In this document: positions 1 to 34,163 of the stretch, piece after piece
Position numbering within the stretch: the stretch's first letter is position 1
Layout: each line of letters opens with the position of its first letter
Assembly: GCA_913051935.1 (NCBI GenBank)
Contig: CAJXCU010000023.1
Location: 1-34,163, forward strand
From: an uncultured Flavobacteriales bacterium
GTDB taxonomy: Bacteria > Bacteroidota > Bacteroidia > Flavobacteriales_D > Crocinitomicaceae
Direction of reading: 5' to 3'
DNA: 34,163 bases
The notes under the pieces: generated by a model
Seen by the model: only the letters and a program-made list of their open reading frames with translations
What the model was told of the DNA's origin: nothing
The model's database searches: none
Made by a program: the position numbers and the translations under genes

Positions 1-2
1 AG

Positions 3-176
3 AAATTTAGAGAGGGTCTCGCGAAAGGAGATCATATCGTAAGTATTGGGGGAATTCATGGTCGGATTTTAGAGGTTACGGATACAACAGTGTTAATTGA
101 AACCGAGAAAACAAAAATTCGTCTAGACAAGTCGGCTGTGAATCAAACTGGAGCAGATTTATTACAAACGAAGTAG
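3..176 (+). CDS. yajC: Preprotein translocase subunit YajC, C-terminal part
   Basis: The window opens inside this gene; 57 codons remain before the TAG stop. YajC is a small inner-membrane partner of SecDF-YidC in the Sec translocase. The visible part is the soluble domain after the membrane helix: KGDHIVSIGGIHGRI followed by a VTDTTVLIET strand and a KIRLDKSAV segment, which is the conserved YajC pattern (GD.V.T.GGI.G.I...d..v.lei....ki...ksAI). The N-terminal membrane segment lies outside the window. The next gene begins 35 bases later on the same strand with no visible terminator, so the two may be cotranscribed. The family call rests on motif recall, not on a search. Confidence 0.85.
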   Translation, partial: KFREGLAKGDHIVSIGGIHGRILEVTDTTVLIETEKTKIRLDKSAVNQTGADLLQTK

Positions 177-211
177 ATTATATTTTATCTGCTTCATATT
201 GAGAATTATTA

Positions 212-1129
212 ATGGTAATTGTATTTCTTCTTCTTGGAATTGTTTTTCTACTAGTCGGGGGAGATTTATTGGTCAAAAGCTCTGCCTCTTTGGCGGCAAA
301 ACTTAATGTTTCTCCATTTTTAATCGGTATAACTGTTGTTTCTTTTGGTACCTCAGCCCCCGAACTTTTAGTAAGCTTAAATGCAGCTTTTCAAGGTAGT
401 GCCGGTATTGCAATCGGGAATGTGATTGGTTCTAATATTGCAAATATTGCTTTAGTTCTCGGCCTTACCATTATCATTCGCTCTATAAAAATTGAGTCAA
501 ATCGATATCTTTTCCCTTGGTGTGTTATGTTGGTTTCTTCAATTATGTTTTATGGGTTTTCTTTAGATGGTGAGATTGATAGTGTGGATGGCTTGTTTTT
601 TATTTCAGGTCTACTATTGCTTATTACACTGTCAATTCGTTATCGGCACTCAAATGTAGAGGAGGAAGAAGCTGATGATGCGCTAAGTACAAGGATGATT
701 CCATTGTATCTTATTTTAGGTGCTACAGGTTTATATTTTGGATCTGAATTTCTTGTAAGTAGCTCAGTAGCAATTGCGGAATATTTTCATATTTCGGAGT
801 TTGTTATAGGTATAACTATTGTCGCTTTGGGGACATCACTACCCGAACTTGTAACTTCCTTAATTGCAATTTTGAGGGGGCAAAGCAGCATTTCAATAGG
901 TAATTTAATCGGGAGTAATATTTTTAATATATTCGCTGTTTTGGGGATAACGAGTCTTGTGAAGCCTTTAGGTGCGCATAGAAATCTTTTGACAACGGAT
1001 CTTCCAATAATGATAGGTGTAACGCTTCTGTTGGGCTTGTTTTTATTCCTAAGCCGCAAGCTGAGAAGAATAGAAGGAGTGTTACTGATAAGTATTTACA
1101 TTATTTATCTTGTATTTTCAATATCTTAA
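212..1129 (+). CDS. Calcium/sodium antiporter, CaCA family (YrbG-like)
   Basis: A 305-residue inner-membrane exchanger with the two inverted alpha-repeats of the CaCA family. Repeat 1 has GTSAPE (residues 46-51) followed by GNVIGSNIANI (69-79); repeat 2 has GTSLPE (207-212) followed by GNLIGSNIFNI (230-240). The acidic residues in these motifs (Glu51, Glu212) are the family's cation ligands. About ten hydrophobic segments are visible, and a short acidic cytoplasmic loop (NVEEEEADD, 148-156) separates the halves. Length matches bacterial YrbG/CaxA-type proteins. It should exchange Na+ or H+ for Ca2+; which ions it prefers cannot be read from sequence. The 156 bases between this gene and the next convergent one hold no recognisable terminator. 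Confidence 0.9.
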   Translation: MVIVFLLLGIVFLLVGGDLLVKSSASLAAKLNVSPFLIGITVVSFGTSAPELLVSLNAAFQGSAGIAIGNVIGSNIANIALVLGLTIIIRSIKIESNRYLFPWCVMLVSSIMFYGFSLDGEIDSVDGLFFISGLLLLITLSIRYRHSNVEEEEADDALSTRMIPLYLILGATGLYFGSEFLVSSSVAIAEYFHISEFVIGITIVALGTSLPELVTSLIAILRGQSSISIGNLIGSNIFNIFAVLGITSLVKPLGAHRNLLTTDLPIMIGVTLLLGLFLFLSRKLRRIEGVLLISIYIIYLVFSIS

Positions 1130-1285
1130 CTCACAAGGCGGTATAAAGTTCAGTCCCTCTCATTTGTGGTGATTTCCCTTCGTGCCAAAATAGAAAAGGA
1201 AGCTTCTAAGCAAGCAAAACAATAATTATACAAAACCAAAAGGTTTAGTGATTATAAAAAATAAACGCTTCATTTCCTGAATGAA

Positions 1286-1858
1286 TTAAGAGGTCATGAA
1301 TCGTTTTTGCGCATCCTTCATGTATTTGTTGAAAGCTTCAAAAAGATCATGTTTATAAGGTGCAATGTGGATGGGAGCGTTTATTAGTTCATTGTCAAAA
1401 GACAAACGTCTAGAAACACCTTCGCAGGACTTTTGAAATCCGAATTCACTCGCATAATAGTTCATCCATTTACTTTCGCGGAGTTTCTTAATAAAAAGAA
1501 GGAAATCGGATGGATAAGTCAGTTCAGTAACTAATGTGTGGTCGTAGAACAAAACCAAAAAATCTGTTAAAGTGAGGTGATGAAACATCTGCCAGTTTTT
1601 TGCTAAAAGATGGTCGAAATATAAATCTATCGCAATTCCAGAAACTTTGGGTAGGGGAGTGTATAGTTTTTGTCGTACGGCTATAACTGAAGCATGATTG
1701 TCTATGAATGAATCTATAGCCCTATGCAATAGTACACCTTTTTGTGTTTCAATTGGATAATCAAGATAACTTTTCCCTTTACAAAAATCGCCAAAAAGAT
1801 TGGCAACCATAAGGTCTAAATTATTATTAGAAAAGTATAAGTGGCCCAGAAAATTCAT
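1286..1858 (-). CDS. acpH: Acyl-carrier-protein phosphodiesterase (AcpH/DUF479 family)
   Basis: A 190-residue protein of the AcpH family, which removes the 4'-phosphopantetheine arm from holo-ACP. It starts MNFLGHLYFS, as E. coli AcpH starts MNFLAHL, and carries the HD-like metal ligands in family order: His6, Asp24 (ANLFGDF), His45 and Asp49 (LLHRAID), Asp78, and Asp82-His83 (DLYFDHLLAKNW). Length equals the family norm. An AGGAG sequence lies about seven bases upstream of the ATG, unusual here, where most leaders are AT-rich. The gene follows the DUF2795 gene after 28 bases on the same strand. The role in this organism is inferred from the family; some members may act on other phosphodiesters. 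Confidence 0.85.
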   Translation of the reverse strand: MNFLGHLYFSNNNLDLMVANLFGDFCKGKSYLDYPIETQKGVLLHRAIDSFIDNHASVIAVRQKLYTPLPKVSGIAIDLYFDHLLAKNWQMFHHLTLTDFLVLFYDHTLVTELTYPSDFLLFIKKLRESKWMNYYASEFGFQKSCEGVSRRLSFDNELINAPIHIAPYKHDLFEAFNKYMKDAQKRFMTS

Positions 1859-1886
1859 ATCAATCTCCTGGGTTTATGAAGATGGT

Positions 1887-2108
1887 TTAGTATTCATCCT
1901 CATTAAAAAGAAAATCTTCTCTTGATGGATAGTCAGGCCATATTTCTTCAATGCTTTCATATATTTCACCCTCATCCTCTAGATCTTGAAGGTTTTCGGC
2001 AACCTCCATAGGTGCTCCTGTTCTTATTGCGAAGTCAATAAGTTCATCTTTCGATGCTGGCCAAGGCGCATCTTCTAGGTAGGATGCTAATTCTAAAGTC
2101 CAGTACAT
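1887..2108 (-). CDS. DUF2795-type small acidic protein
   Basis: A 73-residue acidic protein starting MYWTLELASYLEDAPWPASK. The pattern 'ASYLEDAPWPASKDELIDFAIRTGAP...V..NL..L.D' fits the DUF2795 helical domain, found as a stand-alone short protein in many Bacteroidota and of unknown function. The C-terminal third is very acidic (DLEDEGEIYESIEEIWPDYPSREDF). There is no signal peptide or membrane segment, so it is probably cytoplasmic. A full promoter match lies 24 bases upstream of the start, so it likely begins its own transcript and may carry the downstream acpH gene with it. The family call comes from recall of the motif. Confidence 0.75.
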   Translation of the reverse strand: MYWTLELASYLEDAPWPASKDELIDFAIRTGAPMEVAENLQDLEDEGEIYESIEEIWPDYPSREDFLFNEDEY

Positions 2109-2132
2109 TTGCTAATGTTTTTCAATTCTCGG

Positions 2133-2162
2133 CAAAAGTAAACTTTATTTCAAATTATCCAA
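2133..2162 (-). promoter_or_regulatory. Flavobacterial-type promoter for the DUF2795 gene
   Basis: On the minus strand, TTG (2162-2160) is followed after 19 bases by TACTTTTG (2140-2133). This fits the Flavobacterium pattern TTG-N17-23-TAnnTTTG for the primary sigma factor. The element lies 24 bases upstream of the DUF2795 start codon. It is a sequence match only; the start of transcription is inferred. Confidence 0.5.
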
Positions 2163-2191
2163 GAAAAAAAAGAGATTTCTGAGGAATATAT

Positions 2192-2740
2192 CTATGATTT
2201 CGGAATCCAGGGTGTTTCCTCAGCATTCAAGTCCATACTTAATTTCCTACTTAAGGTAAAGAAATAATCGCTTAACCGGTTAAAGTAAGCCACAACTATA
2301 GGTGATACATCAACCTGATTCGAGAGTTCAACAATTAGCCGTTCAGCTCTTCTGCAAACTGTTCTTACGATATGGCAGGTGGAAACAGTGACATGTCCTC
2401 CTGGCAAAATAAATGACTTCATTTGGGGTAACAATTTGTCCATACCGTCTATCCATGACTCAAGGCAATGAATGTCTGCTTCGATTAGTTCTGGAAGCTT
2501 CATTTTTGTGCCTTTTTCACCCACAGCTAAAAGGGAACCTGCTGTAAATAACCTATCTTGAATTTCAATTAAATTTGACTTTAGCTCGTTGTCCAAGATA
2601 AGGTCTCTTAATAAACCAACATGGGCATTAAGTTCATCTACGGTTCCGTATGCGTTTATACGTAAATCATTCTTAGAAACCCTACTTCCTCCAATTAATC
2701 CAGTTTTTCCTTTGTCCCCTTTCTTTGTATATATTTTCAT
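2192..2740 (-). CDS. Cob(I)alamin adenosyltransferase, PduO type
   Basis: A 182-residue ATP:cob(I)alamin adenosyltransferase, which moves the adenosyl group of ATP to cob(I)alamin to make coenzyme B12. The N-terminus MKIYTKKGDKGKTGLIGG is the family's ATP-binding loop, followed by RVSKNDLRINAYGTVDELNAHVG (residues 20-42) with the ATP-contacting Tyr-Gly-x-Val-Asp-Glu motif. The second conserved block, HIVRTVCRRAERL (about 123-135), supplies the basic ATP-binding residues. It starts two bases after the stop of the PLP enzyme gene and is clearly in one operon with it. No cobalamin synthesis gene is nearby, which suggests salvage of imported corrinoid for an enzyme encoded elsewhere (inference). 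Confidence 0.92.
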   Translation of the reverse strand: MKIYTKKGDKGKTGLIGGSRVSKNDLRINAYGTVDELNAHVGLLRDLILDNELKSNLIEIQDRLFTAGSLLAVGEKGTKMKLPELIEADIHCLESWIDGMDKLLPQMKSFILPGGHVTVSTCHIVRTVCRRAERLIVELSNQVDVSPIVVAYFNRLSDYFFTLSRKLSMDLNAEETPWIPKS

Positions 2741-2742
2741 TG

Positions 2743-3996
2743 CTATACCTTTTCTAATGCTTGTTCAATATCCCATATTAGATCTTCATAATGCTCAACA
2801 CCAACAGAGATTCTAATGAGTTTTTCTGTGATACTTAGCTCCTGTCTAAATGTTGGGTCGACTCCGGCATGTGTCATTGTCGCAGGATGCTCAACGAGCG
2901 ATTCGGTCCCGCCAAGACTTACCGCCAGCTTAATGAGTTTTAACGAATCTATAAAAGCAAAAGCATCCTTCTCCTCTCCCTTAATATCGAAAGAGAGCAT
3001 TGCTCCAGGAGAGTCATACTGTTTCTTGTATATTGTATGTTCTTCTGTTCCCTCTGGAATCAGTCCTAGGTAGTATACTTTTTCAACTTTTGGATGGTCC
3101 TTTAAATAATTGGCAACATGTTGCGCGTTTTCAGCTTGCTGTTCCATACGGATTTTCAAAGTTTCAAGGCTTCTCATAAGCAACCACCCAGTATGTGGTG
3201 CTGCCATATTTCCTAAAAATGTTCTTAATACTTTTACACGCGATATTACCTCTTGGTTTCCACAGCAAGCGCCAGCAATTAAATCGCTGTGACCTCCAAT
3301 ATACTTGGTTGCGGAATAAATTGCGATATCTGCTCCATGTTCTAAGGGATGTTGCCACAATGGCCCCATGTAGGTGTTATCAACAGCCAAGTGAACTTTT
3401 TTATCATTAGTTGAATATTTGTCGGCTAATGCCTTGCACATATCGATATCAATCAATGCATTTGTTGGATTAGCAGGTGTTTCAATGTAAACCATGGAAA
3501 GCTTATTTGCCATTCCTGAATTCTTCAGACGTTTCACAATATCTTCTTGAGAGTCATTTGGGGTAAATGAAATCGTATGAACACCAATTTTTTTCAAGAA
3601 TTCTTTAATAAAATGGTCTGTGCCGCCATAAAGAGGAGAGCTGTATAGCAAGACATCACCGGGTGATAGGAATTCAAGTAAAACCGTAGAAATCGCTGCC
3701 ATACCACTTTCAAAAACTGCGCAGTCATCCGCCTTGTCCCAGAGTTTTAAACGGGTTTCAAGAATTTCAAGGTCTGGATTGTTAATCCTACTGTAGATAA
3801 GACCAACCTCTTCGGTCGTTTCTTTTTCTCTCAAGCCGTAAGCTACTTCGAAAAAAGCTTTTCCTTCCTGTGCATTTTTAAAAACAAACGTGGAGGTTTG
3901 AAATATGGGAGATTTAATCGAACCCTCAGATAGCTCAGGTTTATAACCATGAGACATCATGAGACTTTCTGGTTTTAAATTTCTCTTTTTACTCAT
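2743..3996 (-). CDS. Cys/Met-metabolism PLP-dependent enzyme (cystathionine gamma-synthase / methionine gamma-lyase family)
   Basis: A 417-residue cytoplasmic PLP enzyme of the trans-sulfuration family. Visible motifs are YSRINNPDLEILE (68-80, phosphate-contacting Tyr-Ser-Arg), FESGMAAIS (95-103), SSPLYGGTD (119-127), the ETPANPTN stretch (172-179), AVDNTYMGP (204-212) and the PLP Schiff-base lysine Lys231 in SATKYIGGHSD. The C-terminal GGTESLVEHPATMTHAGV block is typical. It has a longer N-terminus than E. coli MetB and an insertion around 50-65 (GLREKETTEEVG), as in a Bacteroidota subgroup usually annotated only as 'cystathionine gamma-synthase family'. Elimination versus replacement chemistry cannot be told from sequence. 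The adenosyltransferase follows after two bases; B12 and methionine-derived propionate metabolism would be a natural link, but that is inference. Confidence 0.88.
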   Translation of the reverse strand: MSKKRNLKPESLMMSHGYKPELSEGSIKSPIFQTSTFVFKNAQEGKAFFEVAYGLREKETTEEVGLIYSRINNPDLEILETRLKLWDKADDCAVFESGMAAISTVLLEFLSPGDVLLYSSPLYGGTDHFIKEFLKKIGVHTISFTPNDSQEDIVKRLKNSGMANKLSMVYIETPANPTNALIDIDMCKALADKYSTNDKKVHLAVDNTYMGPLWQHPLEHGADIAIYSATKYIGGHSDLIAGACCGNQEVISRVKVLRTFLGNMAAPHTGWLLMRSLETLKIRMEQQAENAQHVANYLKDHPKVEKVYYLGLIPEGTEEHTIYKKQYDSPGAMLSFDIKGEEKDAFAFIDSLKLIKLAVSLGGTESLVEHPATMTHAGVDPTFRQELSITEKLIRISVGVEHYEDLIWDIEQALEKV

Positions 3997-4100
3997 ATGC
4001 TATAATATTATATTTAAAAACATCACTTTACTTGATTAACAGCTGTAATAAAATGCTTTTCACAAACAAATAGTTTAAACAAACCATTTGATTGGGGCCA

Positions 4101-4108
4101 CAAAGTTA
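4101..4108 (-). promoter_or_regulatory. Candidate -7 promoter element for the PLP enzyme operon
   Basis: TAACTTTG on the minus strand (4108-4101) matches the Bacteroidota -7 element TAnnTTTG, about 104 bases upstream of the PLP enzyme start. No TTG is present at the expected upstream distance, so only half of the promoter pattern is supported. Confidence 0.3.
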
Positions 4109-4144
4109 GAAAAGCTTTTGATTTGGAGCTGCATCTTCATAAAA

Positions 4145-4168
4145 TAGAAAAAGCCCTCTCGGGCTTTT
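4145..4168 (-). terminator. Rho-independent terminator after the DUF4139 gene
   Basis: An eight-pair stem AAAAGCCC / GGGCTTTT (4149-4156 with 4161-4168) closes a four-base loop. In minus-strand RNA the stem is followed by a U-rich run read from 4152 down to 4141. The hairpin lies directly after the TAA stop of the DUF4139 gene. It is nearly symmetrical, so it could also act on plus-strand transcripts. Confidence 0.85.
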
Positions 4169-4170
4169 CT

Positions 4171-5880
4171 TTAGATGTTTATTTGCTTGTCTTTATCGAA
4201 TTTGATTCGATACTCAAAATTATATGTTTTTTGATTTGTTGGTTTTAGTATGGTTTTCCATTCTATCAATCCGGTCCTTTGTTTTAGTTTACCTTTACCG
4301 GCATTGATTTTATCAATAACTATATCTTCATTTGTGGTGATTGGAATTTGATCCTGGATAACAACCTCAACCTGAGTCGATTTCATATTTTTTATTTCAA
4401 TAGAGTAGGCCAGGTATTTCTCGATTTTATCGCCTATGGTTTTTTCCTTGCATTTAGAGGATATTAACTTTCTTGAAATCGCAATGTTGGGATCTTTCCC
4501 AAGAGATAGATATAAAGTGTCATTCATTGTGGTTGGGTCTATAAAGGTTTCACCGATATAAGACCCATCGAAAAATATATTTGCCTTTGCGGGAATCAGT
4601 TGTAGCTGATCTACTTTTAGCATTTCAGCAACCAAATACACAGATGCATCTAATTTTGGTACGGCATAGTATTTAAAGTTGGTTTCAAGCGCTGACTTTT
4701 GGATAAGTACCATGTGCTTTTCTCCATTAGAAGTGATGTTGTAGGGTAAGTCAATTTTAAATTCTGCGGCTGTGAGCTGATGTGTGATCGATGTAAATTC
4801 ATTAGCGTCGATAGCTTCTGCTTCGGTGTCCTCTGATATGTAAGAGTATCCCATGTTTTTAATGGCTCTAGATGGAACAGTTGTTAGCTCGTAAATTTTA
4901 TTTTCTCTTTCTTTTAAGTCATTTCTGTAAGTCATATAGCTTATATACCATGGGTTTAGTTCAGGCTTTGTTTTATTTGCGTATGGATTATTCGTGGAAA
5001 TATTAAGTTTAATATTTTTCCAATCTAATCCCGTGTTTTGATGAACCTGGGCTTTGTAGTTCATAAATATTTTACCTTCAGCTGATTTACTTCTAATGTC
5101 GTATAGAGGTATCCATCCTGCATTTTTAGCTAAATAAGAAAGATTAATCTCACCATTTGTTGTTGACTCTGCGATCAGTGATATTGTAATTCTCGGAATT
5201 GGATCTTGTTTCTCTCCCGCTTGCCCAAGTTTTCTTAGTTTTTCATTAAGCCTGTTTAATCTTTGGTTCATTTTGCTTAGTGCTTTATTTGATTTATTCT
5301 TTTGCTTACTTAGGTCTAGAACTTTTCTGTTTATTTTATTCATTTTTTCTGCGTAGAATTCAATGATTTCTTTTAATAATTGAATTGAATCATTTACCTT
5401 GCCCTTGTTCTTGACAAGGCCATTGCTCTGGAGGATATTTTTTGCCTCCTTATAAACCACAATTGATTCATCTAAATTTCTTAGCTCATAACCTATTGCT
5501 TCTATAGAATCATTGAGTAATCTGATGCTATTTTTCAGCTGAATTGTTTCTGAGTTGTTGTTTGGGGATGCATTTGTTGGATAAAACAAACCATACTTAC
5601 TGTCTAATATGATAACCTTGCCTGAGGCACTAACTTGAATGGTTTGCGGATCAATTGATGGACTTATACCTTCAATGATAATTTCATTCAGACCTTTTAC
5701 TGCATTGTAGCTCAGGTCAGATCGAAGTTGAACCCCTGAGGTGTATATTGTTGCTTCTTTTAACGCTGCTTTTTTTAAAACCGCTTTTTTGAGTTCATTG
5801 CTTGCTTCTTTTTTTGAATCAAGGCTGTAGGAAAGATTTACCAAAGTAATCATTAGTGTGGTTAAGAGTAATTTGTTCAT
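4171..5880 (-). CDS. Secreted DUF4139 (mucoidy inhibitor MuiA-like) protein
   Basis: A 569-residue exported protein. Residues 1-19 form a signal peptide (MNKLLLTTLMITLVNLSYS). Residues about 35-100 (KEATIYTSGVQLRSD...GLNEIIIEGISPSID) fit the DUF4140 N-terminal domain. A long charged helical region follows (about 105-225, rich in Lys/Asn/Leu heptads, probably coiled coil), and then the DUF4139 domain (about 230-565), seen in LSYLAKNAGWIPLYDIR, NTGLDWKNIKLNIST and the IEWKTILKPTNQKTYNFEYRI end. This order is that of the MuiA family, named after a protein that reduces mucoidy in E. coli; the molecular function is not known. It stands alone, with a terminator after it and a divergent ABC operon before it. 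Confidence 0.82.
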   Translation of the reverse strand: MNKLLLTTLMITLVNLSYSLDSKKEASNELKKAVLKKAALKEATIYTSGVQLRSDLSYNAVKGLNEIIIEGISPSIDPQTIQVSASGKVIILDSKYGLFYPTNASPNNNSETIQLKNSIRLLNDSIEAIGYELRNLDESIVVYKEAKNILQSNGLVKNKGKVNDSIQLLKEIIEFYAEKMNKINRKVLDLSKQKNKSNKALSKMNQRLNRLNEKLRKLGQAGEKQDPIPRITISLIAESTTNGEINLSYLAKNAGWIPLYDIRSKSAEGKIFMNYKAQVHQNTGLDWKNIKLNISTNNPYANKTKPELNPWYISYMTYRNDLKERENKIYELTTVPSRAIKNMGYSYISEDTEAEAIDANEFTSITHQLTAAEFKIDLPYNITSNGEKHMVLIQKSALETNFKYYAVPKLDASVYLVAEMLKVDQLQLIPAKANIFFDGSYIGETFIDPTTMNDTLYLSLGKDPNIAISRKLISSKCKEKTIGDKIEKYLAYSIEIKNMKSTQVEVVIQDQIPITTNEDIVIDKINAGKGKLKQRTGLIEWKTILKPTNQKTYNFEYRIKFDKDKQINI

Positions 5881-5959
5881 GTTTTTTTCAATGAGTACAC
5901 TTTGGCATTTAATCGGTTCATTTGTATGAACTTTTTGTAACTTGGCATGTTTTTAAATT

Positions 5960-6874
5960 ATGGTCCAAGAGGTAGTCGCCGTCAGAAATTTGAAGAAATC
6001 ATTTAAAGGATTCCAAGCTGTAAAGGATGTTTCCTTTACAGTCAATAAAAATGATGTTTTTGGATTTCTTGGCCCGAATGGTGCTGGAAAAAGCACCTCG
6101 CTTCGCTGTATGCTTTCACTTATTAAAGAGGATTCAGGTGAAATCTCACTTTTTGGAAAGTCAATGCGGTCAAATAGGGGTGAGGTTCTATCCAAAATAG
6201 GTTCGATTATCGAAAAACCTGACTTTTATAAATATTTATCAGCGTATAAAAACCTAGAACTTCTAGCAAGAATATCCGGAACTACGGTATCTAAATCCGC
6301 CATAAATGATATTTTGGAATTTGTCGGATTGGAGGGGCGAGAAAATCATCGCTTTCGTACTTTTTCTCATGGTATGAAGCAACGCTTGGGTATCGCCCAA
6401 GCTTTAATGCATAACCCTGAATTGATTATTCTCGATGAGCCTACAACGGGTTTAGACCCTCAAGGTATTGTTGACATTAGGAACCTAATTTTGAGATTAA
6501 GTAAGGAACAAGGTAAAACTGTCATTCTATCTTCCCATCAGCTGTCAGAAATTGAAATGATTGCCAATAGATTGGTCATTATTAATAAAGGAAAAACATT
6601 GATCGAGGGTTCTGTGAATGAGCTTTTAAATACATCACAAATGGTTGTGCGTTTTCAACTTGATGATTCCCAAAGAGGTATTAAGCTTCTACAATCGGAT
6701 TTTAATATAGAAGCTAAGCTGAATGCATCGGAGCAAGAGTTAGAGTTAGAAATAGCGAAAATACGTATTGCGGATGTTGCTGAATGTTTCGTAAAAAATG
6801 GTTTACGTATTTACAGTATAGAGCAAAAAAGGAAGCTTGAGGATTACTTTATTAAAATGATACAAGACGTTTAA
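5960..6874 (+). CDS. ABC transporter ATP-binding protein (ABC-2 exporter type)
   Basis: A 304-residue ATPase subunit. Walker A is GPNGAGKST (38-46), the signature is SHGMKQR (136-142), Walker B is LIILDEP (155-161) with catalytic Glu160, and the switch histidine is His193 in SSHQ. The variant signature S-x-GMKQRL is usual in ABC-2-type exporters rather than importers. The 80 C-terminal residues after the nucleotide-binding fold form the accessory region seen in drug or bacitracin-resistance type ATPases. The permease begins one base after the stop codon, so the two form a unit and should sit at the cytoplasmic face of the inner membrane. The substrate is unknown. Confidence 0.93.
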   Translation: MVQEVVAVRNLKKSFKGFQAVKDVSFTVNKNDVFGFLGPNGAGKSTSLRCMLSLIKEDSGEISLFGKSMRSNRGEVLSKIGSIIEKPDFYKYLSAYKNLELLARISGTTVSKSAINDILEFVGLEGRENHRFRTFSHGMKQRLGIAQALMHNPELIILDEPTTGLDPQGIVDIRNLILRLSKEQGKTVILSSHQLSEIEMIANRLVIINKGKTLIEGSVNELLNTSQMVVRFQLDDSQRGIKLLQSDFNIEAKLNASEQELELEIAKIRIADVAECFVKNGLRIYSIEQKRKLEDYFIKMIQDV

Positions 6875-6875
6875 T

Positions 6876-7718
6876 ATGTTATTAAAGAATACAATAAACG
6901 AGCTCATTAAAATTATTGCCAAGCCGAGAAGCTATATTGGATTTGGAGCCTTAACTTTGTTGATCGGAATTATTCTTTTGGCAATGAAAGCAGATGGCAA
7001 AAGCTTTATTTCTTTTGTGACTGCCTCATTTGAACAAACCCTGAGCTTTAATGGTGAGATTTTGAATGGTAATTTAATGGCCTTTATTATTCTTCAGATG
7101 TTAATTATCCATGTTCCGCTTCTGGTGGCATTGGTCACTGGAGACTTGGTTTCGGGAGAAGCTGCTATGGGAACATTACGGATGATGGCCACGAAGCCAA
7201 TTTCTCGATCTGCAATACTTGGGTCGAAGCTTTTGGCTGGAGCGATTTATACATTTTTACTTACACTTTGGATGGCCATTATGGCATATGGTGTTGGGCA
7301 ATGGATGTTTGGCTCTGGGGATTTAATTGTGCTGAATAATGATGGCTTAGTGATTATTCCTGGTGACGATATTTTATGGCGCTATTTATACGGTTTTGGA
7401 TTGGCTTATCTTGCGCTGTTGGCGATTGCCTCTATGTCCATATGTTTTTCAGTATTTTCAGACAATTCAATAGGTCCGATTGTATCTACAATGTCGGTTA
7501 TTATTCTTTTTACCATCATTGGTTCACTGGATGTTGCGAGCTTCCATTCCATACAGCCATTTCTATTGACAACGCACATGTCTGCATGGCGAAGCTTGTT
7601 CGAGATGCCTATCCCAAGCCCTGAGATATTCAATTCAATATATATATTGCTCGCTCATATCGCTGCATTCACAATTATAGCACTTTGGAAGTTTAATAGA
7701 AAAGATATCAACACATAA
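6876..7718 (+). CDS. ABC-2 family transporter permease
   Basis: A 280-residue membrane protein with about six hydrophobic segments (about 20-37, 65-88, 118-140, 170-193, 200-222 and 255-272). The motif SGEAAMGTLRMMATKPISR (93-111), just after the second segment, is the cytoplasmic coupling element typical of ABC-2 permeases of the NatB/CcmB-like class. A long extracytoplasmic loop lies between segments 1 and 2. It starts one base after the ATPase gene, and its stop overlaps the start of the LolA-like gene by one base (TAATG). The two subunits probably form a homodimeric exporter with the ATPase. The transported substance cannot be inferred. Confidence 0.88.
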   Translation: MLLKNTINELIKIIAKPRSYIGFGALTLLIGIILLAMKADGKSFISFVTASFEQTLSFNGEILNGNLMAFIILQMLIIHVPLLVALVTGDLVSGEAAMGTLRMMATKPISRSAILGSKLLAGAIYTFLLTLWMAIMAYGVGQWMFGSGDLIVLNNDGLVIIPGDDILWRYLYGFGLAYLALLAIASMSICFSVFSDNSIGPIVSTMSVIILFTIIGSLDVASFHSIQPFLLTTHMSAWRSLFEMPIPSPEIFNSIYILLAHIAAFTIIALWKFNRKDINT

Positions 7719-8398
7719 TGAAAGTTTTATTTTTATCCGTTTGTCTAATTTTAGTCTCATTCACCTGCCGTTCGCAAACTGCGCAAGAGCTTCTCGCTCG
7801 GCTCGTTTCTAAGCTTGAGCTTGTCAATGACTACTCTGCCGATGTTTTAATCAAGGCGGATATTCCTTTGATTAAGATTCTTCCCTCAAAAGCAAAAATA
7901 TATTTTAAGTCTCCGGATAAATTTAAGGTGGTTTCTAAAGGGATCGCGATTCTTCCAAAACAAGGGTTTACCGATATGAATATATTTTTGAGTCAACCTG
8001 AGTCTTACATGGTCGTTCTGGCTGGTGATAAAGTGATCGAGGGAAAGCAAACTAAGCAACTTACTGTCATTGCCAACTCAAGTGAATCAGATATTATTCT
8101 ATTGAAACTTTGGGTAGAACCAATAGAATTACTGATTTTGGCTGCAGAGGTTACAACCCGAAGTAGCGGAAATGTCAAGGTCTCATACAAATATGACGCT
8201 CAGAAACAATATGGCCTACCCTCCGGTATTGAATTTAAGGTAAATGTTAAAGAGTTTAAGATGCCAAAGAGCATTGCTTCAAATCCTCATCGAGCAGCTT
8301 CAAAGAAGTCTGATAAACGAAAGTTAGGAACTATTTCATTAGAGCTAAATAATTACGAGGTAAATAAAGGTATTGAAGATTCTTTTTTTACAAAGTAA
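7718..8398 (+). CDS. LolA-like periplasmic protein (outer-membrane lipoprotein-sorting fold, putative)
   Basis: A 226-residue exported protein. The signal peptide is MKVLFLSVCLILVSFTCRSQ, probably cut before Gln20 or nearby. The mature part begins TAQELLARLVSKLELVNDYSADVLIKADIP, followed by an alternating beta pattern (AKIYFKSPDKFKVVSKG, KQTKQLTVIANSS, GNVKVSYKYDAQKQYGLPSGIEF). This fits the LolA/LolB half-barrel, where an N-terminal helix precedes strands describing a membrane-facing polymer ('...Y.A...i......p.....g.iyfksPdKfr...'). It is translationally coupled to the ABC permease, so it could bind or pass on the exporter's substrate across the periplasm (inference). It is not close enough to true LolA to be named so. 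Confidence 0.55.
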   Translation: MKVLFLSVCLILVSFTCRSQTAQELLARLVSKLELVNDYSADVLIKADIPLIKILPSKAKIYFKSPDKFKVVSKGIAILPKQGFTDMNIFLSQPESYMVVLAGDKVIEGKQTKQLTVIANSSESDIILLKLWVEPIELLILAAEVTTRSSGNVKVSYKYDAQKQYGLPSGIEFKVNVKEFKMPKSIASNPHRAASKKSDKRKLGTISLELNNYEVNKGIEDSFFTK

Positions 8399-8423
8399 AT
8401 CTGAGGTTTTTGATTTACCGTTC

Positions 8424-8457
8424 TTGTTCCTTTATCTTATTGGATTCATTACATTTG
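8424..8457 (+). promoter_or_regulatory. Flavobacterial-type promoter before fabG
   Basis: TTG (8424-8426) and TACATTTG (8450-8457) are 23 bases apart, at the upper end of the Flavobacterium range of 17-23. The -7 element ends 17 bases before the fabG ATG. Its position supports the start at 8475 over the upstream in-frame ATG at 8373, and suggests that fabG-hemB-hutH can be transcribed separately from the ABC genes. Confidence 0.5.
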
Positions 8458-8474
8458 TCTATATAAAACAAATT

Positions 8475-9227
8475 ATGAAATTACTCGAGAACAAAATTGT
8501 ACTAATTACCGGGGGGTCGCAGGGGATAGGAAAATCCATCGCCCAAGAATGTATTCGACAAGGGGCCACTGTGGCATTTACATACAGAGATGAGAATACC
8601 CAAGATCAGGCAAAACAGGTAGAAAAAGAATTAAATCAAAACGGTGGATCGGCAAAAGCCTTTATGTCGGACGCAGCAAATTTTGATGATGCTCAGGAAT
8701 TAATTGCTGACGTTATCTCAGAGTTTGGAACAATAGACGCGCTCGTGAATAATGCCGGTATTACAAGAGATACCTTGTTAATGAGAATGTCTGAACAGCA
8801 GTGGGACGACGTAATCAATACAAATCTTAAATCTGCTTTCAATTTAACAAAAGCCGCACAGATTCCAATGCTGAAGGCTCGTTCTGGGTCAATTATAAAT
8901 ATGTCATCTGTTGTCGGCGTCAAAGGAAATGCAGGACAGGCAAATTATGCTGCTTCCAAAGCAGGTCTCATCGGATTCACGAAATCTGTTGCAGCTGAGC
9001 TTGGATCGAGGGGTATAAGGTGTAATGCAATAGCGCCTGGATTCATTGAAACTGAAATGACAAAATCGTTGGATGAGAAAGTTGTAGAAGAATGGAGAAA
9101 TGGTATTCCACTCAAAAGAGGGGGGACTCCTCTAGATGTGGCTAATACCACCGTTTTCCTGGCAAGTGATATGTCCTCATACGTTACTGGACAGACGATT
9201 CATGTCTGCGGTGGAATGTTAATGTAA
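8475..9227 (+). CDS. fabG: 3-oxoacyl-[acyl-carrier-protein] reductase
   Basis: A 250-residue NADPH-dependent short-chain dehydrogenase that reduces 3-oxoacyl-ACP in fatty-acid elongation. It has the nucleotide motif TGGSQGIG (12-19), NNAG (92-95), and the catalytic Ser145, Tyr158 and Lys162 (NMSSVVG, ANYAASKAG). The NAIAPGFIETEMT block and the C-terminal GQTIHVCGGMLM are typical FabG features. An ATG 102 bases upstream in frame would add a hydrophobic 34-residue extension that overlaps the previous gene; family length and the promoter-like element argue for 8475. The hemB gene starts three bases after the stop. No other fatty-acid gene is adjacent, so the substrate could differ from bulk acyl-ACP. 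Confidence 0.9.
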   Translation: MKLLENKIVLITGGSQGIGKSIAQECIRQGATVAFTYRDENTQDQAKQVEKELNQNGGSAKAFMSDAANFDDAQELIADVISEFGTIDALVNNAGITRDTLLMRMSEQQWDDVINTNLKSAFNLTKAAQIPMLKARSGSIINMSSVVGVKGNAGQANYAASKAGLIGFTKSVAAELGSRGIRCNAIAPGFIETEMTKSLDEKVVEEWRNGIPLKRGGTPLDVANTTVFLASDMSSYVTGQTIHVCGGMLM

Positions 9228-9230
9228 ACT

Positions 9231-10202
9231 ATGAATATTCGGCCAAGAAGAAATAGAAAAAATGCTGCGATTAGGGATATGGTCCAGGAATCGCGCCTTG
9301 GGTTAGAAAATTTAATATTTCCAATTTTTTTAAAGGACGGAGAAAACGTTAAAGAAGAAATACCTTCATTACCAAATATTTATAGATGGTCAATTGATTT
9401 GTTACTTAAAGAAATAGAGGAGTGTTTAAAACTAGGCATACGTGTCTTTGATATTTTCCCTGCGGTAGAAGAGCATCTTAAAGATAAAACTGCTACACTA
9501 AGCTACGATCCTGCAAATTTCTATTTAAAAGCAATTCAAAAGATCAAAGAAACTTTTCCAGAGGTGGTGTTAATGAGTGACGTCGCCTTAGATCCATATT
9601 CCTCTGATGGTCATGATGGTCTGGTCCGTGACGGAAAAATCGTCAATGACGAAACGCTTCCTATATTGGCTAAAATGTCTGTAGCTCAGGCTCAAGCGGG
9701 TATTGATATTATTGGACCTTCGGACATGATGGATGGGAGAGTAGAGGTTATACGCTCGGCTCTAGATGATGCTGGATATTCTGATACAAGCATCATGTCT
9801 TATACTGCTAAATACGCAAGTGCGTTTTATGGACCATTTAGAGACGCTCTTAACTCGGCTCCAAAGTCAGGTGATAAAAAAACCTATCAAATGAATACCG
9901 CCAACAAAGGTGAGGCATTAATCGAAGCACAACTCGATGTTGAAGAAGGTGCGGACATGATTATGGTCAAACCAGCTTTATGCTATTTAGATGTGATTCA
10001 CTTGCTTAAAGAAAATTTTGCAACACCCGTAACTGCATACAATGTAAGCGGAGAATACGCAATGGTTCATGCCGCAGCTCAAAAAGGTTGGATTGACTAT
10101 AATGCTGCAATGAATGAGATGCTTTTGAGCATTCGAAGAGCTGGCGCAGACGGAATTCTCACTTATTTTGCAAAGGACTTTGCGCAATCGTTAGTTGATT
10201 AA
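9231..10202 (+). CDS. hemB: Porphobilinogen synthase (delta-aminolevulinate dehydratase)
   Basis: A 323-residue cytoplasmic enzyme joining two 5-aminolevulinate molecules into porphobilinogen for haem synthesis. The two substrate-binding lysines are Lys194 (SYTAKYASAFYGPFR) and Lys247 (MIMVKPALCYLD). The metal loop at 117-130 reads DVALDPYSSDGHDG: aspartates replace the three zinc-binding cysteines of the E. coli and human enzymes, so this belongs to the Mg2+-type class seen in plants and many bacteria. RPRRNRKNAAIRDMVQE at the N-terminus is the usual arm region. It lies three bases after fabG and 14 bases before the histidase gene in an apparent operon; a functional link with those genes is not obvious. 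Confidence 0.96.
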   Translation: MNIRPRRNRKNAAIRDMVQESRLGLENLIFPIFLKDGENVKEEIPSLPNIYRWSIDLLLKEIEECLKLGIRVFDIFPAVEEHLKDKTATLSYDPANFYLKAIQKIKETFPEVVLMSDVALDPYSSDGHDGLVRDGKIVNDETLPILAKMSVAQAQAGIDIIGPSDMMDGRVEVIRSALDDAGYSDTSIMSYTAKYASAFYGPFRDALNSAPKSGDKKTYQMNTANKGEALIEAQLDVEEGADMIMVKPALCYLDVIHLLKENFATPVTAYNVSGEYAMVHAAAQKGWIDYNAAMNEMLLSIRRAGADGILTYFAKDFAQSLVD

Positions 10203-10216
10203 TCAATCCGATTACC

Positions 10217-11689
10217 ATGCATTACATAACAGATGATTTTTACAGTATCGATAAAATACATGAGATCATTGCCTCTGGCGAAGAAATAGCTATCAGTGAA
10301 AGTTGTAAAAATAAAATTCGTGACTGCTCAACTTATTTAAAAAATAAATTGTCTTCAGGGGATCAAATTATTTACGGAATAAATACCGGATTTGGCTCGT
10401 TGTGCAACACTGTTGTAAGTACTGGAGAGCTTGAGGATTTACAGATCAACCTCGTTCGTTCTCATGCTTGCGGTGCGGGTGCACAAATCCCCAACAATAT
10501 TGTCAAGCGTATACTTCTCCTGAAAGCAATCGCTTTGAGTAAAGGACACTCTGGTGTCTACTTAGAAACCGTAGAAAGAATATTGTGGTTGTATAACAAT
10601 AATGTGCTACCTGTAATTCATGAACTTGGAAGTCTCGGTGCCTCAGGAGATTTAGCACCTCTAGCACATATGTCACTATCTCTTATAGGAGAAGGTGATG
10701 TGATTTATGAAGGTGAAATAAGACCAACAGCCGAAGTATACGAACAGCTAGGTATGCATGCACTAAAGTTGCATCCTAAGGAAGGTCTCGCATTATTGAA
10801 TGGAACACAATTCATGGCGGCTTACCTTAGCAAATGTGTTACAGAGGGCTTTAAAATATTTAATGCAGCAAATGCTGTAAGCTCCATTTCTATCGATGCC
10901 CTAATGGGGCTGATTTCTCCTTTTAAAGCCAACGTAAATGGGCTGAGAAGGCAGAAGGGACAAATCGAGGTGGCACGTATTGTATTCGAAAGGCTAGAGG
11001 GTAGCGAACTGATCGATCAGCCAAAGGAACATGTGCAGGATCCTTACTCGTTAAGATGTATCCCTCAGGTCCATGGTGCGAGCAAGGATACTTTGGATTA
11101 CTGTAGAACGATTATAGAAAATGAAATTAATGCGGTCACCGATAATCCTACTATTTTTCCTGATGAGGATGAAATTATCTCTGCTGGGAATTTTCATGGC
11201 CAACCTTTGGCGCTTGCACTGGACTATTTGGCAATTGCCTTATCTGAATTGGGAAGTATATCAGAACGCAGAACCTACAAGCTTATCTCGGGAGATAAGG
11301 GGTTACCACCGTTTTTGGTCAAAAATCCCGGGCTTCATTCTGGTTTAATGATCGCACAATATTCTTGTGCCTCTATGGTTAGTCAAAACAAACAGCTTTG
11401 CACCCCGGCTTCAGTTGATACAATTGACTCCAGTAACGGTCAAGAGGACCATGTCAGTATGGGCGCAAATGCTGCGACGAAGTGTTTAAAAGTACTTAAA
11501 AATGTTCAGGATATTATTGGTATTGAGCTCATGAGTGCTGCGCAAGCAATGGAGTACAGAAGACCTTTACGGTCCTCCAAAGTAAATGAGGATTTATTGA
11601 CTAATTACAGAAAGAATGTTCCTTTTATTGAGGATGATCGTGTGCTGTCTTATGATATTAAAAAGTCAAAATCATTTTTATTCAAATGA
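10217..11689 (+). CDS. hutH: Histidine ammonia-lyase
   Basis: A 490-residue MIO-type ammonia-lyase. The Ala142-Ser143-Gly144 triad in GASGDLAPLAHMSL forms the MIO cofactor. Tyr53 (YGINTGFG), His83 (LVRSHACG) and a Glu in GQEDHVSMGANA are at the histidase positions (Tyr53, His83, Glu414 in the Pseudomonas putida enzyme). The Ala-Pro pair after ASGDL and the Glu argue for histidine rather than tyrosine; bacterial tyrosine lyases of Flavobacterium read ASGDLVQL and NQDIVSMG. The product would be urocanate. No hutU, hutI or hutG is in view, so the rest of the histidine pathway must be elsewhere or absent. The next gene overlaps its stop by four bases (ATGA). Confidence 0.88.
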   Translation: MHYITDDFYSIDKIHEIIASGEEIAISESCKNKIRDCSTYLKNKLSSGDQIIYGINTGFGSLCNTVVSTGELEDLQINLVRSHACGAGAQIPNNIVKRILLLKAIALSKGHSGVYLETVERILWLYNNNVLPVIHELGSLGASGDLAPLAHMSLSLIGEGDVIYEGEIRPTAEVYEQLGMHALKLHPKEGLALLNGTQFMAAYLSKCVTEGFKIFNAANAVSSISIDALMGLISPFKANVNGLRRQKGQIEVARIVFERLEGSELIDQPKEHVQDPYSLRCIPQVHGASKDTLDYCRTIIENEINAVTDNPTIFPDEDEIISAGNFHGQPLALALDYLAIALSELGSISERRTYKLISGDKGLPPFLVKNPGLHSGLMIAQYSCASMVSQNKQLCTPASVDTIDSSNGQEDHVSMGANAATKCLKVLKNVQDIIGIELMSAAQAMEYRRPLRSSKVNEDLLTNYRKNVPFIEDDRVLSYDIKKSKSFLFK

Positions 11690-12228
11690 TTAGTATTCAC
11701 CCGACAGATGATCAACAACCTAAAAATAGTTCAAGGCCAAAGCGTCCAAATGGGCTTTTTGTACTTTTTGTATTGACACTAATAAATGCTGGTAGTCAGC
11801 TCTTTACTTCCATCTCAGGAGTATTTAGCGGTCGTCCAGATAAATCTGTTTTTGAGGCTGTTAAAATCGAAAATGCAAAGTTGATCAATGAGATAAAAAA
11901 TTATGGACAAGACATTAATGAAGAATGGATCGATATTATACGTCAAATGGAGAAAATAACATTGGCATCGCTAGAAAATTTTCAGCTTTTCAGTTTATTA
12001 CTGCTATTGATATCTAGTTTGGGGTTGTATGGCGCTTTCAAGATGTTTAAAGGTTATAAGCTAGGTTTTCACCTTTATATTGCATACTCTTTCCTTGGCT
12101 TAATTCAATATTATTTTGTGATTAGTCCTTCTGAAATCCCAGCTTTCACTTTAATCGCAAACGGTTCAGTATCCTTATTCTTTATTCTTATGTATGGTCG
12201 ACATCTTCACTGGATGAAGGAGAATTAA
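11686..12228 (+). CDS. Unknown membrane protein, four predicted helices
   Basis: I do not recognise this 180-residue protein. It begins with a polar, proline-rich stretch (1-22) and then has four hydrophobic segments at about 23-45, 100-118, 126-147 and 151-170. A charged helical loop (50-95) with several Glu, Lys and Asp residues separates the first from the other three. It overlaps the histidase gene by four bases (ATGA), so it is probably translated from the same message. The 3' end overlaps the convergent FAD oxidase gene by four bases through the palindrome TTAA, which gives both genes their stop codon. An inner-membrane location is likely; the role is unknown. Confidence 0.75.
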   Translation: MISIHPTDDQQPKNSSRPKRPNGLFVLFVLTLINAGSQLFTSISGVFSGRPDKSVFEAVKIENAKLINEIKNYGQDINEEWIDIIRQMEKITLASLENFQLFSLLLLLISSLGLYGAFKMFKGYKLGFHLYIAYSFLGLIQYYFVISPSEIPAFTLIANGSVSLFFILMYGRHLHWMKEN

Positions 12229-13634
12229 AATATTTTTCCAGGATTTAGTATTCCATTGGGGTCAAATACTTTTTTAATTTCTCGCATTAAATTCAACGTT
12301 ATTTCTGGAAATGCAATGTGCATATATGGTTTTTGTACAAGTCCGATTCCATGTTCTCCTGAAATTGTACCACCAAGAGCCACTACTTTTTGGAAAATCT
12401 CTTCTATTGCCTTCGGAAGCTCATCGTTCCATAATTCGTCGTTCAGTGTTCCCTTGAGAATATTGACATGAAGGTTCCCATCTCCTGCGTGGCCGTAACA
12501 CACGGACTGAAAACCATATTTATTACCTATGTCTTTAACGCTTTCAAGTAATTGAGGTAGGTGAAACCTCGGAACAACGGTATCTTCCTCTTTATATGTA
12601 GAGTGTCCTTTAACGGCCTCCCCAACTTTCCTTCTCAGATTCCAAAGGGTATTTTTTTGTGCTTCGGATTCCGCAAATAGAATTTCGTCCGTTTCAAAAT
12701 TTTCTAAAACACCAATGATTTGTTCGCACTCCTTCATGAGTATTTCGGGATCAAAACCATCAACCTCAATAAGCAGGTGAGCCTCGTGTGAGTCGCTTAC
12801 TTTGATTGTGTAATCTTCTGTAAATTCCTGGGCTAAAAGCAAGGCATCCTTTTCCATGAATTCCAATCCACTGGGAACAATGCCAGCTCTAAAAATTGCC
12901 GAAACCGCCTGGCATGCTTTTTTTGCTTCATAAAAAGGAACAAGCATGAGCATATCATGTGTTGGGTGGGTCCTGAGCTTCAAAACTATTTTTGTCACTA
13001 CGCCTAAAGTACCTTCAGAGCCTACCATTAGCTGGGTAAGATTGTATCCCGTTGCATTTTTAATCACATTGGCGCCTGTCCAAATTATCTCTCCATTTGG
13101 CAGTACGACCTCCAAGTTGAGTACATACTCGTTTGTGACTCCATATTTAACTGCCTTAGGTCCACCTGAGTTTTCAGCAATATTCCCACCAATAAAACAA
13201 GAGCCTCTACTGGCCGGGTCTGGAGGGTAAAATAGTCCTTTCTCCTTCACGGCATCTTGTAAAACCTGCGTAATGACTCCGGGCTCTGTAGTTACCTGAT
13301 GATTTTTTTCATCAATACTGATAATGCGATTGAGCTTTTCAGTTGATAGAAGCACCCCCCCATGAATGGGCAATGAACCACCACTTAGACCTGTTCGTGC
13401 GCCTGCAGGAGTAACAGGTATTTTTTGTGCATTACAATATTTTAATACTTCTGCTATTTCTTTCTCATTTTCAGGGATGAGAACTACAGACGGCATGTAA
13501 ACTAAATCTTCAGTTTCATCGCTGCTATATTCTTGTAGATCAGATGCATTAGTCTTGCAGCGTTCACCAAATAAATTTTTAAAGAAATTGATATCAGCTC
13601 CTGAGATATCTGTAAATGTTGCTTTGCTACTCAT
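12225..13634 (-). CDS. FAD-binding oxidase, GlcD / D-lactate dehydrogenase type
   Basis: A 469-residue flavoprotein of the glycolate oxidase subunit D / D-2-hydroxyacid dehydrogenase family. The FAD-binding PCMH domain covers about residues 45-225, with PAGARTGLSGGSLPIHGG as the pyrophosphate loop and SGGPKAVKYGVTNEYVLNLE before GSEGTLGVVT. The C-terminal FAD-oxidase domain has YGHAGDGNLHVNIL, with metal-binding His, and GGTISGEHGIGLVQK near the end. No GlcE or GlcF subunit or Fe-S partner is adjacent, so it probably works alone on D-lactate or another D-2-hydroxyacid. The exact substrate is not readable. It diverges from the thiolase gene across a 78-base gap without a perfect promoter match. 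Confidence 0.9.
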   Translation of the reverse strand: MSSKATFTDISGADINFFKNLFGERCKTNASDLQEYSSDETEDLVYMPSVVLIPENEKEIAEVLKYCNAQKIPVTPAGARTGLSGGSLPIHGGVLLSTEKLNRIISIDEKNHQVTTEPGVITQVLQDAVKEKGLFYPPDPASRGSCFIGGNIAENSGGPKAVKYGVTNEYVLNLEVVLPNGEIIWTGANVIKNATGYNLTQLMVGSEGTLGVVTKIVLKLRTHPTHDMLMLVPFYEAKKACQAVSAIFRAGIVPSGLEFMEKDALLLAQEFTEDYTIKVSDSHEAHLLIEVDGFDPEILMKECEQIIGVLENFETDEILFAESEAQKNTLWNLRRKVGEAVKGHSTYKEEDTVVPRFHLPQLLESVKDIGNKYGFQSVCYGHAGDGNLHVNILKGTLNDELWNDELPKAIEEIFQKVVALGGTISGEHGIGLVQKPYMHIAFPEITLNLMREIKKVFDPNGILNPGKIF

Positions 13635-13712
13635 CAGTATTTAAAGGTAACAATATCCTCATATTTGATCTTGTATTCACCTAAAATTGTAATTTTATAT
13701 GAAAACAGATTC

Positions 13713-14921
13713 ATGAAAAAACAAGCCTATATTATTGATGGGATTCGAACCGCCATAGGGAACTTTGGGGGTACGCTTTCTCCTGTTCGTGCTGACGACC
13801 TTGCGGCCCACGCGATTAAAGGACTTCTGGACAGGCATTCAGATCTTGATTTTTCAAAGGTTGAGGATGTTATTTTAGGGTGTGCAAACCAGGCCGGTGA
13901 GGACAATAGAAACGTAGCTCGAATGGCAGGTCTATTGGCTGGATTACCTCCATCAGTTCCAGGAGAAACAGTAAATCGTTTATGCGCTTCCGGAATGGCT
14001 GCTGTTATTCATGCAAGCCGAGCGATTTATTCTGATTCTGGTGATTTATTTATTGCCGGTGGCGTAGAGCACATGACACGTGGTCCGTGGGTGATTTCTA
14101 AAACATCTAAAGCCTTCGGTCGAGATGCACAAATGCATGACTCATCTTTTGGATGGAGATTTATAAATCAAAAGCTACATGATGCATATGGTACAGATGG
14201 AATGGGTGTGACCGCGGAAAATTTAGTTGAGAAATATAATATTAGTCGCAAGGATCAGGATACTTTTGCGCTTTGGTCACAACAGAAAACTAAAGCAGCG
14301 CAGGAGGCTGGATTTTTTATGGATGAAATTGTACCTGTTGAAATTCCAAGGAGAAAAATGGAGCCCTTGACTTTTGATATAGATGAGTTCCCGAGGGGAA
14401 ATACAACATTAGAGAGTTTAAATGGTCTAAGACCGGCATTTAAAAAAGAGGGAACTGTTACTGCTGGTAATTCCTCAGGGCTTAACGATGGTGCAGCGGC
14501 TTTGTTAATTGCTTCTAACTCGGCTATTGAGGCGAATAATCTAAATCCTCTCGCTAGAATTGTTTCTTCTGCTGTAGCTGGCGTTGAGCCTCGAATTATG
14601 GGAATTGGTCCTGTGGCTGCCTCTCAGAAGGCATTGGAAAGAGCAGGCCTGAGTCTTGAAGATATGGATATACTTGAGCTGAATGAAGCTTTTTCAGCAC
14701 AGGTATTGGCATGTACGCGGATGTTAGGTATTCAGGATGATGATCCAAGAATCAATCCAAATGGCGGTGCCATTTCTCTTGGTCATCCGCTAGGTATGTC
14801 TGGGTCTCGAATTTTACTTACGGCCGCAAGACAACTAAACAGAACAAACAAGCGTTATGCTCTTGTAACAATGTGTATTGGTGTGGGTCAAGGATATGCT
14901 ACCATTCTAGAAAAAGCGTGA
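13713..14921 (+). CDS. Thiolase, 3-oxoadipyl-CoA thiolase-like (PcaF/PaaJ type)
   Basis: A 402-residue acyl-CoA C-acyltransferase. The acyl-accepting cysteine is Cys91 (NRLCASGM), the catalytic His is His358 ([17 protein letters not shown]) and the second Cys is Cys388 (TMCIGVGQG). The block [17 protein letters not shown] (57-73) and the GWRFIN segment match the beta-ketoadipyl-CoA thiolases of the protocatechuate and phenylacetate pathways more closely than acetoacetyl-CoA thiolases. No pca, paa or fad gene is adjacent, so it could instead be a general beta-oxidation thiolase. The ATG at 13713 is preferred to an ATG 48 bases earlier because family members start MxxAYIxDxxRTxIG. The stop overlaps the GTG of the next gene. 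Confidence 0.9.
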
Positions 14922-16540
14922 ATCGAAAAAAGCTATTTTGTATATTTTATGTTTTGCTACTTCTAAGTAGTGGTATTTCGTGTAAAAAAAAGAATACCGA
15001 ATGGAATTCAGATTGGGTTTTGCCTCTGGTAAAGGACACATTAAATCTATTTAATTATCACAACGATAGCACTTTAGATAATACAAGTAATGGGTATGTT
15101 GTTGATATGAAACGTACCCTCTTGGATGTGTATATGAGTGACTATCTTAAACTGCCCGATACCACAATACAACAAACCTATTCTCCATCCATTGGGATTG
15201 GGAATATTCCCGCGGGATTTACATTTTACAATGCTGTAGAAACACACGATCTCAGTATTCCAGATGTGGAATTGAAAAAGGTCATTGTATCAAGCGGTAG
15301 TATCCAACTATCTGTATATAATCCAATTTCCACAAGTGCTTATTTTACGATCTCAATGCCGGGTGTTTCTCTAAATGGAATTGATTTTGAGCAAACTTTT
15401 TTTGTTGAAGCTGGTACACAAGAGCAGCCCGCTGTAGGAGAGGCTTTCATTTCATTAGATGGTTATGAACTCGACCTTCAGGGGACAGGTGTTATTGGAT
15501 CCTCTAATATTTCAGCATTCAATATATTGCAGACCTCCTTTTCAATTACGACTGATCCCGAAGGAGAAAGTTCAAGTTTATCGACTTCGGATGTTTTTGA
15601 GTTTGATGCTAAATTTGAAAATATTAAAATTCAATATGCGCAGGGTTATTTTGGTGAATTGGCTTTTTCTGACACATCAGAAATTTCCATTCCATATCTT
15701 GATCATATTCTTTCTGGTTCTGTTTCATTAAATGACATTCCCTTGACATTTTCAATTGAAAATGGAGCAAAAATACCAGCCTCAGCAACTCTCACCTTGT
15801 TAGAGAATACCAATACAAATCAGAATTCAGTTGACTTGATTTCAAGTCAGCTAAACACAGCCCATTTTATTGGTCCTGCTACAGGAGCTTGGTCCTCTTT
15901 GGTGCCAAATGAATCCTCTATTTTATTTGATGCTACCAATAGCAATCTTAGTACCTATATTGCCAATTTAGGTGTCACACATAGGATTGGCTACAATATC
16001 AGAATGAACCCATTGGGCTCCATAACAGGAAGTTACAATGAGATTTTCCCAAATAGTAAGCTAAGGGTTGAGCTCGACTCTGAATTTCCCCTAGCGCTTG
16101 GTGTAGATGGGCTCATTTTATCTGATACCATCGCATTTTCAATGAATTCGACGCGATTAAATGACTTTATGACTGCAGAGGCGATGGAGCTGCATTTAAG
16201 TTCAACAAATGCCTTTCCCATTCAGATGGGCATATCTATGGAATTTTTAGATGAGACAAATAATCTTCTTCAAAGTATACCAACAGAAATCATTCTGCGC
16301 TCATCGTTAGATGGTTCACTTGACCCTATGGATAATATGTATAAAGCATCCAGTAAGTCTGTTGTGGCTATGACTACTGAACTTTTAGAATTTTTACCGA
16401 CAACTAAAAAGATTGTGATCAAAGCCCATCTTCAAACGAATGCCTCCTTAATGCAACCCACGCCCGTTGCGATTCCCAGCAATGCTTCATTGTATTTCGA
16501 GTCTTTTTTAAAGCTAACAACAAAAAACACTTTGAAATGA
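14918..16540 (+). CDS. Unknown lipoprotein with repeated beta-rich segments
   Basis: A 540-residue protein I cannot assign. The GTG start at 14918 overlaps the thiolase stop (GTGA); an ATG 45 bases earlier would give an unlikely N-terminus lying inside the thiolase gene. From the GTG, a signal peptide ([20 protein letters not shown]) ends at a cysteine followed by three lysines, the usual look of a Bacteroidota lipoprotein. The mature part is rich in Ser, Thr and Asn and alternates short beta segments, with phrases such as NISAFNILQTSFSITT and NSKLRVELDSEFPLA suggesting several Ig-like or barrel-like modules. It is coupled by ATGA to the next gene, a probable outer-membrane protein. It is likely anchored in the outer membrane as its partner (inference). 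Confidence 0.65.
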   Translation: MNRKKLFCIFYVLLLLSSGISCKKKNTEWNSDWVLPLVKDTLNLFNYHNDSTLDNTSNGYVVDMKRTLLDVYMSDYLKLPDTTIQQTYSPSIGIGNIPAGFTFYNAVETHDLSIPDVELKKVIVSSGSIQLSVYNPISTSAYFTISMPGVSLNGIDFEQTFFVEAGTQEQPAVGEAFISLDGYELDLQGTGVIGSSNISAFNILQTSFSITTDPEGESSSLSTSDVFEFDAKFENIKIQYAQGYFGELAFSDTSEISIPYLDHILSGSVSLNDIPLTFSIENGAKIPASATLTLLENTNTNQNSVDLISSQLNTAHFIGPATGAWSSLVPNESSILFDATNSNLSTYIANLGVTHRIGYNIRMNPLGSITGSYNEIFPNSKLRVELDSEFPLALGVDGLILSDTIAFSMNSTRLNDFMTAEAMELHLSSTNAFPIQMGISMEFLDETNNLLQSIPTEIILRSSLDGSLDPMDNMYKASSKSVVAMTTELLEFLPTTKKIVIKAHLQTNASLMQPTPVAIPSNASLYFESFLKLTTKNTLK

Positions 16541-17760
16541 CACGATGCTCTCAGCTATTGCTATGCTTATTGTTCCATGTTTTGTTTGTACAAAATTTGC
16601 TTTGCCAAAGTATGCTCCCTATTCAACAGGATACAACGCTTTTTAAAAATCATGAGCTTATCATTTCCGGAGTTGCAGACTATCAATCTACATCAATTGG
16701 AAAGGACATAACAAAAAGTTTCATTTACGGCGGATTCATTACTGATGAGATGAAAGGCCAAACTAGTTCTAAACAGCAAATAATCAATCGATTTGGATTT
16801 GATATCAACAGTGAACTACAGTACAAGAACCATAGATTTAATATGTTCAAAGATTCAACCAAAGGTTTTCTATTGAAATACGGCATTTATAATTATTCCG
16901 CAGTTGAGCATTCTGAAGACGTATTTGATTTGCTTTTTTATGGAAATTCGGCATTCATTGGAGATACTGCGGTTTTGATGGGTAGTCGTTTCGACTCATA
17001 CACATTTCAAAAGTTCGGAATAGGCTGGTTTGATAAACACTCTAAATCCAGCTTTACCCTTAATGCAATAGGTGTTCATAATATGCTCTCTGGCCGCCTA
17101 GATGAAGGATCCCTTTACCAAAGCTCATCAATTGACAGTATCGATTTGTCTTTAATTGCGCAGTACAAGCAAAGCAATTCAAATACCTTTTCTGGCTTTG
17201 GCCTGGCTATGGATATTGATTATCGGTTTGCGATGCCTAAAAATAAAGATGAAAAGATCTATTTCCAGCTTTTGATGAGAAATTTAGGTGTAATATGTAT
17301 GCCCAAAGTTCGGTCTTATTCAATTAACAGTAAGCTGCATTTCGATGCGTATTCAATTGACAATCTATTGAATGCTTCAACTATTCTAAATGATACCGAA
17401 TCTACTTTTGACTCGTTTACGGATTCTTCCTCTGTGAATACAGAATGGAGATTACTCCCTGCATTATTTCAGTTTACAAAGCTTGTAGACCGAAGTTCAG
17501 CGAGAAAAATTCAAGGTTTTTATGGGGCTAGGGCATATTTATCCTCTTCTTTTATGCCTATGTTTTTTTCTGGTATAGATTACCATCCTTCCAAATGGTA
17601 TAGGGTGGGATTGCAAGCGAGCTTTGGCGGGTTTTCTAATCTTCGCTGGGGGATGTATTCTGCAATAGATCTCGATCGTTTTAGCTTTGGTTTGGCATCA
17701 GAAAATCTTTTTAGTAAAACTGGAGAATCTATAATTTTAAGAATATCATGTCTTTTTTAA
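16537..17760 (+). CDS. Probable outer-membrane beta-barrel protein (DUF5723-like)
   Basis: A 407-residue exported protein with signal peptide MTRCSQLLLCLLFHVLFVQNLLCQ. The mature part shows the alternating pattern of a barrel: GFLLKYGIYNYSAVEHSED, FQKFGIGWFDKHSKSSFTLNAIGVHNM, FSGFGLAMDIDYRFAMP and a C-terminal RWGMYSAIDLDRFSFGLASENLF...ILRISCLF ending in an aromatic residue, as barrel proteins do. It resembles Bacteroidota DUF5723 proteins from memory, but this is not firm. It overlaps the lipoprotein gene by four bases (ATGA), and its 3' end overlaps the T9SS gene by 13 bases. The three together look like one envelope unit of unknown function. Confidence 0.55.
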   Translation: MTRCSQLLLCLLFHVLFVQNLLCQSMLPIQQDTTLFKNHELIISGVADYQSTSIGKDITKSFIYGGFITDEMKGQTSSKQQIINRFGFDINSELQYKNHRFNMFKDSTKGFLLKYGIYNYSAVEHSEDVFDLLFYGNSAFIGDTAVLMGSRFDSYTFQKFGIGWFDKHSKSSFTLNAIGVHNMLSGRLDEGSLYQSSSIDSIDLSLIAQYKQSNSNTFSGFGLAMDIDYRFAMPKNKDEKIYFQLLMRNLGVICMPKVRSYSINSKLHFDAYSIDNLLNASTILNDTESTFDSFTDSSSVNTEWRLLPALFQFTKLVDRSSARKIQGFYGARAYLSSSFMPMFFSGIDYHPSKWYRVGLQASFGGFSNLRWGMYSAIDLDRFSFGLASENLFSKTGESIILRISCLF

Positions 17761-19208
17761 AGTACAGTTTATGTTTTTGTGTGGTATGCCTTTTTTCATT
17801 GACTTACAGTCAGTCTACATTTTATAAAGTATACTCTGGTTTAGGATATGATATAGGTGAGGGTATAGCAGAATTACCGGACTCCTCATTTGTGGTTACA
17901 GGATCAAGCACAAGTTGGGAGGGAAGCAGTCAAGTTTATTTTATGAAAATTGATAGCGTCGGAACGCGACAATGGACCAAGCATTATGGAGGTCCAGAAT
18001 CCGACGGAGCATCAAGAGTGCTTTTTAATGAAGATATAGGCTTGTATGCAATTGGCTATACCAATTCAATAGGCCTCGGGGATTACAATGGTTTAGTTAT
18101 CAAAACCGATGAAAATGGAAACGAAGAATGGCAAAAGATATATGGACAATCATCGGCGTGGGAATTTTTAAATGATGCTGTATTTGCCGCTGACTCATCG
18201 ATTGTGATGGTCGGAGAGAGTCAAAGTTTGATTCATGGAGATAAAGATGTTTACATGGTGCGAATAAAATCGGATGGTGATACGCTTTGGACAAAAACAA
18301 TTTCCAATCCCGGTCCAGACTATGCCACCAGTATTACGGTTGTTCAGGATAGCCTATTCATCATCGGTGGCTCCTTTTATTGTGCAGATTCCTTGGCTCA
18401 AAAAGGGTTTGTAATGAAAATGAATAGCGACGGGTCTATTTTGTGGAAGGATACTGTTGGGAACTATTCGGGTGATTATACGATAGAGGACTTATCTGTT
18501 AGCACCGATAAAATTAACGTCGTAGGTGCTAGAATCTTAAGTGAATCAAATCATGATAGCTATTTATTAAAGTTAGATTTTGATGGTGCCATCGTATTTG
18601 AACAAACTGAAAATGATCCCAATGGCGAAAGTGATGTCATCATGGATGAGATTGTTTTTGTTGAAAATCTAAATGTAAACGTTTTGGGTTTCCGTGTAGT
18701 AAATGCGTTTACGTTGCAAGATAATTATGATGCAAACGTTGCCTATTTTAATGAATCATCACTATCATGGCTCAATAATTTCACCTCAATTAATTATTTA
18801 GGTCTAGATGAAGTTAATCACCTTGTACCAACATCAGATGGGGGGTTTATTTCAGTTGGGCAAACAACCTATCCTCTTTGTGGCGGAAGCAATATATTCG
18901 TCCTAAAAGCAGGGCCTTCAGGTAGTTTACCGAATACTGGTGAATATTATACGATTGATACGCTTGTTAAGCTAAACGAGAATGAACATTTGTCTCAAAT
19001 ACGGATGTATCCAAACCCGAGTTTAGGAAATCTTGCCTTTGACTATGAAAGTGGAGCTGAACTAGAGCTATTTCTATACAATAGCCGAGGTGTTTTGGTA
19101 TACAATAAGCAAATTAGATCTGGAGAGATTCATGATATTTCGAGACTGCCTCGGGGATTTTATTTCGCCGAATTAAATGGCGAAGTATTTAAACTAATCA
19201 GGCTTTAG
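17748..19208 (+). CDS. T9SS-secreted repeat protein with type A sorting domain
   Basis: A 486-residue exported protein. Residues 1-21 form the signal peptide (MSFLKYSLCFCVVCLFSLTYS). Residues about 25-385 hold five to six copies of a roughly 55-residue repeat with the pattern '(D)GG.GI....DSSFVVTGS......DVYF.KID..G...W.K.YGG...D....', probably a beta-propeller. The C-terminal 75 residues (IRMYPNPSLGNLAFDYE ... LYNSRGVLVYNKQI ... GFYFAELNGEVFKLIRL) are a type A sorting domain, recognised by the type IX secretion system and cut on export to the surface or medium. It starts 13 bases inside the preceding barrel gene. The repeats resemble proteins often annotated only as hypothetical secreted; the ligand is unknown. 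Confidence 0.8.
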   Translation: MSFLKYSLCFCVVCLFSLTYSQSTFYKVYSGLGYDIGEGIAELPDSSFVVTGSSTSWEGSSQVYFMKIDSVGTRQWTKHYGGPESDGASRVLFNEDIGLYAIGYTNSIGLGDYNGLVIKTDENGNEEWQKIYGQSSAWEFLNDAVFAADSSIVMVGESQSLIHGDKDVYMVRIKSDGDTLWTKTISNPGPDYATSITVVQDSLFIIGGSFYCADSLAQKGFVMKMNSDGSILWKDTVGNYSGDYTIEDLSVSTDKINVVGARILSESNHDSYLLKLDFDGAIVFEQTENDPNGESDVIMDEIVFVENLNVNVLGFRVVNAFTLQDNYDANVAYFNESSLSWLNNFTSINYLGLDEVNHLVPTSDGGFISVGQTTYPLCGGSNIFVLKAGPSGSLPNTGEYYTIDTLVKLNENEHLSQIRMYPNPSLGNLAFDYESGAELELFLYNSRGVLVYNKQIRSGEIHDISRLPRGFYFAELNGEVFKLIRL

Positions 19209-20373
19209 CTTTTCTTCTTCTATTTTTTTCTGTAACAATTAAGCTAAGCTCTCTGCTTGTTTGTCCAGCAACAGAAGTATTCTCATCTGCCCTTCTCAAT
19301 AAATAGGGCATCACCTCTTTCACAGGTCCAAAAGGAACATATTTTGCTACATTGAAGTCTTCACTTGACAGATTAAAAGATATGTGGTCGCTCATCCCCA
19401 AAAGCTGAGCAAAGAAAACACGGTGGTCATCCTTTGCTATTTGGTATTTTTCTAGTTGCCTAGCAAGCTGCATCGAACTTTCTTCATTATGGGTTCCAGC
19501 TACCAATGAAAAGTGATGTATATTGTCTAATATAAAGCTCTGAGCCTGATTATAGTCATCATCGGTTGCTTGTTTATCTATTTGAATAGGGGAGGGATAA
19601 TTCATATCTAGGGCCCTTTCTCTTTCCCTTTCCATGTATGCTCCGCGAACCAATTTTACACCATAACTCACCTTTTTATCTACTGCTTTTTGCACACAAG
19701 ATTTAAGGAACTTTAATCTATCATGACGGTACATCTGAATTGTATTATACACGATCGTACGCTCCTTATTAAATAAGCACATCATTTCAAACGCCCAAGT
19801 GTCAATAATATCCTGAATCCAGCTCTCTTCTGCATCGATAAATACTGGAACATTTAGCTTATAAGCTGTTTTACAAATGTTCAATATTCGTTCTTCAACC
19901 TTTGCCAATTCAGCAAGCTCTTTCTCGGAAAGTTCGATTTCTTTATCGCTTGCCTTTTCGAGAAGACTGAATTGACTGATCCCTGTAATTTTAAAAACTG
20001 CAAAGGGAATGTTTTTTTCTTGTTTTGCTTTTTTAATCGTATCAATAATTATCGCCGTCGTTTTATCGAAATCATCTTCTTGGGTTTTACCTTCTACTGA
20101 ATAGTCCAAAATGGTTCCTATACCCTGACTTCCAAGCGCTTTAATGGTAGGAGCGCATTCAGAAATTGTTTCTCCGCCACAGAATTGCTTAAAAATGGTT
20201 CGCTTAACAACAAAGTTTATAGGTAATCTGAGTTTAAGCGCAAATAACATGAATCCTTTGCCAATTTTAACAATCTTCGGGGAGCTAATTACCTTGAACA
20301 GTATATAAGCTCTATTTAAGTCAAGATTCGATTTTAACTTGAAGGCAATTTTGGTATTCTCGAAGTTCAGCAC
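19198..20373 (-). CDS. Proline dehydrogenase
   Basis: A 391-residue FAD-dependent enzyme oxidising L-proline to pyrroline-5-carboxylate. The fold is the PutA-type TIM barrel: ILDYSVEGK near residue 90, FAVFKITGIS, VPVFIDAEES, TIQMYRHD, YGVKLVRGAYMERERERA and the C-terminal substrate motif YVPFGPVKEVMPYLLRRADENTSV with the paired arginines. It is a stand-alone dehydrogenase, as in other Flavobacteria; P5C dehydrogenase is not in view. The start chosen is GTG because MLNFENTKIAFK aligns with the N-termini of family members and the next ATG is 41 codons later. Its 3' end overlaps the convergent T9SS gene by 11 bases. Confidence 0.9.
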   Translation of the reverse strand: MLNFENTKIAFKLKSNLDLNRAYILFKVISSPKIVKIGKGFMLFALKLRLPINFVVKRTIFKQFCGGETISECAPTIKALGSQGIGTILDYSVEGKTQEDDFDKTTAIIIDTIKKAKQEKNIPFAVFKITGISQFSLLEKASDKEIELSEKELAELAKVEERILNICKTAYKLNVPVFIDAEESWIQDIIDTWAFEMMCLFNKERTIVYNTIQMYRHDRLKFLKSCVQKAVDKKVSYGVKLVRGAYMERERERALDMNYPSPIQIDKQATDDDYNQAQSFILDNIHHFSLVAGTHNEESSMQLARQLEKYQIAKDDHRVFFAQLLGMSDHISFNLSSEDFNVAKYVPFGPVKEVMPYLLRRADENTSVAGQTSRELSLIVTEKNRRRKAKA

Positions 20374-20377
20374 TATG

Positions 20378-20385
20378 CAAAAATA
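20378..20385 (-). promoter_or_regulatory. Candidate -7 promoter element of proline dehydrogenase
   Basis: TATTTTTG on the minus strand (20385-20378) matches TAnnTTTG. A TTG on that strand (20403-20401) lies 15 bases upstream, slightly short of the usual 17-23. The element ends only four bases before the GTG start, so the transcript would have almost no leader. Confidence 0.35.
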
Positions 20386-20426
20386 ATGTCTTTTTGGTTA
20401 CAAGTTATCGAGGGGCCAATAATCTG

Positions 20427-20434
20427 TATATTTG
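20427..20434 (+). promoter_or_regulatory. Candidate -7 promoter element of aroB
   Basis: TATATTTG matches TAnnTTTG and ends 16 bases before the aroB ATG. No TTG lies in the expected upstream window, so only this half is supported. The element falls inside the extended reading frame that starts at a TTG at 20394, which favours the ATG at 20451. Confidence 0.35.
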
Positions 20435-20450
20435 GATATTATTTTTAATT

Positions 20451-21527
20451 ATGACTCATATTTCAAGTGAGGGCACCGAAATTGAAATAGGACCTCTTCC
20501 CGAAACTTCTTTATCTAAGGTATTAGCTTCATATAAAGGGAATAAAATAATCATCGTTGTAGATGAGAATACCCACGATTTATGCCTAGAATACTTGATT
20601 ACCTCATTCCCGGCACTCGAAAAGTCAGAAATCATTCTGCTTCCGAACGGTGAAGAAAATAAAGTAATGGAGGTTTGTATGCAGGTTTGGAATGCTTTTT
20701 CCGAATACGGTTTTGGCAGAAAAGATTTGGTACTCAACCTCGGAGGTGGAATGGTCACGGATATGGGAGGTTTCATAGCATCAGTTTTTAAGCGAGGCAT
20801 GGACTTTATACACATTCCTACCAGTCTTCTGGCAATGGTAGACGCTGCCGTTGGTGGAAAAAACGGTATCGATTTGGGACCTCACAAAAATCAGCTAGGT
20901 ACAATTGTAAAGGCAAAAAATGTATTTATTGATCTAGCATTTCTTCAAACTTTACCAGAAAAAGAATTTTACAATGGCTACGCAGAAATGTTAAAGTATG
21001 GTCTGGTATATGATGTCGCTTTATTTGATGAGCTTTCAAAGTTTAAAACTGAAGATGATTTCAATCGACATGACATCATTGAAAAATGTGTTCAAATTAA
21101 GGTCGATATATCTGATAGAGACCTTTTCGAAAAAGGAGAACGCAAGCTACTGAACTTCGGTCACACCTTCGGGCATGCCATAGAGGGATACAGGTTACAA
21201 ACCGACCCCATCTCACATGGACATGCTGTTGGAATTGGTATGTGCGCAGAAAGCTACGTTTCTATGAAAAGAGGCCTGCTTTCTCAAGACGAATTTCACA
21301 GGCTGCAAGCTTTGCTTGTTAAAACCTACCCTTTTTTGACTTTCTCTGCGGATTGTATTCAAGAAATTATTTCGCTTATGTACAACGATAAAAAGAATGA
21401 GGGAGGTAAAATATTTTCTGTTTTACTTGAATCCATCGGCAAAGGTATCTATCACAATGAATTATCAGAAAAGGAAATCCGAGAATCCTTGCAGCACATA
21501 TCTTTGTTGGCTGAATCGCTGAATTAA
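20451..21527 (+). CDS. aroB: 3-dehydroquinate synthase
   Basis: A 358-residue NAD- and metal-dependent enzyme that converts DAHP to 3-dehydroquinate in the shikimate pathway. Visible motifs are LNLGGGMVTDMGGF (the NAD loop), FIHIPTSLLAMVDAAVGGKNGIDLG (substrate and cofactor contacts), the metal ligands Glu in NGYAEMLKYG, His in NFGHTFGHAIEG and His in ISHGHAVGIGM, and the YNDKKNEGGKI block. Length fits the family. The open frame extends to a TTG at 20394, but AroB members begin close to this ATG, so it was chosen. It diverges from proline dehydrogenase across a short AT-rich gap with a promoter-like element for each. Confidence 0.95.
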   Translation: MTHISSEGTEIEIGPLPETSLSKVLASYKGNKIIIVVDENTHDLCLEYLITSFPALEKSEIILLPNGEENKVMEVCMQVWNAFSEYGFGRKDLVLNLGGGMVTDMGGFIASVFKRGMDFIHIPTSLLAMVDAAVGGKNGIDLGPHKNQLGTIVKAKNVFIDLAFLQTLPEKEFYNGYAEMLKYGLVYDVALFDELSKFKTEDDFNRHDIIEKCVQIKVDISDRDLFEKGERKLLNFGHTFGHAIEGYRLQTDPISHGHAVGIGMCAESYVSMKRGLLSQDEFHRLQALLVKTYPFLTFSADCIQEIISLMYNDKKNEGGKIFSVLLESIGKGIYHNELSEKEIRESLQHISLLAESLN

Positions 21528-21532
21528 TCCAT

Positions 21533-21560
21533 CAAAAAAAAGCCCCGCAATGCGAGGCTT
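21533..21560 (-). terminator. Rho-independent terminator between aroB and the S46 peptidase
   Basis: The hairpin AAGCCTCGC-ATT-GCGGGGCTT (minus strand, 21560-21540) has one U-G pair, and in minus-strand RNA it is followed by a run of seven U (21540-21534). This fits the end of the peptidase transcript. On the plus strand the hairpin has a C-A mismatch and its T run is delayed by eight bases, so termination of aroB there would be weaker. Confidence 0.8.
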
Positions 21561-21580
21561 ATAATTCATATTTTTTTTTG

Positions 21581-23701
21581 CTATCTAATCACTGTCATTT
21601 CGTCCACAATATGCTTGGCACCCGAATACTTATCAATTAAGAATAGAACGTATCGAATGTCGACGTTAATTGTTTTCTGAAGCTTATTGTCAAAAATAAC
21701 ATCACCAGCCATTGCTTCAATATTTCCATCGAAGGCCAGGCCAATAAGCTCGCCATTTCCATTTAGAACTGGGGATCCTGAGTTACCTCCTGTGATGTCG
21801 TTATTTGTGAGAAAGTTAACAGGCATATGGCCTTCTTTGTCTGCGTATGGCCCAAAGTCCTTCTTATCATAAAGCTCAATGAGTCCTTTGGGTAAATCAA
21901 ACTCAGGATCATTTGGAACATATTTTTTAACGGTACCTTTTAAGGTGGTATAGTAGTTATTTTTCGCATCATTTCTTGAATCTGCAGGTAATGCACTTAC
22001 CTTTCCATATGATAGCCTAAGTGTTGAGTTGGCATCCGGATATTTGATAGGGCTTAATTTAGATTTCCTCATGCCTTCAACAAGCATTCTATATGCTCGG
22101 TCATATTTCCCTTTTGCTGCATCAATTTTATCAGTGCTTGCATAATAATGCGCAATAAATTCATCTGAGAGTAACATTAAAGGGTCATTTTCAATAAGTG
22201 CACTATTCGGTACTTCTAAAAAAGAAAGCATCCTATTTTCATTCGATAGTATACTTAAATCAAAGACCGCAGAGATATGTGCTTTAAGGTTTTTTACCTC
22301 AGAAATTGAAACAGGTAATTCGTAATCTGCTTTTCGAGCATATAAATCAATCATTTCGAATAGCATTTCTTTTTCAAGCGCAATGTGAGTAGAGGCAAAA
22401 AAACCAGAAATCATATCACTTAAACGAGGCTTCATAGCCGCTTTTTGTTCATCTTCTGATTCAGCATATTTTAAAAGCTGAGCTCCAAACCCTAGTGAGG
22501 TTGTGGCAAATTTTGAGCCTCTAAAAATCATACGTAAGTAATTGTCATGCCTTGCTTTATCATTTGTTAGTGCATAATATGTATTAATGTCTTTAATCAC
22601 ATCGGAGTAAATTGCATTTTTCTTTTTGTTGCCCCACTTGTTGAATTTCTTTTCATTTTTCGCTTTTGTTTCAGCAGTTTTGAACTTTGTCAAGGCATCA
22701 ATCATACCTTGGCGATTTTTCCAATAGTTCGCTATTCCAGCATATTTAGATGCATAATTCAAACGAACACCGTTGTCTTTATCCATGTAGGTCTTAAGAA
22801 CATCCATAGCCTCTTTAGAAGCTTCCACCCATGCTGGATAAGCAAATTTTACATTTTGATCTATACCGCCTGCTGGTAACCATCGGTTTGTTCTACCGGG
22901 ATATCCTAGAATCATCGCGAAATCATCTTGTTCAACACCTTGAATATTTACAGGCAAATGATGTTTTGGCTTAAGTGGAATATTCCCTTCCGAATATTCT
23001 GCGGGGTTACCGTCTTTATCGGCATAGATTCTGAACATAGAAAAATCACCTGTATGTCGAGGCCATTCCCAGTTGTCTGTGTCTCCACCAAACTTTCCGA
23101 CACTGGCCGGCGGTGTTCCTACTAAACGAACGTCTGTATAGTCTTGGTAAACAAAGTAGTAATATTCATTTCCTTGAAAGAAGGAACGAACACTAACAAC
23201 GTATTTTCCATTTTCGCTGTTCTCATCTTCTATCTTTTGAGTCTCCTCTTTGATTGCAGCATTTCTCTCATCTTCTGTCATTTCGTCATTGACTTTATCA
23301 AGGATTCTTTTCGATACGTCGTCCATACGAACGAAAAATCGAACATATAATGAATTTGGTTTCATTTCATCTTTTTTACTCTTTGCCCAATATCCATTTG
23401 TGAGGTAGTCATTCTCAGGTGTAGAAAGCTCTGCAATTGCACTGTATCCGCAGTGATGGTTTGTGAGCACTAATCCTTGGTCAGAAACTAATTCTGCTGT
23501 ACATCCTCCATCGAATTGAACAATTGCATCTTTAAGACTAGAATTGTTAATGCTATAGATCTCTTCAGATGTAAGCTGTAATCCCATTTTTTCCATGTCT
23601 CTTTGATTTAAGCGATCAATAAACATAAGGAACCACATGCCTTCATCAGCATGAACAAATAAACCTACGAATAACGATAGGGCTACTAATACATTTTTCA
23701 T
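21581..23701 (-). CDS. S46-family dipeptidyl-peptidase (DPP7 type)
   Basis: A 706-residue secreted serine peptidase. The signal peptide ends after VGLFVHA, giving the DEGMW N-terminus typical of S46. The catalytic triad is His83 (TNHHCGY), Asp219 (HTGDFSMFRIY) and Ser641 (GGNSGSPV). The residue 18 after the catalytic serine, which sets S1 specificity, is Gly659 (AFDGNIEA). In Porphyromonas gingivalis the same position is Gly in DPP7 (hydrophobic P1) and Arg in DPP11 (Asp/Glu P1), so this enzyme should be DPP7-like (inference). It removes N-terminal dipeptides from peptides in the periplasm or at the surface, a nutrient role in Bacteroidota. The 5' flank has a TATTTTTG element; a terminator lies at its 3' end. 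Confidence 0.93.
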   Translation of the reverse strand: MKNVLVALSLFVGLFVHADEGMWFLMFIDRLNQRDMEKMGLQLTSEEIYSINNSSLKDAIVQFDGGCTAELVSDQGLVLTNHHCGYSAIAELSTPENDYLTNGYWAKSKKDEMKPNSLYVRFFVRMDDVSKRILDKVNDEMTEDERNAAIKEETQKIEDENSENGKYVVSVRSFFQGNEYYYFVYQDYTDVRLVGTPPASVGKFGGDTDNWEWPRHTGDFSMFRIYADKDGNPAEYSEGNIPLKPKHHLPVNIQGVEQDDFAMILGYPGRTNRWLPAGGIDQNVKFAYPAWVEASKEAMDVLKTYMDKDNGVRLNYASKYAGIANYWKNRQGMIDALTKFKTAETKAKNEKKFNKWGNKKKNAIYSDVIKDINTYYALTNDKARHDNYLRMIFRGSKFATTSLGFGAQLLKYAESEDEQKAAMKPRLSDMISGFFASTHIALEKEMLFEMIDLYARKADYELPVSISEVKNLKAHISAVFDLSILSNENRMLSFLEVPNSALIENDPLMLLSDEFIAHYYASTDKIDAAKGKYDRAYRMLVEGMRKSKLSPIKYPDANSTLRLSYGKVSALPADSRNDAKNNYYTTLKGTVKKYVPNDPEFDLPKGLIELYDKKDFGPYADKEGHMPVNFLTNNDITGGNSGSPVLNGNGELIGLAFDGNIEAMAGDVIFDNKLQKTINVDIRYVLFLIDKYSGAKHIVDEMTVIR

Positions 23702-23735
23702 TTTACTATATTTTAAATTAGGTTGCTAAAAATAC

Positions 23736-23743
23736 CAAAAATA
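23736..23743 (-). promoter_or_regulatory. Candidate -7 promoter element of the S46 peptidase
   Basis: TATTTTTG on the minus strand (23743-23736) matches TAnnTTTG and lies 34 bases upstream of the peptidase start. A TTG (23761-23759) sits 15 bases further upstream, a little short of the usual spacing. Confidence 0.4.
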
Positions 23744-23918
23744 AGGTTAGGTTTTTATCAAATATCATCTTGTTTGATCTGTTTTGGTATTTACTTTTAG
23801 AATGGTAAGCTCCCATTCTAATTTCGTTTTTGTTTATCTATTCCTAACGTATTTGGGATTTGTACGTTTCTATCTACAGGAAGATGCCCGCTCTAAAATA
23901 TTCCTCAAGGCCTTAAAA

Positions 23919-24383
23919 CTATCTGTAAGAAAATGCCTTCCTGTAGGTGTGAAGTTCTATGGCTCTTCTTCTTGTATTTTGTAGGTCAATCATATACGAA
24001 CTATAAGTTCCTTCTCGGCCAAAAAAGTGAGGTTTCACCACTCCAAAGTAATCCCAGAAGTCATCTTGTGCTTTGATGTTGTTTCGCCAAGCGTCTTGGC
24101 TAGCTATGAGGCGACTTTTGCCATCCTCGTCTAGTAAATTCATTAGTTCTGAATATTCTTTATTCATAAAATCTATCCAATGTTTGTGATGTTCTTCAAT
24201 ACAAGACCCCCATTCCATATTGGTCGACCAATGTTGCATACAATGGGCATAGCTAGTATCAATCCAGTTGGTGTAAGATTCATAATCCGGATTCATTGCA
24301 AAACCATTTTCAATTCTACTTTGAGAATTTACATAACAAACAACGACTAGGGATAAGGTTAGGCAGAATAGCTTCATAAGCAA
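23919..24383 (-). CDS. LprI-like (DUF1311) secreted protein
   Basis: A 154-residue exported protein. The signal peptide is MKLFCLTLSLVVVCYVNSQ; the start may be the ATG at 24383 or the second ATG at 24377, which gives the cleaner signal. Two cysteines (YAHCMQHW, GSCIEEHHKHW) and the segment 'W...MNKEYSELMNLL.....SRLIASQDAWRNNIKAQDDF' fit the LprI/DUF1311 helical domain, whose pattern is LN..Y..L...L......L...Q..W...R. Members are secreted or periplasmic and some inhibit lysozyme; function here is unknown. It is a single gene between tilS and the peptidase gene. A TACCTTTG element lies 23 bases before the start. Confidence 0.6.
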   Translation of the reverse strand: MLMKLFCLTLSLVVVCYVNSQSRIENGFAMNPDYESYTNWIDTSYAHCMQHWSTNMEWGSCIEEHHKHWIDFMNKEYSELMNLLDEDGKSRLIASQDAWRNNIKAQDDFWDYFGVVKPHFFGREGTYSSYMIDLQNTRRRAIELHTYRKAFSYR

Positions 24384-24406
24384 AAAGGGGTTGAATTTTT
24401 ATACTT

Positions 24407-24414
24407 CAAAGGTA
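24407..24414 (-). promoter_or_regulatory. Candidate -7 promoter element of the LprI-like gene
   Basis: TACCTTTG on the minus strand (24414-24407) matches TAnnTTTG and is 23 bases upstream of the first ATG. No TTG stands at the expected distance in the end of tilS, so this is half of the pattern. Confidence 0.35.
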
Positions 24415-25686
24415 TCATAATTCAATTACAACTTTTAGGCATGGAGCACCGTCGGCAATAGAGCGTTGATCGATTCTATAACCCAAAAGCGAAATAATCT
24501 TCTCTTCATCAACCAAAACCCAATGTTTGCTTTTGTTCGAAGCAACCGCTTTATCATCTTTTAAAATGTCGGATATCAACTTGCTTCCTTTCAAGCCAAC
24601 GGGTAGCATTCGGTCCCCATTTTCCCATTTACGTATAGACAAAATTCCTTTTAATTTTTTTGGGTTTAGATACAATTCAGTTTTGCTAAATTCTTTTGGA
24701 AATGAATCAACGATGTAACTATAGAAAAATGGAGGTAGGGAAGGGGGCTGGTCTTTTAATTCGAAGTAAAGACCATTTTCTCTTTTCCAAACGGTTTGAT
24801 AATTCGAGTCTTCGGAATTAAGTATTATTTTTTTTCCATTTTCACTACCCATAAGGTTAAGTAAAGGAAATGCAAGATTTTTTCCAATATTCATTTGATC
24901 TAAAAACTCAATCCATTGGTTCGAATTCATGCAAGACAAATCGCTCGCTCGGATTTCAAAATCTTGGGCTGGATATGGAATATAGGAACGTGATAACTTT
25001 CGGTCATACTTTACCTGCTGCTTGAAGTGTCTCTGAAGTATTTCGACAGATTCCGAAATATCAGGAATCTTTACTTTTAATTGTGGCAAAAGTATGTTTC
25101 TCCAAATATTTCGTGCGTATTTATTGGATTGATTAGATTGGTCTTCTCTCCAAATTATTTTTTGTGCAAGAGCATAACTGACTAGCTCTTCTTTCGTGTA
25201 ATTTAGAAATGGTCTCAGAAACGGTGTGTTAAAGGTATTCATACCTGCCATGGCTCTGAGCCCGCCGCCGCGAGCCATAGAGAGCCAGAAGCTTTCTTCC
25301 TGGTCGTCTTTGTGATGGCCAAGGCATAGCATTGAGGTTTTATGTTTGGATAAAAAGGTTTTAAAAAAGTCGTAACGAATTTTTCTAGCAGTGCTTTGCA
25401 TATTGCCACCATCTTTAAGGTCTGCCGAAAGATCGTAGTTCAAAACATATATGGGTATTGATTTTATTTTGCAGTAATCCCTCAGAAGAGTCTCATCTTT
25501 ATCACTTTCTTCGCCTCTCAGGTTGTAGTTCACGTGAAGAACAGTAAAGTGTTTGTCTTGTTCTTGAAACAACGATAGTAGAACCATTGAATCGCAACCG
25601 CCGCTGACAGCTAGATAGTAATGCTCAGCGTTGTATTTTCTAAGTGTCCTCGCGAAGGAGGCTTGAAGATTAGCCACTAATTCCAT
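24415..25686 (-). CDS. tilS: tRNA(Ile)-lysidine synthase
   Basis: A 423-residue cytoplasmic ATP-dependent enzyme that puts lysine on C34 of tRNA-Ile(CAU), making it read AUA. The PP-loop motif SGGCDS is at residues 28-33 (YLAVSGGCDSMVLL). GHHKDDQEESFWLSMARGGGLRAMAGM in the middle and the Arg-rich SNKYARNIWRNILLPQL stretch fit the family, and the C-terminal domain (about 340-423) ends with KHWVLVDEEKIISLLGYRID, typical of TilS_C. It begins 17 bases before the pabB stop and is coupled to it. The enzyme is normally essential. Confidence 0.94.
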   Translation of the reverse strand: MELVANLQASFARTLRKYNAEHYYLAVSGGCDSMVLLSLFQEQDKHFTVLHVNYNLRGEESDKDETLLRDYCKIKSIPIYVLNYDLSADLKDGGNMQSTARKIRYDFFKTFLSKHKTSMLCLGHHKDDQEESFWLSMARGGGLRAMAGMNTFNTPFLRPFLNYTKEELVSYALAQKIIWREDQSNQSNKYARNIWRNILLPQLKVKIPDISESVEILQRHFKQQVKYDRKLSRSYIPYPAQDFEIRASDLSCMNSNQWIEFLDQMNIGKNLAFPLLNLMGSENGKKIILNSEDSNYQTVWKRENGLYFELKDQPPSLPPFFYSYIVDSFPKEFSKTELYLNPKKLKGILSIRKWENGDRMLPVGLKGSKLISDILKDDKAVASNKSKHWVLVDEEKIISLLGYRIDQRSIADGAPCLKVVIEL

Positions 25687-26869
25687 CTAGGATTTTTTGA
25701 ACTTTAATACCGCATTCCGCATATTCCTTTTCAGCATCAGCTTGTATTGTAATGGCACTGCCTACGCCACAAGATAGTGTTCTTAGGTTTGCATTATAAA
25801 TAAGAGTTCTGATGATGACATTCAAATCGAAATCCCCATTCGGTGATATGTATCCAATCGAACCAGAATACAGCCCTCTTTTGAATTCCTCATATTCTTC
25901 AATAAGCTGCATTGCCTTAATTTTTGGGGCACCTGTCATTGAACCCATTGGAAAGGTTGCCCTCAGTATATCGGTAAAACTTTTTCCTTCTTTTAGGTCG
26001 CACGATATGGTTGAAACCATTTGATGAACGGTCTTGTAGGTGTACACTTCACAAAGCTCATTTACGTTTACGGATCCTTTTTTAGCGATTTTTGAGAGAT
26101 CATTGCGCATTAGGTCTACAATCATAATATTTTCTGCTCTTTCCTTCGGGTCGTTCTTAAGGGTGCTTATTAAAAGTAAATCTTCTGATTTATTTTTTCC
26201 TCGCTTTGCTGTGCCTTTAATTGGCTGTGCTTTGAGCTTGGTACCTTTTTTCTGAATAAAGCGCTCCGGGCTTCCACAGAAAATTTCGAAATCTCCAAAT
26301 TTAAAATAACTTGAGAATGGTGCTTTGGTTATGCTATTTAAGTTTGTGTAACAACCTTGAATATCTTTTTTATTAATGTTTTTCGCTACAAATTCTTGGC
26401 AGAAATTTACTTCATAAATATCTCCTTTTTGTATGTGCTCTTTGAGTAAATTTACTTTGCGTAAATAAAGATCTTTACTAATTTGAGGCTCAAATGTAAA
26501 CTTCATTTTTTTATTCACGACAGATTTGGTGGAATTGATAAAGTCTTTTGCAAACGTATATTCTTTTTTTGAACCATCGCCTTGAAGAATATTATAAGAC
26601 TCACCGTTAATATCAAAGACAAAGTCTGGACACCAAAGTACAAGGTCAGGAAAAGAGGTACTGTCTCTATTTTCAGAGCCAAGGTTTTCAATTTGATTTT
26701 TTAGGTCATATGAAAGACACATAAAAATGAACTTATTCTGTCTTTTCTCAATGAAAACATCGATTTGATCTAGCGAATTGACCTGATCTACTGCCAATAG
26801 ATCCATACCACCAAAGGCAAGTAATCCGCTACCATTGTTACCATTTAAAAAACAAACATTCTTACTCAT
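25670..26869 (-). CDS. pabB: Aminodeoxychorismate synthase component I (PabB-like)
   Basis: A 399-residue chorismate-binding enzyme. The C-terminal domain carries the family motifs: FCGSPERFIQKKG, the lysine motif PIKGT (Lys218 at 216-220), IVDLMRNDLSKIA, YKTVHQMVSTISC, RATFPMGSMTGAPK and a YSGSIGYI block. PIKGT with Lys separates aminodeoxychorismate synthases from anthranilate synthases, which have PIAGT. The N-terminal domain is short and divergent, as in other Bacteroidota. The product is 4-amino-4-deoxychorismate for folate. No PabA or PabC gene is near, so the amidotransferase would be supplied elsewhere. The stop overlaps tilS by 17 bases. Confidence 0.85.
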   Translation of the reverse strand: MSKNVCFLNGNNGSGLLAFGGMDLLAVDQVNSLDQIDVFIEKRQNKFIFMCLSYDLKNQIENLGSENRDSTSFPDLVLWCPDFVFDINGESYNILQGDGSKKEYTFAKDFINSTKSVVNKKMKFTFEPQISKDLYLRKVNLLKEHIQKGDIYEVNFCQEFVAKNINKKDIQGCYTNLNSITKAPFSSYFKFGDFEIFCGSPERFIQKKGTKLKAQPIKGTAKRGKNKSEDLLLISTLKNDPKERAENIMIVDLMRNDLSKIAKKGSVNVNELCEVYTYKTVHQMVSTISCDLKEGKSFTDILRATFPMGSMTGAPKIKAMQLIEEYEEFKRGLYSGSIGYISPNGDFDLNVIIRTLIYNANLRTLSCGVGSAITIQADAEKEYAECGIKVQKILDGISG

Positions 26870-26918
26870 AAGTCTCAGTCTAACGTATTCAGTTTCTCAC
26901 ATTCTTATCTTTTGTTAA

Positions 26919-26948
26919 TTGAAATTACGAGCACAACCTCTAATTTTG
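26919..26948 (+). promoter_or_regulatory. Flavobacterial-type promoter for the TonB receptor gene
   Basis: TTG (26919-26921) and TAATTTTG (26941-26948) are 19 bases apart, a perfect match to TTG-N17-23-TAnnTTTG. It leaves a leader of about 85-90 bases before the ATG at 27041. The intergenic region between pabB and the receptor is otherwise AT-rich and shows no clear operator. Confidence 0.6.
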
Positions 26949-27040
26949 CGTGAACGTTTAACAAATTGTGGTATAAATTTAACACCTTAAAAACTTTTAG
27001 CACCTCCATGTGTTCTTATCTTTACAACTTATTTACAATA

Positions 27041-29440
27041 ATGAAGCATAGTCTCACGCTTATTTTTATTCTCTTTGGATTTTTATCAATTGCTCAGAAG
27101 ACTTCTACGTATACCTTAAGCGGTTATGTCAGTGATGCACAAAGTGGCGAAGCCCTAATTGGTGTTAAAATATTTGTGCCCTCTATTAACAAAGGAACCA
27201 TTAGTAATACTTATGGATTCTATTCTTTGACCTTAGATGAAGGAATTTATCAAATTCAATTTAGATCTGCACTTTTCCCTACCGAAATAAAAGAGATTCA
27301 GTTGACCAAAGATATTGATTACAATCTCGAGCTGGGTAGCTCAATTATTGATTTACAGGAGGTCGTTGTCAATGGTAAAAAAGGAGAAAATATAAAATCA
27401 ACGCAGATGGGTTCGGTTGAGCTAAATATTGAGAGTATTAAAACATTACCTGCTTTTATGGGCGAGGTAGATGTTGTGAAAACGATTCAGTTGTTGCCTG
27501 GTGTTTCCTCTGCTGCGGAGGGAGGACAGGGGTTTTATGTGCGCGGTGGAGGACCAGATCAGAATCTCGTGTTGCTTGATGAAGGTGTGGTTTATAATGC
27601 GGCTCACCTCTTTGGTTTTTTCTCTGTATTTAATGTCGATGCAGTGAAAAGTGTAAACCTTATCAAAGGAGGAATGCCGGCCAATTATGGAGGACGAATG
27701 TCTTCCGTATTGGAAGTTAATATGAATGAAGGAAACAATAAAAGATTTAAAGTAAAAGGCGGAATTGGAGCGATTTCATCGAGATTAACATTTGAAGGTC
27801 CGCTAAAAAAGGACAAAGGATCTTTTATTATTTCGGGTCGCAGAACTTATCTTGACCTGATCATGAAAGCTGCAATTCCAGATACTTCACCTTTTGCTGG
27901 AACGAGCTATTTCTTTTACGATTTGAACGCCAAATTCAATTATAAATTAAGTGATAAAGACCGTATATTCTTGAGCGGATATTATGGAAAAGACGTATTT
28001 TCTTTCGCAAACAATGAGGGTGGCTTTAGTGTGAATATGCCTTGGGGAAATGGTATTGCCGCTTTGAGATGGAATCACCTATTTAACAAGAAACTTTTCA
28101 TGAATGTCACAGGTACTTTTTCAGATTATATGTTTCAATTTGGTTCCGCTCAAGACCAATTTAGGTTTAGTTTAACCTCCGGTGTGAGGGATTTAGGATC
28201 TAAAATTGATTTCTCATATTTCCCAAATCCAAGTCATTTGGTCAAGTTTGGCTTAAATCACATTTACCATACCTTTACGCCTACTAGCGTCTCTGCTGAG
28301 TCGGACTCTGTTGTTTTTGATACTGGAGCTGCGCAGCGTTTATTTTCTCACGAAACAGCTTTCTACATCATGGATGATTTTGATGTAAACGATAAGGTTA
28401 AAATCAATGCTGGTTTACGCTACAGTATGTATCATCATGTAGGACCATTCACGAGATACATCAATGGAGATATCAGTGCGCCAGATACCTCTATTCAATA
28501 TCCATCCGGCAATTTGATTAAGTTCTATCATGGTTTGGAGCCAAGATTTTCGATGCGATGCCTGCTGCCGGATAATAGCTCAATTAAAGCAGGGTATTCT
28601 TACAATTATCAATATGTACATTTAACTGCATTGAGCGCAGTATCTTTGCCAACGGATATTTGGTACCCTACAACAGATATCGCGAAGCCGCAAATAGGAT
28701 GGCAGGGAAGTATAGGTTATTTTAAAAACTTTCTCAATGACCAAATTGAAACCTCGGTTGAAGTTTATTACAAGAAAATGAATAACATGATTGAGTACAA
28801 GGAAGGTGCGCTTCCGGGAGATAATGTCAATGACAATACGGACAATTTATTGGTGTTTGGAGAAGGTTGGTCATACGGTATAGAGCTATTTATTAAAAAG
28901 GCAATGGGCGACTTTACGGGTTGGATTGGTTATACATGGGCTAAATCCGATAGGCAGTTTCCTGATTTAAATTCTGGAAATTTGTACCCTGCTAAATATG
29001 ATCGAAGACATGACCTGAGTATTGTTGGTACGTATAAACTTAATGACAGATGGACCTTTAGTACAGCCTTTGTTTATGCGACAGGAAACACTTTAACATT
29101 ACCGTCCTCGTGGTATGTGCAGGAACAAAATCTTCTATTCAATTATGGTCAGCGAAATTCAACAAGAATGGCTCCCTACCACAGACTTGATTTATCTGCC
29201 ACCTTATACAGTAAATCTTACAAAAATAAAACAGACGTAAATGGTGAATTAATTCGTGTCAAAAAGAAGGTTAGAAGCAATTGGGCTTTTTCCATTTACA
29301 ATGTATACAATCGTGCAAACCCCTTCTTCATGTACGTTGACAATGATGGTGACTTCCTTGCCGGAGACTTTCAGCTTACAGTTAAGCAGGTTTCGTTATT
29401 CCCCATAATCCCGAGTGTAACTTGGAACTTTGAACTATAA
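27041..29440 (+). CDS. TonB-dependent receptor with carboxypeptidase-like N-terminal domain
   Basis: A 799-residue outer-membrane receptor. The signal peptide is MKHSLTLIFILFGFLSIAQ. Residues about 24-110 are a carboxypeptidase-D regulatory-like domain (YTLSGYVSDAQSGEALIGV, then TYGFYSLTL). The plug domain (about 120-230) includes QLLPGVSSAAEGGQGFYVRG, then GGPDQNLVLLDEGVVYNA and FGFFSVFN. The remainder is a barrel with aromatic-rich strands, ending PIIPSVTWNFEL. A TTG-started extension from 26966 was rejected in favour of the ATG at 27041, which begins a clean signal peptide. The DUF4249 lipoprotein gene starts one base after the stop. Such receptor plus DUF4249 pairs are common in Bacteroidota and should take up a ligand that cannot be inferred here. 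Confidence 0.92.
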   Translation: MKHSLTLIFILFGFLSIAQKTSTYTLSGYVSDAQSGEALIGVKIFVPSINKGTISNTYGFYSLTLDEGIYQIQFRSALFPTEIKEIQLTKDIDYNLELGSSIIDLQEVVVNGKKGENIKSTQMGSVELNIESIKTLPAFMGEVDVVKTIQLLPGVSSAAEGGQGFYVRGGGPDQNLVLLDEGVVYNAAHLFGFFSVFNVDAVKSVNLIKGGMPANYGGRMSSVLEVNMNEGNNKRFKVKGGIGAISSRLTFEGPLKKDKGSFIISGRRTYLDLIMKAAIPDTSPFAGTSYFFYDLNAKFNYKLSDKDRIFLSGYYGKDVFSFANNEGGFSVNMPWGNGIAALRWNHLFNKKLFMNVTGTFSDYMFQFGSAQDQFRFSLTSGVRDLGSKIDFSYFPNPSHLVKFGLNHIYHTFTPTSVSAESDSVVFDTGAAQRLFSHETAFYIMDDFDVNDKVKINAGLRYSMYHHVGPFTRYINGDISAPDTSIQYPSGNLIKFYHGLEPRFSMRCLLPDNSSIKAGYSYNYQYVHLTALSAVSLPTDIWYPTTDIAKPQIGWQGSIGYFKNFLNDQIETSVEVYYKKMNNMIEYKEGALPGDNVNDNTDNLLVFGEGWSYGIELFIKKAMGDFTGWIGYTWAKSDRQFPDLNSGNLYPAKYDRRHDLSIVGTYKLNDRWTFSTAFVYATGNTLTLPSSWYVQEQNLLFNYGQRNSTRMAPYHRLDLSATLYSKSYKNKTDVNGELIRVKKKVRSNWAFSIYNVYNRANPFFMYVDNDGDFLAGDFQLTVKQVSLFPIIPSVTWNFEL

Positions 29441-29441
29441 T

Positions 29442-30383
29442 ATGAAATTATCTATCTATACAATTAGCTTGTTTTTATTTTGCGTGTCTTGCACCAAAGA
29501 AGTTGAAATTGCCATTCCAGGTTACGAGGAGCAAATCGTAATTGACGGTAGTATAAAGACAGGTCAGCCAGCAATTGTTCTATTATCAACTACAGCCAAT
29601 ATTTATTCACCAACCAACCTCGAGGCCTATTTAAGTGGTTTTATTTCTGGTGCTACTGTTGTTGTTTCTGATGGTAATATCACCGAGACTCTCGTTGAAA
29701 TATGTACGGACAATCTGCCGCCAGGAACAGAGGAACTGGCAGCAGCATTTTTTGGGCTTCCAGTTGAAGAGCTTATCAATTTGAATCTTTGTGGTTATTT
29801 CTCTTCTTTCATTGTCGGTGAGGTAGGAAAAACATATAGTTTGGATGTTCAAGTCAATGGAGAAATTTATACCTCTGTTACATCTATACTTGAACCAACC
29901 GCATTAGATTCTCTTTATTGGAAACCTGAAGCACCTTTGGAGGACCATGGTTGGTCGTGGGCAACCCTCTCTGATCCTCCCGGATCGTTTGATGCCTATG
30001 TATGGGAAGTCCAACGTTTAAATACGCTACCTGATGGATCAAGAGATCCGACTGTCTACAAACCTTTTGGTCCGTATTTCGATGATTCATTTTTCGATGG
30101 CTTGACTTTTGAATTTGCTTACGAGAATCCGATTAATATTTTTGATGAAGAGGTCGATCAGGACTATCGAGGGTATTACCCTCAGGGAGATACAATTCTG
30201 GTAACATTCTCAAAAATAGGGGAGGCTGAATTCAATTTCTTTGAAAAGAAATACAATCAAATGTATACTGCAGGAAACCCATTTGCAACACCAACCAATA
30301 TACCAACAAATATAGTGGGAGGAGCTTTGGGGGTTTGGGCAGGATTCTCTCCAACAAGTGATACGCTTATTTGTCAGCCTTAG
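29442..30383 (+). CDS. DUF4249 lipoprotein, partner of the TonB receptor
   Basis: A 313-residue lipoprotein. The signal MKLSIYTISLFLFCVSC ends at Cys17, which would carry the lipid, followed by TKEVEIAIPGYEEQIVIDGSI, the usual start of DUF4249 proteins (a beta-rich domain beginning with a CEK/CTK...VV(I)DG pattern). Other family marks are ISGATVVVSDG, GKTYSLDVQVNGEIY and LDSLYWKP. The ATG lies one base after the receptor stop; the open frame also extends upstream to a TTG inside the receptor gene. It probably sits on the outer face of the outer membrane as a ligand-binding partner of the receptor (inference). Its stop overlaps the convergent cupin gene by four bases (TTAG). Confidence 0.8.
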   Translation: MKLSIYTISLFLFCVSCTKEVEIAIPGYEEQIVIDGSIKTGQPAIVLLSTTANIYSPTNLEAYLSGFISGATVVVSDGNITETLVEICTDNLPPGTEELAAAFFGLPVEELINLNLCGYFSSFIVGEVGKTYSLDVQVNGEIYTSVTSILEPTALDSLYWKPEAPLEDHGWSWATLSDPPGSFDAYVWEVQRLNTLPDGSRDPTVYKPFGPYFDDSFFDGLTFEFAYENPINIFDEEVDQDYRGYYPQGDTILVTFSKIGEAEFNFFEKKYNQMYTAGNPFATPTNIPTNIVGGALGVWAGFSPTSDTLICQP

Positions 30384-30880
30384 GCCGTCAATCTTTGAAT
30401 TATTTCTCCCTCGTTTGGGAATTTATCGATGAGTTCTTCATAACTGAATAGCTCAAAATCCTGAAATTCGAATCCAGGAGATACAACACAGCTTACAAGT
30501 GCGTATGAATGGGGTTCTATAACAGCACTCCCAAAGATTGTATTTCCTTTCACTAAATGCTGGGGTTTACAAGCATCGTTGTAGGTTTTTCCTAGAATAT
30601 ACTCTCGATGCATGTCGTCCTCTAGTGTGTGTATGACGATAGGACTTCCTTCGTGGTGAAACCACAATTCATCGTTTGAAATTCTATGAAAATTCGAGAC
30701 ATTCTCTGAGGTTAGTAGAAAATAAATCGATGTCATTAATACACCTTCATTATTCGCTGTCTTGGTTTTAGACCGATAGGTTTCAGTATAAAAGCCTCCC
30801 TCTGGGTGTTTCGTCAATTTTAATGTGTCGATAAGTGATTTTATTCTATTCGATTGGTCCTGGCCTAAAAGAGCTTCCAT
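30380..30880 (-). CDS. Cupin domain protein, DUF985 (cupin_5) family
   Basis: A 166-residue cytoplasmic protein. HPEGGFYTETYRS (residues 24-36) is the family hallmark, followed by MTSIYFLLTSENVSNFHRISNDELWFHHEGSPIVIH and HLVKGNTIFGSAV, the two halves of the cupin barrel, then CVVSPGFEFQDFELFS. His and Glu residues that could bind a metal are in HRISNDELWFHHEG. The family's substrate is mostly unsettled; some members act on sugars or epimers. The first 35 bases overlap the end of the preceding barrel gene, a large overlap. No shorter start fits, as the next ATG lies after the first hallmark. Confidence 0.85.
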   Translation of the reverse strand: MEALLGQDQSNRIKSLIDTLKLTKHPEGGFYTETYRSKTKTANNEGVLMTSIYFLLTSENVSNFHRISNDELWFHHEGSPIVIHTLEDDMHREYILGKTYNDACKPQHLVKGNTIFGSAVIEPHSYALVSCVVSPGFEFQDFELFSYEELIDKFPNEGEIIQRLTA

Positions 30881-31595
30881 TGCTTTTTGTATTTGGAAAG
30901 AAAAATTTGAGGTCTAGCGATAAAAAAGACCCATTAACATTGCTTGCTGAAACAAGTTCATATCCTTGATACCTGTACATGCCTGCAAGGATAAAAAGTG
31001 TAGACAGCGGGATTTGTACAGAGCCACCTAAATAGAAGAATCCCGACTTCTTACTTCGGAACTCAAATCCAATATTACCATTAAAATCAGCCGTAAACTT
31101 CTTTTTATAATCTACATACCCAGTGTGAATGAAGGAGTGGTTGTCTGCTGTATTATCAACGGCTCCGATGGTTGAAGGTTTGTAAGAAGCTGCGATTCCG
31201 AGAGATGCATTTGCATACCAGGACTTATTTAGTTTTATGTAAATGAGGCAATTTAACGGAATATCATAGGTCAAAAATCCTAAATCTCGTTCAGCATATT
31301 GATTAGAGTCTGCGACACTCATATTGAGATAAAAGTTCCTGTGAATTAGATTAATCCCGGTTTCAAATGCAATTAGTTTCGTAATTCCTGCTCTCACAGT
31401 TGCACCTATGGAATATCCAGCTTTTTGGGTGCAGGTACTTGTAAATTCTTGATTACTGATTGTAACGGATTTACTACCCACAAAATTATTCGGCAAAACA
31501 GTTCTGTAATGCACGCCGAAGTAGGATGGTACTTTTGGGGATTGGCAGAAACTATTGAGGCTCAAAAGTAAAAAAAGGATGACCAGTATTTTCAT
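30846..31595 (-). CDS. Probable outer-membrane beta-barrel protein (PorT-like fold, unknown)
   Basis: A 249-residue exported protein with signal peptide MKILVILFLLLSLNSFCQ. The mature part alternates hydrophobic and polar residues: AGYSIGATVRAGITKLIAFETGINLIHRNFYLNMSV, IPLNCLIYIKLNKSWYANASLGIAASY, FNGNIGFEFRSKKSGFFYLGGSVQIP. The aromatic belts and eight or so strands suggest a small barrel, like OmpA- or PorT-type Bacteroidota proteins. The C-terminus SLDLKFFFPN followed by a short tail is typical enough. It overlaps the small membrane protein gene by four bases and the cupin gene by 35. I cannot name it further. Confidence 0.6.
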   Translation of the reverse strand: MKILVILFLLLSLNSFCQSPKVPSYFGVHYRTVLPNNFVGSKSVTISNQEFTSTCTQKAGYSIGATVRAGITKLIAFETGINLIHRNFYLNMSVADSNQYAERDLGFLTYDIPLNCLIYIKLNKSWYANASLGIAASYKPSTIGAVDNTADNHSFIHTGYVDYKKKFTADFNGNIGFEFRSKKSGFFYLGGSVQIPLSTLFILAGMYRYQGYELVSASNVNGSFLSLDLKFFFPNTKSNGSSFRPGPIE

Positions 31596-31981
31596 TTTAT
31601 TTGCTCAGTTTGCTCGTTTAAATAAGACATGTGTTTAGAATAACTCAAAATCGCTAAAAGTAGTATACCTAAACCAAATAAAAGAACCGCCCAGCGGAAT
31701 ATGCGGAAAGGGATGAGCGGTTTTTTATGTTTGCCTTCAACCTTGATATTAATCTTCATTGTTTGCTTGTAATATTTCGTATGTATTGCAAACAGGGTGT
31801 ACAAGAGTTGTCTTTTTTTTTCGGTATCCTCCTCAAAAGAAATATTGTGGGCAATTAATTCAGCTCTAAAGGAATTTGCTCTTTCTAGGTCCGTGAATCG
31901 GTAAACGACGAAATTCGGGTTTTCTGGATGCTTTGTGAAGTTTACAAATCCAAGGTCTAGATGCTCTATTGGGTTTTCCAT
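31592..31981 (-). CDS. Unknown protein with one membrane helix
   Basis: A 129-residue protein I do not recognise. The N-terminal 75 residues (HLDLGFVNFTKHPENPNFVVYRFTD ... ELIAHNISFEED) look like a compact alpha-beta domain, perhaps ferredoxin-like. A basic stretch (KGKHKKPL) precedes one hydrophobic helix at about 95-114 (WAVLLFGLGILLLAIL) and a short polar tail, so it is probably inner-membrane anchored. It overlaps nitroreductase by 16 bases upstream and the barrel gene by four bases (ATGA) downstream, so it is translated from the same message. Confidence 0.65.
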   Translation of the reverse strand: MENPIEHLDLGFVNFTKHPENPNFVVYRFTDLERANSFRAELIAHNISFEEDTEKKRQLLYTLFAIHTKYYKQTMKINIKVEGKHKKPLIPFRIFRWAVLLFGLGILLLAILSYSKHMSYLNEQTEQIK

Positions 31982-32556
31982 ACGGTATTATATTCAATAG
32001 GCTTCCTATGAGATTTTGGCCAATCCCCTTTCGGGTAACCCAAATAGATTATACCCAAGCATTTATCTTTTTCAGTGATGCCAAGAAATTCATTCATTTC
32101 CTTAGTGTAAATAAGCTTTGGTGACGACCAAAATGAACCGATTCCATAGGCAGTTGCCGTCAGCTGAAGGTTTAGAATTGAGCATGCAACTGCTTCAATT
32201 TCCTCTATTTCGGGGATTTTTTCCTCTAATTGTCGAGACATGCTGACAAGGATAACAACAGATGAAATTAGTGGTCTTCGAATTAGCTTTGCAAGCTTTG
32301 TATCATTTTGTTGATCATCAGGGGTTGTTTCTAGGTATAACTTACCTAGTGCCTGACTTAATTCTTGTCTAGCCGAATCTGATAGATATACCTGGAATCT
32401 CCATGGTTGGGTCTTACCATGATTAGGTGCCCATTGTGCATTTTTGAGCATCAATTCTATTTGGTCCTTTTGCACTTTTCTGTTGGTAAAATGCTCAGGG
32501 GGTATAGATCTTCTGGTTCGGATCAAATCATTGACTTCGGAAAGGTTAAATTTCAT
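31966..32556 (-). CDS. Nitroreductase family protein
   Basis: A 196-residue FMN-dependent oxidoreductase. RTRRSIPPEHFTNRKV (13-28) is the usual N-terminal FMN-phosphate segment and APNHGKTQPWRFQVYL (43-58) the second cofactor block. The C-terminal YGIGSFWSSPKL and LGIIYLGYPKGDWP stretches fit the small nitroreductases of the YdjA type. It should use NAD(P)H to reduce nitro, quinone or enone compounds; the native substrate is unknown. It is the first gene of an overlapping series ending with the cupin, and a consensus promoter lies just upstream, partly within the end of the TPR gene. Confidence 0.88.
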   Translation of the reverse strand: MKFNLSEVNDLIRTRRSIPPEHFTNRKVQKDQIELMLKNAQWAPNHGKTQPWRFQVYLSDSARQELSQALGKLYLETTPDDQQNDTKLAKLIRRPLISSVVILVSMSRQLEEKIPEIEEIEAVACSILNLQLTATAYGIGSFWSSPKLIYTKEMNEFLGITEKDKCLGIIYLGYPKGDWPKSHRKPIEYNTVWKTQ

Positions 32557-32571
32557 GAAAAAGGCTTTTCA

Positions 32572-32604
32572 CAAATTTACATACTTACGATGACTTAATT
32601 GCAA
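32572..32604 (-). promoter_or_regulatory. Flavobacterial-type promoter for the nitroreductase operon
   Basis: On the minus strand, TTG (32604-32602) is 22 bases from TAAATTTG (32579-32572), within the TTG-N17-23-TAnnTTTG pattern. The -7 element ends 15 bases before the nitroreductase ATG, and the -33 element lies in the last codons of the TPR gene. Confidence 0.55.
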
Positions 32605-33116
32605 TAAGTTTGACTGTAAACATCAGCGGCTTTCAAGCCCAAGGCAATTGCTTTTTTTAGGTCTTTACAGCAGCCTTTTTCATCACCATTCATTCTTTTT
32701 ACAAGCGCACGCATGTAGAAGTAATTGGGGTTTTTAGTGTTGAGGACAATCGCCTGGTCCAAATCCTGAATGGCATGATGAAATCTTTCTTCCGTAAAAT
32801 GAATAAAGGATCGAATGGAGTAGAGATGTGAAATGGTTTTTTTGTCTTTTGGAATGTCAGCAGTAATTCTAATGCCCGCATTGAGTAGCTCCATGGCATT
32901 CTTGTAGTTGCCTCTAGAAATAAATACATCCGAAATTTTCGCATAAGCGTCAGCGCAGGCACTATCAACGTCCAAAGCCCTGTCGTAAAGACTTAGTGCC
33001 GCCATCGTGTCTAATTTTGCTAGCTTCTTATCTCCCTTATCTAGTATTTTATTTACTTTCTGCTGGGCTTGTAAGGAAAAGCAGACACCGAAAACAAAGA
33101 TTAAAACAATTTTCAC
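32595..33116 (-). CDS. Exported tetratricopeptide-repeat protein
   Basis: A 173-residue protein with signal peptide MKIVLIFVFGVCFSLQAQ. Three to four TPR-like helical pairs follow: AALSLYDRALDVDSACADAYAKISDVFISRGNYKNAMELLNAGIRI and HHAIQDLDQAIVLNTKNPNYFYMRALVKRMN, then a terminal half-repeat with GCCKDLKKAIALGL. TPR arrays bind other proteins; the partner is unknown. The double cysteine GCCKDL motif is also seen in other Bacteroidota TPR proteins of the periplasm. It stands alone before the nitroreductase unit and diverges from the tRNA gene. Confidence 0.85.
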   Translation of the reverse strand: MKIVLIFVFGVCFSLQAQQKVNKILDKGDKKLAKLDTMAALSLYDRALDVDSACADAYAKISDVFISRGNYKNAMELLNAGIRITADIPKDKKTISHLYSIRSFIHFTEERFHHAIQDLDQAIVLNTKNPNYFYMRALVKRMNGDEKGCCKDLKKAIALGLKAADVYSQTYCN

Positions 33117-33181
33117 TTCATTAAATTTAATGTATTTTCGACTAAAGACAATATTCAGATTATTATTTATTGAAATATATT

Positions 33182-33189
33182 TATCTTTG
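33182..33189 (+). promoter_or_regulatory. Candidate -7 promoter element before the tRNA-Arg locus
   Basis: TATCTTTG matches TAnnTTTG. It lies 10 bases before the decayed 5' tRNA half and 65 bases before the intact tRNA. No TTG stands at 17-23 bases upstream. Its distance suits transcription starting at the broken copy, as if that copy was once the first gene. Confidence 0.4.
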
Positions 33190-33199
33190 CACCTCTAAT

Positions 33200-33245
33200 G
33201 GACTCGTGGCGTAACTGATACAAAAAGTATGTAGTAGCGCACCAC
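33200..33245 (+). pseudogene. Decayed 5' half of a tRNA-Arg copy
   Basis: The segment beginning GGACTCGTGGCGTAACTGATA matches the first 20 bases of the downstream tRNA-Arg (GGCCTCGTGGCGCAACTGAATA) with two substitutions and one gap. About 15 foreign bases (33220-33235) then interrupt the D-loop, after which TAGCGCACC resumes the tRNA sequence. It then stops resembling a tRNA, so it has no anticodon arm or 3' half and cannot form a tRNA. Confidence 0.65.
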
Positions 33246-33254
33246 AAGTAAAAA

Positions 33255-33328
33255 GGCCTCGTGGCGCAACTGAATAGCGCACCTGATTACGGCTCAGGAG
33301 GTTACAGGTTTGAATCCTGTCGAGGTCA
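33255..33328 (+). tRNA. tRNA-Arg(ACG)
   Basis: Acceptor stem GGCCTCG pairs with CGAGGTC (33321-33327, one G-U pair); discriminator A at 33328. The D-stem is GCGC/GCGC (33264-33267 with 33277-33280), the anticodon stem CCTGA/TCAGG with loop TTACGGC, giving anticodon ACG at 33289-33291. The T-stem is ACAGG/CCTGT with loop TTTGAAT. The first anticodon base would be deaminated to inosine, so the tRNA reads CGU, CGC and CGA arginine codons. The encoded 3' end is ACA, so CCA is only partly encoded and is added after transcription. A terminator follows directly. Confidence 0.95.
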
Positions 33329-33332
33329 CAAA

Positions 33333-33363
33333 AAAAAAGCTTCCCTTTCAGGAGGCTTTTTTT
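33333..33363 (+). terminator. Rho-independent terminator after tRNA-Arg
   Basis: The hairpin AAAAAAGCTTCC (33333-33344), loop CTTTCA, GGAGGC (33351-33356) has one G-U pair in the GC core and continues into a run of seven T (33357-33363). It lies five bases after the tRNA discriminator base. Confidence 0.85.
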
Positions 33364-33395
33364 ATTTAGGTACTTTCAATGGATGAAAACCTAGT

Positions 33396-33590
33396 TTAAC
33401 CTGAGTATCTTAGATGCGAAAGACCCGGGCGAGGTGAAGGAAATCCTTTCGAGGTCACTCTAGCGTTGAATAGATCAAAATAGATTGGTTCTCCGCTTTT
33501 TGTTTTGATAAAATCCTTTTCGGTTATATTTCCATATTGATTCAAACATTCACACGCTCCGATGTATTCAATTTTTTCGTTTATTTTTAA
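33396..33590 (-). pseudogene. Start-less open frame, possible gene remnant
   Basis: On the minus strand an open frame of 64 codons ends at TAA and is closed upstream by TGA. It has no ATG or other convincing start. The first 45 residues look like real protein (KIEYIGACECLNQYGNIT, then SGEPIYFDLFNARV), with balanced composition and codons like the neighbours; I recognise no family. The last 19 residues read antisense through the tRNA-like 3' relic (TSKGFPSPRPGLSHLRYSG), so they are tRNA-derived. The most likely reading is a decayed gene fragment joined to the relic, but chance openness in 195 bases cannot be excluded. Confidence 0.35.
33430..33457 (+). pseudogene. Decayed 3' half of a tRNA-Arg copy
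   Basis: AATCCTTTCGAGGTCA (33442-33457) matches the 3' end of the intact tRNA-Arg (AATCCTGTCGAGGTCA, 33313-33328) with one change in 16 bases. Upstream, GAGGTGAAGGA aligns with GAGGTTACAGG of the tRNA. The T-stem is shifted to AAGG/CCTT, a paired change, but the loop is shortened, so it is not a working tRNA. A second copy of a tRNA 3' end is what an integrase attachment site would leave, but no integrase is in the window. Confidence 0.6.
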
Positions 33591-33613
33591 TCAAATCAAA
33601 TTAATCACCGGAA
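33458..33613. other. Intergenic stretch between the tRNA relic and the DUF6090 gene
   Basis: These 156 bases are AT-rich and hold no plus-strand gene, terminator or full promoter match. On the minus strand most of them form the start-less open frame described at 33396-33590. I see nothing else. Confidence 0.5.
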
Positions 33614-34163
33614 ATGCCAAAATTCTTCAGAAATATTCCACAAAATGTCTTCTCAGAAAATAAATTAATTAATTATCTTATCTATACTATAAGCGAAATT
33701 CTACTTGTGGTGATCGGGATTCTAGTGGCACTGCAGATTGACAATTGGAATGAACAACGTAAAAAAGAGATATTAGAATTGAATCTCTTAAAAGAGATGA
33801 AGAGCAATTTACTTTCCGATATTGAGGATATTAATGAAAATATCCGATTTCACGAAAGAGGTGTTGAGTCCGCCAATATTATTTTGAGATCATTTAAAAA
33901 TGATTATCCATACAATGACAGTCTAAATAAGCATTATGGGAAAGTTCCTATGATTCCAAAGTTCTTAATGTCTGAAAATGCATATAATAGTATGAATAAT
34001 GAGGGGATCCGAATAATTAGTAATGATTCATTACGAAATGCAATTACGCATCATTACGAGTCTAGTTCCGCTTTTATGATGCACTGGAATGAGGCAGAAT
34101 GGGAGACCCAAATGCAAGACCACCGAACGATTTACAGAGATTATTTCAAGAAGTTTGACTTTT
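33614..34163 (+). CDS. DUF6090-type membrane protein, N-terminal part
   Basis: The gene runs off the window; 183 codons are visible. The start MPKFFRNIPQNVFSENK, then YTISEILLVVIGILVALQIDNWNEQRKK, is the hallmark of Bacteroidota DUF6090 proteins: a short basic N-terminus, one membrane helix (about 28-42) ending IDNWNE, then a long helical extracytoplasmic domain (LNLLKEMKSNLLSDIEDINEN). Function is unknown. DUF6090 genes often occur as paralogues in accessory parts of flavobacterial genomes, consistent with a position just after a tRNA with relic copies (inference). The ATG has an AT-rich leader with no SD sequence. Confidence 0.85.
   Translation, partial: MPKFFRNIPQNVFSENKLINYLIYTISEILLVVIGILVALQIDNWNEQRKKEILELNLLKEMKSNLLSDIEDINENIRFHERGVESANIILRSFKNDYPYNDSLNKHYGKVPMIPKFLMSENAYNSMNNEGIRIISNDSLRNAITHHYESSSAFMMHWNEAEWETQMQDHRTIYRDYFKKFDF

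Follow-up and report, generated by a model that had tools for sequence, protein, structure and literature searches.

Why should an intact tRNA-Arg(ACG) gene be flanked, on both sides, by copies of its own ends? The question arises from the window, i.e., the whole stretch of 34,163 nucleotides analyzed here, which corresponds to the entire contig C23 of a source genome of 2.36 Mb in 100 contigs. The features of the locus are collected in Table 1.

Table 1. Features of the tRNA-Arg(ACG) locus, with positions in the window
Feature	Position	Strand	Basis or remark
Presumed TAnnTTTG-type promoter element (TATCTTTG)	33182..33189	+	read from the sequence
5' hairpin unit, 55 nt	33200..33254	+	first 20 nt copy the tRNA 5' end, 17/20
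Intact tRNA-Arg(ACG)	33255..33329	+	ARAGORN; Rfam RF00005, 58.9 bits at 33255-33328
Spacer between tRNA and 3' copy	33330..33441	+	terminator-like hairpin about 33337-33363, then no detectable similarity
Copy of the tRNA 3' end (AATCCTTTCGAGGTCAC)	33442..33458	+	16/17
Decayed large serine recombinase C-terminus	33417..33527	-	tblastn; reads into + past the 3' copy
DUF6090 protein, runs off the contig	33614..34162	+	Pfam PF19578, E=9.3e-8; a neighbour only

Terminal Copies of the tRNA-Arg(ACG) Gene

The 5' copy, GGACTCGTGGCGTAACTGAT, extends over positions 33200-33219 and agrees with the first 20 nt of tRNA-Arg(ACG) at 17 of 20 positions; the 3' copy agrees with the other end of the gene at 16 of 17. 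Neither value was equalled in any of 5000 dinucleotide shuffles of the respective flank, a statistical comparison with background that the earlier note on this DNA had named beforehand. Its claim that copies of both ends flank the gene is thereby supported, and its intact tRNA with a terminator is likewise recovered. The 3' relic that it placed at 33430-33457, with 15 of 16 identical bases, is indeed a copy, with coordinates corrected to those of Table 1. Elsewhere in the window, on both strands, no match of at least 14/20 to the 5' end and none of at least 13/17 to the 3' end is found. The source genome contains 24 tRNA matches, 23 of which were called by ARAGORN in their loci, the partial match L073 being left uncalled. 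For the 22 other tRNAs, a few of which have short flanks owing to contig ends, the best flank match does not exceed 13/20 on either side, versus 17/20 and 16/20 at tRNA-Arg(ACG).

The element TATCTTTG ahead of the 5' copy is taken to be a promoter of the TAnnTTTG type. Behind the gene, a terminator-like hairpin can be read from the sequence at about 33337-33358, followed by T's up to 33363; a simple terminator scanner listed none. In Rfam, the tRNA is the sole match above the gathering score at the window.

The Upstream Hairpin Unit

The earlier note described positions 33200-33245 as an interrupted 5' half of the tRNA. This description is not sustained: past the first ~20 nt the sequence diverges from that of the tRNA, no anticodon or T-arm sequence is seen by eye, and the stretch 33200-33254 folds as a single hairpin of -14.8 kcal/mol, an energy reached by only 1 of 300 shuffles. 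The corresponding z value of -2.7 lies within the range of -3.31 to 0.53 spanned by the 55-nt stretches before the tRNAs of the source genome (the window's own included), and is therefore, taken alone, unexceptional.

Two relatives bear on the age of the unit. The locus of genome G017 is orthologous, as its neighbouring TPR protein is 69% identical and its upstream DNA agrees at 498 of 623 aligned bases. There, the matching promoter stretch, TACCTTTGCACCTCTATT, leads directly into the tRNA with no 55-nt unit between; the 55 nt could therefore be a gain in the window lineage or a loss in G017, and that the broken copy came first is no more than one possibility. In G019 (locus L002; TPR protein 94% identical) the unit is present and much diverged. 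Its counterpart of the pair 33206-33245 reads as A-T instead of G-C, changed on both sides, and its fold is weak, being reached by 64 of 300 shuffles. Of the relatives compared, as the earlier note advised, G019 has the unit in diverged form on a contig that stops 49 nt beyond the tRNA, and G017 lacks it and carries a module on the 3' side.

Similar 5' units precede tRNA-Arg in other genomes. Among the 139 distinct tRNAs of the fetched loci, nine, all of them tRNA-Arg, have their own 5' end repeated upstream at no fewer than 15 of 18 positions, the best value in shuffled flanks being 12/18; the unit is doubled in L045 and L048. Of 16 units subjected to folding (the two in L048 being identical), nine have a stability that no more than 4 of 300 shuffles attain, and for the other seven this number is 8 to 64. 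The units of L101 and L201, both at tRNA-Arg(TCT), retain D- and anticodon-arm sequence and look, by eye, like worn tandem tRNA copies. A common origin of the 5' units and 3' copies in one event was considered and rejected: of 64 distinct tRNA-Arg with flanks, 5 carry both, 4 only the 5' copy, 17 only the 3' copy and 38 neither (Fisher p=0.25). The candidate "empty site" pairs L048/L021 and L045/L005 were also discarded, since different isoacceptors were being compared. The upstream hairpin is a separate, less understood addition at the first base of the tRNA.

A Structured Module Behind tRNA Genes of Relatives

In relatives, a module of ~160 nt is located directly behind tRNA-Arg and nine other tRNA kinds. 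It comprises a terminator, a four-way junction of helices P1-P4, a T-arm-like hairpin, P5, and then, often, the 3' copy. Helix P2 is the terminator of the tRNA, and P4 looks, by eye, like an oppositely facing terminator. Alignment A1 consists of 19 tRNA-Arg(ACG/TCG) loci; its 50-pair structure was derived from the fold of a single member, L042, and covariance model R1 was trained solely on these 19 loci, the tRNA itself being excluded. In A1, 27 of the 50 pairs are changed on both sides, against a shuffled mean of 14.0 (0/500), and the covariation score is 0.219 versus 0.110 for shuffled and at most 0.100 for slid controls. Alignment A2 contains 70 matches fitted to R1, so that its covariation leans towards the model; here 45 of 49 pairs are changed on both sides (shuffled mean 37.5), with a score of 0.561 versus 0.177 shuffled (0/500) and at most 0.120 slid. 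The module fold in relatives covaries beyond shuffled controls. Coevolution of P5 with the tail of its tRNA was dropped as a candidate, the native fold being lower in 23 of 34 hand-chosen modules (Wilcoxon p=0.19, not significant). Rfam searches of ten relative loci returned tRNAs and one SRP RNA; for L042, positions 4800-5300, the tRNA alone exceeds the gathering score, with 17 weaker matches below.

R1 matches occur in 60 of 199 genomes sampled from the order and in 30 of 198 sampled from the class, the source genome being unmatched in both searches; these searches covered order and class only, and the E-values of R1 are rough. At the order level, 60 loci were taken from the upper part of the match list, and 49 of them have a module whose first base lies -1 to +7 nt from the end of a same-strand tRNA. 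Among the remaining 11, one (L182) lies within an interrupted tRNA, eight (L169, L172, L195, L198, L199, L211, L214 and L215) follow what is apparently a duplicated tRNA 3' end, and two (L196 and L217) are cut at contig ends; the latter two are counted among the 60 loci and omitted from the 63 module rows. At the class level, 20 loci were fetched, and in 18 the distance from the tRNA end to the module start is -2 to +9 nt, the exceptions being L304, which is 170 nt from its tRNA, and L316, which follows a tRNA-Ser-like 3' end. The tRNA kinds involved are Arg, Lys, Leu, Ser, Met, Phe, Val, Pro, Cys and His. Because R1 was trained on Arg loci without the tRNA, the adjacency of module and tRNA constitutes independent evidence.

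Of the 63 order-level rows, 11 show behind the module a 17/17 repeat of the 17 nt that precede it, and 18 a repeat of 14/17 or better (in L195, L198 and L214 the preceding stretch is itself a copy and was not called as a tRNA); at the class level, a 17/17 repeat is present in 6 of the 20 loci. Downstream of 35 of the 139 distinct tRNAs in the fetched loci, a copy of the tRNA's own 3' end is present at 14/17 or better, a proportion that is no population rate, as the loci were fetched because they match R1; shuffled flanks gave 0/139, with a best value of 12/17. Re-examination of 130 tRNAs placed none of 33 such copies within another tRNA gene. Many intact modules retain only AATCC and a few further bases of the 3' copy. 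A search of named genomes for the module pattern returned 42 stretches, mostly labelled as Crocinitomicaceae, Cryomorphaceae, Flavobacteriales or Flavobacteriia bacterium; the remainder comprises two MAGs labelled Chryseobacterium gleum and single entries labelled Cytophagaceae, Rhodospirillales and plain "bacterium". A literature search, mostly at the level of titles and abstract openings, found no paper on such modules in Bacteroidia.

Some individual loci deserve separate mention. In L182 (G215:C38, minus strand, ~700-970), the T loop of a tRNA-Arg(ACG) is split by ~125 nt of module devoid of the first helix strand and the terminator, and an intron-like arrangement, a pseudogene or an assembly error are the available readings. 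Genome G215 has 32 other tRNA matches over the cutoff, and the 30 loci read include Arg CCT, TCG and TCT and no ACG. Behind the tRNA-Arg(TCG) of L166, the 3' copy reads AATCCTGACAAGGTCAC, which corresponds to the ACG type found in relatives and not to the end of the tRNA in front of it. The tRNA-Arg(TCG) of L016 / L047 (G012:C61) has an encoded CCA, unlike the other tRNA-Arg genes compared, and L039 and L040, both tRNA-Arg TCG, have, by eye, a downstream terminator in common.

The Spacer of the Window

The window spacer begins at 33330, directly behind the tRNA. When it is compared with the module region of G017 (AAAAAGCTT..AGGCTTTTTT), the best local match is reached by 0 of 1000 shuffles; for the part after the terminator, 928 of 1000 shuffles do equally well, and the terminator alone is common to the spacer and the orthologous module. 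With filters off, R1 assigns 6.1 bits to the spacer versus 55.2 bits to the G017 orthologue, and the lower value was rejected as proof of a recognisable module. The R1 search of the source genome gave no match at E<=0.001. From the orthologous position we infer that the spacer is probably a shortened module; most of the module fold is gone in the window.

A Recombinase Remnant at the 3' Copy

Downstream of the 3' copy, the minus strand codes for ...FIKTKSGEPIYFDLFNARVTSKGF, within a stop-to-stop frame at 33396-33590. In tblastn searches against the window, the G012 remnant (L031) aligns at 33527-33417 (18/37 identical, E=1.3e-6), the G011 remnant (L020) at 33500-33441 (E=5.5e-4) and the intact G002 recombinase (L038) at 33512-33441 (12/24, E=0.057), so that only about the last 37 recombinase residues are recognisable. 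The G002 protein has 528 aa with Resolvase and Recombinase domains, and its last codons lie antisense within the 3' end of a tRNA-Arg(TCG). Intact relatives with the same domains end antisense inside tRNA-Val (G026, L114) and tRNA-Met (G016 and G020; L116 and L117), the G016 and G020 cases being near-identical. With the G002 C-terminus as query, matches are found in 8 of 40 genomes, and the source genome is unmatched at E<=0.001. In G026, G011 and G002, the end of the recombinase frame doubles, by eye, as a terminator-like hairpin behind the tRNA. The window presents the same arrangement, a recombinase gene ending at a tRNA 3' end or its copy, in the form of a remnant. Judging from these alignments, the 3' copy sits at a scar of site-specific recombination.

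Inheritance of Modules and Associated Elements

Among 65 modules, the closest other module belongs to the same tRNA in another genome in 37 cases, to another isoacceptor of the same amino acid elsewhere in 16, to the same genome and amino acid in 4, and to a different amino acid in 8. Modules of the same amino acid within one genome (13 pairs) are on average the most alike, with an identity of 0.789; the mean is 0.731 where the same tRNA is compared between genomes (376 pairs) and 0.664 where both amino acid and genome differ (1144 pairs). This pattern suggests that a module often remains with its tRNA and that isoacceptors of one genome exchange modules. A plasmid- or phage-borne module was rejected as a candidate, the sole query, L042, giving no plasmid match and one 30-nt phage match (E=4e-3).

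Larger elements are found at some of these sites. In L322 (G085, 9150-19328), a ~9.9-kb element with genes for a tyrosine integrase, HTH_17, Rep_1 and RadC is bordered by tRNA-Arg(CCG) on one side and by a 16/17 copy of that tRNA's 3' end on the other; the copy is followed by a module with a 17/17 copy, and DNA methyltransferase genes are located beyond the last copy. Between modules downstream of tRNA-Arg, an AbiEii gene (Pfam PF08843) is present in L125 (3832-6201), and AbiEii-like and Fic-like genes, identified by eye, in L173 (730-6828).

Origin of the Downstream Copy

The downstream copy can be regarded, with about as much confidence as doubt, as the tail of a worn tRNA-linked repeat (TLR) at tRNA-Arg(ACG). 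The orthologous G017 locus, with its recognisable module and a terminator matching that of the window, supports this assignment. The modules of relatives are observed directly at tRNAs, in tandem copies, with tRNA-specific 3' copies and a covarying fold. A TLR-like module would start right after the tRNA, provide its terminator and end in a duplicate of the tRNA 3' end. By analogy with RrB of E. coli, the likeliest mechanism is one in which some transcripts pass the terminator, the module fold forms in the read-through RNA, and the duplicated 3' end can serve as a second 3' processing site; expression, processing and function of the modules are features that we infer. The sequence at the 3' copy would also have been the insertion site of a large serine recombinase element, now a decayed C-terminus. 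Many intact modules lack most of the 3' copy, a loss that would be unexpected if the copy were an essential processing site. Confidence in the TLR assignment is further tempered because the shuffled mean of the A2 count is high and modules of the same genome are the most alike on average.

As a recombinase remnant lies at the 3' copy, the copy could be an att duplicate alone, left by a serine or tyrosine recombinase element at the tRNA 3' end that was later deleted to a 112-nt spacer and a recombinase tail. This origin is a real possibility, with a probability well short of even. The recombinase C-terminus behind the copy and the intact relatives ending in tRNA 3' ends directly support, on the 3' side, the earlier note's proposal of repeated integration and loss; the layout fits a recombinase-free module as well. 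The L322 element provides an example with a tyrosine integrase, comparable to the 10-kb island of Riemerella which, as the cited source describes it, carries a tyrosine integrase and has its attB in an Arg-tRNA (PMC6764341). The genes enclosed between modules in L125 and L173 point in the same direction, as does the high mean identity of same-genome, same-amino-acid modules, which within-genome exchange or movement predicts. However, the modules are too short for a recombinase, the stretches fetched around four serine recombinase genes and the L115 remnant show no further tRNA-end copy, the closest module is that of the same tRNA in another genome for 37 of 65, and the one-module query found little in plasmids and phages.

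A purely duplicative origin is improbable. Recombination between two AATCC motifs, one in the T arm and one terminating P5, would generate the 3' copies by tandem duplication, and the 5' unit would be a collapsed tandem tRNA, no function being involved. In most loci the copies do begin with AATCC, several have a further module behind them, and the L101 and L201 units keep, by eye, tRNA parts. The covariation found throughout the fold of the relatives' modules, and the frequency with which a module persists at one tRNA, nevertheless argue against neutral debris, and the 5' unit of the window shows, by eye, no anticodon or T-arm sequence. The collapsed tandem array of tRNA-Arg genes suggested in the earlier note was rejected as the source of the 3' copy, since a conserved non-tRNA module occupies this position in related loci; on the 5' side it is kept as a possibility in view of L101 and L201.

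Extending the TLR assignment, Bacteroidia might possess a class-wide, undescribed family of structured RNAs on tRNA genes, in which the read-through transcript would fold into the four-way junction and be freed by its tRNA-3'-end duplicate, with a dose tracking tRNA transcription, and of which the window locus would be a decayed member. This extension is tentative and, taken as a whole, rather doubtful.

Comparison with Known Systems

In integrons, the attC core sites lie in one imperfect hairpin, with a linked integron integrase. Such sites were considered in view of the alternation of genes and structured repeats in L125 and L173; the module fold is a four-way junction. Integrative elements that target tRNAs, such as the Riemerella 10K island, also produce a direct repeat of the tRNA 3' end, as does the tyrosine-integrase element of L322 at tRNA-Arg(CCG), whereas the module has ~160 nt, lacks a recombinase gene and owes its conservation to structure. 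Large serine recombinases with Resolvase and Recombinase domains are represented in the window by a remnant that matches their C-terminus, and the intact ones end antisense in tRNA-Arg, -Val and -Met; unlike in these, the protein beyond about its last 37 residues is gone in the window. The tRNA 3' ends and their copies are landing sites of serine and tyrosine recombinase elements.

The layout is closest to that of the E. coli TLRs. As given in the cited study, 22 TLRs occur in ten loci, one to five per locus, in tRNA operons and, as RrA/RrB/RrF, behind 5S rRNA; the terminal 18-19 bp of each are an exact match to the 3' end of the upstream gene (PMC8144298). At rrB, a terminator stands in front and the repeat is spaced by 150 bp, and for RrB read-through transcription of the terminator and processing are reported to have been shown (PMC8144298). 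According to the same source, TLRs, known in E. coli since 1978, were without a known function until that study, which proposed one for three (PMC8144298). In E. coli the repeat lies directly downstream of a tRNA or 5S gene, here of a tRNA gene; the 3' end of the upstream gene recurs at the end of the repeat in E. coli and, here, at the end of a part of the modules. In contrast to the E. coli repeats, the modules described here possess their own four-way fold and P5, have copies of ~17 nt and occur in Bacteroidia; the likeness is one of layout. On this basis, the modules of relatives are TLR-like by layout, and the window contains a probable decayed one, a worn example that adds little alone. 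An independent set of TLRs in another phylum, with a covarying fold and at many tRNA kinds, would supply comparative data on the question of TLR function, namely on the helices that are retained, the tRNAs concerned, and the circumstances under which the 3' copy persists or disappears.
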